NCBI GenBank assembly: GCA_028714915.1
Contig: JAQTLL010000003.1
Coordinates: 124,001-188,000, forward strand
Origin: Sulfuricurvum sp.
GTDB lineage: Bacteria > Campylobacterota > Campylobacteria > Campylobacterales > Sulfurimonadaceae
Reading direction: 5' to 3'
Length of the DNA stretch: 64,000 nucleotides
A program made the position numbers and the translations under genes. The notes beneath the pieces were generated by a model. That model saw only the letters and a program-made list of their open reading frames with translations, searched no databases and was not told where the DNA came from. Positions within the stretch are counted from its first letter, which is position 1. Each line of letters opens with the position of its first letter. Shown piece after piece: positions 1 to 64,000 of this stretch.

Positions 1-704
1 CTGGAAGGATCCGCGGGGACACGAATATTCAGAGGATTAAGCGGTTTTTCCAGTGGCCAAACTTTTGTTTCCAGACCATTGACTTCGATGTGCGCACCCA
101 TACCCAGCAACATTCGTTCGGTATGATCACGACTAAGTTCGCTCTCACTAAAAGTACAGACTCCATCAGAATGCAATGCCGCTAAAATCATCGCACTTTT
201 CACTTGGGCAGAAGCTATTTTGGATTCATACTCAAATGCTTGAAGGGATGCACCGCGTATTGAGAGAGGGGCCAAATCGCCATTATTGCGTCCATCCAAA
301 CGTGCACCGATATTACGTAACGGCTGTGTCACCCGCTTCATTGGGCGACGTTTGAGATATTCATCTCCTGTGAGAATAAAATGACCTTCGGCAGAGGAAA
401 GCAATCCGCAAAAAAGTCGCATTCCCGTCCCCGAATTACCACAGTCAAGAATCTCTGAGGTCTCTTGAATCCCATTGGAACGAATCGTAATTACTTTCCC
501 GTCATCCATAATGGTTGCACCCAATTGACCTACAATTTTAAGAGTATTAAGGGTGTCTTCCGCACGTAAAAAATTCTCAATTCGACTCTCTCCTTGTGCC
601 AACAAAGAGAACATGGCACATCGATGAGAGATGGATTTATCCGGTGCAATCGCATCACTTTTAAACTCAAAAGAATCTGCTGGGTAGACAGTAGCGCGTA
701 TCAT
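1..704 (-). CDS. aroA: 3-phosphoshikimate 1-carboxyvinyltransferase (EPSP synthase), C-terminal part cut off by window
   Basis: Partial gene running off the left edge. It makes 5-enolpyruvylshikimate-3-phosphate from shikimate-3-phosphate and PEP in the shikimate pathway, in the cytoplasm. The visible 234 codons begin [15 protein letters not shown] and contain the family landmarks: the phosphate/S3P-binding APDKSISHR near residue 20, [12 protein letters not shown] near residue 90 and the downstream [12 protein letters not shown]. The ATG at 704-702 overlaps the pheT stop codon as ATGA, which supports this start and translational coupling. The order pheS-pheT-aroA is common in Campylobacterota. 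Identity is secure; the C-terminal half is not in the window. Confidence 0.95.
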
Positions 705-3034
705 CGCAAGTTCACTCCCAGTTCTTCACGCAATCCTGTCAAAATCCACTCCATAGCCGCCATTATTTCCTCTTCTTCAAGGGTTTTTTCTTCTGACTGT
801 AGCATAAAACGGATACTAAGACTAATATTTTCACCTAACGCTTCTGAAACATAACGATCAACAGGATAAAAACGTTTTACATCGGCACTCGCGTGCTTAA
901 CAATAACACTTTTAATGCTCTCATACGAGAGAGTTTTAGGAATCAATAGGCTTAAATCTCGAAACGAAGCTTGATATTTTGAAAAAGGCTGTGCCTGAAT
1001 CAATCCATAAGGCAAAGCATCCATCTCAAGTTCACACATAAAGGTCGAGGAGAGATCAAACTCCTCTTCGATACTGGGGTGAAGACGAAACAGTTCTCCG
1101 GCTTCTTGTCCGTTTAGTATCACTTTTGCACAGATATACGGATGCGCTAAAGTATGCTTTGGAATATGTGGTGTCATCTCAAATGAACCAATAATGTCAG
1201 AGATTTTTTGGGCAAATCCATTCAAATCAACCGTAGGGGATTTCCCTGCATTAGAGATTTTTTCCCCCTCGCAAGCTCCGCTGAGTATGAAAGCGATACG
1301 TTTACTTTCACTGCGAGCATGATCAAACACCATTCCGCTCTCAAACAAAGCAATTTTTTTCTGATTTACTTTACCATTGGCACTTGCAGAGTTCAAAAGT
1401 CCTACCATCAATGTCGGACGCAAGGTATCAAACGTTGCCGTAATAGGATTTAATAGCTCTTTATCCTCATCGGTACACACAAATCCGAAACGCTCACAAA
1501 CTCTGCGTTCATTAAATACGAAATGGACACTTTCATAAAATCCGCTTTGTGCTGCACGGTGACGATACATTCGCACCTTTTTATATGTATCAAAATCAGA
1601 TGTATTTTGGTTTCTCTCTGCAAATACAAATGGCTTAGAGGGGATATTGTCAATCCCTACAATACGAACGATCTCTTCAACAATATCTTGTTTATTCACA
1701 ATATCATGACGAAAATTGGGAATTGAAATAGCAAATGCAGAGGTTTTTGGCTTGCTAATGAGCATACCAAGGTTTTTAAGAATTTGCGTTAAGGTTGTTT
1801 TGTCGATTTTCATCCCGATAAACGATTCAAACTCCTCTTCATTCATCGTTACGACACGCGTTTCTCGAGGAGACTGAAGTTCTAAATGTCCGCCATAAAT
1901 CGTCGATGTTGTGTATTTTTCAAAAAGTCCCATCACATATTGAACACCCTTGTTCAAAGAAGGTTCAGACCCTCTGGAAGTATGATAATAATGAGGGCAG
2001 CTCAAAACTTTTCTTTCACCCATTTTCTTGGCAATAATTTCGGGAGGAATATAGCTTGCTTCAATAATTGCCAACCCCTCATTAAGGGTAAATCGTGCCT
2101 CATCATTTTGAGAAACACCTACGACGGAGAGACTCGTTTTTCCATTCAATACGGCGTATCCGTTACTGTCTTTTGAGAGGGTAATCAGTGACTTTCCATT
2201 CCCTGTATCTTCCAATGCATCAAAAGAGTATGCCCGTAAAATCACACCTGTACTGTGCGTAGCGTATTTGAGTAAAGTATCCATTGCATGAGAATAATTC
2301 TCTTCTAAAATAGCCATCCGAAATGCGACTAACAACGGTACACTTAACCCTTTAACATCAACCGCACCGTATAAAAGCTCAACATCGTATGTTTCAGTAT
2401 GCTGAAGCTGTAAAATACGCCCTATTCCCAAGCGACCTTCCGGCTCAACATTTTGTTTAATTTCACGTAATTCTTTATTAAATGCAGCGCATAAGTCACG
2501 TGCAAGTCCATGAACACTTAAGCAATCTCCGCGATTGGCTGTAAGTTCAATCTCGATAATATCATCATTAAAAGCACTGTATTCGCTCAAGTTTTTGCCA
2601 TTGATGAGTTCTCCGATACTCGCATCAAGGATCATAATCCCCTCGCCCATACTTGGCAAACCAATCTCTTTGGAAGAACAAATCATCCCGTACGAATCCA
2701 CTCCTCGCAACACAGCTTCTTTGATAATCAATCCACCGGGAAGCTGGGCTCCAACGGTTGCAACCGCAACATGAATTCCTGCACGGACATTGGAAGCACC
2801 GCAGACGATTTGACGGACATCGCCTCCGACATTGACCCGACATACATTAAGTTTGTCCGCATCGGGATGTTTTTCGCATGCTTCTACAAATCCGACAACA
2901 ACGCCCACTGGGACACAAATCACTTCATGACGATCCACTTCCAAGCCAATAGCATTAAACGTTTTGAGCAATTGCTCCGTTGCAACACTACTTAGATCAA
3001 TCCATTCATTTAACCAATTTTTTGTAACGATCAT
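701..3034 (-). CDS. pheT: Phenylalanyl-tRNA synthetase beta subunit
   Basis: Large subunit of the alpha2-beta2 enzyme that charges tRNA-Phe. At 777 residues it has the normal full length. Domains in order are the N-terminal EMAP/OB tRNA-binding domain (about residues 39-150), the B3/4 editing domain (about 200-360), the B5 domain (about 395-465), the inactive class II-like core, and the C-terminal FDX-ACB anticodon-binding domain (about 685-777, ending [10 protein letters not shown]). Its start overlaps the pheS stop by 4 bp and its stop overlaps the aroA start, so the three genes are a coupled operon. Nothing odd was seen. Confidence 0.96.
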
Positions 3035-4041
3035 CTAAACTGCTCCAATAATCTAACATCACCCTCAAACAGTGATCGCAAATCCCCGATACGGTGAATC
3101 AACATCGCAAAGCGCTCAACGCCTAAACCAAACGCATACCCGCTAACGTTTTCATAGCCGACTGCTTTAAAGACATTCGGGTCAACAATGCCACATCCCA
3201 GTACTTCAAGCCACCCCGTTTTTGAACAAACGCGACATCCCGCACCTGCACAGAAAATACAGCTAATATCGACTTCAGCCGAAGGCTCCGTGAACGGAAA
3301 AAAGCTGGGACGGAAGCGAACATCAACCTCACCAAACATCGTTTTTAGAAAATCTTCCAAGATAAATTTGAGGTTAGCAAAAGAGACTTTTCCCTCTTCT
3401 TCGACAACCAACCCTTCCACTTGATGAAACATCGGAGTGTGGGTAATATCATAATCACGGCGGAATACCGAACCCGGAGCAATCATACGAATCGGCGGTT
3501 TTGTACTAAGCATGGTGCGAATTTGTACCGGTGACGTATGGGTACGCAAAAGTTTCGCATCTTTAAAATAAAATGTATCTTGCATATCACGTGCAGGATG
3601 GTATTTTGGGAGATTCAATGCTTCAAAATTGTGAAAATCATCTTCAACCATCGGTCCCGTATGAACGGCAAAATTCATTGCCGTAAAATACTCAACGATT
3701 CGATCCATTGTCTCCATCACAGGATGAAGCGAACCTCGTGCACTTGCAGGTGAGAAAAGGCTCACATCCACTGCCTCGGATTTCATGGTTGCACTCAAAT
3801 GTTCCATCGCCAAAAAAAGCTTTCGATCGCTTAACAAGGCATTAAGAGTCTCTTTATGAATGTTTAACTCTTTAGCAAAAGTCCCTTTTTCGGTGTCAGG
3901 AATATCTTTCATACGGGCGAACTCAGCGTTCATTATCCCTTTTTTTCCAAAAACTGCAATACGAATCTCTTCAATTTTATCGATTGTATCCGCTGATTTT
4001 ATAGCATTAATCCACTCTTGCAAAGCTCTTGTCTCCATCAT
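3031..4041 (-). CDS. pheS: Phenylalanyl-tRNA synthetase alpha subunit
   Basis: Catalytic subunit of phenylalanyl-tRNA synthetase. It is 336 residues long, with an N-terminal coiled-coil arm (about 1-85) followed by the class II core. Motif 2 is visible as [18 protein letters not shown] and motif 3 as [17 protein letters not shown] pair of cysteine knuckles ([12 protein letters not shown]) between the motifs is seen in many PheS proteins. Two consecutive ATG codons (4041 and 4038) compete for the start. A TATAAT sits at 4049-4044, only a few bases upstream, so if it is the -10 the mRNA has almost no leader; an alternative TACAAT lies at 4063-4058. First gene of pheS-pheT-aroA. Confidence 0.96.
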
Positions 4042-4134
4042 TCATTATAGTTGGGTAATTGTAGTGAAATCTCTTTTACAATAAGCTTCAAGGTGAAAGC
4101 TGTGTGCTACAATGTGACAAAAAAAAGGTTTAAA

Positions 4135-4491
4135 ATGTGTCTATTTTGTAAAATAATCCATCGTGAGATTCCTTCCAATACTGTCAAGGAAGATGAGGAG
4201 TTTTTTGCTTTTCACGATATTAACCCTAAAGCACCTGTCCATGTATTGGTCATTCCAAAAATACATTATGACAGTTTTAACGATATTCCGGCAGAATTAA
4301 TGGGAAAAATGGGGGTATTTATGCAAGATGTTGCCAAAGACTTAGGAATCGATCAAAGCGGATACCGTATCATCAGCAATATCGGTGAAGACGGTGGTCA
4401 AGAAGTCAAACATCTCCATTTCCATATCGTAGGCGGAGCAAAACTTCATTGGGGACATTTTGCGGATGCTGATCCGAAGGATTTCTTTTAA
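4135..4491 (+). CDS. HIT family protein (HinT-like nucleotide hydrolase)
   Basis: A 118-residue histidine-triad protein, probably an adenosine phosphoramidase/AMP-lysine hydrolase of the HinT type acting in the cytoplasm. The catalytic triad motif HLHFHIVGG is near the C terminus and the N terminus MCLFCKIIHREIPSN is typical, with two cysteines. An in-frame upstream extension to 4051 has no family similarity and crosses the likely promoter (TACAAT at 4108-4113), so I start at the ATG at 4135. It diverges from pheS, an arrangement familiar from Campylobacterota. A palindromic repeat follows directly. Confidence 0.92.
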   Translation: MCLFCKIIHREIPSNTVKEDEEFFAFHDINPKAPVHVLVIPKIHYDSFNDIPAELMGKMGVFMQDVAKDLGIDQSGYRIISNIGEDGGQEVKHLHFHIVGGAKLHWGHFADADPKDFF

Positions 4492-4493
4492 TC

Positions 4494-4553
4494 CCGTTCG
4501 CCCTGAGCCTGTCGAAGGGTGAGTTCATAGTTCGACAAGCTCACCACGAACGG
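4494..4553. repeat. Palindromic intergenic repeat (23-bp imperfect inverted repeat)
   Basis: Arm one (4494-4516, CCGTTCGCCCTGAGCC then TGTCGAA) and arm two (4531-4553, TTCGACAAGC then TCACCACGAACGG) are reverse complements with four mismatches and a 14-nt loop. It fills the gap between the convergent HIT and OsmC genes, so it could act as a terminator in both directions. The sequence resembles a dispersed GC-richer palindrome seen in many bacterial genomes, which suggests a mobile REP-like unit. Its base composition differs from the AT-rich surroundings. Confidence 0.75.
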
Positions 4554-4560
4554 ATTTTAT

Positions 4561-5025
4561 TTACGCATTGCACCCTTGGAGGGAGCCAAAATCAACAGCA
4601 CTTCCTCCACCGCTAATCATTGTCTCATTCTCTCGAATCGTATTGCCATTATGAATAATCGTATAGGTAATCGCTGTACTGTCACGAATCGTATTAATCG
4701 TCGAGCAGTATGTCTCCAAACTCGCCATGACCCAACGCGCTGCCAAAGTATCATCTGCATCGGAATCAAAGCGGTACTCAAGATGCAAGGAATTGAATTT
4801 TTTCGGTGCAGATTCATTTCTAACCACTTCGCCGTCCACTTGAAGGTTGGTGACTTCAAACCCTTGTTGTTTTGGCAACATCACGACATCGGTTGCACTG
4901 CACCCGATAATTCCGCTTAAAAAATACTCGATTGGAGAGATTTGCGGGCAATCAATGATAAAACTGCTTTTTTGGGTTTTAGCTTCAAAGCGCATTTCGT
5001 CCAAATGCGAAACAGTGATTTTCAT
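4561..5025 (-). CDS. OsmC/Ohr family peroxiredoxin-like protein
   Basis: A 154-residue OsmC-like protein. Family members reduce organic hydroperoxides with two cysteines. Both are present: C42 in [10 protein letters not shown] and C107 in [10 protein letters not shown]. The start overlaps the argH stop as ATGA, so it is probably co-transcribed behind argH. The substrate is not predictable from sequence; it belongs to the general OsmC group rather than clearly to Ohr. Confidence 0.88.
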
Positions 5026-6407
5026 TTTATTTCCTTGAGATAATTGTCAAAATAGATGATTTGCTCCAATGTACGGACTTGTGCCGTTCCCCCTTGAGAG
5101 GTTCGTGCATTCATCGAATGCTCAATACTGAGATAGCGCGTCACATCCTCTTTAATCCGCTCATCAATCGCATGCAGCTCTTTATACTCAATTTCACTCA
5201 AATCAATATTTAACACTTCCGCTCGTGCAACCGCTTTTCCTGTAATGAAATGGGCTTCACGAAACGGTACACCGCAATGTTCCACTAAATAATCGGCCAA
5301 ATCGGTCGCACTCAAATGACCAAGCCTACACGCATGCGCCATATTTTGAGGCTTTATTGTCATCGTTTTTAAGGCTTCACGTAAAATTTCAAGTGACATT
5401 TCAATCGTTTCAATACTGTCAAACACCCCTTCTTTGTCCTCTTGAGTATCTTTGTTATACGCAAGGGGAAGCCCTTTCATCACCGTCAAAAGTCCCATAA
5501 GATTTCCATAGACACGACCCGTTTTTCCGCGAAGCAGCTCAGGGACATCGGGATTTTTCTTTTGTGGCATGATGGATGAACCGGTGGAGTATTCATCGGA
5601 GAGTTCCACAAAACGAAACTCATAACTCGACCAAAGGATAATCTCCTCAGAAAGTCTCGAAATGTGCATCATCAAGGTGGAAATATTAAAAAGGATTTCA
5701 AGGGCAAAATCACGGTCACTTACCGTATCCAGACAGTTAACACTCACTGAATCAAATCCAAGCGTTTTTGCTGTCATCTCCCGATTAATATTATGGGGTG
5801 TTCCGGCAAGTGCGGCACATCCGATAGGAGAGATATTATTACGCTCGTATGAACTCTCGAAGCGTTCAATATCACGCTTAAACATGGCACAATATGCCAA
5901 CAAATGAAACGCAAAATTAATAGGTTGGGCATGCTGTAAATGGGTCATTCCTGGGAGAAGCGTCGTCGTATGTTCACGCGAAATATCGACAATCACGCTC
6001 ATCAACGATTGTATCAACTCTACAATTTCACCGTTTTTACGCAACACATAACGGCGGAAATCAAGAGCAACCTGATCATTGCGGCTGCGAGCGGTATGGA
6101 GTTTTTTACCCGCTTCACCGATAATGGCTGTGAGCCGCTTTTCAATCGCCATGTGCAAATCTTCATCGCCGATTTTCCATTCAAAAGCACCGGATTCAAT
6201 TTCACTCAAGACCTGAGCCATTCCTGATTCAATGCAAATCAGCTCTTCTGACGTCAGAATCCCCTGATGGGCTAGCATTTGAGCATGGGCTATAGAGCCT
6301 TCAATATCTTCTCTATAAAGTTTTCGATCAAACATTATCGATGCATTAAATTGTTCCAATAGTGACGAAGCATCCTGTGCAAATCGTCCGGACCACATTT
6401 TTTCCAT
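5022..6407 (-). CDS. argH: Argininosuccinate lyase
   Basis: Last enzyme of arginine biosynthesis; splits argininosuccinate into arginine and fumarate. The 461 residues match the usual length. The fumarase/aspartase superfamily signature [12 protein letters not shown] is present near residue 280, and the catalytic-region motif [10 protein letters not shown] near residue 110. The first residues [14 protein letters not shown] are typical of bacterial ArgH. Downstream it overlaps the OsmC gene; upstream an 88-bp gap with a small hairpin separates it from the cytochrome gene. Confidence 0.97.
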
Positions 6408-6465
6408 TGTGTCTCCAAATAATATAAAAAGTGGGGTATTTTAGCGAAGTTTGGTTTAGAAAGTA

Positions 6466-6482
6466 TTACCGCTGTGCGGTAA
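6466..6482. terminator. Small hairpin downstream of the cytochrome c gene
   Basis: TTACCGC-TGT-GCGGTAA is a perfect 7-bp stem with a 3-nt loop, 13 bp beyond the stop codon of the minus-strand cytochrome gene. No clean U-tract follows on the minus strand, so termination is only suggested. Confidence 0.35.
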
Positions 6483-6495
6483 CAAGGTAAAAAAG

Positions 6496-6831
6496 TTAAT
6501 TACAAGCAGGAACGTTACCGCTGTCTTTGGCATATTCTGTCAAGAAATCTTCCAGATGTTTTGAATCTTTGGTAAACTTTTTATCTCCAAAATATTCCCA
6601 TGAAGCTTGCGCTTTTTTCGATGACAAATGGATGTCTGCCAGCTGTTCACCCTTTTTGTCCATTATCTTTTCCCATGTACGTGTATTTTTCGCCCCAGCA
6701 AGCGCTTGCCCGCCTCCATGACAATCTTTACACGTCTCTACATAAATCTTTTGACCCTTATAAGCTGCTGCATTTAATGCTGAGAATGCTGACATCAATA
6801 ATAATGCAATAAGTGTACTTAATTTAATCAT
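6496..6831 (-). CDS. Small periplasmic monohaem cytochrome c
   Basis: A 111-residue protein with a Sec signal peptide (hydrophobic residues 5-20, likely cleaved after LNA or AAA) and one CxxCH haem site, C34-K-D-C37-H38. It is therefore a secreted c-type cytochrome acting as a periplasmic electron carrier. The sixth haem ligand is not obvious; methionine 57 is a candidate. It is a single gene with its own upstream gap (6832-6917) containing an ATTATA/TATAAT box on the minus strand. The electron partners cannot be told from context. Confidence 0.85.
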   Translation of the reverse strand: MIKLSTLIALLLMSAFSALNAAAYKGQKIYVETCKDCHGGGQALAGAKNTRTWEKIMDKKGEQLADIHLSSKKAQASWEYFGDKKFTKDSKHLEDFLTEYAKDSGNVPACN

Positions 6832-6917
6832 AAATATAATTTCCCTATTAAATAAGATCTAAAACGATAATACATTAGGAATTATAATATATTGCTTAAT
6901 ATCTTCTAAAAACAGAG

Positions 6918-8738
6918 TCACAGTTGATACTTTTGTTCCCATTTGCTGTCCAAATCCCAGAGAGAAAGTGACTTAAGTTTATCGACAATATGAGCAGTAC
7001 AGACAACATCTCCAGGCCACTCTCGTTCAAATCCATCGATGGATGATTTAGTTGATCCATCAATTGAAACAATAGAACCGGACACACAAATATCTCGTCC
7101 TGCATCAATATTATTGGCAACTCTCCAAATTAACATATACGGATTATTGACATCATTATTTGCGGCATCCACAACGACTACGATCCGTAAAAATGATTCC
7201 AAAGGAGCCAGTATCTTGGCTGTAGCAGCTAAAGAACGGTGCTTACTGACGCTGATTACGGTAATTGGATTAGCAGTATGACGCATATACTGTGTCACCT
7301 CACAGACTTCGGGAAGAAGAGGTCGAATACGCTCTAACAAAAGAGTACTATCCATCACATCCGGTTTTTTAAGCGAATGCGACGATGTAAAATCAATTCC
7401 CAATTTTCCCCCAACAAGGGTTTCAGGACTGGAATGATCCAGCGCATCCGTGATCCCCTCTGAAATAAACAAACATTTAGGGATAAAACGGTTCAGAGCA
7501 TACGTCAATAATGCTTCATAATTTGTCAATTTTGGGGCATCTTCACCAAAAAATAGGGCATGTTTGACAAAACTCATCTGTCCTGAACCCCAAAAAAGAT
7601 GCATAAACTGTTTGCTATGCCCTTTGTACAGAGGTTTCATTTTTGCCAAAATAAGATTATGAAAAACACCATTTTCAGGCATATGATAATCAATCAAATC
7701 GGCCGCATTGGTTTTTAAAAGAGGCAAGAAAATACGCTCCGTCGCCCAACCCATGTATTTATCTTCCAATGGCGGTTTACCCACAACCGTAGCAAGATAA
7801 AGAGGCTTTTTGCGACTTGTGATGGCACTTACTTCCAATACAGGATAGTGTTCAGCCAGCGTGTAATATCCTGTATGATCTCCAAATGGACCTTCAAGAA
7901 CCAGCTTTTCAGGATCTACCCACCCCTCAATCACAAAATCCAAATCTTCTGGAATATATAAGGGGGTTGTTATTGATTGAACCAACTTAGGTGACTCTTT
8001 TTTAATCAAACCATACAGCAAGAGTTCATTGACACCATACGGCAATGGAGCGGTAGCACACCATGTATACAAAGGATCTCCGCCGATACCGATGGAAACC
8101 GGCATTTTTTTACCCGCTCGTTGATACTGATCGAAAAAGTGTGAGGAGTCTTTATGGATTTGCCAATGCATTCCCAAATGGTTTTTATCGTACACTTGAA
8201 GTCTGTACATCCCCAGATTGACGACTTCTCCCTCCAAGCTTTGAGTATAGACTTGACCCATGGTGATAAAAGGACCGCCATCTTCTTCCCATGTCGTCAA
8301 AATCGGCAAATCATACAAATTGACATCACTGCCTTGTTTGATAATTTCTTGACATGCTCCTCGCGTTTTAAGCTTTTTAGGAAAAATATCTTTCATGGCA
8401 AATAAATCACCAAGCATCCCTATTTTCTCTTTAAACCCTTGAGGCGGTTTCATGTGGAGGAGTTTTTCAATCTCACTCGCTACCCCTTCGACATTCCGTC
8501 CAAAAAGAAGTTCTGTCCGTTTGTACGAACCAAAAAGATTCATCACCACAGGGGTAGAAAACTCTTTGCCATTTTTTATATCAATCGGATGGGTAAATAA
8601 CAATGCTTTTCCACCATCCTCTTTTTTGACTTCAGCATACGCCAAATGGGGAATTTCAAGATGTATATCCAGCGGTGTATCAATCACACGCACTTCATTC
8701 TTCGATTTGAGAAGATCAAGCGTTTTGGCTAATGTCAT
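6918..8738 (-). CDS. ubiD: UbiD family decarboxylase, likely for menaquinone biosynthesis
   Basis: A 606-residue UbiD-type prenylated-FMN decarboxylase. UbiD proteins of this length in Campylobacterota are usually linked to the decarboxylation step of the futalosine route to menaquinone, which is the likely role here. Recognisable blocks include the N-terminal PVVMNLFGSYKRTELLFG, the central PLYTWCATAPLPYGVNE, the substrate/cofactor region EGPFGDHTGYYT and the C-terminal metal-site region. Its start overlaps the hemC stop (ATGA), so it is the last gene of the long minus-strand run starting at 15485. The exact substrate is inferred, not seen. Confidence 0.88.
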   Translation of the reverse strand: MTLAKTLDLLKSKNEVRVIDTPLDIHLEIPHLAYAEVKKEDGGKALLFTHPIDIKNGKEFSTPVVMNLFGSYKRTELLFGRNVEGVASEIEKLLHMKPPQGFKEKIGMLGDLFAMKDIFPKKLKTRGACQEIIKQGSDVNLYDLPILTTWEEDGGPFITMGQVYTQSLEGEVVNLGMYRLQVYDKNHLGMHWQIHKDSSHFFDQYQRAGKKMPVSIGIGGDPLYTWCATAPLPYGVNELLLYGLIKKESPKLVQSITTPLYIPEDLDFVIEGWVDPEKLVLEGPFGDHTGYYTLAEHYPVLEVSAITSRKKPLYLATVVGKPPLEDKYMGWATERIFLPLLKTNAADLIDYHMPENGVFHNLILAKMKPLYKGHSKQFMHLFWGSGQMSFVKHALFFGEDAPKLTNYEALLTYALNRFIPKCLFISEGITDALDHSSPETLVGGKLGIDFTSSHSLKKPDVMDSTLLLERIRPLLPEVCEVTQYMRHTANPITVISVSKHRSLAATAKILAPLESFLRIVVVVDAANNDVNNPYMLIWRVANNIDAGRDICVSGSIVSIDGSTKSSIDGFEREWPGDVVCTAHIVDKLKSLSLWDLDSKWEQKYQL

Positions 8739-9682
8739 GCTTTATGTCCATCGGCCATAATCTCAGCACGTGCCAACAATTCCATCGCCCCTTTATCAAT
8801 AAGACGACGTGCCATAGCCTCCCCTACACCACTAATCTCATTGCATGAAACTATTATCTCTTCACCCATAATATCACTGCCATCGGGCATCCCAAGGATT
8901 GAACGTACACTGACACTGCTATCACTTTGAACACGTGCACTTACACCGATAGGAACTTGACATCCCCCTTGGAGGGTATCGACAAATCCACGCTCAATCG
9001 TCGTTTCGATACGGCTGTTAGCGTCTTCAAGCATTGCCGCAATTTCTAAAACCCATGGCTCATTGATGGTTTCGATACCTAATGCCCCTTGCCCCATCGC
9101 AGGGATCATCTCATCAAGTGAAATCGGATAAAAGTGTTCAACCAAACTTGCGAATCCAAGACGATTAATCCCCGCAGCGGCAAGGATAATTGCATCAAAT
9201 TCACCTTCTTTGAGTTTACGAATACGGGTATCCACATTTCCGCGCAAATCTTTGATGACCAAATCAGGACGCTGTTTTACAAGCTGCATTCTGCGTCGAA
9301 GTGATGACGTTCCCACCACTGCACCTTGCGGCAAAGAAACAATATCCTGATATTTTTCACTCAGCATCGCATCCCGGACATCTTCTCTCGTAGTAATAGC
9401 GGACAAGAGCAATCCTTGCGGCATTACCGTAGGGACATCTTTAAGAGAATGCACTGCCATTTGTGCCTCTCCGGCTAATAAAGATTCTTCAATCTCTTTG
9501 AGAAACAATCCCTTTCCCCCTATTTTTGCGAGAGGAACATCAAGAATTTTATCGCCGGATGTGATGATAATTTTGAGTTCAACTTCAATATCAGGATGTG
9601 CTGATTCAATCACTGATTTAATATAATTGGACTGCCAAAGAGCGAGTTTGCTTCCACGGGTTGCGATGGTGAGTTTTTTCAT
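8735..9682 (-). CDS. hemC: Hydroxymethylbilane synthase (porphobilinogen deaminase)
   Basis: Joins four porphobilinogens into hydroxymethylbilane in haem and sirohaem synthesis. It is 315 residues long. The dipyrromethane cofactor cysteine is C241 in LQGGCQVPIG and the catalytic aspartate is D82 in HSLKDVPT. The N terminus MKKLTIATRGSKLALWQ is diagnostic. It sits three bases behind the thioredoxin-like gene and overlaps ubiD, in the same operon as hemA. A sirohaem demand from nirA is met elsewhere in the window. Confidence 0.97.
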   Translation of the reverse strand: MKKLTIATRGSKLALWQSNYIKSVIESAHPDIEVELKIIITSGDKILDVPLAKIGGKGLFLKEIEESLLAGEAQMAVHSLKDVPTVMPQGLLLSAITTREDVRDAMLSEKYQDIVSLPQGAVVGTSSLRRRMQLVKQRPDLVIKDLRGNVDTRIRKLKEGEFDAIILAAAGINRLGFASLVEHFYPISLDEMIPAMGQGALGIETINEPWVLEIAAMLEDANSRIETTIERGFVDTLQGGCQVPIGVSARVQSDSSVSVRSILGMPDGSDIMGEEIIVSCNEISGVGEAMARRLIDKGAMELLARAEIMADGHKA

Positions 9683-9685
9683 CTA

Positions 9686-10522
9686 TTATTTAACCTTTAT
9701 ATCTTTGTATTTCATTTTTTTTGTATCTTTGTCGCCATCGAAAAAGACAGTCGGTGTTCCATTTACCATCATAGCACGAACGGCTTTTTGATCTGATTCA
9801 AACTGCTTTATAACAGAGGGACGTCGCAAATCAGTAACGCTCAATTTTGTTTTAAAGGTTTTATTAAAAGCGTCAACAATTTTTTGCTCATCTTTTTCGT
9901 TTGGATCAATATCAACTTGATACATTTTAAGTGTTACGCTATCGACACCATTTTGCTCTGCAGCAATCGCCGCTTTCGTAAGAGCAACGGCAGCTGGGTG
10001 AAGTTGTGCAAGAGGAAAATGGTAATAGTAGACACTAAATGTTTTAGGATGCTTTGCCATATATGAAAGGGCTTCAGGAACGTAACGGCGACAAAACGGA
10101 CACAACGGATCAGAAAAAATAGCTACTTTATGTGCAGCAGTCACCTCACCGCTGATGAGATTGGCTTTTGTATAATAGGCACTGTTAAATTCAGGGGCAA
10201 TCGTATCATTGTAACGCTCACCTGTTTTTAGATTAACAAGTTCGGGTGCAACAATGTCACCATTGACAAAGTAAGTTCCATTTTGATTAATATGACGGTT
10301 TTCAGCACCTTGTTTCACATCAGCTTCGATAGTGACAAAATAAGCTTGCCATCCATTCATCCCCGAAACATTCTGTTTTCCACTAATATCTACATCCAGA
10401 TTACTGATACTTGGATTGCTTCCAATCCCTTTTTTGAGGAATGTAATTACTTCGGCATCTGTCGCGCCAAAAAGGCTAGCGCAGAGAAGGAGAGTCGCTG
10501 ATAATTTCGGCATCAATAACAT
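9686..10522 (-). CDS. Secreted DsbC/DsbG-like thioredoxin-fold protein
   Basis: A 278-residue exported protein with a signal peptide (residues 1-23) and a thioredoxin-fold domain in the second half. The redox motif is C141-P-F-C144 in FSDPLCPFCRRY, and the cis-proline loop is NGTPTVFF. An N-terminal domain of about 120 residues precedes it, as in DsbC/DsbG or related epsilonproteobacterial thiol:disulfide proteins. The ATG at 10522 has an AAAGGA ribosome site at good spacing even though it lies 47 bp inside the fxsA end, so the overlap is real. The role is probably periplasmic disulfide handling, perhaps for cytochrome maturation; that is inference. Confidence 0.82.
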   Translation of the reverse strand: MLLMPKLSATLLLCASLFGATDAEVITFLKKGIGSNPSISNLDVDISGKQNVSGMNGWQAYFVTIEADVKQGAENRHINQNGTYFVNGDIVAPELVNLKTGERYNDTIAPEFNSAYYTKANLISGEVTAAHKVAIFSDPLCPFCRRYVPEALSYMAKHPKTFSVYYYHFPLAQLHPAAVALTKAAIAAEQNGVDSVTLKMYQVDIDPNEKDEQKIVDAFNKTFKTKLSVTDLRRPSVIKQFESDQKAVRAMMVNGTPTVFFDGDKDTKKMKYKDIKVK

Positions 10523-10895
10523 TGTCGTCCTTTGAATAGTAAGTTGGGTTATTTTGTGGTGGGTATTTTGGCTTAAAACGGTTAATGATTAGTCCCACTA
10601 AAAGTGAAAATTGTATCAAAATTCCGATAATATCTGTCAATACACCGGGTAAAATTAGAAAAATAGCCCCTAAAAGAGAGAGTAGATTACGCTGATAAAA
10701 ACCATTTGCATCCAGTCTTCGCTCTTTGAGCTCCATAATATTGGTAACCAAAGTAGCACGAAAATTAAAAAGGATCCCTATTCCGATAAAGGCACTCATG
10801 ACAATTTCGGCAAACATCATTAATCCACCTAAACGTGAGGCAACCTCTACGGTTAGTAACACCTCACAAAAAAGATAGAGTAAAAAATAGATCAT
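10476..10895 (-). CDS. fxsA: FxsA family membrane protein
   Basis: A 139-residue inner-membrane protein with the FxsA landmark [16 protein letters not shown] around residues 95-110 and hydrophobic segments near 3-20, 25-45, 92-110 and 112-128, followed by a polar tail. FxsA in E. coli affects phage exclusion by F; the physiological role is not known. Its start overlaps the proS stop (ATGA) and its end overlaps the thioredoxin gene by 47 bp. Confidence 0.85.
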
Positions 10896-12595
10896 CCAAT
10901 AAGCTCTTCCAGTTTAGTTTCTACATCGTCCGCATTGACGGTAATAATCTCGCACGTTTTACGGATCATAATTTGAACCAAACCATTTTCCATCTCCTTG
11001 CCCACAATAACGGTAAAGGGGAACCCGATCAATTCTGCATCGGACATTTTAAATCCAAAACGCTCTTTTCGATCATCCAAAATTGTCTCAATGCCACGAG
11101 ATTGAAGTTCTGTATAGAGACTTTCAGCATAGGCAAGATGCGCCTCTTCTTTGATATTTGAGACCATTACATTAACCATGTATGGAGCCGTTGCGTGTGT
11201 CCAGATACACCCTTTTTCATCATGATGCTGCTCAATGACGGCCGCAACAAGACGGCTGACACCCATCCCATACGTTCCCATAATAAACGGCTGTGAACGT
11301 CCGTTTTCATCTAAAAACTCCGCCTTTAAAGGGGCAGAATAGGTCGTTCCGAGCTTAAAGATATGCCCCACTTCAATCCCTTTGGTATGAAGGAATTTGC
11401 CGCCGCAGTGGGGACATCCGTCGCCCTCGGCAACTGCTGCCAAATCAGCAAACACCGCTTCATTCATAACACTCAAATTTACCCCAACGAAATGATAATC
11501 TGCTTCATTGGCACCACAAATCATCGATGTTGCATTACGCGTATCGTTGTCCATCACAAAACGGATTTTATCTTGATCAAGCGGTCCGATAAATCCTGGG
11601 ACTAAACCAATTTCAGAAAGTTCTGCTTCGCTAATGTCTACTAAATCGATTGCACCGACGCTGTTACGAGCTTTAACCTCTTGAAGCTCATCACATCCGC
11701 GAATGAAGAAACAGACAGGCTCACTCCCCTCAGTGTATACAGCACGCATAACGACCGCTTTGAGGGTATAGTATGGATCTACGTGAAAAAAGGCACTCAA
11801 ATCATCAATTGATTTAACGTTCGGTGTTTTAAATCTCATAAAATCAGCCTGAGGAGCTTCTGGAATAATAGTTCTTGGCGCACGGCGTGCTGCTTCGACA
11901 TTGGCACCGTACTCACACGTATCACACACAGCTAGCGTATCTTCGCCGCTTTGTGCCAAGACCATCAGCTCTTTTGACCCTGTACCGCCGATTGCACCAC
12001 TATCGGCTTCAACGATACGAAACGTCAATCCTAAACGCTCCAAAATTTGCTTATATGCTGCTTCCATTACATCAAATTCACGGTCTAAATCTTCGGTGGA
12101 TGCATGAAAGCTGTACCCGTCTTTCATCACAAATTCACGCGCACGCATCAATCCAAAACGGGGACGCGCTTCATCACGGAATTTGGTTTTAACCTGATAG
12201 ACGTTAAGAGGAAGCTGTTTGTAGCTCGTCACACGGTTACGGACAATACTTACCATCATCTCTTCGTGGGTAGGTCCTAGAACAAAAAGATTGTCTTTAC
12301 GGTCACGGAAGCGCAGAAGCTCTTTACCAAATTTTTCAATTCGTCCACTCTCCTGCCACAGCTCTGCCGGAGTGACAAAACTCAAATCCACTTCCAATGC
12401 ACCGCACGCCGCCATCTCTTCATTGATAATATTCTCAATTTTGCGAAGAACTCGTTTTCCCAACGGCAAAAAATTATAAAGACCGCTTGCAACCTGCGCC
12501 ACAAATCCGGCACGGGAAAGATAAATATGGCTTGGCAGCAAAGCGTCTTTTGGGGACTCTTTGGTTGTTGGTATGTAGGCTCGTGAAAAACGCAT
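10892..12595 (-). CDS. proS: Prolyl-tRNA synthetase (bacterial type with editing insertion)
   Basis: Charges tRNA-Pro. The 567-residue length and the insertion domain between motifs 2 and 3 (about 220-400) place it in the bacterial form that edits mischarged alanine. Landmarks are [15 protein letters not shown], the motif 2 region [19 protein letters not shown] and the motif 3 region [17 protein letters not shown]. It starts one base before the hemA stop ends (TAATG overlap), as part of the long haem/isoprenoid operon. Confidence 0.97.
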
Positions 12596-13887
12596 TATTT
12601 TCCTTTTGGGTAATATTTACAACTGATTTGGCGCATCTCTTCGCCCTCATCCTGATCCATTAAAAAACTCATCGATTCGATTAGAGTATCCACCCGCATT
12701 GAATCCGATCCATCACGCATCCGACGTGCAAAAGGGTGTAAAAATCGTTTTAATGCCTGCTCGGTCGCTTTTTGAATCGCATACTCATACTCTTTGGGAA
12801 TAAATCCGCTCTCAATAACTCTCTGAGACTCTTCTTTTGCCGATTGGTACGCGCGGGTATACAAACTTTTAATCAACGGTTCAATCGAGAGAGTTTTAAG
12901 GAGTTCAAAAAATGTCGTACTGTGACGGCTGACAAGGACAAAGGAAGCGCGTGCTTCATCCTCACGCATCGCAATATTGGCACTCACAATATCTTTGAGA
13001 TCATCAATGCAATAGAGATTTATTCCCCACATCGCCGTCTCACACTCAATATCTCGAGGGACTGCCATATCGAACCAATACCTCTCAAAGGAGCACGTTT
13101 CAATCAGATCATTAGTAATGATAGGAGAAAGCGAGCCCGTTGACGTAAACAAAATGGGATATTCATTGATTGCATAGCGTATCTCTTCATACGAACGAAC
13201 TTTCGCATTGCATTCACGGGCTATTGTCTCAGCTTTGCTAAATGTCCTGTTCATAATAGTAACATCTGCCCCTTGAGCGCTTAAATGTTTACACGTAATA
13301 ACTGACATTTCACCTGAACCAATCACAAGAGCTTTTATTCCCGCAAAAGAGCCTACACACTCACGCGCCTTGGAAACCGCAACGCTGGCAATCGAAACAG
13401 AACCCGTTGAGATGTCGGTCTCATTGCGAATTTCAGCAGCACATTTCTGAGCCGCTTGCAGTGCTCGCGAGAGCTTAACTCCGCAATATCCATTTTCATT
13501 TGAGAGCTTAAAAGCGTCTTTGAGCTGTCCCGCAATTTGTGTCTCTCCAACTACCATCGAATCCAGTGAGCTTGCAACACTAAAAAGGTGATGAATGGCC
13601 CCGTAATTATTGAGAATATCCGCTCTTCCTTTAAGATCATCACGCCCGCTTCGCGAATGGATCGACAACAGCGTCAGTACATGATCTTCTGCATCTTCAA
13701 GACCAGAACAACTGCATACAATTTCCATCCGATTGCATGTTGAAAGAATAAAGGATTCGTCTATATTGGGATGTTCATTAATATGAGAAAGCATCTCTAG
13801 TTTAGACGCATCATCCACGAAAGCCAATTTTTCACGCTGGGCAAGCGTTGAATTTTTATGTGAAAAGCTAATAACAAGATAATGCAT
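12595..13887 (-). CDS. hemA: Glutamyl-tRNA reductase
   Basis: First committed enzyme of the C5 pathway to 5-aminolevulinate, reducing glutamyl-tRNA with NADPH. The 430 residues include the catalytic cysteine motif LSTCNRMEI near residue 50, the substrate region [15 protein letters not shown] and the NADPH-binding VIGSGEMS, followed by a C-terminal dimerisation helix. It lies between ispB and proS with one-base overlaps on each side. Confidence 0.97.
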
Positions 13888-14777
13888 TAATGATTTCTTT
13901 GAATGACGCTGGTGATGATTGCACCCAATGCGCTCTCATTGGGCACAACAGCAATCGCTTCGTCACAAAGTGCTCTTGCATATGCATACGATTTCTCAAT
14001 AATAGCGTATTTTTCGATAACACCAAAAAGCCACTCTTTCTCCTGCATATCCAAAATACGCCCATGACAACCCACTAATTTCTCTTGTTCAATCGGATCA
14101 AGAATATTATACAAATCGATATAAGGCAACGTTGTTTTACCTTCTGCAAAATCATTGAGGGCAGGCTTGCCAAGCGTTACTTCATCGCTCGTAATATCCA
14201 AAATATCATCAACAATCTGAAAGGCAATGCCAAGATTTTTTCCATAAACCCCATATACATCTGCCTCTTTGTTTTCAAGCAAGGCGGCACAATAGGCACA
14301 CGATTCAATCAAGGTTGCTGTTTTAAGATAGAGCATTTTGAGATAATTATCACGATTAACGTTGAAACTTTTTGCCATCTCAACATCCATCATTTCTCCG
14401 ATAGAGAGCTTAGTAACCGATTGGGCGACCGAATGAGCAATGCGCGGATCAAATGCGGTAAGCGCACTAAACGCCTTGGAATATAAAATATCGCCCAGCA
14501 TAATGGCAACTTTCGAACCATGCGTAGCATTCACTGACGCAGTTCCGCGACGTATCGTCGCCTCATCAATCACATCATCATGAAGCAAGCTTGCCGCATG
14601 TATCAATTCGATAATAGCCCCAAGCAACGGTGCATCAGGATGAGAGGGGGCAATAGTTAAAATCAGTCTTGCACGAAGTCGTTTACCGCCTGAGAGCTTG
14701 GAAAACAGCTCGTACGCTTGAGGAAAATCAATTTCTGCAATCAATTGACCGATGAGGGCTTCGACACGTTCCATCAT
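13887..14777 (-). CDS. ispB: Polyprenyl diphosphate synthase (octaprenyl-type)
   Basis: Trans-prenyltransferase that builds the long side chain of menaquinone. It has 296 residues, the first aspartate-rich motif D67-D-V-I-D71 in LLHDDVIDEA and the second D190-D-I-L-D194 in FQIVDDILD. Product length cannot be read from sequence alone; octaprenyl or a similar length fits the family. It shares the operon with ubiD, so two menaquinone functions are co-transcribed. Confidence 0.92.
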   Translation of the reverse strand: MMERVEALIGQLIAEIDFPQAYELFSKLSGGKRLRARLILTIAPSHPDAPLLGAIIELIHAASLLHDDVIDEATIRRGTASVNATHGSKVAIMLGDILYSKAFSALTAFDPRIAHSVAQSVTKLSIGEMMDVEMAKSFNVNRDNYLKMLYLKTATLIESCAYCAALLENKEADVYGVYGKNLGIAFQIVDDILDITSDEVTLGKPALNDFAEGKTTLPYIDLYNILDPIEQEKLVGCHGRILDMQEKEWLFGVIEKYAIIEKSYAYARALCDEAIAVVPNESALGAIITSVIQRNH

Positions 14778-15196
14778 TACTTTTTATCTTCCTTCATCAA
14801 ATAATCCACTAAAACTCTCTTTTCTTTATCGATTAGCAAAAAATCAAATTGAGCCGTTTGATTTTTATCGTCAAATTTTTTAAATACGACAAGCGCATAA
14901 GGAATATCTTGTTCACTCTTAAAAGCAGGTAAAAAAGGCTTACGAAAACTATCATTACGCCCAACATAGAGGATATGTTGCCCGACAAATTTATCAAAGC
15001 TCTCATGAACCACCAATGCTTTATCGGTATAAAGAGTCCATCGCCATAAAAAGATTCTCTCCTTTTTAGGTGATACCGTTTTTATTAAAATCTTAACTAC
15101 TTCATCTTTTTTAAGAGTAAAACTTTTCATCTCTCGCCAAGGAGCTCCTTGTAATGAAAAAACAAGAACCCAAGCGAGGAGAAAAGCTTTAATCAT
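14777..15196 (-). CDS. Conserved secreted protein of unknown function
   Basis: A 139-residue protein with an N-terminal signal peptide (residues 1-18, MIKAFLLAWVLVFSLQGA). The mature part is basic and beta-rich in look, with no motif I recognise. It overlaps the ispB start by one base and follows the DUF2018 gene by four bases, so it is certainly expressed with the operon. The function is unknown. Confidence 0.75.
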   Translation of the reverse strand: MIKAFLLAWVLVFSLQGAPWREMKSFTLKKDEVVKILIKTVSPKKERIFLWRWTLYTDKALVVHESFDKFVGQHILYVGRNDSFRKPFLPAFKSEQDIPYALVVFKKFDDKNQTAQFDFLLIDKEKRVLVDYLMKEDKK

Positions 15197-15200
15197 TATT

Positions 15201-15485
15201 CTATTCGTTTCGACTCAACACATTCCCAACAGAAATAATATAAAGATTTTTTCTCATCATCTCAACTTCATCCGCACGCTCAAACTCAACATTACGGAGA
15301 ATCGAATCGATATAGTCTTCACCGTGCTGCTCTTGCAACAACATCTCCATAACCGCCATGCGCCCCATCAACCGCTCAAGCTCATTTTGAACCAAATCAC
15401 GATTGGCTGCATATACGATGTCCATAAATTTGCTTTTCGGTGAACCTTGAAAAATATCGTCTTCGTCTTCAAATAGGTTATACAT
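15201..15485 (-). CDS. DUF2018 family protein
   Basis: A 94-residue acidic, helical cytoplasmic protein matching my recollection of DUF2018, a small family confined to Campylobacterota. It starts MYNLFEDEDDIFQGSPKSKF and has GGAG upstream of its ATG. It is the first gene of the operon that runs to ubiD at 6918, behind a clear TATAAT. The function is unknown. Confidence 0.8.
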   Translation of the reverse strand: MYNLFEDEDDIFQGSPKSKFMDIVYAANRDLVQNELERLMGRMAVMEMLLQEQHGEDYIDSILRNVEFERADEVEMMRKNLYIISVGNVLSRNE

Positions 15486-15511
15486 AAATGGGCTCCAAGA
15501 TTAAAAAAGCG

Positions 15512-15517
15512 ATTATA
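15512..15517 (-). promoter_or_regulatory. -10 box (TATAAT) of the DUF2018-ubiD operon
   Basis: TATAAT on the minus strand with an AT-rich upstream region and no clear -35, as usual for Campylobacterota sigma-70 promoters. It lies 27 bp upstream of the start codon at 15485 and is followed by a GGAG ribosome site. Confidence 0.5.
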
Positions 15518-15619
15518 TCATAAATCTATAATCCTGAATATGACCTATGTTATCTAGTACGGTTGCTTCATGCTATATGTGGCGAAATTTCACTTATTGG
15601 TGTCTTTGGCATATGGGGG

Positions 15620-15638
15620 CAAGGGGTAAAACCCCTTG
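15620..15638. other. 7-bp hairpin, CAAGGGG/CCCCTTG
   Basis: Perfect inverted repeat with a 5-nt loop. On the minus strand the second arm is followed by CCCCC rather than a U-tract, so it is not a classical terminator. Its ACCCCTT could pair with the AAGGGGG ribosome site of the small ORF upstream. Confidence 0.6.
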
Positions 15639-15645
15639 GCTATAC

Positions 15646-15705
15646 TCAATTGAGCATAGGTGCAAAAATGCACAAAAGCAGTAATGCTGTTACATACTTA
15701 TCCAT
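15646..15705 (-). CDS. Possible 19-residue hydrophobic peptide
   Basis: The ATG at 15705 opens a frame encoding MDKYVTALLLLCIFAPMLN and a TGA stop. It has a strong ribosome site (AAGGGGG, five bases before ATG) and a candidate promoter 117 bp upstream. The peptide is a short charged start plus one hydrophobic helix, the look of type I toxins and other membrane mini-proteins. Codons 5-7 form one arm of a stem with the predicted 5' end of the transcript, and the last codons fall in a hairpin. It could equally be the signal-peptide remnant of a dead gene: no continuation was found in other frames beyond about 22 codons. Low certainty. Confidence 0.35.
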   Translation of the reverse strand: MDKYVTALLLLCIFAPMLN

Positions 15706-15736
15706 AAAGACCCCCTTCTTATGTTCTTTGGAGGAC

Positions 15737-15773
15737 AAAAAAAAAGGTCAAGGGGTAATTAATCCCTTGACCT
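15737..15773 (-). terminator. Intrinsic terminator on the minus strand
   Basis: AGGTCAAGGG and CCCTTGACCT form a perfect 10-bp stem with a 9-nt loop, directly followed on the minus strand by nine U residues. It is the cleanest rho-independent terminator in the window and would end the bioA-rsmH-ftsL transcript. It also lies between the TATAAT at 15827-15822 and the ORF at 15705, so it could attenuate that ORF. Confidence 0.85.
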
Positions 15774-15821
15774 CAATCTTATCACTCCATTGAACATAAG
15801 AAAAGTTGTAACAGCAAAAAA

Positions 15822-15827
15822 ATTATA
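15822..15827 (-). promoter_or_regulatory. -10 box candidate for a small transcript
   Basis: TATAAT on the minus strand, followed by six T and then G at 15815, the expected start position. That G is also the first base of the arm GCTGTTAC, so the predicted RNA would begin exactly with a long-range pairing arm. No -35 is visible. Confidence 0.4.
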
Positions 15828-15835
15828 CCATAGTT

Positions 15836-16114
15836 TTAAAACAACGTGTCCAAAATTTTATTTTTGTACACCATGTGTTCTACTTTTGCTCTTATGATGC
15901 GATTTTCTTCTTTAAGAGCGTCGTGTTCACGATTGAGGGTTGATATTTCACGACTTTTAAAATAAATCTGTGTTTGAATAAATATTTTTGGAAATACAAG
16001 CATCAAAATCAAAAACATTCCTACAAAAACATTACGCAAAAATTTTCCATCCATTGTCTCATCAGGGGTAATAATCGATTGCGTTTCTTCTAATATGTCA
16101 TGTTTTTCGTTCAT
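15836..16114 (-). CDS. ftsL: FtsL-like cell division protein
   Basis: A 92-residue bitopic protein: cytoplasmic N-terminal tail, one transmembrane helix (about residues 28-46, VFVGMFLILMLVFPKIFI) and a coiled coil with heptad leucine/isoleucine spacing (about 55-85). Size, topology and its position six bases behind rsmH match FtsL, a divisome component that works with FtsB and FtsQ to activate FtsWI. FtsL proteins diverge strongly, so the name rests on architecture and gene order more than on motif. Confidence 0.7.
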   Translation of the reverse strand: MNEKHDILEETQSIITPDETMDGKFLRNVFVGMFLILMLVFPKIFIQTQIYFKSREISTLNREHDALKEENRIIRAKVEHMVYKNKILDTLF

Positions 16115-16120
16115 TGTGAC

Positions 16121-17041
16121 CTATCTGTTTATCTCAAAAATTCGTAATTTTGCACTTCGACTCCGAGAGTTGGCACGAAGTTCATCTTCTTGCGCACTTA
16201 GCGGTTTTTTGGTTACCACTTTACCTATCGAGTGATTGTTCCCGCACGTACACCGCATTGCATCATCCGGACAAATACAGTTTTTCGCCCATAATGTAAA
16301 GCGTTGCTTGACAATTCGATCTTCCAGCGAGTGAAACGTAATAATCCCGACACGAAGATGCTCTAATGAAGAGTTTTCGATGGCGTCTAATAATCTCATT
16401 AGTTCGCCAAGCTCATCATTAACCTCGATACGAATCGCTTGCATGACCAACGTACTGGGATGTATTTTTTTTCCCTTGGGCATCAAATGAAAAATCGCAT
16501 CCGAAAGCTCTTTTGCCGATTCAAAAGGGCGTTTTTTCACCAGTGTTTCGGCTACGATACGAGCATTGGTTACTTCACCATACTCGCATAAAATTTTTTC
16601 TAAATCACTTTGTGAATACTCATTGACCACAGTATAAGCACTTAGTGGTGCATGTGGATCCATTCGCATATCCAAACAGTCACTCTGATAAGAAAACCCG
16701 CGTTCTCTCACATCAAGCTGTAATGAAGAAACCCCTATATCGGCTAAAATACCGCAAACTTGACTCGATTTTTCACGCAAAACAGCGTCTGCAACACTCG
16801 AAAAACGTCCCTGCCGTATCTCTACTCGATTGCCGTAAGGGGCTAAACGCTTTGTTGAAAACTCTATCGCAGTAGGGTCTTGATCGATTCCGATTAACGC
16901 TCTATTAGGAGAAGCGTCCAATAATAATGAGGTATGTCCGCCATACCCAAGGGTACAATCGATTATGATTCCAGTGTCACATGGGGCAAATGCTTCGACT
17001 ACTTCACGATACAAAACGGGAATATGGGGAATTTCTTTCAA
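16121..17041 (-). CDS. rsmH: 16S rRNA (cytosine1402-N4)-methyltransferase
   Basis: SAM-dependent methyltransferase that modifies C1402 of 16S rRNA. It has 306 residues, the N-terminal HIPVLYREVV, the SAM motif DCTLGYGGHTSLLL, GILADIGVSSLQLD and the late FHSLEDRIVKQRF. The start codon appears to be TTG at 17041-17039 with AAAGG eight bases upstream; no ATG is available nearby. It follows bioA by about 30 bp and precedes the FtsL-like gene, the usual rsmH-ftsL pairing. Confidence 0.95.
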   Translation of the reverse strand: MKEIPHIPVLYREVVEAFAPCDTGIIIDCTLGYGGHTSLLLDASPNRALIGIDQDPTAIEFSTKRLAPYGNRVEIRQGRFSSVADAVLREKSSQVCGILADIGVSSLQLDVRERGFSYQSDCLDMRMDPHAPLSAYTVVNEYSQSDLEKILCEYGEVTNARIVAETLVKKRPFESAKELSDAIFHLMPKGKKIHPSTLVMQAIRIEVNDELGELMRLLDAIENSSLEHLRVGIITFHSLEDRIVKQRFTLWAKNCICPDDAMRCTCGNNHSIGKVVTKKPLSAQEDELRANSRSRSAKLRIFEINR

Positions 17042-17070
17042 CGAGATACCTTTTATTTTATCAAGTGCAA

Positions 17071-18372
17071 TTATACACAGTGCTCGTTTAAAGCCGACTC
17101 AATCGCATCAAATACGATTGTAAGTTCTATTTGCGTTATCACGTACGGCGGCATCACGTAGATGACACTTCCTAAAGGGCGTATCAATACCCCAAGTCCC
17201 AAACAATGACGATGAATTTTAACGCCGATACGAACACTTGGATCAAAGCCATGCAGTTCAATGACTCCAATCATGCCGCATTGACGAATCTCTTTTACCT
17301 CTGTCCGTCCTTGGAATCGCAAAAGCTCTTTTGCCATAGCCGAGGATAAAAGTTTATTAACTTCTATAACATTTTGGTTTTCAAAAATATCCAACGTCGC
17401 ATTGGCAGCGGCACACGCTAGTGCATTCCCCGTATAACTGTGTGAGTGCAAAAAAGAGCGATAGGGATCATAATCGCAATAAAAAGTATTGTAAACCGTG
17501 TCCGTCGTCATGACCACCGATAGCGGAAGATAACCACCGGTCAACCCTTTGGATAGGATTAAAAAATCGGGAGTAATACCCGCTTGCTCACACGCAAACA
17601 TACTCCCCGTTCTCCCAAATCCCACCATAATCTCATCGGCAATAAAGTGGACACCATAGCGCTCACACAATACTTTGGCTTGCGTTAAAAAATACGGATG
17701 ATACATTACCATCCCCCCTGCTCCTTGAACTAGCGGTTCGACAATAAGCGCAGCAATCTCATTGCTCTTCTCTTTTAATAACAGTTCAAACGCTTCAAGT
17801 GCTTTCCCAGCTGCTTCAATCGACTGATTATGGGGAACCGGTGTTTGAACGGAACGGATCAACAACGGCTCATACGTCTCTTTGTACAGTGCCACATCGC
17901 CGATAGAGAGTGCCCCTAATGTTTCCCCATGATAACTGTTGGAAAGAGAGACGAATAACGCTTTGTTAGCCCCATTATTTTTGTGCGCATGATACGACAT
18001 CTTTAATGCGACCTCAATCGCACTGGAACCGTTATCCGCATAAAAACAGCGGCTCAATCCATCAGGGGCAAGTACAACCAAACGCTCGGAGAGGCGAACA
18101 ATCCCTTCATGAGTAAAACCGGCCAGTATTACATGCTCTAACGACTCCAATTGCTCTTTGATTTTATTATTGATGCTACTGTTGGCGTGACCAAAAATAT
18201 TTACCCACCAGCTGCTAATGGCATCGATGTATTTCTTACCCTCAAAATCTTCAAGATAAATTCCTCGTCCACGTGCGATGGGAATAATCGGAAACGTTTC
18301 GTGATCTTTCATTTGTGTACACGGATGCCATAAAACATCTCTATCCCGTTGTGAAATCATCGCATTCGTCAT
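17071..18372 (-). CDS. bioA: Adenosylmethionine-8-amino-7-oxononanoate aminotransferase
   Basis: PLP-dependent aminotransferase that makes 7,8-diaminopelargonic acid in biotin synthesis, using SAM as amino donor. About 433 residues. Landmarks are LWHPCTQMKDHE near the N terminus, ISSWWVNIFGH, FIADEIMVGFGRTG with the PLP aspartate, and the PLP lysine in LSKGLTGGYLPLS. Two ATGs (18378, 18372) are possible; the second has AGGG at six-base spacing and is preferred. It is divergent from the SurA-like gene. Confidence 0.95.
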   Translation of the reverse strand: MTNAMISQRDRDVLWHPCTQMKDHETFPIIPIARGRGIYLEDFEGKKYIDAISSWWVNIFGHANSSINNKIKEQLESLEHVILAGFTHEGIVRLSERLVVLAPDGLSRCFYADNGSSAIEVALKMSYHAHKNNGANKALFVSLSNSYHGETLGALSIGDVALYKETYEPLLIRSVQTPVPHNQSIEAAGKALEAFELLLKEKSNEIAALIVEPLVQGAGGMVMYHPYFLTQAKVLCERYGVHFIADEIMVGFGRTGSMFACEQAGITPDFLILSKGLTGGYLPLSVVMTTDTVYNTFYCDYDPYRSFLHSHSYTGNALACAAANATLDIFENQNVIEVNKLLSSAMAKELLRFQGRTEVKEIRQCGMIGVIELHGFDPSVRIGVKIHRHCLGLGVLIRPLGSVIYVMPPYVITQIELTIVFDAIESALNEHCV

Positions 18373-18407
18373 TATCATCCCTATAATTAATCAATTTTTA
18401 CCTATAA

Positions 18408-18419
18408 ATGTTATAACAT
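18408..18419. promoter_or_regulatory. 12-bp perfect palindrome upstream of bioA
   Basis: ATGTTATAACAT lies 36 bp upstream of the bioA start in the bioA/SurA-like divergent gap. It overlaps a TATAAC and could be an operator or simply an AT-rich promoter. No known biotin repressor box is matched with confidence. Confidence 0.25.
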
Positions 18420-18516
18420 CTGTTATTCCACCTCTATTTTCATAGAAGTTTAATGGTAAACGCACTAAAATATCCTAATTTTACACCATAAAACCATATT
18501 AAAGGTCCACAACATA

Positions 18517-19983
18517 ATGATTACTTGGATGCAACGCCACCGGAAATACCTTGTTATAACTATCTGGATCTCAACCATCGCCTTCATTGGGGCAGGATTT
18601 GTAGGCTGGGGACAATACGATTATGGTGATAAAGCCGGAGCGGTTGCCAAAGTCGGAAAGATTAGCATCACACGCGAAGAGCTTCAAAAAAGCTACAGTA
18701 ATCTTTTTAACCAATACAACCAAATGTTTCAAGGAAAATTAGATGAAAAGCAAGCGAAAGAGTTTGGTTTACAGCGTCAAGCCCTTAAAAATCTTGTCGA
18801 TCAGTCGCTTATTTTAAATTTGGCAGCAAGCTATCAATTGCAAATAAGTGACGCAGAGCTTTTTGATTTGATTAAAACACAAAAAGCATTTACCAAAAAT
18901 GGTCAATTTGACAAACAGCAATATACCGATATTCTTAAACAAAACCATCTTACAATAAAAGAGTATGAGACCTCTACGCGTCGTGAGTTACTCATCCAAA
19001 AAACACTTTATCTTTTCTCTCCAAGAGTTAGCCCGCTAGAAGGGGCATCAATAGCATACGCAATGGGAGTTGCTGATAAAATTGATTATAAAATTCTTAC
19101 CCCAGATTTGCTTTCCATCATCCCTGATGAAACAGCGTTGAAAAGCTACTGGGAAAAGAATAAAAATAATTATAAAAAAGCAGCAAGCTATGATCTCTCA
19201 GTCATTCATCAAGCTCCTCTCAATACCAACCCAAATGAAGCAGATATTAATGCTTATTTTCAATCCAATACGCACTCTTTTACCTCCAATGACGGCAAAC
19301 TTCTCGAACTTTCTCAAGCACGCCCTCAAGTCATCGCAGCACTTAATGATGCGGCAACTCAAAAAGAGGCTCTTCGCCGTTACATTGACTTTAAAAAAGG
19401 GGCACTTCCTTCATCTGTAACCGTTGAAAAAATCAATCTCTCCTCAAATTCTACAACCTTCTCCCCTGAACTCTTAAAAGAGATTACAGCACTCAATACG
19501 CAAAAAGCATTTTTAAAACCACGAAAAGTGAATAATGAATACGTTATCATTAAACTTGAAAAGTTCAATCCAGCAACGTCTAAAACGTATGAGGAAGCAA
19601 AAGGGGAAGCTAACATCGGTTACTCCCATGAGATGAAAAAAGCCAAACTTCAAGAGTTAGCACAAAACAGTTTTAAAACATTCCATGGAACGGTAAGTGA
19701 TTTCATTACCCATAAAGAAAGTACTCAAATAGCAGGCTTGTCGGCTCAGGAATCAACTGAATTTGTCAACAAATTATTTGCTTCCAAACAAAAACAAGGG
19801 TTTTTAACTTTACAAAGCGGAAATGTTATTCTTTATAACGTTTTGGAACAAAAGTTGCTTCAAGATACAGCAGTAGCTGATGATAACACCGTTATGAAGC
19901 TAAAAGGAAATTTACTCAATCAAAAGCTCCTAAAAATGCTTGAGAGTAAGTATCCAATTAAAATCTATGCAGAGGGGATTTGA
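18517..19983 (+). CDS. SurA_N/PpiD-like periplasmic folding protein
   Basis: A 488-residue protein anchored by one N-terminal helix (about residues 10-30) with the rest in the periplasm. Residues 40-170 match the SurA/PpiD N-terminal chaperone domain (VGKISITREELQKSY, then LVDQSLILNLA). The middle, where a parvulin rotamase domain would sit, shows no convincing parvulin motif, so chaperone activity is likelier than prolyl isomerisation. A homologue before ftsA is a feature of Helicobacter/Campylobacter-type genomes. Its stop overlaps the ftsA start region. Confidence 0.82.
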   Translation: MITWMQRHRKYLVITIWISTIAFIGAGFVGWGQYDYGDKAGAVAKVGKISITREELQKSYSNLFNQYNQMFQGKLDEKQAKEFGLQRQALKNLVDQSLILNLAASYQLQISDAELFDLIKTQKAFTKNGQFDKQQYTDILKQNHLTIKEYETSTRRELLIQKTLYLFSPRVSPLEGASIAYAMGVADKIDYKILTPDLLSIIPDETALKSYWEKNKNNYKKAASYDLSVIHQAPLNTNPNEADINAYFQSNTHSFTSNDGKLLELSQARPQVIAALNDAATQKEALRRYIDFKKGALPSSVTVEKINLSSNSTTFSPELLKEITALNTQKAFLKPRKVNNEYVIIKLEKFNPATSKTYEEAKGEANIGYSHEMKKAKLQELAQNSFKTFHGTVSDFITHKESTQIAGLSAQESTEFVNKLFASKQKQGFLTLQSGNVILYNVLEQKLLQDTAVADDNTVMKLKGNLLNQKLLKMLESKYPIKIYAEGI

Positions 19984-19985
19984 TT

Positions 19986-21404
19986 TTGAAACGAACGGTT
20001 TTAGCCATCGATATCGGATCGACAAAAATCTGTGCCATTATCGCAGAGATTGGGGAGGACGGCAGTGCTCAGATTATTGGAGCAGGTATATCCAAAGCAC
20101 AAGGGCTTCGAAAAGGGAGTATCACTAATATTGAACTGGCTTCCAAATCTATTAAGAATGCTCTCAATGATGCCAAACGTGTAGCAGGTACTGATTTAAA
20201 GAGTGCAATCGTATCCATTTCAGGTGCCTATACAAAAAGTCTTAATTCCAGCGGTATTGTTAATATTCCGGATAAAGAGATTACCCTCAAAGAGATCAAT
20301 CGGGTTATGCATACCTCACTTTACAATGCAAATATACCCAATGAATTTGAAGTCCTTCATGCCCTCCCTTATAACTTTAAAGTAGACGATCAAGACTTTA
20401 TTGAAGATCCTTTAGGGATGAACGCATCACGCTTGGAAGTAGAAACACATATCATTACAACGGTTAAAAGCAATTTGAACAACTTGCGCAAAGCGGTAAA
20501 AGCTGCCGGCGTAGATGTTGAGAGTGTTGTTCTAAGCGGTTATGCTTCAGCTATCGCTGTCCTTAATCTTGATGAAAAAGAGTTGGGTGCTGCCGTTGTC
20601 GATATGGGCGGAAATACAAGTAATATTGTTATCCACTCAGGTCATGCCATCCGCTATAACGACTTTTTAGGGGTCGGGTCTAATCATATTACCAATGATC
20701 TCTCTATGGCACTGCATACGCCATTACAAACAGCCGACAATGTAAAAATGAATTATGGCTCACTCTATGCACCGAGTAATGATTTGATTGAACTGCCTGT
20801 TATCGGTGATGAAAACGCAACTCATGAAGTATCCCTGGAAGTGGTACACAACGTCATCTATGCCCGCGTAGAAGAGACCTTGATGATTATTGCTCAATCT
20901 ATTGAGAAAAGTGGATTACGAGATCAACTCGGTGCAGGAATCGTCCTTACAGGAGGGTTTACCAAAATCGAAGGGCTTCGTGAACTTGCTGTTGCCATTC
21001 TTGACAATATGCCGGTACGACTTGCAAAGCCATCCGATATGGGTGGCTTATTTGACACCCTTCGTGATCCTTCTTATTCAGGAGCAGTGGGACTTATCAA
21101 ATATTCAGCCGGCGGATACACTCGCTATGAAATTGATGTTAACAAACGAATGCGTCACTCAGGGGAAGAAGTCTTACATCATGACACTCCTCATGCTGAA
21201 GAAGAAGTTGATATTGAGTATTCAATCCCTTCGTATCCACCTAAAAATGTTTCTGCTACTCCACCTAAAAGCGCACCAAAAGTGGAAGCGAAACAAAAAT
21301 CAGAACCATCCAAAATGGTGAATATATCAAGCAATTCTAGTCATCAAACAGAAGAACCCAATCCAATTGCCAAGTTTTGGAATTGGGCAACACAACTATT
21401 TTAA
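19986..21404 (+). CDS. ftsA: Cell division protein FtsA
   Basis: Actin-like protein that tethers FtsZ to the membrane. Landmarks are the N-terminal LAIDIGSTKICAII, GAAVVDMGGNTSNI (phosphate-2 type) and GAGIVLTGGFTKIEG (adenosine region). The C terminus ends in the amphipathic membrane helix IAKFWNWATQLF. The TTG at 19986 is preferred (AGAGGGG eight bases upstream, product MKRTVLAIDIGS); an earlier TTG at 19980 has poor spacing. It lies 20 bp before ftsZ. Confidence 0.96.
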   Translation: MKRTVLAIDIGSTKICAIIAEIGEDGSAQIIGAGISKAQGLRKGSITNIELASKSIKNALNDAKRVAGTDLKSAIVSISGAYTKSLNSSGIVNIPDKEITLKEINRVMHTSLYNANIPNEFEVLHALPYNFKVDDQDFIEDPLGMNASRLEVETHIITTVKSNLNNLRKAVKAAGVDVESVVLSGYASAIAVLNLDEKELGAAVVDMGGNTSNIVIHSGHAIRYNDFLGVGSNHITNDLSMALHTPLQTADNVKMNYGSLYAPSNDLIELPVIGDENATHEVSLEVVHNVIYARVEETLMIIAQSIEKSGLRDQLGAGIVLTGGFTKIEGLRELAVAILDNMPVRLAKPSDMGGLFDTLRDPSYSGAVGLIKYSAGGYTRYEIDVNKRMRHSGEEVLHHDTPHAEEEVDIEYSIPSYPPKNVSATPPKSAPKVEAKQKSEPSKMVNISSNSSHQTEEPNPIAKFWNWATQLF

Positions 21405-21423
21405 CCACACCTAAGGAGCAAGC

Positions 21424-22548
21424 ATGGAACCATTTTCAATTAACGAATCATCATTATTAACAGGGGCACGTATCGTAGCAGTCGGTGTTGGCGGCGGCGG
21501 CGGTAATATGATCGGATTTATGCTCAAAGAGCAAATTCCCGGAATTGAACTCATTATTGCTAACACCGATGCACAAGTATTGGAACAAGGCTCGGCTGCT
21601 ATCAAAATTCAATTGGGCGCGAAACTTACCAAAGGTTTGGGTGCAGGGATGAAACCTGAAGTTGGCAAAGAGTCTGCACTTGAAAGCTATGAAGATCTTC
21701 GTCGTGCCTTAGAAGGTGCAGACATTGTTTTTGTTGCTGCGGGTCTTGGCGGCGGAACAGGTACTGGTGCTGCTCCTATTATCGCTAAAATTGCAAAAGA
21801 GGTGGGTGCATTGACCATCGCTGTTGTTACCAAACCTTTTGCTTTTGAGGGACGTAAGCGCCTCAAGCTTGCCGAAGAGGGTCTCGAAGAACTCAAAAAC
21901 GAATCTGATTCTATCGTTGTTATCCCTAATGACAAACTTCTCTCTATTATTGACCCAAAAATGGGGATCAAAGAGAGCTTTAAAATCGTTGATAGTGTAC
22001 TTGCTCGTGCTGTCAGCGGTACATCCGGTGTGATTTTGGCAAGCGGTGAAGATGACATCAACCTCGACTTTGCAGACTTGCAAACCGTTATGAGCCACCG
22101 AGGATTAGCCCTTATGGGTGTTGGCGAATATACAGGTGATAATGCAGCAAATGAGGCGATTAAAAATGCTATCGAATCTCCATTGCTTGATAATATGTCC
22201 ATCAATGGAGCATTAGGTGTTTTGGTTCACTTCAATATGCACCCTGAGTATCCATTTATGGAGATCAGTTCTGCTATGGAAGTCGTACAAAAAAGTGTCG
22301 ATGACAGTGCAGAGGTTATTTTCGGAACAACTACCGATAAAAATCTTCCGCTTGATTTCATTCGTATTACTTTGGTGGCTACCGGTTTTGAAAAAAAAGC
22401 GTCTCAAGGTATCAATAATAGCGAATTTGAGAATAAAGATATCGCAGTAAAACCTCGTGTCGTTGTCCGTGCGGCAATGGTTTCAAATGGTGATTACAGC
22501 GAAGACTTTTTAGATGTACCAACGTTTATGCGTCAACAAAAAGACTAA
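21424..22548 (+). CDS. ftsZ: Cell division protein FtsZ
   Basis: Tubulin-like GTPase forming the division ring. It has 374 residues, the GTP-binding GLGGGTGTGAAP tubulin signature, the synergy region IDPKMGIKESFKIVD, and the C-terminal conserved peptide DVPTFMRQQ that binds FtsA. A GGAG ribosome site precedes the ATG. Forms an operon with ftsA and probably the upstream SurA-like gene. Confidence 0.97.
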   Translation: MEPFSINESSLLTGARIVAVGVGGGGGNMIGFMLKEQIPGIELIIANTDAQVLEQGSAAIKIQLGAKLTKGLGAGMKPEVGKESALESYEDLRRALEGADIVFVAAGLGGGTGTGAAPIIAKIAKEVGALTIAVVTKPFAFEGRKRLKLAEEGLEELKNESDSIVVIPNDKLLSIIDPKMGIKESFKIVDSVLARAVSGTSGVILASGEDDINLDFADLQTVMSHRGLALMGVGEYTGDNAANEAIKNAIESPLLDNMSINGALGVLVHFNMHPEYPFMEISSAMEVVQKSVDDSAEVIFGTTTDKNLPLDFIRITLVATGFEKKASQGINNSEFENKDIAVKPRVVVRAAMVSNGDYSEDFLDVPTFMRQQKD

Positions 22549-22560
22549 TACAACCACTCC

Positions 22561-22851
22561 ATGCTCTCTTTTGACACACTCATAAAGGCCAAAACTCTCC
22601 TTGGTCTGAGTGATAAAGCCACTCTCTCCGAAATCAAGACTCGCTACAAAACGATGATGAAACAATGGCATCCCGATAAACACCGTGACGATCCTGACAC
22701 AGCTCATGATATGAGTACCAAAATCAATGAAGCTTATGCGACACTGCTGGAATACTGTTCAACCTACGAATACAATTTTGATGAAGATTTTTTACAAACA
22801 CAAACCCTCACCCCGCAAGAGTGGTGGACAAAGAAGTTTGGGGGGAGATAG
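22561..22851 (+). CDS. Small J-domain protein
   Basis: A 96-residue protein made almost wholly of a J domain: TLLGLSDKATLSEIKTRY, then the HPD motif in KQWHPDKHRDD, then MSTKINEAYATL. It should stimulate a DnaK ATPase; the G/F, zinc-finger and C-terminal domains of DnaJ are absent. It lies 12 bp behind ftsZ and is probably read through from it. The client is unknown. Confidence 0.85.
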   Translation: MLSFDTLIKAKTLLGLSDKATLSEIKTRYKTMMKQWHPDKHRDDPDTAHDMSTKINEAYATLLEYCSTYEYNFDEDFLQTQTLTPQEWWTKKFGGR

Positions 22852-22924
22852 CTCTTGAAGTGCGGTTTACTGCGCGTGAACCTTGCGCTGCGCACATAGT
22901 ACCCTATATGGGTAAAACTCAGCG

Positions 22925-22963
22925 TTAACGTAGCCAAACGGGACGTATTCCATTTGGCGTTAA
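22925..22963. terminator. Bulged hairpin between convergent genes
   Basis: TTAACG plus CCAAA pair with TTTGG plus CGTTAA, with a 3-nt bulge and a 14-nt loop. It lies four bases beyond the mlaF-like stop on the minus strand and 73 bp beyond the J-domain gene. No long U-tract is present, so a terminator role is only plausible. Confidence 0.35.
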
Positions 22964-22966
22964 GTA

Positions 22967-23719
22967 TCAATGAAACGCAATAGGTCCTTCTGAACGGGCA
23001 TTTATAAATTGCTGGACTACTGCATTTTGTGAATTTTTAAAATAATCTTTATTTCCAGCATCTACGATCACTCCATCAAAAAGCATTGCATAATTGTCCC
23101 CTGCTTTGAAACTTTCGGCAATATCATGGCTAATTAGCACCGAGGTCATCCCCATCTCATCACGTAATCGGCAAATCATCTGTGTGATAAAGTCACTTGT
23201 GACCGGATCAAGTCCAGAGGTTGGTTCATCGTACAAAATCACTTCTGGTTCTAACGCGAGGGTACGCGCAAGTCCTACACGTTTGCGCATCCCTCCGCTG
23301 AGTTCTTCGGGATAGAGAGATTTAACAATTGCTGGATCAAGTCCCACCATTGTGAGTTTTTCATCTACTTTGTAGTGAAGTTCTGCTTTCGTCAATTTTT
23401 GATGTTCCAGCATTGGAAAGGCAACATTATCGCGGATATTCATACTGTCAAATAATGCACCGCTTTGAAAAAGAAACCCGATATTTTTTCGAATTTCACG
23501 CAACGTCGTCTCATCAGCGTGATCGATGAATATTCCTTTATAGCTTATTGTTCCGCTATCTGGCTTGAGCAAACCCACTATATGTTTAATAATAGTCGAT
23601 TTTCCGCCACCGGATACACCAAAAATAACTGTTGTCTTTCCTTTCTCAATCTCCAGATTGACTCCACGAAGGATTTGACGTTTTCCGAAGCTTTTGGTGA
23701 CATTCTCGAAGCGAATCAT
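22967..23719 (-). CDS. MlaF-like ABC transporter ATPase
   Basis: A 250-residue ATPase with Walker A GVSGGGKST, signature LSGGMRKRVGLAR and Walker B VILYDEPTSGLD, plus the LFQSGALFDSMNI segment characteristic of the MlaF group that powers phospholipid/sterol-type retrograde transport. The partner permease (MlaE) and MCE protein (MlaD) are not next to it; a J-domain gene converges right behind. Its start overlaps the DUF4149 gene. The family call is good; the substrate is inferred from the family. Confidence 0.85.
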   Translation of the reverse strand: MIRFENVTKSFGKRQILRGVNLEIEKGKTTVIFGVSGGGKSTIIKHIVGLLKPDSGTISYKGIFIDHADETTLREIRKNIGFLFQSGALFDSMNIRDNVAFPMLEHQKLTKAELHYKVDEKLTMVGLDPAIVKSLYPEELSGGMRKRVGLARTLALEPEVILYDEPTSGLDPVTSDFITQMICRLRDEMGMTSVLISHDIAESFKAGDNYAMLFDGVIVDAGNKDYFKNSQNAVVQQFINARSEGPIAFH

Positions 23720-24198
23720 CGTTTAACTGCCATTAAATAGGCACGACGACCAAAAAGGATTACGAGCATCACTAACAAAATCTTAAAATCAATCTCACTG
23801 GCTTTGTGAAGTGCTTCAAATGCATTATCCATCATAACGGCTTCCCCTTGGATTTGATATTCCAATATTTTAGGCATATAAACGGCACTAAAGAGCAAAA
23901 GTGTCCCTATGGAACCCAGTGCACTAAGGATGGCTATCTTATCAATCTGCATTACCTTATAACGTGATACTTCATAAATCGCAATAACGGCTGTCATAAA
24001 ATAGCCCCAATAACTAAAACGGCGAAAAATTTCTCCCATCATTTTTCCCTCTTCGTAACGGGATAGAAGCGGTACACTCAAATAAAGCTCTGAGTGAAAG
24101 ACAACTGCGGCCACAAATGCACCTAAAAGCAAGACTGCACCCGTCGTCATTCCAAGAGTGAGCAGATAAAATACATCGATCAGTGCTTTTTTATTCAT
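23716..24198 (-). CDS. DUF4149-type membrane protein
   Basis: A 160-residue integral membrane protein with four hydrophobic segments (about residues 8-32, 60-78, 88-108 and 138-156). The pattern of an N-terminal GAVLLLGAFVAAVVF and a mid-protein FRRFSYWGYF resembles DUF4149 proteins. The function is unknown. It overlaps prmC upstream and the MlaF-like gene downstream by a few bases. Confidence 0.7.
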   Translation of the reverse strand: MNKKALIDVFYLLTLGMTTGAVLLLGAFVAAVVFHSELYLSVPLLSRYEEGKMMGEIFRRFSYWGYFMTAVIAIYEVSRYKVMQIDKIAILSALGSIGTLLLFSAVYMPKILEYQIQGEAVMMDNAFEALHKASEIDFKILLVMLVILFGRRAYLMAVKR

Positions 24199-25024
24199 GA
24201 TTTACCTTTAAACTAAATCCTCGGTCAAATGAGGCTAAATCTTTATAAAATTCCAACGATTGTACCGCAAAAGGTTTTAGATATTCCTGCACTTTTTGGC
24301 GCTGATCGTATCCCATTTCACACACAAAAGAGGGAATTTTTCTTACGTATACTTCTGCCAACAAACGTTGAATGATTTCATCGCCAACCGTTCCGCCAAA
24401 AAGGGCATTTTGAGGCTCATACGACAGATTGCTCTCAAGAGACGCATCATGGGCGATATAAGGGGGATTGGAAACCAGAAAGTCGATTTTTTCATCCACA
24501 CAGGAGAGCAAATTTCCCTCACGCAACTCAATACGCGCACTCAAACCAAACGCCTCAATATTACGACGTGCAACAGCTAATGCACGAGGCGAAATATCTA
24601 CGGCGATAAAACGGGTATAGGGGAGATGAAGAGCGAGCATAATGGAGATAATACCACTCCCTACCCCTACCTCGACAACAGTAATAACCTCATCGGTACT
24701 AACGCGTGCCAGTACTTCATCGATGAGATGCTCTGTCTCAGGCCGCGGGATTAACGCCCCCTCATCAATGTAAAATTCACGGCTGTAAAAGCTGACGCGG
24801 TTCGTGAGGTATTCGAGAGGAACATTAGCCTTGCGCTTCTCTATCCATTCTATCAGCTTTGGATCATTTTCATCGATCAGAGCATCTTGATGGGTGATAA
24901 AATAAAGTTGATCTTTTTGCAAATACGCTATCAAAAGAAGCTCTGCTTCACGCCTTGGAAACTCAACAATTCCGCCAAGGGCTGCCGTCACATCGGTATA
25001 AAGCTCACTTAGTCTACAGGGCAT
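24191..25024 (-). CDS. prmC: Peptide chain release factor N5-glutamine methyltransferase
   Basis: Methylates the GGQ glutamine of release factors. It has 277 residues: an N-terminal helical domain, then the Rossmann SAM domain with VVEVGVGSGIISIML and the catalytic NPPY in DFLVSNPPYIAHD. It overlaps the M48 protease by 16 bp and the DUF4149 gene by 8 bp. Confidence 0.95.
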   Translation of the reverse strand: MPCRLSELYTDVTAALGGIVEFPRREAELLLIAYLQKDQLYFITHQDALIDENDPKLIEWIEKRKANVPLEYLTNRVSFYSREFYIDEGALIPRPETEHLIDEVLARVSTDEVITVVEVGVGSGIISIMLALHLPYTRFIAVDISPRALAVARRNIEAFGLSARIELREGNLLSCVDEKIDFLVSNPPYIAHDASLESNLSYEPQNALFGGTVGDEIIQRLLAEVYVRKIPSFVCEMGYDQRQKVQEYLKPFAVQSLEFYKDLASFDRGFSLKVNHE

Positions 25025-26253
25025 GGATCAGTAAAACCTTCCGAAGACTCAACTCGAATGTCAGCACCCAAGGCTCGAAGCCGATCAATAACTGGCGGAT
25101 GCGTTGTGTGAAAAAAGCGGTACATCGGATGCGACAACGGAAAGCTTTTATTTTCCGTTACCAGTTTTTTAAGCGCATTAACCAAATGTTCTGCCCCGCC
25201 TAGCTCGGCACCGGTACGATCAGCTTCGTATTCATTATGACGGCTCATCATCCCCATCAACGGCATAATCGCAAAACTCACCATCGGAAGCAGGAGAATA
25301 AACACCATCATAATCACATGAGGTGATTGCGCAACACCCAGTTCAAGATAAAGGCTATCAGGGAGATTTCCAAACAACGCAAACATCCCAAACAACATTG
25401 CTCCCACCATCCCAATATTTTTGTATAAATCGCCATGGGCAAAATGTCCTAACTCATGTCCAAGAACGGCAACCAGCTCAGAAGGGGTAAGCTTCTCAAT
25501 CAGGGTATCAAACAGTACAACCCGTTTTGTTTTACCCAAACCGCCAAAGTAGGCATTAAGGCGGGCATCACGTTTGCTCGCATCACTCACAAACACACCG
25601 CTGCTCACAAACCCTGTTTTTGCCATCAGCTCTTCAATTTTTCCCCGAAGTTCGCTGTTCTCCAACGGAGTCACCTTGTCAAAAAAGAGGGCTCGAAGGG
25701 TGGGGAAAAACATATTGAGAGCAATGACTACCGCAAAAATAAAGGTAAAACTCCATAGCCACCATAACTGACTGGACGAGATAATCATCGAAATAATCCA
25801 CACAATCACGCTTCCAATAACTACGGTGAGCAGTGTGCTTATGAGGGTGTCTTTCACAAACTGTCCCGCAGAAGAACGATTAAACCCGTAGTGTGCGTCG
25901 ATTTTGAATTTGGAAATCCATCCAAAAGGGAGCATCACCAACGAATGGATCAATAACATACCCAACACAGCAACTATCGACTGTACCACGGAACTTTGAG
26001 CCATCAGCGCTTGGTCAATCCACGAGATCATCCCCATCATCCAAACCAAAAAGAGTCCATACTCCACAAAAGCTTCGATCATGGAAAGTTTTTCTTTGGC
26101 AACGGCATAGTTACCCGCATCCAAATAATCTTGCTCTCCCATCAGCACCGCACCCTTACGCTTCATCTGATTAATAAACCCGATCTGCATGACGCTTACA
26201 TAAAGACGGATGAGGATATACAAACTATAGAGTACAATAATGGAGGAAATCAT
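25009..26253 (-). CDS. M48 family integral membrane zinc protease (Ste24/CAAX protease 1-like)
   Basis: A 414-residue membrane protein with several transmembrane segments and a zinc protease motif H266-E-L-G-H270 in VLGHELGHFAHGD. The third zinc ligand is probably the glutamate in NEYEADRTGA. This arrangement is that of Ste24-like M48A peptidases. In bacteria these likely take part in membrane protein quality control rather than prenyl processing. It follows the 65-residue membrane protein gene by 35 bp and leads into prmC. Confidence 0.88.
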   Translation of the reverse strand: MISSIIVLYSLYILIRLYVSVMQIGFINQMKRKGAVLMGEQDYLDAGNYAVAKEKLSMIEAFVEYGLFLVWMMGMISWIDQALMAQSSVVQSIVAVLGMLLIHSLVMLPFGWISKFKIDAHYGFNRSSAGQFVKDTLISTLLTVVIGSVIVWIISMIISSSQLWWLWSFTFIFAVVIALNMFFPTLRALFFDKVTPLENSELRGKIEELMAKTGFVSSGVFVSDASKRDARLNAYFGGLGKTKRVVLFDTLIEKLTPSELVAVLGHELGHFAHGDLYKNIGMVGAMLFGMFALFGNLPDSLYLELGVAQSPHVIMMVFILLLPMVSFAIMPLMGMMSRHNEYEADRTGAELGGAEHLVNALKKLVTENKSFPLSHPMYRFFHTTHPPVIDRLRALGADIRVESSEGFTDPCPVD

Positions 26254-26288
26254 TTAAAACCTTATGTTAAAAGTGGCGAATTTTATCA

Positions 26289-26486
26289 TTATTTGACTGG
26301 TACTTTACCGATAGTGTCTTGAATATGAATGGTATCATCAGCTTCGCCGTAATAGATCTTTGCTCCGACGAAAAGTGCGCCGAGCATCAACCCAGAGAGT
26401 ATAACGATCCAAACAATTCGTTTTTTCGACCCTTTGAGGGTATTATAATCCTCAATAGAATTCAAAGTCGGTTCATTGTCTTTCAT
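26289..26486 (-). CDS. Small single-pass membrane protein, unknown function
   Basis: A 65-residue protein with one transmembrane helix (about residues 24-43, IVWIVILSGLMLGALFVGAKI), a charged N-terminal cytoplasmic part and a short acidic outer tail. A strong AAGGAGAT ribosome site five bases before ATG supports it as real. It is the first gene of the group ending at the MlaF-like ATPase. No family recognised. Confidence 0.7.
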   Translation of the reverse strand: MKDNEPTLNSIEDYNTLKGSKKRIVWIVILSGLMLGALFVGAKIYYGEADDTIHIQDTIGKVPVK

Positions 26487-26601
26487 CTCGTATCTCCTTG
26501 GACAATTTAGTATATGGTACTTATATTATCCTATAAACGGTTAATGAACTTCTCTTAATTTGACGCTTTAAGTTTATTTATTTGATTGTTTTTACGTCAG
26601 C

Positions 26602-28674
26602 TTACCATTTCCCCTCTAAGGTCAGGAGGATTTGCGGTTTGGAATGTTCTTTATCGATTTGTGTCTCACTCACGACACCTCCGGTATAGATATTTGATGT
26701 CGTCTCAATCGAGGTGCGGGTTATATTTTTCAGATTGAGTTGACATTTAAATGTCTTATCCAGCCGTTTACTTGCATACACATCGAGAGCACCGTACCCT
26801 TTTTGTGATTGAGAGAGTGAATATTCTTCTGGATCATCATATCCGCCGACATAACGGTACGCCGCACCATAAGTAAAACGGTACGCTTTCACCGTATGAT
26901 CCACTCCAAGATTATAAAGAAGATTGCTCGTTTGTTTTATGGGGCGCTTCACTCCTGTTGCCGTATTGGTGAGCGAGGAGTCCTGAATCGTCGCATTGGC
27001 AAACATCCCCAACCCGTCGACATAGACGTTGAGTGATTTTTTAAGTTCCAGTTCAAGCCCCCACAAACTTCCCTGCCCTGCATTTTCCGGACTTTGAATA
27101 TATCGGGACGTAGAGGAATTCCATCTCGTTACATTTTCAATTTTGTCGTCAATATTACGATAAAAACTCCCGATGCTTGCTATCCCTTTGTTCTCGAAAA
27201 AATGTTCATATCGAAGCTCATAACTAAGTGCCTTTTCTTCGGTCAGGTTAGGATTCCCGGTAATGTCGGGATGACGAATATCATTGCGATCCAATGAACT
27301 GTCCGTACTGGAAGAGAGCTGATCGAGACGGGGAAGCTTCACCGTTTTAGCAACACTGGCTCTTAGGTTATCGTTCGCACCTAGATGGTACAGCATATGC
27401 AAAGAGGGAGCCAGATAATCGATGCGAGACGTTGTGCCGTAATCTCGTGAAAGTGTCTCATACCGCACTCCCGGTGTTACAACGAACGACTCGCTGACGC
27501 TGACTTCATCTTGGAGGTACATCGCCCCTTTATTCTCACGCATATGGACACTATCTGCAAGCGTAGTAACATCTGCACCGTTGAGACTGCGCTGTACTTC
27601 ATCGCGCTGAGACGTCTTTTTAAGATCTACCCCTGTTTTGATAAAATGATCTCCTGATACAAGAGAATAAATCCCAGCAGCCCCTATCATGCGATTAAAG
27701 CCATAGTCTTTTTGCCGTCTATCGTTAAGTGTCGGCAAGGTCTGCAAGGAGGAAGCCTCTCCGTTGTCATCGTTTTGATGAAACTTTAGTTTCCATTCTA
27801 ACAATTGTGTTCCTGAGAGATGATGCTCCCCCTTGAATGCGGACCAGAGCATCATCCCCTTGGATTGGTCTGTGCTTGTCAGCTGCGTATTAAGAGCTGA
27901 AGAGCCGTTTAAATAGGTTTTTGCATCGACAGTACTCTTATTGTTGTTCAGCCCCAGTGATCCGTTGTAGGTATATTTATCTTTGGAGGATGGAGTATAA
28001 ATCAACTTGGTTGTTAAAGTAAGCGTTTGATAGCGAGCCGCCGTATCCCGGAGTTCATCACTTGCAGCACTTTGCTTGAACGTAGACGACGTATCCGTTT
28101 GTCGGTTATCCGCAGCACTCACGTTGATGAGATACCCAAGATGTCCCGTTTTCCCCTCTCTTTGAGCAAAGACACTCTCCATGGGAACATCACCGCCGTA
28201 GGTTCCCACCGTCATTTTGGCTATTGTTTGTCCCTCTGATTTTGGCTTTTTGAGGACGACATTCACAATCCCCCCCATCGATTCCGCCGTATACTCCGCC
28301 GAGCCGTTTGTCATTACTTCGATCCGCTCAATCATATCGGGAGAGATTTGTTCCAACGGATTGACCCGCTTAGAGCCAGACATCTCCTCTCCGTCAATCA
28401 AAACAACCGTGTACCCTTTGCCGGGGGCTGATTTTTTACCCTTTCCATCAGCAATACTGACACCCGGAGTCCGTTTAAGAATTTCGAGAGCATTGAGATC
28501 ACCGTACTGCGTTAGTTCTTCACCGTTGATAATCCGCTTCGCAATGGAGTTTTCTTTTCTCTCTTCCAGTGTTGAAGCATTCTCTTGAACCTCTATTTTT
28601 TCGAGCTGAACAATTTCCGAAGCACACACAAGAGAGAGGGAACAAGAGAGTAAAATAAGGGGGCGATAAAACAC
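26602..28674 (-). CDS. TonB-dependent outer membrane receptor
   Basis: A 690-residue receptor with signal peptide (1-18), plug domain (about 40-155, with NALEILKRTPGVSI, TVVLIDGEEM and the GGIVNVVLKKP end) and a beta-barrel ending in ...LEGKW with a terminal aromatic residue. It would import a siderophore, metal complex or similar ligand; the ligand is not predictable. The start is GTG at 28674 with AAGGA five bases upstream. It stands alone, divergent from the PAS-GGDEF gene. Confidence 0.9.
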   Translation of the reverse strand: MFYRPLILLSCSLSLVCASEIVQLEKIEVQENASTLEERKENSIAKRIINGEELTQYGDLNALEILKRTPGVSIADGKGKKSAPGKGYTVVLIDGEEMSGSKRVNPLEQISPDMIERIEVMTNGSAEYTAESMGGIVNVVLKKPKSEGQTIAKMTVGTYGGDVPMESVFAQREGKTGHLGYLINVSAADNRQTDTSSTFKQSAASDELRDTAARYQTLTLTTKLIYTPSSKDKYTYNGSLGLNNNKSTVDAKTYLNGSSALNTQLTSTDQSKGMMLWSAFKGEHHLSGTQLLEWKLKFHQNDDNGEASSLQTLPTLNDRRQKDYGFNRMIGAAGIYSLVSGDHFIKTGVDLKKTSQRDEVQRSLNGADVTTLADSVHMRENKGAMYLQDEVSVSESFVVTPGVRYETLSRDYGTTSRIDYLAPSLHMLYHLGANDNLRASVAKTVKLPRLDQLSSSTDSSLDRNDIRHPDITGNPNLTEEKALSYELRYEHFFENKGIASIGSFYRNIDDKIENVTRWNSSTSRYIQSPENAGQGSLWGLELELKKSLNVYVDGLGMFANATIQDSSLTNTATGVKRPIKQTSNLLYNLGVDHTVKAYRFTYGAAYRYVGGYDDPEEYSLSQSQKGYGALDVYASKRLDKTFKCQLNLKNITRTSIETTSNIYTGGVVSETQIDKEHSKPQILLTLEGKW

Positions 28675-28845
28675 AAAAATCCTTAATCAGTAATTGAATA
28701 GTGCAATTTTACCGACTAAATAGTATTTTTAGAAAATTTAATATTTTTTCCTCATTAGATCACTTTCAACTTTTACATAGAAAATTACATTAAAATTAAA
28801 ATTTGTTACCAATCTTTACAAAATAGCTTAAAAACAGAACTAAAA

Positions 28846-28858
28846 GATAATAATCATC
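28846..28858. promoter_or_regulatory. Fur-like 6-1-6 motif
   Basis: GATAATAATCATC is an inverted repeat with one mismatch, similar to half of the Fur consensus GATAAT-ATTATC. It lies in the gap shared by the TonB receptor (minus) and the PAS-GGDEF gene (plus). It is 170 bp from the receptor start, which weakens the case. Confidence 0.3.
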
Positions 28859-28865
28859 TCCCTTA

Positions 28866-28888
28866 CTATCATTATAGATTTATGATAG
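28866..28888. promoter_or_regulatory. 7-bp inverted repeat before the PAS-GGDEF gene
   Basis: CTATCAT and ATGATAG flank a 9-nt spacer that contains TTATAG. It lies 39 bp before the start at 28927 and could be an operator over the -10 region. Confidence 0.3.
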
Positions 28889-28926
28889 AACCAGAGGTCG
28901 ATAAAAAGTCTAAAGGGAGGCGTCTA

Positions 28927-31035
28927 ATGAATAAAATGACAATACTTAAACGGACTATTATTTGGCTAAGTGCCATTGCGGTATTTAGTTTCGCCATCTT
29001 GATATTTATCGGATGGGAGATACGTGAGACCATTCGTCACAATGGTCTAACCCGTATTCACACCATACTCAATCACAAAATAGAAGCTATTGACAACTAT
29101 GTTCAGCACCATTACACCTCCTTAAGCAATGTAAATGAACTCTTTTATTTTGCTTCACGTCATCATAGTATTTTTGAAAGAGATTTTTGGGATCATTCGC
29201 CTGAAAGTTTACGAAACAAATTAGCAATTATTGCGCAAAAAAATGATTTTTATGATGTTTTTTTAATCTCGCTAGAGGGTGACATTGTCTATACACTCAA
29301 GCATGAGGATGATTTGCATACCAATCTCTTTACAGGTCGCTATCACAGTTCCCAATTGGCGCGTGTATTCAAAGATGCCCTTAAAAACAAGTCTCCCTAC
29401 GTTTCTGATTTCTACTTTTATGCACCAAGTCATGATTATGCTGCCTTTATCGCTGAACCTATTTTTCATAATGGAAAAATAATTGGTATTACTGCTGTTC
29501 AAATCGATAATAAAGCGATTCAAGCCGTTATAAATGATACCCATGAGCTGGAAAAGACGGGTAAAGTCATTACGGCCGTTTTAGAAAATAAAAAATTGGT
29601 CAGTATGTTTGTTTCTCATCACACACAGGTATCGCAGCGTACATTTTCCAAATTACCTCATAATTATCCGATTTATGAAGCCGTTCGTGGCGGAAGCGGG
29701 CAAAAATATATGATTGATCAAACAGGAAACAATACAGTTGTTGCCTGGGGGTATCAAAAAGATCTTCGCTGCGGAATGATGGTAAAAATAGATGAAAGTG
29801 AATTACTGCAGGAGTGGAACAAGCAAACTACATCGTTGCTGTTATTATTTTTCTTTGGTCTTATTATCATTTTTAGTATGCTTAGTGCTGCTTTACGCTC
29901 TTTTGCAAAGCCGATTCGAGAGCTAACGCATAATGCCCTGATGATTTCAAGCGGTCATTATGATATTGAGATTAACAGCAGCCAATATGATCACGAATGG
30001 CAATTGCTCATCCACGCGTTTCAACAAATGGTGATTGAGATCAAACACAAAATGACCCAGTTAAATGAGACAAACATTGCCCTAAACACCAAAAAAAGCG
30101 AGCTTGAAGAGATTAATGCCACATTGGAAGCACGTATCGAAGCTAAAACATATAAGCTCCAAGAATACATAAATATTATTGATCAGCATATCATTATCTC
30201 ACAAACGAATATACACGGAATTATCACCTATGCTTCTGAAGCATTTTCTCAAATCAGCGGCTATTCTAAAGAACAGTTAATTGGACAAAATCATCGTATT
30301 ATTCGCCATCCTGATATGCCAGATGAATTTTTTAAAAATCTTTGGGAAACTATCAGCAATGGAGAGATATGGCATGGAGAGATTAAAAATCGCAAAGCAG
30401 ACGGCAGTTATTATTGGGTTGATTCGACCATCTCACCTAATATTGAAGAGGGAATAATAGTCGGATATACGGCTGTACGACATAATATTACGTATCAAAA
30501 GCGCGTTGAAGAACTGGCAATTACTGATCCGATGACGGGCTTGTATAATCGACGCCATTACCTAGCAACTATTCAAGAAGAGATGAATCGTGCAAAACGC
30601 CATAATTCCAGCATGGCACTTATGATGCTGGATGTTGACTATTTTAAAAGCTATAACGATACGTATGGGCATCAAGCAGGAGATGATGTTTTGATACGCA
30701 TTGCCCAAGTTCTAAAACTTTATACCTCCAGAAGCGGTGACTATGCCTTTAGACTCGGGGGTGAAGAGTTTGCCCTCTTAGTATCCGAGATGAGCGATGA
30801 AGAATATCTCTTTCTTGGACATCGTATTTTAAACGAAGTAGAAGGACTGGCAATCTTACATGAAAAAAATGATGCTTCGGCCTATGTTACGATCTCAATG
30901 GGAATTTTTGTTTACTCTCTTGAATCAGGGCTAACCTATGAAGAGCTTTACAAAGAGGCGGACGACCAGCTCTATGCGGCAAAAGATCAAGGTAGAAATC
31001 AGGTAATATTAAAAAATAGTGTGATTGCACCCTAA
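28927..31035 (+). CDS. Membrane diguanylate cyclase with dCache and PAS sensors
   Basis: A 702-residue sensor: TM helix 1 (about 8-28), a large periplasmic Cache-type domain (about 30-290), TM helix 2 (about 297-318), HAMP and coiled coil (320-400), a PAS domain (about 405-520, with the AerC-like ISGYSKEQLIGQNHRIIRHP), and GGDEF (about 535-695). The active loop is G611-G-E-E-F615, so c-di-GMP synthesis is expected. I chose the ATG at 28927 because it has AAAGGGAGG upstream; an in-frame ATG at 28882 lacks one. The ligand is unknown. Confidence 0.9.
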   Translation: MNKMTILKRTIIWLSAIAVFSFAILIFIGWEIRETIRHNGLTRIHTILNHKIEAIDNYVQHHYTSLSNVNELFYFASRHHSIFERDFWDHSPESLRNKLAIIAQKNDFYDVFLISLEGDIVYTLKHEDDLHTNLFTGRYHSSQLARVFKDALKNKSPYVSDFYFYAPSHDYAAFIAEPIFHNGKIIGITAVQIDNKAIQAVINDTHELEKTGKVITAVLENKKLVSMFVSHHTQVSQRTFSKLPHNYPIYEAVRGGSGQKYMIDQTGNNTVVAWGYQKDLRCGMMVKIDESELLQEWNKQTTSLLLLFFFGLIIIFSMLSAALRSFAKPIRELTHNALMISSGHYDIEINSSQYDHEWQLLIHAFQQMVIEIKHKMTQLNETNIALNTKKSELEEINATLEARIEAKTYKLQEYINIIDQHIIISQTNIHGIITYASEAFSQISGYSKEQLIGQNHRIIRHPDMPDEFFKNLWETISNGEIWHGEIKNRKADGSYYWVDSTISPNIEEGIIVGYTAVRHNITYQKRVEELAITDPMTGLYNRRHYLATIQEEMNRAKRHNSSMALMMLDVDYFKSYNDTYGHQAGDDVLIRIAQVLKLYTSRSGDYAFRLGGEEFALLVSEMSDEEYLFLGHRILNEVEGLAILHEKNDASAYVTISMGIFVYSLESGLTYEELYKEADDQLYAAKDQGRNQVILKNSVIAP

Positions 31036-31086
31036 GATTTGACATTTTTTACCTGTATACTGTCGAAAAAAATTGAGAGAAGTGTG

Positions 31087-31737
31087 ATGGACAGTGCCGT
31101 AGAGACCAGAGAAACATGTTACCGCTGCTATCGACCTCTGCGCTTGTGCCTGTGCTCATCCGTAAAGCCCATCCAAACCGCGACAAAATTTGTCATCTTG
31201 ATGCACCCCAAAGAGTTCAAAAAGACCAAAAACGGTACGGGGAGATTAACCCATCTCTCCCTTCCCAATTCAGAGCTTTACATCGATGTTGATTTTAGCG
31301 ACCATAATGCGGTCAATGCCCTCATAGACGATAAAAACAATTGTTGCTATCTCCTCTATCCCTCTCATGACAGTTTGACGTTAAACACTCAAAAAATCAA
31401 TCTGCAAAACAAACAACTCGTTATCTTCATCCTCGATTCAACCTGGCCGTGTTCGATGAAGATGCTCCGTTTGAGTACCAATCTTCAATGCTTGCCGAAA
31501 CTCAGTTTCACCCACACCAAATGCTCACAATTTCAAATCAAAGAGCAGCCTAAAGATTTTTGCCTCTCCACCATCGAATCAACTCTCACAATCTTGGAAT
31601 TGCTCAATGCTCATGAGATAGAAAACATAGACGATACAGCGTTTGAGTATTTTTTAGAGCCGTTTTTATCGATGATCGAGTATCAGATTGGGTGTATTTC
31701 CACAAAGCGATTTAGAATACGAGGTGAAAAGGGGTAA
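31087..31737 (+). CDS. DTW domain protein (probable tRNA acp3U transferase)
   Basis: A 216-residue DTW-domain protein. The family (TapT/YfiP in E. coli) transfers the aminocarboxypropyl group from SAM to uridine in tRNA. The N-terminal zinc-type cysteines are CYRCYRPLRLCLC and the family motif appears as LDSTWPCSMKM. The start at 31087 has GAGAGAAG upstream; the longer frame to 31039 adds unrelated residues. It follows the GGDEF gene by about 50 bp. Confidence 0.85.
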   Translation: MDSAVETRETCYRCYRPLRLCLCSSVKPIQTATKFVILMHPKEFKKTKNGTGRLTHLSLPNSELYIDVDFSDHNAVNALIDDKNNCCYLLYPSHDSLTLNTQKINLQNKQLVIFILDSTWPCSMKMLRLSTNLQCLPKLSFTHTKCSQFQIKEQPKDFCLSTIESTLTILELLNAHEIENIDDTAFEYFLEPFLSMIEYQIGCISTKRFRIRGEKG

Positions 31738-31790
31738 TTTATTTATATTTTGTTACTTTTGAATTACCCAATTTGTATTACAATAGAGGT

Positions 31791-33005
31791 ATGAAATATC
31801 GTACTGCACTCTTTTCTTTCATACTCTTTTTTCCTATGGCGGTGACAGCAGCTGATAATACGGCTCTTCTCTCCAACGAAAAACAGACGCTGTTGCAGCA
31901 GCAGCAAAATGTGTATGATTCCCAACACGAGAAGCTTCGCACCAACTGGATTGCCCCCATCAACCTCAATGCCTCGTATGAGTATGACAAAAGTGCGCTG
32001 GGTGATTATCACAGTGACATGAAAAGTACGTCAGTCTCAGTCTCACAAGACATCTTTCGCTCCGGCGGAATCACCTATCAAATCGACTATGCTGATGCTA
32101 ACATGCGAACCAATTCCGTCCTCTTGAACAAACAAATCGCTGCTCTCAATCAGCAGCTTTTTACTGCTTTGCTGAACCTGCAAAAAAGTCTTCTCCAACT
32201 CGAACAAAGCAAACTTCGGCTCGACAATAAAGAGATCGAAATCTTCATAAGACGTCATTTATACGATGTTGGAAAAGCTGATATTACCGAGCTCAATAAT
32301 GCCCTGATGACAAAAAGCACCGAACTTAAAACGTATGCAACGGCTAAATATACCATTAGTGAGCAACGCTTTGAGATCACAAAAGTCAGCAATATAGATC
32401 CGGAAAACTTCCCCATTCCCCATTTTGAGCTGATTTTAAAAGAGGATTTCTTACAAAATCAATTTGATGTGCAATACGCTCGTGCTCAAACCAATACCTT
32501 AGCAAAGCTCTACGATGTGACACGCACGAACTACCTCCCATCCCTCGCTTTTAATGGAAATATAGGATACAGAAGCTATGCTCCAAAAGAGTTGTCCGGC
32601 AGTTACCGCGGTGACTACTACAGCGCGGGGCTCTCTCTTACTCTGCCTTTGGTTTACAATGCATCATCAACTGTCCAAGAGGCAAAAGCCTCCTATCTCC
32701 AAGAATTGGCCGCCACCGCAGACAAACGGCGTGAGCTCGAAGCAACCTATCGTCAGTCACTCGAAAAAATCGAAAGTTACCGTGAATACATCACCATCAC
32801 GGCTAACAATCTCTTTCTCTATGATGATTTGATCCAAGCAACCCAAGCAGGGGTCGATGCAGGAACCAAAACAGGGTATGATCTTCAAACACTCAAAAAC
32901 TCAAAAAAAGTTGAAGAGCTAGAGATCAAAATCAACGAAATCAATATCCAAATCGAGCTGGCAAAACTCTATTTTTCCCTTAAAACTTCCAAGGACACAC
33001 TATGA
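31791..33005 (+). CDS. TolC-like outer membrane efflux protein
   Basis: About 404 residues with a signal peptide ending FFPMAVTA and two repeats rich in long helices (OEP fold). It would form the outer membrane channel of the MacAB-type exporter encoded just downstream. Its stop overlaps the adaptor start (ATGA). A TACAAT at 31779-31784 lies only six bases before the ATG, so the mRNA may start at or next to the start codon; a weak GAGG is one base upstream. A TTG at 31773 is a poorer start. Confidence 0.85.
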   Translation: MKYRTALFSFILFFPMAVTAADNTALLSNEKQTLLQQQQNVYDSQHEKLRTNWIAPINLNASYEYDKSALGDYHSDMKSTSVSVSQDIFRSGGITYQIDYADANMRTNSVLLNKQIAALNQQLFTALLNLQKSLLQLEQSKLRLDNKEIEIFIRRHLYDVGKADITELNNALMTKSTELKTYATAKYTISEQRFEITKVSNIDPENFPIPHFELILKEDFLQNQFDVQYARAQTNTLAKLYDVTRTNYLPSLAFNGNIGYRSYAPKELSGSYRGDYYSAGLSLTLPLVYNASSTVQEAKASYLQELAATADKRRELEATYRQSLEKIESYREYITITANNLFLYDDLIQATQAGVDAGTKTGYDLQTLKNSKKVEELEIKINEINIQIELAKLYFSLKTSKDTL

Positions 33006-34216
33006 CTTCCACTACCGATTCGATTGAAAAAACTCTCGGTGCAGGTACGTCCCAATATACCTCACGTAAAAAATATTTTTGGGGAGCCGGAATTCTCTTG
33101 ATCTTGCTAACAGCATCTATTTGGGGATGGGTAAAGCATACAGATACACAAAAAGTCACCTATACAACAACTCCTCTGGCGATCAAAACGCTCACCACCA
33201 CCGTCTCGGCAACCGGGAACATAGAGCCTACCAACACTGTCGATGTCGGAATTGAAGTCTCCGGAACCATCAGCGAAGTGCTCGTCGACTACAACGACCG
33301 CGTTAAGATCGGTCAAGTCATGGCACGGCTGGATACTGCCAAACTCAATTCCAAAGTGATCAGTTCCAAAGCCGCACTTGCACGGACTCAAGCTTCTATT
33401 TCTGAAGCCAAAGCAACATTAAAAAATGGACAAAACGAATGGGAAAGAGTTCGCTCAATGTACACCTCCACAAAAGGGAACTACCCTTCCAAGCAAGAGA
33501 TGGACAATACCTCTACCGCCGTTGAAAAAGCCAAAGCACAGCTGTCAGCTGCTGTTGCCCAAAGCGATCAAGCCACCGCACAGCTTAATGCTGATAAAAA
33601 CGATCTTCGCAAAGCCGTTATTGTCTCTCCGGTAAACGGAATCGTATTGGAGCGAAAAATCGAACCGGGACAAACGGTTGTAGCATCGATGCAGACTCCC
33701 ATACTCTTTAAAATGGCAGAAAACTTAACAAAAATGAGAGTCATTGTAAGTGTCGATGAAGCGGATGTCGGAGAGGTTAAAGAGAAGCAGAAAGTGCAAT
33801 TTAGCGTCGATGCCTATCCAAACCGGCAATTCGAAGGGAAGATCACCCAACTACGTATGAATTCTGCTGTCGTAAACGGGGTGGTGACGTATGAAGCGGT
33901 CGTAGAGGTTCATAACACAGACTTCCTTTTACGCCCTGGGATGACAGCCAATGCCTCTATTATTACCGGTACGTTTAAAAATGTACCCGTTATTCCCAAT
34001 GCTGCATTGCGCTTTACCCCGCCCCTTTCTGATAATGCCGATAAGAAAAAACATGCCACAGACCAAGACGACAAAGGAAAATATGTCTGGATATTAAAAA
34101 ATGAGACTCTGACAAAAGTCAAAGTCAATATCGGGCAAACCGATGGTATTATGAGTATTTTACTGAATTCACCGCTGAAAATGGGAGATCTCATCATCAC
34201 CGGAATCGAAGAGTAA
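33002..34216 (+). CDS. MacA-like periplasmic adaptor (RND/HlyD family)
   Basis: A 404-residue membrane fusion protein: N-terminal TM helix (about 26-46), lipoyl halves flanking a helical hairpin (about 75-215, rich in alanine and lysine), then a beta-barrel and membrane-proximal domain (about 220-404). The TVSATGNIEPTNTVDVG segment and PVNGIVLERKIEPGQTV are typical lipoyl halves. It would connect the inner-membrane ABC pump to the TolC-like channel. Located between tolC and macB genes with overlaps. Confidence 0.9.
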   Translation: MTSTTDSIEKTLGAGTSQYTSRKKYFWGAGILLILLTASIWGWVKHTDTQKVTYTTTPLAIKTLTTTVSATGNIEPTNTVDVGIEVSGTISEVLVDYNDRVKIGQVMARLDTAKLNSKVISSKAALARTQASISEAKATLKNGQNEWERVRSMYTSTKGNYPSKQEMDNTSTAVEKAKAQLSAAVAQSDQATAQLNADKNDLRKAVIVSPVNGIVLERKIEPGQTVVASMQTPILFKMAENLTKMRVIVSVDEADVGEVKEKQKVQFSVDAYPNRQFEGKITQLRMNSAVVNGVVTYEAVVEVHNTDFLLRPGMTANASIITGTFKNVPVIPNAALRFTPPLSDNADKKKHATDQDDKGKYVWILKNETLTKVKVNIGQTDGIMSILLNSPLKMGDLIITGIEE

Positions 34217-34218
34217 CC

Positions 34219-34926
34219 ATGACACCCTCACCTCCCCCGGTTATAGAGCTCAAAGGGGTCAAAAAATATTACGGAGCAGGAGATGCCACCGCTTATGCTC
34301 TGCGCGGAGTTGATTTAACCATACATCAAGGTGAATTCGTCGCGATCATGGGTCCAAGCGGATCGGGAAAATCAACGGCCATGAATATCATCGGGTGTCT
34401 CGATATTCCGACAGAAGGGGAGTATCACTTCGAAGGAGTTGATGTCGGAACACTTAGCCGTGATCAACGGGCATTACTACGGCGCAATTACATCGGTTTT
34501 ATCTTTCAAGGGTTTAACCTTCTGGGAAAGACCTCTGCCATCGAAAACGTTGAACTTCCGCTTCTTTATCGAGGAGTCCCTTCAAACGAACGCACAGCAA
34601 TGGCAATGAAAGCGCTTCACAGTGTTGGACTCGAAAATGTGGCTCATCATACCCCCGGAGAACTCTCAGGCGGACAGCAGCAGCGCGTCGCCATTGCGCG
34701 AGCCATTGTCACCAATCCGTTAGTGTTGTTAGCCGATGAGCCGACCGGAAATCTCGATACCGCCAAAAGTATTGAGGTAATGGAACTGCTGCGCTCCTTC
34801 AACCGCGATCATGGAATCACTGTCATCATGGTCACCCACGAAAGAGAGATGGCAGCATACGCAACACGGACGATCCATTTTCGAGATGGAAAAATCGATA
34901 CCGCCGAGCAAAAGGGTCAACCATGA
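34219..34926 (+). CDS. MacB/LolD-type ABC transporter ATPase
   Basis: A 235-residue ATPase with Walker [10 protein letters not shown], signature [14 protein letters not shown] and Walker [13 protein letters not shown], all intact. In E. coli MacB the ATPase and permease are one polypeptide; here the permease is the next gene, overlapping by four bases. This split form is normal in many bacteria. It powers the exporter with the MacA-like and TolC-like proteins. Confidence 0.92.
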
Positions 34927-36134
34927 TATGGAATGCCTTTATCTTAGCTCTGCGTGAAATCCGCCGTAGCGCAATGCGTTCTATTCTTACGACCCTTGGG
35001 ATCGTCATAGGGGTAGCTTCCGTCATTGCGATGGTAATGCTAGGTGATGCCACGACAGCATACGTTACCAACAGTATTTCCAAACTCGGCAGCAATATGC
35101 TCATTGTCCGTCCCGGACAAGATCGTCACGGTCCAGGAGGCGGAGATGCTACGGCCAAACGTTTTACTCAAGATGATATTACGACGATTTCACGTGAAAT
35201 CGGAGGGCTTAAAGGGGTAGCTCCCGTCTCCTCCAAAGGGATACAAGCCGTCTATGGCAATCAGAACTACTCCACATCGATCGATGGAAGCAACAACGAT
35301 TATTTTGCCGTCAAAGATTGGAGTTTTGAATCCGGACGAAGCTTTACGTCTGCCGAACTTCAAGGGGGAAAAGCCGTCTGTGTCATCGGAGAAACGATAC
35401 ATAAGGAACTTTTCGGTAGCCAAAATCCGCTCGACGCATCTATTCGCCTGGGAAATTTTTCATGTCAGGTAGTCGGACTGCTCTCTCCTAAAGGGGCATC
35501 GATGTTCGGCATGGATCAAGACGATCTGATCGTCGTCCCCATTCGAATGTTTCAGCGTCGAATCAGCGGCAATCAGGATATTTCGACTATTATGCTTTCT
35601 GCCAAAAATGCCTCCGGTATCGAAGCAATCAAAAGCAGTATCACAGCCCTTCTACGCGAACGCCGGCATATACGTCTGGGAGACGAAGACGACTTTAATG
35701 TCAGAGATCTTCGGGAAGTGGTCCAAACCCTCTCTTCCACAACGGAAATGCTCACCATATTACTGGGTGCCGTCGCAGCCATAAGTCTCCTCGTCGGAGG
35801 GATCGGCATCATGAATATCATGCTCGTCTCCGTCACCGAGAGAACGCGTGAAATCGGTATTCGGCTTGCAATCGGTGCACTGGAACGGGAAGTTTTACTC
35901 CAATTCTTGGTCGAAGCGGTGGTTCTCTCCTCCTTAGGAGGGATAATCGGTATGGCTTTGGGTATTGCAGTCGGAGTCGGAATTAATCTCTTTTTTGATC
36001 TGCCCTTTGTTTTTAATACATCAATCGTCATCATCGCCTTTATGTTCTCGACGATTGTCGGGATCGTATTTGGATATTTCCCGGCGCGTAAGGCCGCGCG
36101 CCTTAATCCTATCGATGCACTTCGGCACGAATAA
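34923..36134 (+). CDS. MacB-type ABC transporter permease (FtsX domain)
   Basis: A 403-residue permease with an N-terminal TM helix, a periplasmic MacB_PCD domain (about 45-240) and three C-terminal TM helices forming the FtsX domain. Signature segments are RSILTTLGIVIGVASVIAM near the N terminus and GGIGIMNIMLVSVTERTREI before the last helices. Mechanotransmission-type export of peptides, lipoproteins or drugs is likely; the substrate is unknown. Last gene of the exporter operon. Confidence 0.92.
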   Translation: MIWNAFILALREIRRSAMRSILTTLGIVIGVASVIAMVMLGDATTAYVTNSISKLGSNMLIVRPGQDRHGPGGGDATAKRFTQDDITTISREIGGLKGVAPVSSKGIQAVYGNQNYSTSIDGSNNDYFAVKDWSFESGRSFTSAELQGGKAVCVIGETIHKELFGSQNPLDASIRLGNFSCQVVGLLSPKGASMFGMDQDDLIVVPIRMFQRRISGNQDISTIMLSAKNASGIEAIKSSITALLRERRHIRLGDEDDFNVRDLREVVQTLSSTTEMLTILLGAVAAISLLVGGIGIMNIMLVSVTERTREIGIRLAIGALEREVLLQFLVEAVVLSSLGGIIGMALGIAVGVGINLFFDLPFVFNTSIVIIAFMFSTIVGIVFGYFPARKAARLNPIDALRHE

Positions 36135-36205
36135 AGACTGAAACATTCACAAAAAATAGTAATTTTGACGATATAGATACATAAGATAAGACAAAAGGGG
36201 TAGTC

Positions 36206-36772
36206 ATGCAAATTAACACATCAACAGGCTCAATCAACCCATACGTAACCAATGCTCTAGGGCAAAATGAAAAAGAGTCGGCGGATTTTAAAGAGAAGAT
36301 CAAAAGCGGTGAAATCTCTGGTAAAACTCTGACACAAGCCTATCTCGTCGAATACAGCCTCACCATTGAAAATTACTCATCGGGGAATTTAGAGGCGCAA
36401 AGTGCCCCGTTTGACATGAATAAAGTGAAAGACATCTTGAAATCAATTGATTTTAAAGCAATCGGGTATACCGGCAAGCCGATTGCCGACATGAGCCCTG
36501 ATGAGGCCAAGGCGTTGGTCAGTGAGGATGGATTTTTCGGTGTCACCCAAACCTCCGACCGTCTTGCTGATTTTGTTCTCAGCGGCGGGGGAGATAACCT
36601 CGATAAGCTTAAAGCAGGTCGAGAAGGAATTATTCGCGGATTTAATGAAGCAGAAAAAATATGGGGCGGGAAACTTCCCGATATTTCCTATGAAACTCTC
36701 GATAAAGCGTTAGCTAAAATCGATAAAAAAATTACTGCCCTTGGTGGAAACATCTTAGACGCTACCGCCTAA
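36206..36772 (+). CDS. Conserved soluble protein of unknown function
   Basis: A 188-residue protein without signal peptide or membrane segment, starting MQINTSTGSINPYV behind an AAAAGGGG ribosome site. The N-terminal third is serine/glycine/asparagine-rich and probably flexible; the rest is helical, with the distinctive IRGFNEAEKIWGGKLPDIS near residues 140-160. Short proteins of this general kind in Campylobacterota sometimes carry the label hydrogenase-4 component G; I see no hydrogenase link here and do not adopt it. Nothing in the context fixes a role. Confidence 0.65.
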   Translation: MQINTSTGSINPYVTNALGQNEKESADFKEKIKSGEISGKTLTQAYLVEYSLTIENYSSGNLEAQSAPFDMNKVKDILKSIDFKAIGYTGKPIADMSPDEAKALVSEDGFFGVTQTSDRLADFVLSGGGDNLDKLKAGREGIIRGFNEAEKIWGGKLPDISYETLDKALAKIDKKITALGGNILDATA

Positions 36773-36812
36773 CACTCGGGTCATAATCGTCAGTTACATT
36801 TCCAATAAACTG

Positions 36813-36836
36813 TGATAATATTTCGCCATATTATCA
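36813..36836. promoter_or_regulatory. 9-bp perfect dyad before the GGDEF-EAL gene
   Basis: TGATAATAT-TTCGCC-ATATTATCA ends 15 bp before the GTG start of the next gene and directly before its CAGGAG ribosome site. It may be an operator (it has a Fur-like look) or an mRNA hairpin affecting translation. Confidence 0.4.
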
Positions 36837-36851
36837 TGGGCAGGAGAGAGA

Positions 36852-39794
36852 GTGACGCTAAAAAAACATTCATCTTCCTTTGTCCGAAATCTCTGGCAAA
36901 CAATCGCCGTTTTAATCCTGTTTGCAATCACATTTAATATCTATGTCTATTCTGAAAAACAGCTTGATCGTGCAAACGAAATGCGCTTACGTTCGTTTGT
37001 ACTCGCGGATGAATTGCGCCAATCTTCGGATGATTTAACACGGATGGTTCGAACCTATATCGTCACTAAAAATCCGCTTTATAAAGAGCATTATCAAGAA
37101 ATTCTCGATATTCGAAATGGGTTAAAAACTCGCCCGATTAACTATCAGAATATTTACTGGGATTTGGTCGGATTAGACAATAAACACCCTCGCCCTTACA
37201 GCAACCAAGCTCTGCCATTGATTGAGATGATGCGTCAAGCAGGATTTACCAAACATGAATTTGACAAACTGACGGAAGCCAAAAATAATTCCGATACATT
37301 AACAGAAACTGAATTTGCTGCAATGAAACTGATCGAATCCAAAGATTCAGAAATACAAATGAGTCGTCAACAACAAAAAGCACTTGAACTTTTACATGAT
37401 GAAGCCTACCATAACGCCAAAGCTTCCATCATGCGCCCTATCGATGAGTTTTACGTCTTGATGAGTCAGCGAACAGCAATGGCTGTACATAATGCCCAAG
37501 TCACTGCATTTGTTTTGCGAATTCTCTTTGTCCTCATAGGACTCTTTTTACTCTTCATGCTTTGGCGTCTCAACAAAACATTGAACGCACTGCTGGGAAG
37601 CAGTGTTGATGACCTTTATACTCACATCAAACATATTGGACAGGGAAATTTTTCAATTCCAATTACGGTGAAGTCAGGCGAAGAAAACAGTATTCTAGGA
37701 TGGCTTGGCGAAACACAATCAACCCTAAAAAATCTCATCACCAGTAATGAGCGGCTTAAACAACTCTATGCCGCCCTTAGCCAATGTAATCAAGCCATCG
37801 TCCGGTGTAAAGACAAAGAAGAACTCTTTCCCATCATTTGCCGTGATGCCGTTATTTTTGGCGGTATGAAAATGGCATCGATTTCCATGCTAAATGAAGA
37901 AAATCAACAAATGGAACTTATCACATTTTATGGTGAGAGTACCGAATATACTAACAAACTTCCTTTATATCGCAACGGTAAAGCAGTGGGCGTCTTTACC
38001 CTCTATGCTCAAGAAATCGATGCCTTTGATAAAGTAGCTCAAAAACTACTCAAAGAGATGGCGATGGACATCAGCTTTGCACTGGAGAGTTTTGAACGTG
38101 ATACTGCCCGAAAAGAGATAGAAACTGCTCTCCAAAAAAGCCAAAAACATCTGCTAACTATTATTGAAAATGAGCCCGAATGTGTCAAGCTGGTGGATTT
38201 AAAGGGGAAGCTTATAGAGATGAATCCTGCCGGATTGAGAATGTTAGAAGTAGATACACTCGAAGAGGCACAACGATATACGCTAGCAAGCTATATCCTC
38301 CCCCAATGGCGAGCTCCTTTTATAGAGCTGTATAAACGTGTGATCAATGGAGAAAATGCCATCTTGGAATTTGAGATACAAGGGCTCAAAGGGACACGTC
38401 GCTGGCTTGAAACCCATGCAGCTCCTCTACGTGACCACAATGGAAATATCACCATGTTACTGGGTATTACGCGAGATACTACACAACGTAAACACAACGA
38501 AGAACAAATCCGTTATTTAGCCAATTACGATTCACTTACCGGATTGCCCAATCGTGCACAACTCGATCTTCAGATCAAAAATTTATTAAGTTTGGCAAAA
38601 CGTAATGATAAAAAAATTACCGTTATGTTCCTCGATCTTGATCATTTCAAAGACATCAATGATACTTTAGGCCACAGTGTCGGTGATACCCTCCTAATCC
38701 AAGCATCTGCCCGACTGCAATCGCTGTTACGTGAGGAAGATATGATCGCACGCTTGGGTGGTGATGAATTTATCATTCTTCTCCCAAACATCCAGATGAA
38801 CGGAGCTACACAAGTAGCTCAAAAACTCTTGGAAATATTTGCCCATCCTTTCCAAATCAAGGAACAGGAACTTAGTATTAGTGCTTCTATCGGAATTGCA
38901 CTGTACCCTAATGACGGAACAGATTTTGAAACACTCTACAAAAATGCCGATACCGCCATGTACCGCGCAAAACATGAAGGGCGTAATGGTTATTGTTTTT
39001 TTACCAATGAGATGCAAGAACATTCAGCCCGAAATCTTGAACTGAGTAATGCATTGCGTCATGCCCTGGAAAAAAACCAATTTCAGCTCCATTATCAACC
39101 TCAAATTTCGTCCAAAGATGGCAAAATCATTGGAGCAGAAGCTCTCTTACGCTGGCATCATCCAGAACATGGAAATATATCTCCTCTCGAGTTTATTCCT
39201 ATTTTGGAAGAGAATGGTCTCATATTACTTATCGGTGAATGGGTTTTGCGTACTGCGGTATCCCAAGCAAAAGAGTGGATGGAACAAGGAAGCCAACCCA
39301 TTATTATGGCAGTCAATATCTCAGCCGTACAATTTCGGCACCTTAGCCTTCCTGACACGGTATCCAGTATTCTTAGAGAGGTGGGGCTGCCTCCCGAATA
39401 TCTGGAACTTGAACTCACCGAGAGTGTAGCGATGCATGATCCTCAAAAAGCCATCGACGTGATGAATAATTTACATGATCGTGGTATACGAATGTCGATA
39501 GATGACTTCGGAACAGGATATTCATCACTAAGCCACCTCAAAAAATTCAAAGTTTACAAGCTCAAAATTGACCAGTCTTTTGTTCGGGACATCACGATAG
39601 ATCAAGAGGATAAAGCTATCGTCAGCGCAATTATCAGTATGTCTAAACGTTTGGGATTACAGACCATTGCGGAGGGGGTTGAAACAGCTGAGCAACTCGA
39701 ATACCTTCAACAAGAAGGATGTGATGAAATACAAGGATTTTTCTATTCCCAACCACTCTCTGCTAGAGAGTTTGAGGCATTTAGAAATACATAA
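36852..39794 (+). CDS. Membrane GGDEF-EAL protein with GAF and PAS domains
   Basis: A 980-residue c-di-GMP enzyme. It has TM helices at about 17-35 and 217-240 enclosing a periplasmic sensor region, then a GAF-like domain (about 320-415), PAS (about 430-545), GGDEF (about 550-715) and EAL (about 725-975). The GGDEF loop is G636-G-D-E-F640 and the EAL motif is E763-A-L in GAEALLRW, with DDFGTGYSSL also intact, so both activities could work. The start is GTG with CAGGAG upstream. The signal is unknown. Confidence 0.92.
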   Translation: MTLKKHSSSFVRNLWQTIAVLILFAITFNIYVYSEKQLDRANEMRLRSFVLADELRQSSDDLTRMVRTYIVTKNPLYKEHYQEILDIRNGLKTRPINYQNIYWDLVGLDNKHPRPYSNQALPLIEMMRQAGFTKHEFDKLTEAKNNSDTLTETEFAAMKLIESKDSEIQMSRQQQKALELLHDEAYHNAKASIMRPIDEFYVLMSQRTAMAVHNAQVTAFVLRILFVLIGLFLLFMLWRLNKTLNALLGSSVDDLYTHIKHIGQGNFSIPITVKSGEENSILGWLGETQSTLKNLITSNERLKQLYAALSQCNQAIVRCKDKEELFPIICRDAVIFGGMKMASISMLNEENQQMELITFYGESTEYTNKLPLYRNGKAVGVFTLYAQEIDAFDKVAQKLLKEMAMDISFALESFERDTARKEIETALQKSQKHLLTIIENEPECVKLVDLKGKLIEMNPAGLRMLEVDTLEEAQRYTLASYILPQWRAPFIELYKRVINGENAILEFEIQGLKGTRRWLETHAAPLRDHNGNITMLLGITRDTTQRKHNEEQIRYLANYDSLTGLPNRAQLDLQIKNLLSLAKRNDKKITVMFLDLDHFKDINDTLGHSVGDTLLIQASARLQSLLREEDMIARLGGDEFIILLPNIQMNGATQVAQKLLEIFAHPFQIKEQELSISASIGIALYPNDGTDFETLYKNADTAMYRAKHEGRNGYCFFTNEMQEHSARNLELSNALRHALEKNQFQLHYQPQISSKDGKIIGAEALLRWHHPEHGNISPLEFIPILEENGLILLIGEWVLRTAVSQAKEWMEQGSQPIIMAVNISAVQFRHLSLPDTVSSILREVGLPPEYLELELTESVAMHDPQKAIDVMNNLHDRGIRMSIDDFGTGYSSLSHLKKFKVYKLKIDQSFVRDITIDQEDKAIVSAIISMSKRLGLQTIAEGVETAEQLEYLQQEGCDEIQGFFYSQPLSAREFEAFRNT

Positions 39795-40001
39795 AACGGA
39801 CTAAGCAGTTTTATAATATTAACTCTCTCTTCTCTAAAAAGGGTAAAAATCTGCTCATCATCCCACGTTTTTTTATAAACCCGATCACTTCCCAAAAAGT
39901 AAATAAAATAAAATGATTAAAAAATAAACAATAATTATCCTATTTTATAGCCTAATACAATGTACACTTCTGAAATAAATAAATCCTAATCAGGAGGATA
40001 C

Positions 40002-41279
40002 ATGAAATTCGGCGATTTAAAAAAAGAGGGGCACTGGCCAACACTGTTTGCAGCTTTCTTGTATTTTGATTTTAGTTTTATGATGTGGACGATGCTGGGA
40101 CCGCTTGCAACCGAGATTGGGGAGAGTCTCTCAATCCGTGGGTTTACTATGAGTGATGCACAGCAGGCAACACTGCTTGCAGTTCCGGTACTGGCAGGAG
40201 CATTGCTGCGTATTGTACTAGGTATCTTTGTTGATAAGTTCGGAGCTAAAAAAACTGCTCTCGTTTCTCAGCTCATTGTCATTGCAACACTTTTTTTAGC
40301 CTATATCAGTGCTGATACTATTACCTACAATCAGCTTCTTATTGTTGCATTGGGTCTTGGTTTTGCGGGTGCATCATTTGCTGTAGCCCTTCCGCAAGCC
40401 GGTCAATGGTATCCGCCGCGTCTTCAGGGAACGGTTCTAGGGATTGCAGGTGCCGGAAACATCGGTGTCGTTATTGATTTTTTGTTTGCCCCTAAAATTG
40501 CAGAACTTTGGGGATGGGCATCGGTCTTTTTGGTCGGCGGACTCTTGTCGAGTGTTGTATTGGCAGCCTATATACTTATGGCAAAAGATGCACCTGTGAG
40601 TGTCTACAAGCCTAATCCTAAAAAATTAGCAGACTATATGAAACTCATGCGAGACAAAGACACATGGTGGTTTAATCTCTTTTATGCCGTCTCTTTCGGC
40701 GGATTTATCGGATTTGCGAACTACATGAAAGTCTATTTGATGAACACCTACCAAGCCGATATGTCTGCCTTTGGAATTGATGTAATGAATGAGGAAAATG
40801 TCAAAGTTATCGCCGGATATTTTGGAGCGCTTTGTATTTTTGCAGGGGCAATGCTTCGTCCGGTTGGCGGTGCAGTTGCTGATAAAATGGGGGGAATCAA
40901 ATCACTTTACATCTTTTTTGGTATGATTGTCGTGCTCTCTCTTATCAGTGCCTTTATCAAGCTTCCGTTTTGGGCAGCGATTGTGGTGATGTTTCTTATC
41001 ATGGCAAACCTCGGAATGGCGAACGGTTCGGTGTTTCAGCTTGTTCCGCAACGTTTTGGTAAAGACATCGGCGTTATGACAGGGCTTATCGGTGCGGCAG
41101 GCGGTTTGGGCGGTACAGCTCTTATCAAAACATTCGGATGGTCTCAAGGGGCATTCGAGGGATACACGGCTGGATTTTTGATCTTCGGTGTAATGGTTCT
41201 TATCGCTATGAGCGGTATCAGTCTGGTTAAAACGCGTTGGAGAACAACGTGGGGCGCAGTTTCAGGAGCGAAAATATAA
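40002..41279 (+). CDS. narK: NarK/NasA-type nitrate/nitrite MFS transporter
   Basis: A 425-residue 12-helix MFS protein. Family marks are the FFxFFDF-like FAAFLYFDFSFMMW start, the nitrate signatures GAGNIGVVIDF and GAAGGLGG, and GALLRIVLGIFVDKFGAKK. It imports nitrate or exchanges nitrate and nitrite across the inner membrane. Beside assimilation genes, uptake for assimilation is likely. AGGAGG precedes the ATG; a TACAAT at 39956-39961 is a candidate -10. The next gene begins on the base after its stop, so the two are coupled. Confidence 0.92.
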   Translation: MKFGDLKKEGHWPTLFAAFLYFDFSFMMWTMLGPLATEIGESLSIRGFTMSDAQQATLLAVPVLAGALLRIVLGIFVDKFGAKKTALVSQLIVIATLFLAYISADTITYNQLLIVALGLGFAGASFAVALPQAGQWYPPRLQGTVLGIAGAGNIGVVIDFLFAPKIAELWGWASVFLVGGLLSSVVLAAYILMAKDAPVSVYKPNPKKLADYMKLMRDKDTWWFNLFYAVSFGGFIGFANYMKVYLMNTYQADMSAFGIDVMNEENVKVIAGYFGALCIFAGAMLRPVGGAVADKMGGIKSLYIFFGMIVVLSLISAFIKLPFWAAIVVMFLIMANLGMANGSVFQLVPQRFGKDIGVMTGLIGAAGGLGGTALIKTFGWSQGAFEGYTAGFLIFGVMVLIAMSGISLVKTRWRTTWGAVSGAKI

Positions 41280-42920
41280 ATGTTACAACTCCAATCTTCC
41301 GAGTTCATCCTTCCTAAACCTGATTGTGTGGGGGATGACGCATGTGCTTTTAGCATTATCGACAATACCTTATTTGTCAGCGTTTTATGTGATGGAGTCG
41401 GAAGTGCGAAGCGTGGCGGAAGTGCAGCGCGCCAATGCGTTAAATTTTTTATTGACCAATTTAAAACCCGTCCAAAAGCGTGGGATATTCCCAAAACAAT
41501 GGAAGTTTTCACCCGTCATATCAACAACCTTCTTTTCAAAGAATCGATGTCTCAGTACGAAAAGATTGAGCTTCTCACCACCCTTGCCTTAGCCGTTATC
41601 GAAGGGGAAACACTTTATACCCTCAATCTCGGCGATTCACGTATTTATCTTCTCTCACCAGAAGGAGAATTTCGACAACTAAGCCATGACCATACTATGG
41701 ACGATGAGTATATGTCCCATGTACTTACTCAAGCATGCGGACTTTCTGAAAATATTGATGTTCCGATTCTCTCCACCCACATAGCGGTTGGGGACACCCT
41801 CATACTTTGCAGTGATGGCGTTTATAATCTCATAGGCAAGGACTCTTTTTCGCAACTTCTCCAAAAAGGGTTAGGGGCAAAAAGTATCATTACTCACGTC
41901 TCTGGAAACACTCTCCAAAAAGATCGTGATGATATGAGTTTACAAATTTTCCGTATTGAAGCACTCGATCCTCTCCATGCCCTCAAAAATACGCCCCTCC
42001 CTATTCCCGAAACTCTCTTTGAGGGTCAAATTATTGATGGTTATACCCTCCTCTCTCCCTTGATGGAACACCGCCGTATTTGGAAAGTCTCTAAAAATAA
42101 TGAACAGTTTGTGATGAAATTTCCAATGACCTGCGATGATCCTCAAGCCCTTGATGAGTTTGTCCGAGAAGCATGGTACGCCAAACAAGTAACCCACAAA
42201 GCATTCGGTCACGCATGGGTTCCGGAAGGACGAACCGTGCGTTACTATATGATGGAACTTGTCGAGGGGATAAATCTGCGCGATTATCTCAAAAATCGTA
42301 CCATCTCTATCGATACCGCTATCGAGCTGGGGAAATTTTTGCACAAAGCCGAAGCCCATCTCCTCCATTTGGGACTGGTTCACGGAGACATCAAACCTGA
42401 AAATATCATTGTTACCAAAAAAGTGGGTGAGGCAGGGGTCACTTTCAAAATGGTCGATTTTGGCTCTATTGTCGAAATTTTTTCTCTCAACTCCCGTGCT
42501 GGAACCCCAAGCTACCTCGCACCTGAGCGTTTTACGGGAGGAATTATCAACGAATCAAGTGAACTGTTTTCCATCGGAGTAACGTTATACTGGGCACTTA
42601 CGGGTGTTATGCCTTACGGTGAAATCGAGCCGTTCCAAACACCTGCGTTTAAAATACCAAAACGCCCTATTAAGCTCAACAAAAATATCCCGGTGTGGCT
42701 TGATTCCATCATTATGCACGCCATTTCACTAGATTCCAATGAACGTTACTCCCACTACTCAGAGTTTTTTTATGAGCTCAAATCACCTGAAAAAGTAAAA
42801 CCCTATTTTTCCAAAGGAATACCGCTGATAGAACGTTCTCCAGTTACGTTTTACAAAGTCGGTTTTCTAATAATGCTTATTCTTGAAGTCATCACATTCA
42901 TACTGTATATCTCAAAATAG
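41280..42920 (+). CDS. Bifunctional PP2C phosphatase / Ser-Thr protein kinase with C-terminal TM helix
   Basis: A 546-residue fusion. Residues 1-230 are a PP2C phosphatase (LCDGVGSAKRGG, NLGDSRIYLL, LILCSDGVYNL, KDRDDMSL). Residues 250-490 are a protein kinase with K280 as the ATP lysine, H368-G-D370 in LVHGDIKPENI, D393-F-G395 and YLAPERF. A single TM helix (about 523-543) ends the protein, so it is tail-anchored with catalytic domains in the cytoplasm. Genes of this kind sit by nitrate transporter genes in other proteobacteria, for example Pseudomonas. A regulatory role in nitrate uptake is inferred. Confidence 0.9.
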   Translation: MLQLQSSEFILPKPDCVGDDACAFSIIDNTLFVSVLCDGVGSAKRGGSAARQCVKFFIDQFKTRPKAWDIPKTMEVFTRHINNLLFKESMSQYEKIELLTTLALAVIEGETLYTLNLGDSRIYLLSPEGEFRQLSHDHTMDDEYMSHVLTQACGLSENIDVPILSTHIAVGDTLILCSDGVYNLIGKDSFSQLLQKGLGAKSIITHVSGNTLQKDRDDMSLQIFRIEALDPLHALKNTPLPIPETLFEGQIIDGYTLLSPLMEHRRIWKVSKNNEQFVMKFPMTCDDPQALDEFVREAWYAKQVTHKAFGHAWVPEGRTVRYYMMELVEGINLRDYLKNRTISIDTAIELGKFLHKAEAHLLHLGLVHGDIKPENIIVTKKVGEAGVTFKMVDFGSIVEIFSLNSRAGTPSYLAPERFTGGIINESSELFSIGVTLYWALTGVMPYGEIEPFQTPAFKIPKRPIKLNKNIPVWLDSIIMHAISLDSNERYSHYSEFFYELKSPEKVKPYFSKGIPLIERSPVTFYKVGFLIMLILEVITFILYISK

Positions 42921-42951
42921 CTCACTTATGCTGTTTTAATTTCCTATAGCT

Positions 42952-42957
42952 TATAAT
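42952..42957 (+). promoter_or_regulatory. -10 box (TATAAT) giving a leaderless mRNA for the receiver-like gene
   Basis: TATAAT ends six bases before the ATG at 42964, where transcription would normally start. There is no purine-rich ribosome site between them. Confidence 0.4.
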
Positions 42958-42963
42958 TCCATT

Positions 42964-43371
42964 ATGAAAATATTAATGATAGATCATTCCGGCCTACAAA
43001 TTCAAACCCGAAAAATGCTTATTGAAGAAGGTGTAAACTGTACAATTGATGTTGCCCTTAACTCAGAAGAGGTGCGCAATGTTTTTCATAAAGGGGACTA
43101 TGATTTGGTAATTCTCGATCATACGACGCAAAGCTGCCAAGAATGTACTCACTATATTTTAGAGCTTGATCCTCTGCAAGCTATATTGGTTGTCAGTGAC
43201 GCCGTTGAGTGTATCATTCCACGGTGTGAGGATTGTGTCAATTACCATCACGCTCGCAGATTAAGCAATCCGACATCAATCAAAAATATTATTCGAATGA
43301 TAACCGGATTCAAAGATTACCACTGCGATCATTATGATCCCTCTACCAATACTCTCACTCCCGAAGAGTAA
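42964..43371 (+). CDS. Cysteine-rich receiver-like protein
   Basis: A 135-residue protein with the fold pattern of a response-regulator receiver: hydrophobic MKILMID, then YDLVILD, then AILVVSD. D7, the phospho-acceptor candidate D52 and switch residue S78 are kept, but one acidic-pocket residue is H8 and the usual late lysine is not in place. Seven cysteines are present, including C58-x2-C61 and C83-x4-C88-x2-C91, with histidines near 95 and 120, so metal binding or redox sensing is possible. A TATAAT (42952-42957) lies six bases before ATG and no ribosome site is seen. It overlaps the tex end by 17 bp. Confidence 0.7.
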   Translation: MKILMIDHSGLQIQTRKMLIEEGVNCTIDVALNSEEVRNVFHKGDYDLVILDHTTQSCQECTHYILELDPLQAILVVSDAVECIIPRCEDCVNYHHARRLSNPTSIKNIIRMITGFKDYHCDHYDPSTNTLTPEE

Positions 43372-45466
43372 GCGATACTTTCCCTTTTAAAAGATCCACT
43401 TCAACTACGCGAATGTGACTTAACTGCTGATTGACACTCAACACCTCCAACGGATGGGCTATCCGTTTTTCTGACATCTGGGAAATATGAATCAACCCAT
43501 CATTTTTGAGACCAATATCGACAAACGCTCCGAAATCGGCAATGTTTCGGACAACGCCGGATACGATAGAACCTTCTTTGAGCTCTTTAATGTCGGTGAG
43601 CCCTTCACGAAACATGATCGGCGGCAACACTTCACGAGGGTCGAATCCCGGTTTTTTGAGTTCGGTGAGTATGTCTTGAAGTGTTGTTTCTCCGATACTA
43701 AGTGTTAACGCGATTTGAGGTATTTGCTCTTTCGTAATGACACCAATATCGTACTGCGCCGTAAGTTCTTGCGCCGCACCGTAACTTTCAGGATGAACTC
43801 CCGTATTATCCAGAATACTTTTACCCTCACGTATCCGAAAGAACCCTGCGCACTGTTCATACGCTTTTGCTCCCAGACCTTTGACCTTTAACAGTTCTTG
43901 CTTACTCTTAAATGACCCCTTGCTCTCACGGTGTTCTATAATTGTACGGGCAAGCTTTGTTCCCACCCCTGCCACATACGACAGCAGTGATACCGATGCG
44001 CTATTAGGGTCAACACCGATACGATTTACCAAATCTTCGGTCACTTCCCCCAGTTTTTTTTCTAAAAGCTTTTGGTCGACATCGTGCTGATATTGACCAA
44101 CTCCTAGCGATTTTGGATCAATTTTGACCAGTGCCGCCATCGGATCACGAAGGCGCTGTGCAATGGATATTGCCCCTCGGATAGTAACATCGAGCTGTGG
44201 ATATTCTTCTTGGGCAATTTTGGATGCCGAATAGACCGATGCCCCTGCTTCAGAGACAACCGTATACGAAAGATTTAGAGCCTCTTCTTGATTGAGTCGG
44301 GCAAAAAATTCCTGCGTCTCGCGCGATGCCGTACCATTGCCGATTGCTACACCGGTGATGTTGTATTTTTTTACCAGCTCTTTAACCACCTTTGCCGAAG
44401 CCGTATAATCGTTGAGCGGCTGCGTCGGATAAATCACGGCATGAGCGAGATACATCCCGTGCTCATCGACTACTGCAAGTTTACACCCCGTACGGTACGC
44501 TGGATCCACCCCCAGAATCACCCGCTTGGTAACGGGAGGAGTGTTGAGCAGTTGAGAAAGATTTTTACCAAACGTGTTAATGGCTTGAATATCGGAACGC
44601 TCTTTTACAGTGCTGTGAATCTCGCGCTCCAATGAAGGGAACAACAATCGTTTAAATCCATCCAAATACGCTTCGAGCAGTATCTCTTTACTTCCGTTAG
44701 CGTGTCTAGGGATGCGGTATTGTTTGATAGAATTTTCAACGCGTTCCATATCGTATGAGATTTTAACAATTAGCTCTTTTTCAGTGACACCGCGCATTAA
44801 GGCTAAATAACGGTGGGAAGGGATAGAATATATACGCTCTGCTTTTCCTGCCAATTTGGCAAACAATCCCTCTTCTTTCAGCATTTTTGTCCCTTTTATC
44901 TCAAAGGTGGAATACTCAAGAAGCTGTTTTCTCCAATGATCCCTCTCTTTTGGGTCATCACTGTAACGCTCGGCTAGAATGTCTTTTGCCCCCTGCACTG
45001 CCTCATCAACACTTTTGAGGGAACCTTTGACAAACTCCTGTGCTCTCTTTTTAAATTCAGCAAGTTCAAGCCGACCGCTTTGCAAAATATCCGCCAACGG
45101 TTCCAATCCTGCAGTAATTGCCGATGCCGCACGGGTATTTTTCTTCTCCTTGAACGGACGATAGATGTCTTCTAGCACTTGCAGAGTTTGGGCAGCATCG
45201 ATAAGAGTCCGAAGTTCAGAACTCAACGTACTGCGCTCTTGTATCAGACGACGAATCTCCTCTTTGCGCTCCAACAGTTTTTTAGAATAAGTGTAGATAG
45301 TTTCAAATTCCCGCAACTGTTCATCCGTAGCACCCCCCGTCATCTCTTTACGGTATCGGGCAATAAAAGGGATGGTTGACCCCTCTTCTAAGAGTTTTAA
45401 AATAGACTCAATATTGTTTTTAGAGATACTTGTTTTTTGGGTGAGGAGATTGATTAGTTGGGTCAT
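43355..45466 (-). CDS. tex: Tex family RNA-binding transcription accessory protein
   Basis: A 703-residue Tex protein: N-terminal helical domain (FIARYRKEMTGGATDEQLREFE), YqgF-like RNase H-fold (about 310-440, ILGVDPAYRTGCKLAVVDE), helix-hairpin-helix region (about 480-560, LLKVKGLGAKAYEQCAGFFR) and a C-terminal S1 domain (about 625-700). It binds nucleic acid and affects transcription; the precise role varies between species. Its start overlaps the Bro-N gene stop (ATGA). Confidence 0.95.
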   Translation of the reverse strand: MTQLINLLTQKTSISKNNIESILKLLEEGSTIPFIARYRKEMTGGATDEQLREFETIYTYSKKLLERKEEIRRLIQERSTLSSELRTLIDAAQTLQVLEDIYRPFKEKKNTRAASAITAGLEPLADILQSGRLELAEFKKRAQEFVKGSLKSVDEAVQGAKDILAERYSDDPKERDHWRKQLLEYSTFEIKGTKMLKEEGLFAKLAGKAERIYSIPSHRYLALMRGVTEKELIVKISYDMERVENSIKQYRIPRHANGSKEILLEAYLDGFKRLLFPSLEREIHSTVKERSDIQAINTFGKNLSQLLNTPPVTKRVILGVDPAYRTGCKLAVVDEHGMYLAHAVIYPTQPLNDYTASAKVVKELVKKYNITGVAIGNGTASRETQEFFARLNQEEALNLSYTVVSEAGASVYSASKIAQEEYPQLDVTIRGAISIAQRLRDPMAALVKIDPKSLGVGQYQHDVDQKLLEKKLGEVTEDLVNRIGVDPNSASVSLLSYVAGVGTKLARTIIEHRESKGSFKSKQELLKVKGLGAKAYEQCAGFFRIREGKSILDNTGVHPESYGAAQELTAQYDIGVITKEQIPQIALTLSIGETTLQDILTELKKPGFDPREVLPPIMFREGLTDIKELKEGSIVSGVVRNIADFGAFVDIGLKNDGLIHISQMSEKRIAHPLEVLSVNQQLSHIRVVEVDLLKGKVSLTLRE

Positions 45467-46305
45467 ATCTTGGGCTTCTTTTGATTTTTTAATTCCAACG
45501 AACTTTTTGCATTCAAGCTCGTTACTACCTTTTTACCCGTTTGGGCTTCCAGCTCTGTTCGTGCTACTTTGGCAACATTTCCGCCTTGCTGCGCAACTTT
45601 TCTACTTTCTTCAAAATCTTTTGGGTTTAGAGCTTGCGAAATATCTTTGGTGGACGCTTCGGCAAGCATATTTAAAATAAGCTCCGTATTAGTCATATTG
45701 TCTCGCAAATTTTCTTTTTTTAACCCTTTTAGGATTTTATACTCTTTGGTGGTTTTATCTGCCCATGTTTTGGTGATGATGTCGGTGAGTGTCGCGAACT
45801 GTAATCCCTCACTCACTCCTTTGCTTTTCCACTCATCGGTAAGTTCTTTGCGGATTTCGATACTTTTGAGGCGTTGGTTAATCCAGTTTTCACTGTATCC
45901 CAACTGTAAATATTGTTCTAAAGCTCTATCAATCGTAAGCTCTGGATCTTGCATTTCGTCCAATCGCTCCGACGCTATTTTCGCCAACCAGAGTTTAAAA
46001 GGCTCTGCTTTTGGGGAGGGAATAGACTGTATGAGCCTAAAAAGTTGTTCGGTATCGGCAACGTCGGTTTTATAAAACTTCCCATCAGATGATTTCATTT
46101 TCAGTTGTACGATATTTTCGTACGACTGACTTCCTTCTTTTGCCAACTTCTTTTTTAAATCAGACCAATATCTTTTCGGTACTGTACTTTCGGTCAATAC
46201 CTCAATAACATCAATGATAGATATGTACCACTTTTCGCTAGTTTCATCCCAAAGCGTCCGTACTTTTTTGTCTTCAAATATTTGAATAGCGTCGTGTTGT
46301 TTCAT
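45463..46305 (-). CDS. Bro-N / DinD-like antirepressor-type protein
   Basis: About 280 residues. The N-terminal Bro-N-like domain (about 1-110, IFEDKKVRTLWDETSEKWY and VIEVLTESTVPKRYWSDLKKKL) resembles phage antirepressors and DinD, the DNA-damage-inducible protein that affects RecA. The C-terminal part is helical and lysine-rich (about 150-280). I start at the ATG at 46305 with AGAGG nine bases upstream; a TTG at 46314 is an alternative. It is translationally coupled to tex. There are no phage genes nearby, so it appears domesticated. Confidence 0.8.
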   Translation of the reverse strand: MKQHDAIQIFEDKKVRTLWDETSEKWYISIIDVIEVLTESTVPKRYWSDLKKKLAKEGSQSYENIVQLKMKSSDGKFYKTDVADTEQLFRLIQSIPSPKAEPFKLWLAKIASERLDEMQDPELTIDRALEQYLQLGYSENWINQRLKSIEIRKELTDEWKSKGVSEGLQFATLTDIITKTWADKTTKEYKILKGLKKENLRDNMTNTELILNMLAEASTKDISQALNPKDFEESRKVAQQGGNVAKVARTELEAQTGKKVVTSLNAKSSLELKNQKKPKI

Positions 46306-46388
46306 CTCCAGCAACCTCTCAATTTGTTATGCCCATTTTATCCCATTCACACCAAGAGAGGGGGAAAATATGTCCAATTGTCATAAAA

Positions 46389-47114
46389 TTATTTTTCGAG
46401 AATATAAAGATTATTGCTGATGTGACACTGGGCATTAAACCGCTCTTTAAGCTCACGATCAAACGTCATCAAATAAATATTGGTATTGTGTAAAGTTAGT
46501 CCTTGAAAGTTTGCTAACAATACATCATCCGCCACATTTTTACCGTGATCGCATTTGGTAAAGTTAAATGAAGTGAGCGTTTTTTTATAGTCATACAGCT
46601 CAGCTTCCCACTCTTTTCTAAATAAATACAAAGAATCAGGATTTGCCGCCACATAGATGTGATCGTCGGGAATATCGTATTTTTCGATAACATCATTGAA
46701 CATTGAGCCAATATTGGAAAAATTTTCGATGTCCCAAAACAAATAATGCCTGCTGTTTTGAGTTGAATGTGGCTTGTTGATGAGAGTTAGTCGTTTGGAA
46801 ATATTGTAATGATTGTGGGCAATATCGTTGATCAGTTCGATACTATTTTTGAGCTTCTGTCCATCTTGAGTATCAAATCGCAAAATTTTTCCCAGCTCAA
46901 TATAAAGCTCAATATCTGCTAATTCTTGCCGTGCTCCCCCTTTTTGATAACGCTCAAGGGCTTTGAGCTTGTAATGGGGGAAAAGCAATCCGATTTCCAT
47001 CGTTTTTCCCGATCCAAACGCACTTTTAACTTTGGAAAAAACACGTCGTGCTTCGTCGGTATTTTCCAATTCGAGTGAACCATAAAATTTTTGATTGATA
47101 AGTACTTTTTGCAT
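46389..47114 (-). CDS. NYN/PIN-like ribonuclease candidate
   Basis: A 241-residue protein. The C-terminal half (about 120-240) has the NYN/PIN-like pattern: D128-x-E130-N131 in LFWDIENFSNI, K192 and D196-D197 in DHGKNVADDVLLA, and D219 in YLMTFDREL, giving a plausible metal-binding acidic set. The N-terminal half is a separate helical region with basic residues. Members cut RNA. It is followed by a 74-bp gap and then the Bro-N gene. The nuclease call is from motif pattern only. Confidence 0.65.
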   Translation of the reverse strand: MQKVLINQKFYGSLELENTDEARRVFSKVKSAFGSGKTMEIGLLFPHYKLKALERYQKGGARQELADIELYIELGKILRFDTQDGQKLKNSIELINDIAHNHYNISKRLTLINKPHSTQNSRHYLFWDIENFSNIGSMFNDVIEKYDIPDDHIYVAANPDSLYLFRKEWEAELYDYKKTLTSFNFTKCDHGKNVADDVLLANFQGLTLHNTNIYLMTFDRELKERFNAQCHISNNLYILEK

Positions 47115-47168
47115 TGGCGTATTTTAACCGCTAGAGCTTACAAGAGACTTCTATATCATTGATGATTT

Positions 47169-47178
47169 TATAATCAAT
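47169..47178 (+). promoter_or_regulatory. TATAATCAAT motif upstream of the PDC-sensor gene
   Basis: The 10-mer TATAATCAAT occurs 67 bp before the start at 47236. The identical 10-mer lies upstream of nrtA and nirA. It could be a promoter -10 plus a conserved start region or part of an operator. Confidence 0.35.
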
Positions 47179-47197
47179 CTTTGAGTATTTTTTTGCC

Positions 47198-47203
47198 TAT
47201 AAT
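47198..47203 (+). promoter_or_regulatory. -10 box of the PDC-sensor gene
   Basis: TATAAT after a T-rich stretch, 32 bp before the ATG at 47236, followed by AAAAGGAG as ribosome site. Confidence 0.5.
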
Positions 47204-47235
47204 TTTCGTATCAATAGACATTAAAAGGAGACTTC

Positions 47236-48093
47236 ATGCAAGATTTAGTACGAAGCTATGCGGCGAATGCTGAGCTTATACAAAAATTTATCCTCTCCAC
47301 TCTGGGAAATGTGAGCCTTAAAACACTCAATGTACAGTTAATCGAGAGACTTTACAAAACCTTCCCAAGCTTGGAACTGCTATATATATCCGACGAAGGG
47401 TTTGTCCAAAATTCTCCTAATATTTATGCTAATCGTGAAGAACATCACCATATCGGGGTAGATCGTTCTTATCTCATCAATGAAGCAGAGATTCAAAAAG
47501 GGTATTATATCAGTGAGCCCTATATCTCGACCGCTACGGGGTTTTTATGCATCACCGTAGTCTATGCGGTAGGAGACGGGTATCTCTTTTTGGATTTTCG
47601 GCTTCGAAAACTTTTAGAACGATTTGATCTAATCGAAAAAAATGACATATTTAAACTCCTTAACCGTACATCCTATTCTCTTATCGGAGGCGGATTGCTC
47701 TTTTTTGGGGTATTTGTCGTACTGTATGGATTTTATACCTTTGGAGGGTATTTGATCGGCGTGGAGCCTCTCTCCATCGACGCAGTATTTAAACCGATTA
47801 TTGCGCTAACACTGGGGCTTGCGGTTTATGATTTGGGTAAAACGATTTTTGAACAAGAGGTCTTGCCGCGAACTCAACATGTGAGTGATATGTTTAACCC
47901 AAAAACGTTGCTGAACTTTTCAGTCTCTATCATTATTGCTTTGTTAATTGAAACACTATTGGTTGTCTTTAAAATTTCGATTCATAACTACAAAGATTTA
48001 CCCTACGCTTCGACGCTGATTGCCGCACTTGCCTTTTTATTGCTGGTATTTGCTCTTTTTGTTTATATCATTCGTAAAACAGAGAAGGAATAA
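47236..48093 (+). CDS. Membrane protein with N-terminal PDC-type sensor region
   Basis: A 285-residue protein. Residues 1-135 look like a PDC/Cache sensor (FPSLELLYISDEGFVQNSPNI, GYYISEPYISTATGFLCITVVY) without a preceding TM helix or signal peptide. Four hydrophobic segments follow (about 142-165, 178-200, 222-245 and 256-278). There is no output domain such as kinase, GGDEF or methyl-accepting helices. Its position right before nrtA and the shared upstream 10-mer suggest a link with nitrate, but that is inference. Strong ribosome site. Confidence 0.7.
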   Translation: MQDLVRSYAANAELIQKFILSTLGNVSLKTLNVQLIERLYKTFPSLELLYISDEGFVQNSPNIYANREEHHHIGVDRSYLINEAEIQKGYYISEPYISTATGFLCITVVYAVGDGYLFLDFRLRKLLERFDLIEKNDIFKLLNRTSYSLIGGGLLFFGVFVVLYGFYTFGGYLIGVEPLSIDAVFKPIIALTLGLAVYDLGKTIFEQEVLPRTQHVSDMFNPKTLLNFSVSIIIALLIETLLVVFKISIHNYKDLPYASTLIAALAFLLLVFALFVYIIRKTEKE

Positions 48094-48169
48094 TATTCTT
48101 CTCTGCTTTCTAACCTCCTAATACAATCAAAAGACATAAATTTATTATCAATCAATGTGTTGCCTATTT

Positions 48170-48179
48170 TATAATCAAT
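48170..48179 (+). promoter_or_regulatory. TATAATCAAT motif upstream of nrtA
   Basis: The 10-mer starts exactly 81 bp before the nrtA ATG. It follows CCTATTTTATA, an 11-mer also found upstream of narK (39939-39949). A later TACAAT also lies in the leader, so the real start point is uncertain. Confidence 0.35.
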
Positions 48180-48250
48180 TAATTGCATAAATTATCTATA
48201 GTTTATTTTACAATGCTTTCAGATTTTTAAATCTTAAACAGGAGACCCTC

Positions 48251-49543
48251 ATGAAAAGTTTGAATATACTCGGAAAAAGCGTTTTGCTGCTCTCTTTAGC
48301 AGCTTCTGTTGCCATGGCAGCTGTAGAGAAGAAAGATCTCAAAATCGGATTTATCCCTCTTACGGATTGTGCGGCGCTCGTCATCGCAAAAGAGAAAGGT
48401 TTTTTTACCAAACATGGTCTCAACGTGGAACTGAGCAAAGAGGCATCATGGGCCAACGTTCGTGACAAAATGACAGTGGGTGAACTCGATGCGTCGCACA
48501 TGCTCGCAGCCATGCCGATCGCATCGACGCTGGGTGTCGGAAGTAGCCAAAAAGACATGGTGGCCCTCATGGCATTGGGACAAAACGGAGATGCCATTAC
48601 GGTATCTAATAAAATGTACGATGCGATGATGGCAGCTGATCCCATCGCCACCAAAAAAGGCTCTGCAATAGCTCTCAAAAAAGTTATTACGGCTAAAACG
48701 ATGGGTGTACCTGAGTTTGGGATGACATTCCCAACGGGTACGCACAACTACCATTTGCGTTTTTGGATGGCAGCGGGCGGAGTCGATCCCGATGTTGAGG
48801 TAGCTCTTAAAGTTGTTCCGCCTCCTCAGATGGTTGCCAACATGACAGCAGGGAACATCGACGGATTTTGTGTCGGTGAGCCATGGGGACAACGTGCCGT
48901 TATGGGCAATATCGGAAAAGTTGTTATCACAGGGAATCAAATTTGGGAAAATGGGCCTGAAAAAGTGTTAGGAGTTCAAAAAGAGTTTACGGAAAAATAT
49001 CCTGAAACTACTAAACAAATGATTGAAGCGGTCATAGAAGCTGGAGTATGGCTTGATGCCTCATGGGATAACCGAAAAGAAGCTTCTGCAATCCTCTCAA
49101 GTAAATCGTATGTCAATGCACCTAAAGACGTAATCGACAACTCAATGACAGGTACGTATATGTTTACCAACGGGGTTAACACACCCATGCCGCAGTTCAA
49201 TGCCTTTGGTAAAAAACAAGCTCTCTATCCGTACTATACTCACGGCTTGTGGCAAGTATCTCAAATGGTTCGTTGGGGACAGCTCGATCATCCTATCGAT
49301 ATGAAGAAAACGGTTGAGAGTGTGTATCGCGCCGATTTATTTGCAGCTGCTGCCAAAGAGGTCAACTATACACTTCCTGCAACGGGATGGAAAGTTGAAG
49401 GGAAAGCCGCCGATAACAAATTTATGGACGGCTCAGTATTTGATCCGAACAAAGTGGTCGATTATATCTATAACGCACCGATAAAACATCCAAAAGTAAC
49501 CAAAGAAGCACTGACTAAAGTGAATAAATGGAAAGTGAAATAA
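48251..49543 (+). CDS. nrtA: Nitrate ABC transporter periplasmic binding protein
   Basis: A 430-residue NrtA/CmpA-type binding protein with a Sec signal peptide (residues 1-22, cleaved near AMA-AV). It begins the mature part with DLKIGFIPLTDCAALVIAKEKGFF and has the family segments ELDASHMLAAMPIAST, FPTGTHNYHLRFWMAAGG and CVGEPWGQRA. It would capture nitrate for the permease and ATPase encoded next. ACAGGAG precedes the ATG. The cyanobacterial lipoprotein cysteine is absent, so it is probably soluble in the periplasm. Confidence 0.92.
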   Translation: MKSLNILGKSVLLLSLAASVAMAAVEKKDLKIGFIPLTDCAALVIAKEKGFFTKHGLNVELSKEASWANVRDKMTVGELDASHMLAAMPIASTLGVGSSQKDMVALMALGQNGDAITVSNKMYDAMMAADPIATKKGSAIALKKVITAKTMGVPEFGMTFPTGTHNYHLRFWMAAGGVDPDVEVALKVVPPPQMVANMTAGNIDGFCVGEPWGQRAVMGNIGKVVITGNQIWENGPEKVLGVQKEFTEKYPETTKQMIEAVIEAGVWLDASWDNRKEASAILSSKSYVNAPKDVIDNSMTGTYMFTNGVNTPMPQFNAFGKKQALYPYYTHGLWQVSQMVRWGQLDHPIDMKKTVESVYRADLFAAAAKEVNYTLPATGWKVEGKAADNKFMDGSVFDPNKVVDYIYNAPIKHPKVTKEALTKVNKWKVK

Positions 49544-49549
49544 TACTCT

Positions 49550-49613
49550 GTCATTCCGTGCCACGACACGGAATCCATTAAAGATATGGATACCGTATCA
49601 AGTACGGTATGAC
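49550..49613. repeat. Palindromic element between nrtA and nrtB
   Basis: Outer arms GTCATTCCG (49550-49558) and CGGTATGAC (49605-49613) enclose three hairpins: TTCCGTG/CACGGAA (49554-49573), ATCCAT/ATGGAT (49573-49591) and TACCGTA/TACGGTA (49591-49609). The whole unit can fold as a cruciform-like structure. Similar GTCATTCC-ended palindromes are dispersed in many genomes. Inside the nrt operon it could stabilise the nrtA message or partly terminate transcription. Confidence 0.75.
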
Positions 49614-49641
49614 GAAATTAAAATTATATAAGGAGGCATCT

Positions 49642-50424
49642 ATGCTCTTAAAAACCATTAACACCGTAGCACTTCCGACACTGCTCTTTGGAGTCCTTAT
49701 TGCGGTATGGTCAACCATTGCGGTTAAAATTCCAGGATTTCCGACTCCTATAGAAACATGGAACGAGTTACTCATCGTCCTCTCTAATCCACTCTATGAC
49801 AATGGAGCCGGGGATCAGGGGATTGCGTTGCAGCTTATGAGTTCTTTGAAACGGGTATTTGGCGGATTTGCACTGGCGATTGCGGTGGGTGTGCCTGTAG
49901 GACTGCTCATCGGAATGTCCAAAGCAGCGCAAACGGCTTTTAATCCGTACATTCAGATTTTAAAACCCGTCTCACCGCTTGCGTGGTTACCGTTGGCGTT
50001 GTTTGTCTTTAAAGACGTGGATATGACGGCGATTTTCGTCATCTTTATCACCTCCATCTGGCCGATTATCATCAATACGGCTTTGGGTGTACGCAGTGTG
50101 AGCGAGGATTATCTCAACGTTGCCAAAGTGCTGCAACTCACGGCATTTGAGAGGGTATTTCAAATCATTCTCCCCGTAGCCGTACCATTTATCTTTACAG
50201 GGATGCGTTTGTCATTAGGGATTGCATGGCTGGTTATTGTCGCAGCAGAGATGCTCACTGGCGGTTTAGGGATTGGGTTTTGGATTTGGGATGAGTACAA
50301 CAATCTCAACTATTCCCATATTATCATCGGAATCATTCTCATCGGTGTGGTCGGGTATGTATTGGACACTGTCATGGGCTTTATCGCCGATCATTTTGAT
50401 TATCGCAAGCGAGGTCGTGTATGA
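49642..50424 (+). CDS. nrtB: Nitrate ABC transporter permease
   Basis: A 260-residue BPD-type permease with about six TM helices and the cytoplasmic EAA-type loop around VLQLTAFERVFQIILPVAVPFIF. MLLKTINTVALPTLLFG is the first helix. The ATG at 49642 has AAGGAGG seven bases upstream; the longer frame from 49609 runs into the palindromic element. Its stop overlaps the ATPase start (ATGA). Closely related to SsuC/TauC permeases, but NrtA next door points to nitrate. Confidence 0.92.
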   Translation: MLLKTINTVALPTLLFGVLIAVWSTIAVKIPGFPTPIETWNELLIVLSNPLYDNGAGDQGIALQLMSSLKRVFGGFALAIAVGVPVGLLIGMSKAAQTAFNPYIQILKPVSPLAWLPLALFVFKDVDMTAIFVIFITSIWPIIINTALGVRSVSEDYLNVAKVLQLTAFERVFQIILPVAVPFIFTGMRLSLGIAWLVIVAAEMLTGGLGIGFWIWDEYNNLNYSHIIIGIILIGVVGYVLDTVMGFIADHFDYRKRGRV

Positions 50425-51218
50425 GTGCAAAACCTTTTTTAAATATCGATCATGTCGATAAAATTTTCCCATTGGGCAAAGGCAAAGAGTATGTAGCGTT
50501 GCGCGATGTGAAGCTTGAAATCCGTGAAAATGAGATCGTCTCCATCATCGGTCACTCCGGATGCGGGAAATCAACAATTCTCAACCTGATTGCAGGGCTT
50601 GATACCATCACAAACGGTGTTATCTTGCTCGAAGATCGCGAGATCAACGCACCGGGTCCTGAGCGTGCCGTAGTGTTTCAAAACCATTCGCTGTTACCGT
50701 GGCTCACTGTCTACCAAAACATCGAAATGGCGGTAAAAAAAGTACGGGATGATTTGTATCCAAAAGAAGTGCGAGATCATGTGATGCACTATATTAGTCT
50801 TGTTAATCTTGATCACGCAAAAGATAAATATCCTGCTGAAATTAGCGGAGGGATGAAGCAGCGCGTCGGAATCGCACGAGCACTCTCTATTGAGCCTAAA
50901 GTGCTTTTGATGGATGAGCCGTTCGGTGCGCTCGACTCACTGACCCGTGCCAATTTGCAAGATCATTTAATGCGTATTCAGATGCAAACAGAGAATACTG
51001 TCATTATCATCACTCACGATGTCGATGAAGCGGTCTTATTAAGTGACCGCGTCATCATGATGACCAATGGACCAGAGGCAACAATTGGTGAGATATTGGA
51101 AGTAAATCTTCCCCGTCCGCGCAATCGTCTGGACTTACAACATGACGAAGAGTATCTAAGGTGTCGTGGGGCAATTGTTGAGTTTCTCTACTCTAAATTT
51201 GCCAAACATGACGATTAA
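50421..51218 (+). CDS. nrtD: Nitrate ABC transporter ATPase
   Basis: A 265-residue ATPase with Walker A GHSGCGKST, Q-loop FQNHSLLPWL, signature EISGGMKQRVGIARA and Walker B VLLMDEPFGALD. It lacks the extra NrtA-like sensor domain of cyanobacterial NrtC, so a single NrtD-type ATPase presumably forms a homodimer. It ends two bases before the convergent msrB gene. Confidence 0.92.
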   Translation: MSAKPFLNIDHVDKIFPLGKGKEYVALRDVKLEIRENEIVSIIGHSGCGKSTILNLIAGLDTITNGVILLEDREINAPGPERAVVFQNHSLLPWLTVYQNIEMAVKKVRDDLYPKEVRDHVMHYISLVNLDHAKDKYPAEISGGMKQRVGIARALSIEPKVLLMDEPFGALDSLTRANLQDHLMRIQMQTENTVIIITHDVDEAVLLSDRVIMMTNGPEATIGEILEVNLPRPRNRLDLQHDEEYLRCRGAIVEFLYSKFAKHDD

Positions 51219-51220
51219 TT

Positions 51221-51667
51221 TTACTTATGTACTTTCTTCAATGCCACCGCGTTCATGCAATAGCGTAATCCGCTCGGAGAGGGTCCATCGGGGAACACGT
51301 GTCCTAGATGGGCATCGCATGTATTGCACACTGTCTCAACGCGCATCATTCCATGAGAATAGTCTGCATTGTAGCCGATTGCGTTATCTTTAATCGGTTG
51401 GGTAAACGATGGCCACCCCGTACCCGAATCAAACTTTTCCGTCGCATCAAAAAGCAATGTACCGCAACAGACACACGCATAAAGACCCGCATCAAATTGT
51501 GTACACAGTTGTGAGCTAAACGCTCGCTCTGTCCCAGCTTGACGGGTGACATAAAACTCCTCTTCACTGAGTATTTCACGCCACACTTCAGGCATTTTTT
51601 CAACTCTTCTATCAGGAGCCAAATTTCCCTCTTTTGCCAATCTCAATACTTCTTTCCAGTTCAACAT
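51221..51667 (-). CDS. msrB: Peptide-methionine (R)-S-oxide reductase
   Basis: Repairs methionine-R-sulfoxide. It has 148 residues, zinc ligands C65-x2-C68 and C114-x2-C117, the substrate motif FDSGTGWPSF and catalytic C137 in RYCMNAVAL. There is no signal peptide, so it acts in the cytoplasm. It lies between nrtD and the siroheme gene on the opposite strand to the nitrate genes and is probably not part of that pathway. Confidence 0.95.
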   Translation of the reverse strand: MLNWKEVLRLAKEGNLAPDRRVEKMPEVWREILSEEEFYVTRQAGTERAFSSQLCTQFDAGLYACVCCGTLLFDATEKFDSGTGWPSFTQPIKDNAIGYNADYSHGMMRVETVCNTCDAHLGHVFPDGPSPSGLRYCMNAVALKKVHK

Positions 51668-51717
51668 AAAAGAGCCCTTTTTGACGACACAGTATCCAAC
51701 TCTTCTTTCTCTTTTTA

Positions 51718-52281
51718 TTAATAAGTCAAGTTAAAAAACTCCCGACATATCCCAATAATCTTTGCTTGACGCTCTTTTCCCACCGGTTCACTTTGACGAA
51801 TACCATGAACCGTATCAATAAGTTTTGAGACTCCAGTGGGAATAGTTTTGGTAAGATATTGCCGCAATGCCGAACTCACCGCAGGTGCACGCCCGGCGGT
51901 GTTAATCCCTACACACAAATCTCCTTCGACAATGAGGGCAGGAAAAATAAAACTGCACAAAGCCGGAGAATCAACACAGTTAACGGGAATTTTTAGTGTC
52001 ATACACTCAGCAAAAATTTTTTCCTGCTCGCCCAAATCATCCAGTGCACCAATAACTAAAAAACGGTTTTCACAATCCTCCAGAACATACGCTCTCTCAA
52101 CAAGCGTGATCGGATACTCTAGTGCTAAAGCACGTATCTCTTCGTGAATCATAGGTGCAATAACCGTAAGGCTTGGTGAAAATTTCACCAGTTGCTCAAT
52201 CTTACGCAATGCCACTTCCCCTGCCCCTACTACTAAACAATCTCGCTCTTGTAAATCCACAAACATTGGGAACAATGCCAT
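51718..52281 (-). CDS. Precorrin-2 dehydrogenase / sirohydrochlorin ferrochelatase (Met8/CysG N-terminal type)
   Basis: A 187-residue protein equal to the N-terminal half of CysG. It oxidises precorrin-2 with NAD and inserts iron to make sirohaem. The NAD site is VVGAGEVALRKIEQL, and NCVDSPALCSFIFPALI is the family core. The SUMT (uroporphyrinogen methyltransferase) domain is absent and must be elsewhere. Divergent from nirA, whose product needs sirohaem, so the two probably share control through the 110-bp gap. Confidence 0.9.
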   Translation of the reverse strand: MALFPMFVDLQERDCLVVGAGEVALRKIEQLVKFSPSLTVIAPMIHEEIRALALEYPITLVERAYVLEDCENRFLVIGALDDLGEQEKIFAECMTLKIPVNCVDSPALCSFIFPALIVEGDLCVGINTAGRAPAVSSALRQYLTKTIPTGVSKLIDTVHGIRQSEPVGKERQAKIIGICREFFNLTY

Positions 52282-52310
52282 TTTTCATCTCCTCTAAAAA
52301 GTGATTAAAA

Positions 52311-52320
52311 TATAATCAAT
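52311..52320 (+). promoter_or_regulatory. TATAATCAAT motif upstream of nirA
   Basis: The same 10-mer as before nrtA, starting exactly 81 bp before the nirA ATG, in the gap shared with the sirohaem gene. Confidence 0.4.
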
Positions 52321-52391
52321 ACTATCGTTAATCTTTCCACATTTTACACTATTATTTTGAAGATTCAAAAGTCCTAATAAAAGAAATACAC

Positions 52392-54290
52392 ATGAAATCA
52401 CTCATCCTTGCCAACGAAGCGCGCAGTGCTAAACGCCACAAGACCGAAACTATCAAAGATACTTTTAGCGCTCACGAAGCGTGGGAGAGACTAATTGGGT
52501 ATTCCAAGATGGGGTATAGCTCAATCACCGAAGAGGACAAAGATTTTGTCCTCAAAAGCTTCGGCATCTTTGACCGTCCTGCAACCGGTGAAAAATTTAT
52601 GATTCGTGTACGAATTACCGGCGGAGCTTTGAGCGTGGAACAAGCACGCGCACTTGGCAATGTGGCGAAACGTTTTGGTCAAGACACCATCGACATTACG
52701 ACACGTATGCAAGTTGAACTGCGATACATCACTATAGAAGAGCTGCCCGAAGTGCTGAGTATTTTAGAGAATGTCGGTCTTACAAGCTATCAAACAGGAG
52801 TGGATAATTTCCGTAATATTCTCATTGATCCCCTCGATGGATTGGCAATGGACAACCTCCTCTCCTGTACCAAAATCATGAAGGATATTCAATCAATTTT
52901 TTTAAAAAATGATGAGTGGCTTACAATGCTCCCCCGTAAATTCAATATCGGAATTAACGGCTCTCTCTCCAATCGTTGTAATATTTTTGGTCAAGATTTT
53001 GCTCTCGCACTTGCGCAAAAAGAGGGTGTCTACGGGTTCAATCTCTATCTAGGCGGTCGTGTCGGAACATTGGCAAAAAATGCTGATATGTTTGTATTGC
53101 CTCATGAAGCTGTCAAAGTTTTTGAAGCAGTAGCCCAACTCTTTAAAAAATACGGGTTTCGAGACAATCGCAATAAAAACCGCCTTGTTTTTCTCATCGA
53201 AGCGGTGGGAATGGAAGAGTTTAGAAATGCCATCGAAGAGCAACTAGGGTTTACCATGCCTCTGGGCGGCGAGACACTTTGTTCACTCGAAGGGGGTGAT
53301 CATTATGGAAAAATCGCCCTTAAAGATGGCTCATTTGCCCTCTACGCCGCTGTCCCATCAGGGGTATTTAGCGGAAGTGATTTGAGTGATGCTGCCGATA
53401 TTGCCGAGACTCAAAACGGTGCCATCCGTCTAACCATCGAGCAAAACCTCATCATCACAGGAATCACCGATACAACAACGGCATTAACTTCTCCGTTGTT
53501 TCTCAAATATCCAAACCACCCCTCACCCTATATGGCAAACCTTATCGCGTGTGCGGGAACAGCGCATTGCCCTTTCGGTGTTATCCCCAATAAGCCCGAT
53601 GCAATTGAAATGGGAGAATATTTGGCGCGTGAAGTACCGATGAGAGATGCAAAAATGCGTCTTTATTGGTCTGCGTGTGTCAAAGGATGCGGTATTCACG
53701 GTGCAGGAGATTTGGGCTTCTTGGGATGTAAGACCAAATATAACGGAGAAATAGTGCTGGGTGTCGATATTTTTATCGGAGGAACTCTCAGCGGTGAAGG
53801 GGGAGAGGGTCATCTTCTACTCAAGGGAATTGTATTGGAGCACGCACGCGAATACGTTGCAGAACTGATGCGTCAATATCGCGATTTGCGTGTCAGCAAA
53901 GAGAGTTTGGAAAAATTTATTATTCGTTTACAAGGACGCTACACCAATGCTTCTATCGGTTTTTTAATGCGTTGGAATCGCCAAATGCGTCTTGAGAACA
54001 AACTCCAAGCACTGCTTTCCTTTAATCTCAAACAGCGGGGCGGTTCACATAAAGAACAAGATGAAATTTTTGAGTTTGGATGCGCTATCGTGTATGGAAC
54101 AACACTCACAAGACCTTACGATACCGATGAACCGCTTGCTGAGAAGAAAAAAAGTTACCGTCATAAATCTTCCGAACTCACTCTCTACAAATCTATTATT
54201 GAAAAAATGGTAGAGCCTAATCCTCTGGCACGATCAAAAGTTTTTACCGAAATCACCATAGAACTACAAAAATTAGAGAATGGCAAATAA
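52392..54290 (+). CDS. nirA: Assimilatory nitrite reductase, ferredoxin-type (sirohaem, 4Fe-4S)
   Basis: A 632-residue NIR/SIR protein with two ferredoxin-like and two sirohaem domain repeats. The cluster/sirohaem cysteines are C387-x5-C393 in CAGTAHCPFG and C429-x3-C433 in SACVKGCGIHG. It reduces nitrite to ammonium with six electrons in the cytoplasm, probably from ferredoxin since no NADH-binding NirB/NirD parts are present. Sulfite reductase is the alternative, but nrt and nas neighbours favour nitrite. It overlaps the next gene by 11 bp if the upstream start of that gene is used. Confidence 0.9.
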   Translation: MKSLILANEARSAKRHKTETIKDTFSAHEAWERLIGYSKMGYSSITEEDKDFVLKSFGIFDRPATGEKFMIRVRITGGALSVEQARALGNVAKRFGQDTIDITTRMQVELRYITIEELPEVLSILENVGLTSYQTGVDNFRNILIDPLDGLAMDNLLSCTKIMKDIQSIFLKNDEWLTMLPRKFNIGINGSLSNRCNIFGQDFALALAQKEGVYGFNLYLGGRVGTLAKNADMFVLPHEAVKVFEAVAQLFKKYGFRDNRNKNRLVFLIEAVGMEEFRNAIEEQLGFTMPLGGETLCSLEGGDHYGKIALKDGSFALYAAVPSGVFSGSDLSDAADIAETQNGAIRLTIEQNLIITGITDTTTALTSPLFLKYPNHPSPYMANLIACAGTAHCPFGVIPNKPDAIEMGEYLAREVPMRDAKMRLYWSACVKGCGIHGAGDLGFLGCKTKYNGEIVLGVDIFIGGTLSGEGGEGHLLLKGIVLEHAREYVAELMRQYRDLRVSKESLEKFIIRLQGRYTNASIGFLMRWNRQMRLENKLQALLSFNLKQRGGSHKEQDEIFEFGCAIVYGTTLTRPYDTDEPLAEKKKSYRHKSSELTLYKSIIEKMVEPNPLARSKVFTEITIELQKLENGK

Positions 54291-55863
54291 AATGAATTCC
54301 CAATTCACACCATTGGAATCTTTCATCGGGTACAAAGCTGACACGGGAATGCAATGCGGTAACTATTCCATCGATGTTCCGCCGCTGGCAGAGGGAGAAC
54401 AATACCGCTTTCACTTCGACGCAACCAAATGTATCGGATGTCGCTGTTGTGAGGTAGCATGCAATGAGCAAAACAACAATCCTGCCGACATCAAATGGCG
54501 TCGTGTAGGTGAAATGGAGGGCGGAAGTTTCCCCGATACCCTCCTGCTGTTTAACTCCATGAGCTGTAACCACTGCATCGATCCGGCCTGTCTCATTGGC
54601 TGTCCCACCAACAGCTACATCAAATTCGATAACGGTATCGTTTTTCACGATGATCCCAGCTGTATCGGATGCCAATACTGTACATGGAACTGCCCGTATG
54701 GTGTTCCGACCTACCACGAAGAGCGTCACATCGTCACCAAATGCCATATGTGCCACGAACGCCTCGCTATAGGTCAAAGCCCCGCCTGTGTCCAAGCGTG
54801 CCCTTCAGGTGCCATCGAGATAGAAACGGTCAATATCTTGGAATGGGTGACAAAAGAGATAGATGAGAACGCTAATATGCCCCATCTGCCCGATGCCCGT
54901 CTCACCAACTCCACCACCCGTTTTACCTTGCCTTCGACTATGCCTGAGGAAATGACAAAAGCGAATGAGCACCACCTTAAACCTGCTCACAGTGAGCTTC
55001 CCCTTGTCTTTATGACCGTTCTGACTCAAATGTCACTCGGTGCGTTTGGAGCCCTTTTCATCGGGGATATTCTCTCACTGTTTGGATTTTTTGAACCCAA
55101 CTGGATACTCGCTCTACTCGCTCTCGCTCCTGCCGCATTGGGACTTCCACTCTCGGCACTGCATTTAGGACGACCTTTAAAAGCGATGAGTGCGATGAAA
55201 AATCTCCGCACCAGTTGGCTCAGTCGAGAAGCCGCCGCATTAGGTGCATTTGTAGGATTCATGAGCGTCAACGTTGCCCTCTATTTTTTCGATATTTCTA
55301 CACTGATTCGTCTTGGCTTTGAACTCTTAACACTCCTAGTAGGAATCTATGGTATCTATGCGCAAGGGATGATTTACCGCATCCCCGCCCGCCCTTCGTG
55401 GAACAGATTTACTACCAACCAAAAGTTTTTCTCCACCGCCTACATTGGATTGTTTTTAATCTCACTTGCCTTGATGATTTTAGGCTCAAGCGATTCTGCC
55501 ACCCCGCTTCTAAGCAGTGCGATGATACTGGCAGTTATCCACGGGTTTTTTACTCTTGATGCACACAATGAACTTAAAAGTGCCTCAACACCGCAATTGC
55601 AAAAAACCCTTCAACTCTACCGTGAGCATTTCGATCAAATCCATACAGCACGCTGGATTACCCTTGGAGTTGGAGCATTGGCGTTACCTTTACTCGCCAC
55701 CCTTTTTATTGCTTCGGGTCTTACACTTGCGGCAATCGTTACCCTTATTCTTGGATTTGTTTTAGTCGTTGTGAGTGAACTTATGGATCGATTTTTATTC
55801 TATACGACGGTTGTCCCCCTCTCTATGGCAGGTGGCTTTTTCGTTGGCACACAAAGGAATTAA
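54280..55863 (+). CDS. Fused iron-sulfur and membrane-anchor subunit (DmsB-DmsC type) for nitrate reductase
   Basis: A 527-residue fusion. Residues 1-200 form a ferredoxin-like electron-transfer subunit with four cysteine groups (CIGCRCCEVAC, CNHCIDPACLIGC, CIGCQYCTWNC, CHMCHERLAIG followed by CVQAC), enough for four clusters. Residues 235-525 form about eight TM helices of the DmsC anchor type. It should take electrons from menaquinol and pass them to NasA encoded next, with the iron-sulfur part in the cytoplasm. No signal peptide. The start at 54280 overlaps nirA; ATG 54292 is an alternative. Confidence 0.85.
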   Translation: MANKMNSQFTPLESFIGYKADTGMQCGNYSIDVPPLAEGEQYRFHFDATKCIGCRCCEVACNEQNNNPADIKWRRVGEMEGGSFPDTLLLFNSMSCNHCIDPACLIGCPTNSYIKFDNGIVFHDDPSCIGCQYCTWNCPYGVPTYHEERHIVTKCHMCHERLAIGQSPACVQACPSGAIEIETVNILEWVTKEIDENANMPHLPDARLTNSTTRFTLPSTMPEEMTKANEHHLKPAHSELPLVFMTVLTQMSLGAFGALFIGDILSLFGFFEPNWILALLALAPAALGLPLSALHLGRPLKAMSAMKNLRTSWLSREAAALGAFVGFMSVNVALYFFDISTLIRLGFELLTLLVGIYGIYAQGMIYRIPARPSWNRFTTNQKFFSTAYIGLFLISLALMILGSSDSATPLLSSAMILAVIHGFFTLDAHNELKSASTPQLQKTLQLYREHFDQIHTARWITLGVGALALPLLATLFIASGLTLAAIVTLILGFVLVVVSELMDRFLFYTTVVPLSMAGGFFVGTQRN

Positions 55864-55864
55864 T

Positions 55865-58189
55865 ATGTTTTCAACCATCAAAAACTTTCTAGGCATAGAC
55901 ATCAAAGCCGCCAAATACGCCCTCAGCGATGACCCGATGTTCGGACGTATCAGCGATGCGAAAAAACCGGATAAATGGGTCTTCTCCACTTGCGGTTACT
56001 GCGGTGTCGGATGTGGTTTGTACATTGGGGTAAAGGATGGCAAAGCCGTTTATACCAAAGGCAACAGTGCTCACAGCGTCAACATGGGAACACTGTGCCC
56101 CAAGGGCTTGAGCGAACATGAGATGCTCACCTCTTCCAACCGCCTCCTCTCTCCGATGATTCGTTCCAACGGAAAACTCCAAAACAGCTCATGGGACGAA
56201 GCCTTCACAAAAGTCTCCTCAACGTTCAAAGAAATTAGCGAAAAATATGGCTCAAAAGCCATCGGTGTTCTCTCCACGGGACAGCTTCTCACCGAAGAAT
56301 TCTACACACTGGGCAAGTTCGTCCAATTGGGCTTGCGCACCAACAACTACGATGGAAACACGACTCTGTGTATGGCTTCTGCCGTCGCAGGGTACAAACA
56401 ATCCCTTGGTTCCGACGGCCCTACAGGCTCGTACGAGGATTTTGAGCACGCGAATGTCATCGTCTTGGTCGGGGCGAACGTTGCCGATAACCACCCGATT
56501 TTAAAACTTCATATCGCCAAAAATCCAAATTCACCCAAAATCATCGTCATCGACCCGCGAGCTTCCAAAACGTCCCAAATGGCAGATATTTTTGTCCCCA
56601 TCAAACCCCGCACCGATTTGGCTTTATTCAACGGTCTTGCCTACATCGTTTTGGAACAGGGGTGGGAAAACACCGACTATCTCAAAGCCAATGTCACAGG
56701 GCTAGGTGATTTGCGTAAACATCTCCAAAACTACCCGCCCCAAGAGGTTGCGAACATTACGGGAATCGACGTCAAAATCCTCTACGAACTCGCCCGTCTC
56801 ATAGCACTCTCACCTGCTGCCCTCACCGCATGGACAATGGGGGTTAATCAATCGTATATGGGTACGGATACCGTCAGCGCCATCACCAATCTTCATCTCC
56901 TCACGGGGCAAATCGGTCGAGCAGGTGCGTCACCGTTTTCGATTACGGGTCAGTGCAATGCGATGGGTACGCGTGAGACAGGTTTCACCTCCTCTCTTCC
57001 GGGGTATCGAAATTACGGCGATGTGTCAGCCGCTCAAGAGTACGCCAACATCGTCAATGTCCCCCTCGAACTCATCCCAACGCAACGCGGTTACAAATAC
57101 GGTGAAATCATCGAAGCCATCGAGCGAGGCGAAATCAAAGCGCTGTGGGTCGTCGCTACCAATCCGCTGGTAAGTTTCGTCAACCAAGAGAGACTTCGCG
57201 CAGCACTCGCCAAACTCGATACTCTAGTCGTCCAAGATGCCTTTATGTCCGATACCGCCGAAATTGCCGATGTGGTATTTAGCGCAGGAACATGGGGAGA
57301 AAAAGAAGGAACGTACACCAACAGTGAGCGCCGATGCAACCGTGCGAACAAAGCAGTGAACCCTCCGGGATTAGCAAAAAGTGACTTTGATATTTTTCTT
57401 GAATTCAGCAGTTATTTTGAAGGGGTCCAAGAGTTGATTTATCCCAATTGGAAAACTCCCTCCGATGCCTTCGAAGAGTGGAAACGGGTGAGTCGTGGTC
57501 AGCTGTGTGACTATTCGGGGATGAGTTATGAGATGATGGAACAACATGGCGGACTCCAATGGCCGTGCAACGAGCAATTTCCCCTTGGCTCACCGCGCCT
57601 TTATACCCCCGAAATGGCTTTTCGCACCTATGATGGCAAAGCCAAATTATTGCCTTTAGAGTGGATACCGCTCCAAGAACCGACAGGTGAGTCATTTCCC
57701 ATCATCCTCAACACAGGACGCACCGTCGAGCAATGGCACACCCGTACCAAAACGCGCGACATCGGTATTCTCAACGACTTAGCCCCCGAAGCGTGGGTAG
57801 ACATCAATCCTGCCGATGCGTCAGCCTTGCACGTCAAAAGCGGCGATCGTATTTCCCTCTCCTCCCCTCGCGGACGAGTAGACAATATTGTCGTGCGGGT
57901 CACCCAAACGGTACGTGAAGGAAATGTATTCGTCCCCTTCCACTTCAACACCCAACTCGTCAATCAGCTAACAGCAAGTAGCTTCTGCCCCAAATCAGGA
58001 GAGCCCAACTACAAACAAACCGCCGTGCAGTTGCACTCAGTAAAAGTTCCGCAAGGAATCGTGATGAAAGCACCGGGGATTAGTGGGGAAATCGGGTATG
58101 AAAAAGAAAAAGAAATTGTCATACAAGAATCTGCACTTTATCAGAAGCTTGTATACTCCACCTCTTTATATCCACATCGGACAGAATAG
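55865..58189 (+). CDS. nasA: Assimilatory nitrate reductase catalytic subunit (Mo-bis-MGD)
   Basis: A 774-residue molybdopterin oxidoreductase. The N-terminal 4Fe-4S site is C43-x2-C46-x3-C50-x27-C78 and the molybdenum ligand is probably C169 in NTTLCMASAVAGY, as in NapA/NasA. There is no Tat signal, so it is cytoplasmic. It reduces nitrate to nitrite for nirA. It lacks the C-terminal 2Fe-2S domain of larger NasA forms and has about 40 residues before the first cysteine. The ATG at 55865 has AAAGGA upstream and immediately follows the fusion gene stop. Confidence 0.93.
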   Translation: MFSTIKNFLGIDIKAAKYALSDDPMFGRISDAKKPDKWVFSTCGYCGVGCGLYIGVKDGKAVYTKGNSAHSVNMGTLCPKGLSEHEMLTSSNRLLSPMIRSNGKLQNSSWDEAFTKVSSTFKEISEKYGSKAIGVLSTGQLLTEEFYTLGKFVQLGLRTNNYDGNTTLCMASAVAGYKQSLGSDGPTGSYEDFEHANVIVLVGANVADNHPILKLHIAKNPNSPKIIVIDPRASKTSQMADIFVPIKPRTDLALFNGLAYIVLEQGWENTDYLKANVTGLGDLRKHLQNYPPQEVANITGIDVKILYELARLIALSPAALTAWTMGVNQSYMGTDTVSAITNLHLLTGQIGRAGASPFSITGQCNAMGTRETGFTSSLPGYRNYGDVSAAQEYANIVNVPLELIPTQRGYKYGEIIEAIERGEIKALWVVATNPLVSFVNQERLRAALAKLDTLVVQDAFMSDTAEIADVVFSAGTWGEKEGTYTNSERRCNRANKAVNPPGLAKSDFDIFLEFSSYFEGVQELIYPNWKTPSDAFEEWKRVSRGQLCDYSGMSYEMMEQHGGLQWPCNEQFPLGSPRLYTPEMAFRTYDGKAKLLPLEWIPLQEPTGESFPIILNTGRTVEQWHTRTKTRDIGILNDLAPEAWVDINPADASALHVKSGDRISLSSPRGRVDNIVVRVTQTVREGNVFVPFHFNTQLVNQLTASSFCPKSGEPNYKQTAVQLHSVKVPQGIVMKAPGISGEIGYEKEKEIVIQESALYQKLVYSTSLYPHRTE

Positions 58190-58291
58190 TCAATGACATA
58201 AAACAAGCATCACCCGATTTTTATTAGTTACAATCTTTGTGGACACCGTCTAAGCTTTCACTGTAGTCTAAATTTATATAAAAGGTTTTTT

Positions 58292-59893
58292 ATGAATATC
58301 ACAACAATACGAGGCAAACTTACTCTCCTGATGATATTTAGCCTTACTATTCTTTCAGTATTGGGATATTTGATTTACAGTAATAGTGAAAAATCTAAAG
58401 AAAGTATTGAGCGGCTAGTTTTATTGGGTGTGCTTCAGTCAAATATGAATGGGTCTATGATGGAATTAAGAGGCTATCAAATGACCTTAAATCCGCTATT
58501 TTTAGATCGTTATCGTGAACGTAATAAAAAAATTGTTGAATCAAGTGAAACACTCTCTCCTTTGCTCTTGTCCGAAAAATACAAAAAACTGCTTTCTGAG
58601 CTAACCGCTGAGCAAAAAGCATTAGAAGAAATGAATGAGCCACGGGTTCAACTTCTTATAAAATATCAAAAGCAGACTCTTTCTGAGGCATTTCGGCAAA
58701 CGGCTGATGGGCAAAAGCTTATAAGTATCACTAAAGGTTCTATGAAATATCATGAAGCCTTGGTTAAAAAAGGTCCAATTCTTGTTAAAATGATAGAAGA
58801 GAAGAACCTTGAAAATATTGTCTCCAGTGCGAGAGTAAGTGAAGGCATAGTTGGATTAAGCATTATAGCCATGATAAGCACTCTTTATTTTCTTATCAGG
58901 AATATTAATAGCTCAGTCGCACACTTAGAAGAGACGATCTCTATTGTGGCTCAAAATCGTGATTTTACCCATACTTCCAAATTTGAAGGGGCTGATGAAC
59001 TTTCGCAAATGGGACGCAAGCTCAATAACCTCGTGGCAATGCTGCGGGATTCATTTCAAAATATCGGCTCTGCATCAAATGAAAATCTCTCAGTCGCAGC
59101 CGAACTCTCCGTGACTACTCTTATTATTGGAAAAGCAGCAGAAGAAGAGTCAAGAATCGTCATTCAAACTACGGATGAATCAGGTCAAATGAAAGAAGCG
59201 ATGCAAGCCTCTTCACATGAGGCACACAGTGTCCGTGAAAAAGCTATCAGTGCGCGCGGCAATCTTAAAGAAGCACAAAAAGCACTCCACAACACAATAG
59301 AGCAGCTTTCTTTTACCGTACAAATGGAAAGTGAAATCAATCAACGACTTAATGCTCTTTCTCAAGAGGCATCCCAAGTTAAACAAGTCCTTACAGTCAT
59401 CGCCGATATTGCTGATCAAACAAATCTTCTTGCTCTTAATGCTGCCATCGAAGCAGCCCGTGCAGGAGAACATGGACGCGGATTTGCCGTTGTTGCTGAT
59501 GAAGTACGAAAACTTGCTGAACGAACTCAAAAAAGTCTCATAGAGACCAATGCTACCGTTAATGTTATCGTTCAGTCAATCAATGATATCACTGATCAAA
59601 TGAATCATAATACCAATCGTATTGAACAGCTCGTGAGAGCATCAACCGAAGCAGATGATCATACCACAATAGCTGTTAGCGCATTAGCACACACCGTCGA
59701 TGCAATAGAAAAACTCTCTGCCGACATACAAGCCAATGCCGCCACAACCGATACAATTATTAGTAAATTTGACAAAATTTATGAGCTCTCAACCTCTAAT
59801 GCACGAAGTGTCGAAGAAATTGCTTCAGCATCTCAACATCTACATAAAATGACAGAACAGCTCACTAGTCAGATTTCTGTTTATCGTATTTAG
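58292..59893 (+). CDS. Methyl-accepting chemotaxis protein
   Basis: A 533-residue chemoreceptor with TM helices at about 10-28 and 187-207, a helical four-helix-bundle type periplasmic domain between them, HAMP (about 208-260) and a signalling domain with the conserved tip [33 protein letters not shown] split here as [13 protein letters not shown] and [14 protein letters not shown]. It would direct CheA activity. It follows nasA by 102 bp; a role in nitrate taxis is only a guess. Confidence 0.92.
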
Positions 59894-59982
59894 ATTTTAA
59901 TAAACCAATCATTTTAGCGATACAGAAGGCAGCTACTGTACCGCCTCTATAAACTCTATTTCATTTCGCTATAATTCGCCCT

Positions 59983-60306
59983 ATGAATAACGCACCTTTT
60001 ACCTTCCATATTGACCCAACACCAACTCTTCCAACACGCAGTTGCCGTTTTATGGCACGTCTTCTTGGATGGACTTTGAGTTATGGAAATTACGCTTTAG
60101 CCCTCTTAGTATGGTGGCAAAGCGATTGGTTTATCGCCATTGGAACTCTTTTATTAGGGATAATCGTCTTTGGAATCCTCCGCTCCAAATTACGCAACGA
60201 ATCCATCCCCCCCTCTCAAGGTGAATACGAGTACAACGATTATGCCATTGCAACATGGTATCTCACCCGTAATCACTGTTTTACCATCTCCACACCTACG
60301 GAATAA
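59983..60306 (+). CDS. Small membrane protein, unknown function
   Basis: A 107-residue protein with two close hydrophobic segments (about residues 33-48 and 50-68, LALLVWWQSDWFIAIGTLLLGIIVFGIL shown here only in part as WFIAIGTLLLGIIVFGIL). Both termini look cytoplasmic. It is three bases from the ABC-F gene and probably translated with it. No family recognised. Confidence 0.6.
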   Translation: MNNAPFTFHIDPTPTLPTRSCRFMARLLGWTLSYGNYALALLVWWQSDWFIAIGTLLLGIIVFGILRSKLRNESIPPSQGEYEYNDYAIATWYLTRNHCFTISTPTE

Positions 60307-60309
60307 TTT

Positions 60310-62262
60310 ATGGCATTAGTCGATCTACTCGGTGTTAGCAAACACTACGAAGCACAAAAAATCTTAGAAAATATCAACTTCCATATTGATGAGGGGGAAC
60401 GCGTCGTTATTGTTGGTAAAAATGGCAGCGGTAAATCAACCCTAATGAAAATCGTCCACGGTTCTCTCGATGCCGATGAAGGAGAACGAATTACCCGCCA
60501 AAACGTTGAGATTAAAATGCTCTCCCAAGTCCCGAAATTTGACCCGTCACATACGGTTCGCCAAGCGGTTGAAGCGGGGTTGGGAGAACTTAGAACTTCC
60601 AAAGTCCGTTTTGATGAGATTTCTCTCCTTCTTGCAACCGAATTTGAAAATACTTCCCTATTAGATGAGCAAGCAGTCTTGAGCAATTTTCTCGATCATC
60701 ATAATGCTTGGAATTTGGACGATAAGATACAGCGGATCATGCACCACTTTATGCTCACCGAATATGAAGACAAAAATGTTGATTTACTTAGCGGTGGGGA
60801 ACAACGCCGTGTTGCTCTTGCATCACTGCTGCTTCTAAAGCCCGACATACTCCTGCTGGATGAGCCCACCAATCACCTCGACGTTTACATGGTCGAATTT
60901 CTCGAAGAACTGATTTTAAAAGAAAAATTTACCCTCCTTTTTATCTCCCATGACCGTTATTTTATCGATCAAATCGCGACTAAAACCATCGAAGTCGAAG
61001 ATTGTTCTCTGCGTGAATTCACAGGCGGTTACAGCAACTATCTCGTCCAAAAGCAAGAACTATTACGCACGATGGCGCAGCAGCATGACAACCTCCTAAA
61101 ACTGCTCAAAACAGAAAACGAGTGGCTCTCACGCGGAGTTAAAGCACGTCTAAAACGCAACGAAGGACGGAAACAGCGAGTATTGTCACTACGTGAAGAT
61201 GCTAAAAACAACCCCAGTAAAATTCATAAAATGCGTCTTGAACTGGAGCGTGAAGCCAAACACTTCAATCGTGGTGAAGGGGTCAATCGTCAAAAAATGC
61301 TTTTTGAGATTGAGCATTTGGGTCTGACACTGGGGGATAAACTCCTCATCAAAGATTTTTCAACGCGGATTTTACAAAAAGATGTCATCGCCGTTGTAGG
61401 CCCTAATGGAAGCGGAAAATCAACCCTTCTTAAAGCTCTGCTAGGGCGACTCAAACCCACAAGCGGAATTATCAAGCAAGGGGAACTGACGATTGGTTAT
61501 TTCGATCAACACCGTGAAATGCTCGACGATTCCCTCAACCTTATCGAAACATTCTGTCCCCACGGGGGCGATCGTGTCGATGCTCAAGGAACAGATTATC
61601 ATGTCTATGGCTATCTCAAAAACTTCCTCTTTCCCAGAGAGTTTTTGGATAAAAAAATAGGAACACTCAGCGGTGGAGAAAAAAATCGCGTAGCACTGGC
61701 CCTCCTCTTTACCAAAAAAGTAGACTGTCTTATTCTCGATGAACCCACCAATGATCTCGACATTCCTACCATCAATATCCTTGAAGAGAAACTTCAGAAT
61801 TTTTCAGGCGCTGTCATCTTGGTCAGCCATGACCGTTATTTTGTCGATAAAATCGCAAAAAAGCTTTTTATCTTTAAGGGGGATGGTACGATTGAAGAGA
61901 GTTACAAACCTTACAGCGAGTACCTTGATGATGAAAAAGAATTAAATGAAATCGATGCGATGGCATTAGAATTTGCAAAACCCGCAATCCAAACCATCAT
62001 CCAAGATAAACCAAAAGCACTCAAACTCACCTACAATGAAACCCGTGCACTGGAAACTCTGCCAAAAGAGATTGATGATATTGAGGCAAAGATAGATGAG
62101 ATCAACGCCTGTCTGGCAAATCCAAGATGTTACGAAGAAAAAGGGATTAAGCCGTTAGCCGACGAGCTCGAAAAGGCAAAAAAGCTGTACGAAGAAAAAG
62201 TGGATCAACTGCTCGCCATCGAAGAGAAAGCTGAAGAGATCGAAGCACTTAAAAATGGTTAA
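60310..62262 (+). CDS. ABC-F family ATPase (Uup-like)
   Basis: A 650-residue soluble protein with two ABC domains joined by a charged linker, as in ribosome-associated ABC-F proteins. Walker A motifs are GKNGSGKST and GPNGSGKST; signatures are LSGGEQRRVALAS and LSGGEKNRVALAL; Walker B are ILLLDEPTNHLD and LILDEPTNDLD. A C-terminal coiled coil (about 570-650) resembles the Uup DNA/ribosome-binding tail. A role in translation or DNA maintenance is likely; resistance activity cannot be judged. Confidence 0.9.
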   Translation: MALVDLLGVSKHYEAQKILENINFHIDEGERVVIVGKNGSGKSTLMKIVHGSLDADEGERITRQNVEIKMLSQVPKFDPSHTVRQAVEAGLGELRTSKVRFDEISLLLATEFENTSLLDEQAVLSNFLDHHNAWNLDDKIQRIMHHFMLTEYEDKNVDLLSGGEQRRVALASLLLLKPDILLLDEPTNHLDVYMVEFLEELILKEKFTLLFISHDRYFIDQIATKTIEVEDCSLREFTGGYSNYLVQKQELLRTMAQQHDNLLKLLKTENEWLSRGVKARLKRNEGRKQRVLSLREDAKNNPSKIHKMRLELEREAKHFNRGEGVNRQKMLFEIEHLGLTLGDKLLIKDFSTRILQKDVIAVVGPNGSGKSTLLKALLGRLKPTSGIIKQGELTIGYFDQHREMLDDSLNLIETFCPHGGDRVDAQGTDYHVYGYLKNFLFPREFLDKKIGTLSGGEKNRVALALLFTKKVDCLILDEPTNDLDIPTINILEEKLQNFSGAVILVSHDRYFVDKIAKKLFIFKGDGTIEESYKPYSEYLDDEKELNEIDAMALEFAKPAIQTIIQDKPKALKLTYNETRALETLPKEIDDIEAKIDEINACLANPRCYEEKGIKPLADELEKAKKLYEEKVDQLLAIEEKAEEIEALKNG

Positions 62263-62287
62263 AAGTGCTTCCTTAGGTAAGTAAAGA

Positions 62288-62653
62288 TTAACGTCCTCTA
62301 CCGCCGCCCATGCCACTACCCATACCGTTGTGCTGACCTTGCATCATCCCCTGACCTGACCCTTGGTTTTTCATTTTCGGTGTACGATTTTCCGGTTTAT
62401 TCATAAACTTTTCTTTTTGATCATTTGTCATAGTTTGCTGACGGGTCATGAGCTCATTATGAAGCTGCTCACGCTCTTGTTGATTGGTCATCGTTCCCCG
62501 TTTTTCCAAAAGCTCATCCGTTTTCATAGTTTTAAAACTATTTTGAACTTCTTTTTGAGCTTCCATCCGATCTTGATTTACAGACGGCATCTCCGCAAGC
62601 GCCACACTCGAAAGTAAAACCGAAGCCGTTACTACAGTAATAAACATTTTCAT
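62288..62653 (-). CDS. Small secreted Met/Gly-rich protein
   Basis: A 121-residue protein with a signal peptide (1-20, cleaved near ALA-EM), a charged helical middle with two LTxxQ-like segments (MTNQQ and MTNDQ), and a tail rich in Gly, Met, Gln and His (GMMQGQHNGMGSGMGGG). It loosely resembles Spy/CpxP-type periplasmic proteins or metal-binding proteins, but I cannot assign it. It is a single gene convergent with the ABC-F gene. Confidence 0.7.
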   Translation of the reverse strand: MKMFITVVTASVLLSSVALAEMPSVNQDRMEAQKEVQNSFKTMKTDELLEKRGTMTNQQEREQLHNELMTRQQTMTNDQKEKFMNKPENRTPKMKNQGSGQGMMQGQHNGMGSGMGGGRGR

Positions 62654-62803
62654 CGGGAATCCTTTAATTGATTTAAACCATTGTAGTCCAATTTTATTAA
62701 TAAAATATTAAAAGCTCTTTTACTGAAGGTAACCTAAAAAGAGATCAGACATAACCCCGCAAAAAAAGCAATTTATTGTTAGAATGGGATATTTATTTTA
62801 ATC

Positions 62804-62817
62804 TTGATTAAAATCAA
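62804..62817. promoter_or_regulatory. Perfect FNR-type site (TTGAT-N4-ATCAA)
   Basis: TTGATTAAAATCAA matches the FNR/CRP-family consensus TTGAT-N4-ATCAA exactly. It is centred about 65 bp before the ATG of the binding-protein gene at 62876, a suitable place for activation by an FNR-like anaerobic or NO-responsive regulator. Confidence 0.65.
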
Positions 62818-62875
62818 TGATAATTAATATCGAAATTGCTATTATTTGGCAATTTACTTTAAAAGGAAATATAGT

Positions 62876-63859
62876 ATGAGAAGTTTGATTTATAGTTTTT
62901 TTATTCTAATGCTCTTAGCAACTGTCACTTCAGCAGATGAGAAGATGAAAAAAATCGTTATAGCTGCCCCTTTTGCTTCGGTTTCGCACCCTATTTTACA
63001 TATGATAGAAACAAATGCTCTAAAAGATGTAGCAGAAAAAGTGGAGTTCAGACTCTGGAAGAATCCCGATGAGCTTCGGGCCATGACGATTAAAGGCGAT
63101 GTCGATTTTTTAGCCATTCCTACAAATACTGCGGCAATACTGAACAACAAAGGAGTGGATATAAAACTCCTAAATGTCTCTGTTTGGGGGATTCTCGGGA
63201 TGATAAGTCGTGATAATTCGCTTAAGAGTCTTAAAGATTTTAAAGGCAAAAAAATTGCCGTTCCGTTTCGTGCAGATATGCCCGATATAGTATTTAACCA
63301 GCTTCTAAAAAAAGAGGGGTTAGATCCTAAAAAAGATTTTGAGTTAGTCTATGTAGCAAGTCCCGTTGATGCGATGCAGATGCTTATAATGAGAAGAGTG
63401 GATCATGCGCTGTTAGCCGAACCTGCTATCTCCATAGCTCTTCGCAAAACAAAATCTTTTCCCGTTAACATTGTTGCACCGGACTTATACAGAAGTGTAG
63501 ATTTGCAAGAGGAATGGGGCAAAGTTTTTGGCACAAACGGTGATATTCCAGAAGCCGGTATTGCCGTTATGGGTCACGTAAAAGATAAAAATGTTATCAA
63601 AAGATTTCAAGAAGAGTATGCAAAATCTCTTAACTGGTACAAAGCAAATCCTAAAAAAGCAGCAAAGATAGTCGTAAAAACTCTTGACATGTTAAATGAA
63701 GAAGGGGTAAGCGACTCTGTCTCACATGTTAGATTTAAAAATGTAAGCGCGGCTGATGCAAAAAAAGAGTTGGAATTTTTCTTTAATATTTTAAAAGCGG
63801 AAGATCCAAAAAGTATAGGCAATAAACTGCCAAAAGATAGCTTTTACTATGGACTTTAG
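62876..63859 (+). CDS. ABC transporter substrate-binding protein (SsuA/THI5-like)
   Basis: A 327-residue binding protein with a signal peptide (1-19, MRSLIYSFFILMLLATVTS). The mature part starts KKIVIAAPFASVSHPILHM and shows the NMT1/SsuA-type segments GDVDFLAIPTNTAAIL and FKGKKIAVPFRADMPDIVF. The ligand is unknown; the family takes up sulfonates, thiamine precursors, nitrate or similar anions. AAAAGGA supports the ATG at 62876. It leads directly into a permease gene and sits behind an FNR-type site. Confidence 0.85.
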   Translation: MRSLIYSFFILMLLATVTSADEKMKKIVIAAPFASVSHPILHMIETNALKDVAEKVEFRLWKNPDELRAMTIKGDVDFLAIPTNTAAILNNKGVDIKLLNVSVWGILGMISRDNSLKSLKDFKGKKIAVPFRADMPDIVFNQLLKKEGLDPKKDFELVYVASPVDAMQMLIMRRVDHALLAEPAISIALRKTKSFPVNIVAPDLYRSVDLQEEWGKVFGTNGDIPEAGIAVMGHVKDKNVIKRFQEEYAKSLNWYKANPKKAAKIVVKTLDMLNEEGVSDSVSHVRFKNVSAADAKKELEFFFNILKAEDPKSIGNKLPKDSFYYGL

Positions 63860-63862
63860 TAA

Positions 63863-64000
63863 ATGAAATTTGCTCTAAAAATTCTTAAAGATTTTCCGTC
63901 GTATCTTTGGAGCGGTTGGGGTGCGGTTGCCTCCATCCTGCTCTTTATCGCTCTTTGGGATGTCGGAAATCAAGTTTACGGGGATCTAGTTCTCCCCTCA
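63863..64000 (+). CDS. ABC transporter permease, N-terminal part cut off by window
   Basis: Starts three bases after the stop codon of the binding protein and stays open to the window end (46 codons). It begins MKFALKILKDFPSYLWSGW and contains the first TM helix (AVASILLFIALWDVG). By position it is the permease of the same importer. Too little is present for more. Confidence 0.75.
   Translation, partial: MKFALKILKDFPSYLWSGWGAVASILLFIALWDVGNQVYGDLVLPS

Follow-up and report, generated by a model that had tools for sequence, protein, structure and literature searches.

A family of toxin-antitoxin-like loci in Campylobacterales with a candidate antitoxin RNA in the terminated leader of a 19-residue peptide gene

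The compact element described here, about 210 bp long, is probably a self-contained toxin-antitoxin-like gene. It would encode a 19-residue membrane peptide under RNA control from a single promoter, the terminated leader of the peptide's own mRNA acting as the antitoxin RNA. The Sulfuricurvum sp. genome carries three copies. One lies at 15615-15827 on the minus strand of the window (the whole 64,000-nucleotide stretch of DNA that was analysed) and the other two are 85% and 77% identical to it. The original prediction had tentatively read the window copy as a type I toxin-like mini-mRNA related to the AapA loci of Helicobacter, with pairing of its 5' end into a short ORF, an anti-Shine-Dalgarno (anti-SD) sequence near its 3' end and an antisense RNA from the plus strand. 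Inspection of the sequence located every feature it named at the given minus-strand position, and the agreement of these features (-10, arms, SD, ORF and hairpins) is far above chance. The structured mini-mRNA, the hydrophobic peptide, the 5' pairing and the 3' anti-SD were all retained in our reading, whilst the antisense RNA and the homology to AapA were not. The features of the window copy, in the order of the transcript, are as follows.

15822-15827, minus strand: -10 box TATAAT, read from the sequence; the sole conserved promoter hexamer of the element
15808-15815, minus strand: arm 1, GCTGTTAC, with which the transcript is predicted to begin; pairs with arm 1'
15792-15805, minus strand: arm 2 plus leader anti-SD, CTTTTCTTATGTTC, forming 14 bp with GAACATAAGAAGGG, which lies directly upstream of the SD and runs into it
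15785-15789, minus strand: TGGAG, which prolongs the arm-2 helix with CTCCA (15729-15733) beyond a 2x2 internal loop
15737-15773, minus strand: intrinsic terminator in the leader, with a 10-bp stem (AGGTCAAGGG/CCCTTGACCT), a 9-nt loop and T9
15737-15815, minus strand: predicted terminated leader RNA of ~79 nt, candidate RNA antitoxin, suggested by the promoter and the terminator
15711-15717, minus strand: Shine-Dalgarno sequence (SD) AAGGGGG, read from the sequence
15646-15705, minus strand: 19-codon ORF MDKYVTALLLLCIFAPMLN and stop (codons 15705-15649, stop 15648-15646), with a coding signature over 48 ORFs
15686-15693, minus strand: arm 1', GTAACAGC, target of arm 1 within the ORF, codons 5-7
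15640-15673, minus strand: two hairpins at the ORF end and downstream (GTGCA-TTTT-TGCAC; CTATGCTCAATTGAGTATAG), from sequence and fold
15615-15638, minus strand: 3' hairpin CCAAGGGG-TTT-TACCCCTTG and C-rich tail GCCCCC, able to pair with the GGGGG of the SD (fold-back anti-SD)

The element belongs to a multicopy family. We collected 48 intact distinct copies from 25 genomes of the Sulfuricurvum/Sulfurimonas family, many of the family sequences being MAG-derived. A DNA search gave matches in 20 of 60 relatives, every one in a single genus. A covariance model built from 27 copies (R1) reached further, matching 21 of the 41 Sulfuricurvum genomes, the genus Sulfurimonas, which belongs to the same family, and further families of Campylobacterales. 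In three further Campylobacterales families the relatives show near-zero sequence identity and the same anatomy. With distant members added (R2), the E-values were 3e-21 for family f4, 2e-13 for f19 and 7e-13 for f9, a gain that is partly by construction as these members helped to build the model. Filters were stricter in searches of more than 40 genomes, which makes the family range a lower bound.

The copies are chromosomal. Their flanks are mostly unrelated, with few orthologous sites. One neighbour of the window copy is a DUF2018 gene (Pfam 8e-27); the other we take, from its position, to be an ftsL-like gene with an rsmH-like gene upstream of it. Relatives that have the ftsL-DUF2018 neighbourhood are empty at this site. 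The empty sites did not yield exact insertion boundaries, the intergenic sequence being too diverged. A leader-only remnant (L040, 1443-1597), opposite in orientation, apparently occupies the ftsL 3' end at which the window copy also lies.

The leader terminator is the most informative part of the element. It is conserved, was overlooked by the original prediction, and changes the likely mechanism. The hairpin (GGTCAAGGG-loop-CCCTTGACC-T9) is nested between the arms. Its T-run is exactly T9 in all 48 Sulfurimonadaceae copies and T7-T9 in other families, its stem covaries in both the 27-copy and the cross-family alignments, and its computed energy has a median of -14.9 kcal/mol (weakest -9.0). 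Upstream, a sense -10 with at most one mismatch stands at the offset of the window copy's TATAAT in 41/48 copies. In 45/48 copies the end of the -10 and arm 1 are 5-8 nt apart (almost always 6 or 7), the remaining three having no scored -10. A simple promoter/terminator scan detected neither signal because its loop limit was 8 nt and it required a -35-like hexamer. With one promoter and a terminator in the leader, the predicted products are thus a leader RNA of about 79 nt (median 79 nt over the copies, range 70-98) and a read-through peptide mRNA.

Leaders also occur alone. Six copies (L037, L039, L040, L022, L041 and L042) have kept TATAAT and the terminator and lost the ORF, and a seventh (L032) has an altered -10; these leader-only copies break within ~20 nt after the T-run. 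No intact SD and ORF without a leader was found among the partial hits, a search to be read with the fact that the 48-copy collection itself required an upstream T-run. This asymmetry is what one would expect if the leader protects and the ORF does harm. Leader-only copies could also persist simply as gene terminators. The L037 leader, from genome G006, fits at 19/19 positions the target of a full copy found elsewhere, L025 in genome G031.

We then consider the product. The 19-residue ORF is genuine and under clear coding selection, judged from the substitution pattern across copies. All 48 distinct ORFs from Sulfuricurvum/Sulfurimonas-family genomes have exactly 19 codons. Pairwise differences at codon positions 1/2/3 were 0.361/0.056/0.361, and the N/S ratio was 0.36 of expectation. 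The peptides follow the pattern M-(D/N/E)-K-hhh-(A/T)-(L/I)-h-L-(M/L)-C-(I)-F-A-P-(M/L)-(L/I)-polar. Codons 4-18 are nearly all hydrophobic, giving the small hydrophobic product typical of type I systems. Peptides of other families are mostly 19-20 residues long (e.g. MWRLLLIILLLCLLTKKLY, MRWVFLVIFLLCLLTVRAY and MQQLLLIVILLMFVITKLH). An SD precedes the ORF in all copies, its presence having been a selection criterion of the collection. A longer in-frame reading, from a TTG in the upstream T-run (MSSKEHKKGVFMDKY...), is available in some copies only and was rejected.

Both arm pairs are real RNA helices by the covariation of their two sides. Covariance analysis, as proposed in the original prediction, was run on the family copies, and the pairing of the 5' end into the ORF was borne out by compensatory changes. 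Over 27 copies, 97.0% of cells were paired, against 79.4% after shuffling and 41-48% when the arms were slid by 1-3 columns. Cells changed on both sides numbered 166 compared with 48 in shuffles, and the covariation score was 0.562 against 0.201. The cross-family alignment gave 95.8% paired and 222 double-sided changes against 57, figures that lean towards structure as this alignment was fitted to it. Of the 10 pairs counted across the family for the arm 1 helix, 7 have changed on both sides, and 97.4% of their cells are paired. Codons 4-7, in which arm 1' lies, keep T at the second position in most copies, specifying hydrophobic residues, and vary at positions 1 and 3 jointly with the leader. 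Thus the peptide and the helix are both preserved. The arm 2 helix likewise shows compensatory changes within the family. The second arm pair had been placed at 15800-15792/15726-15718 with a length of 9 bp; the pair is present but that length is too short. The helix is in fact 14 bp in the window copy and 14-15 bp in most copies, reaching the SD, and it therefore partly covers the SD. In family f4 the position of TGGAG/CTCCA is occupied by GGGGTGGC/GCCACCCC.

The arm sequences are specific to nearly every copy. Leaders matched their own target at 18.7/19 positions on average and those of other copies in the same genome at 11.7 (maximum 16). The computed gain from binding of a leader to its own mRNA body had a median of -27.3 kcal/mol compared with -8.4 for other copies of the same genome. 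In the free leader the predicted probability of being unpaired is 0.72 for arm 1 and 0.48 for arm 2, so that the arms would be only partly open, a point against the proposed antitoxin role.

A second anti-SD lies at the 3' end. The 3' hairpins carrying ACCCCTT are present, and a tail complementary to the SD stands directly after the last hairpin. SD and tail covary across the family, which supports the 3' anti-SD of the original prediction. They change together in GAAGGGAG/CTCCCTTC (L031), AAGGGAGA/TCTCCCTT (L172), AAGGGGGCGA/TCGCCCCCTT (L137) and AGGAGGCCG/CGGCCTCCT (L171), and match perfectly in GAAGGGGGCAA/TTGCCCCCTTC (L139) and in GAAGGGGACA/TGTCCCCTTC. In distant families the pairing of an SD with its own tail averaged 7.5 bp compared with 5.7 bp when tails were swapped, a value reached in 0/5000 permutations. 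The test has little power within Sulfuricurvum alone, where the G and C runs barely vary. The predicted fold of a leaderless window-copy RNA pairs the SD with the tail. Computed SD accessibility differed little between RNA states and was not decisive, because GGGGG also pairs with the nearby CCTCC. The SD region thus covaries both with the leader and with the anti-SD of the 3' tail, and the primary transcript appears to be untranslatable, its SD masked by an anti-SD in the manner of type I toxin mRNAs.

These features suggest the following course of events. Transcription would start at about 15815, and the T9 terminator in the leader would halt most RNA polymerases, releasing the ~79-nt leader RNA. 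The peptide mRNA would arise from occasional read-through. Once the SD region emerged, the leader would fold back in cis, pairing over 14 bp across arm 2' and the SD and over 8-10 bp across codons 4-7, and so mask the SD. In the full-length mRNA the second anti-SD at the 3' end would mask the SD as well, as in hok and aapA. An mRNA stripped of leader and tail by RNases could be translated, but excess free terminated leader RNA would pair with this processed mRNA via the same arms and block translation. Were the leader RNA lost, the peptide would be made and may damage the inner membrane.

The main alternative is an attenuated mini-gene acting only in cis, in which terminator and arms repress the peptide gene until some signal releases it and the terminated leader is a by-product. 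Cis pairing alone would explain the covariation of the arms equally well with no role in trans. Every conserved pairing can form in cis, and the predicted fold of the full-length RNA contains them (-91.6 kcal/mol). The arms of copies within one genome also show no divergence beyond chance (P = 0.16), in line with this alternative. Against it, we noticed no covarying antiterminator that would compete with the terminator stem; the terminator lies enclosed within the outer arms, which do not compete with it, and there are leader-only copies whose promoter and terminator have stayed intact. We consider control in cis alone possible but not probable.

By contrast, a classical type I locus of the AapA/IsoA or Ibs/Sib kind, in which the plus strand would give rise to an antisense RNA, is improbable. 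The general anatomy is that of type I loci, with a small hydrophobic peptide, several copies and a masked SD, and the window copy does have a plus-strand TATACT at 15641-15646, which the original prediction had named as a possible antisense -10. At that position, however, a near-consensus -10 stands in only 4/48 copies, and TAnnnT is absent altogether from 23/48. We therefore rejected this promoter as a family feature, and the proposed antisense RNA is left unsupported. No other antisense -10 position is conserved in the 48 copies, whereas the sense -10 is, and we saw no terminator for the plus strand.

Least likely, at a similarly low level, is a harmless product, be it a small membrane protein or a regulator, or else a selfish dispersed repeat with an ORF that serves only to spread it: the patchy distribution (21/41 congeneric genomes), dispersed sites and decayed copies would suit it, but strong selection for the peptide and tight translational locking would be costly for a harmless product, flanks are mostly not shared, and the phage, plasmid and viral collections searched held no match to the family.

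We next compared the element, read as a peptide gene held in check by its own leader RNA, with known systems. In hok/sok the full-length mRNA is likewise inert via 5' and 3' pairing, and activation of the element would similarly need processing. Sok, however, is an antisense gene; hok is not known to carry a leader terminator and requires the overlapping mok reading frame, whereas no mok-like overlapping frame was seen in the element. The Ibs/Sib loci of E. coli are dispersed repeats too, and Ibs peptides have about the same length and pattern as the peptide here. In phage P4, the CI RNA is a short operon leader RNA that pairs with the operon's own transcript and prematurely terminates the replication operon, whilst the pairing in the element covers the SD and codons of the peptide ORF.

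AapA/IsoA of Helicobacter pylori comes from the same bacterial class and also has several chromosomal copies and a tiny hydrophobic peptide. The full-length aapA mRNA is inert, its SD sequestered by 5'-3' long-distance pairing, and metastable structures mask the SD during transcription (PMC6733600). Both a distal 3' anti-SD and 5' structures sequester the aapA SD, as they appear to in the element (PMC6733600, PMC8322730). AapA1, however, has 30 aa and is controlled by the antisense RNA IsoA, whilst the element has no conserved promoter on the opposite strand and its leader carries a terminator. AapA was compared by description only, and no sequence or layout tie to it was found.

In layout the element resembles the type III systems. 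The ToxIN operon is arranged as antitoxin RNA, Rho-independent terminator and toxin (PMC4147584), and ToxIN/CptIN share with the element one promoter, an RNA placed first (the antitoxin there, a candidate antitoxin here), a Rho-independent terminator and an ORF expressed by read-through, which encodes the toxin there and a putative toxin here (PMC4147584). The likeness concerns layout only, the family having one conserved promoter and, in all copies, a terminator between leader and ORF. The repeat RNA ToxI binds a protein RNase, whereas the element's leader is complementary to an mRNA that encodes a 19-residue hydrophobic peptide in place of an endoribonuclease. We file the element as an RNA-controlled toxin-antitoxin-like locus, outside AapA/IsoA for its lack of a conserved antisense promoter and outside type III for its kind of product.

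The gene family is apparently undescribed. Rfam gave no match in the window at gathering score, and a permissive scan gave only weak matches far below it, the best of them a microRNA precursor model that scored 31 bits where 75 is the gathering score. Pfam and NCBIfam held no meaningful family for the peptide (20-mer queries), and no description of the element was found in the literature searched. On balance we lean towards a toxin-antitoxin layout in which premature termination of the toxin mRNA yields a 5' leader that serves as the antitoxin, comes from the same strand and promoter, and acts in trans by antisense pairing. It would combine the layout of type III with the action of type I, in multiple copies with copy-specific arms, in several Campylobacterales families. 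Action of the leader in trans would mean that a single promoter supplies both toxin and antitoxin RNA in a ratio set by the terminator; an antisense gene would then be unnecessary, and type I and type III systems would be bridged. Peptide toxin-antitoxin-like loci would be extended to free-living sulfur-oxidising Campylobacterales. The family also offers dozens of natural arm pairs for tests of RNA-RNA specificity.

Several individual loci depart from the common arrangement. L134 (G116) has two tandem copies, and in G136 (L143) a second peptide ORF, MLLKIAILLLIILVFATKLY, follows a T-run within the same 3.2-kb stretch. In L021, at about 1480-1540, the stretch from arm 1 to arm 1' is seemingly deleted, which places the promoter directly before about codon 5 and looks like a hairpin-mediated event. 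At G015:C7:143555-144780 the 5' part and the 3' part of an element lie on one strand ~1.1 kb apart, as if an insertion had split one copy. Similar 19-residue peptides, MFRFILIIILICIITVKAY and MIKLAIIIILLCLMIVKAY, are encoded from position 1501 in L166 and L168 (f11) and L167 (f14), behind a different structured leader that has no T-run. These three loci are possibly a sister family.
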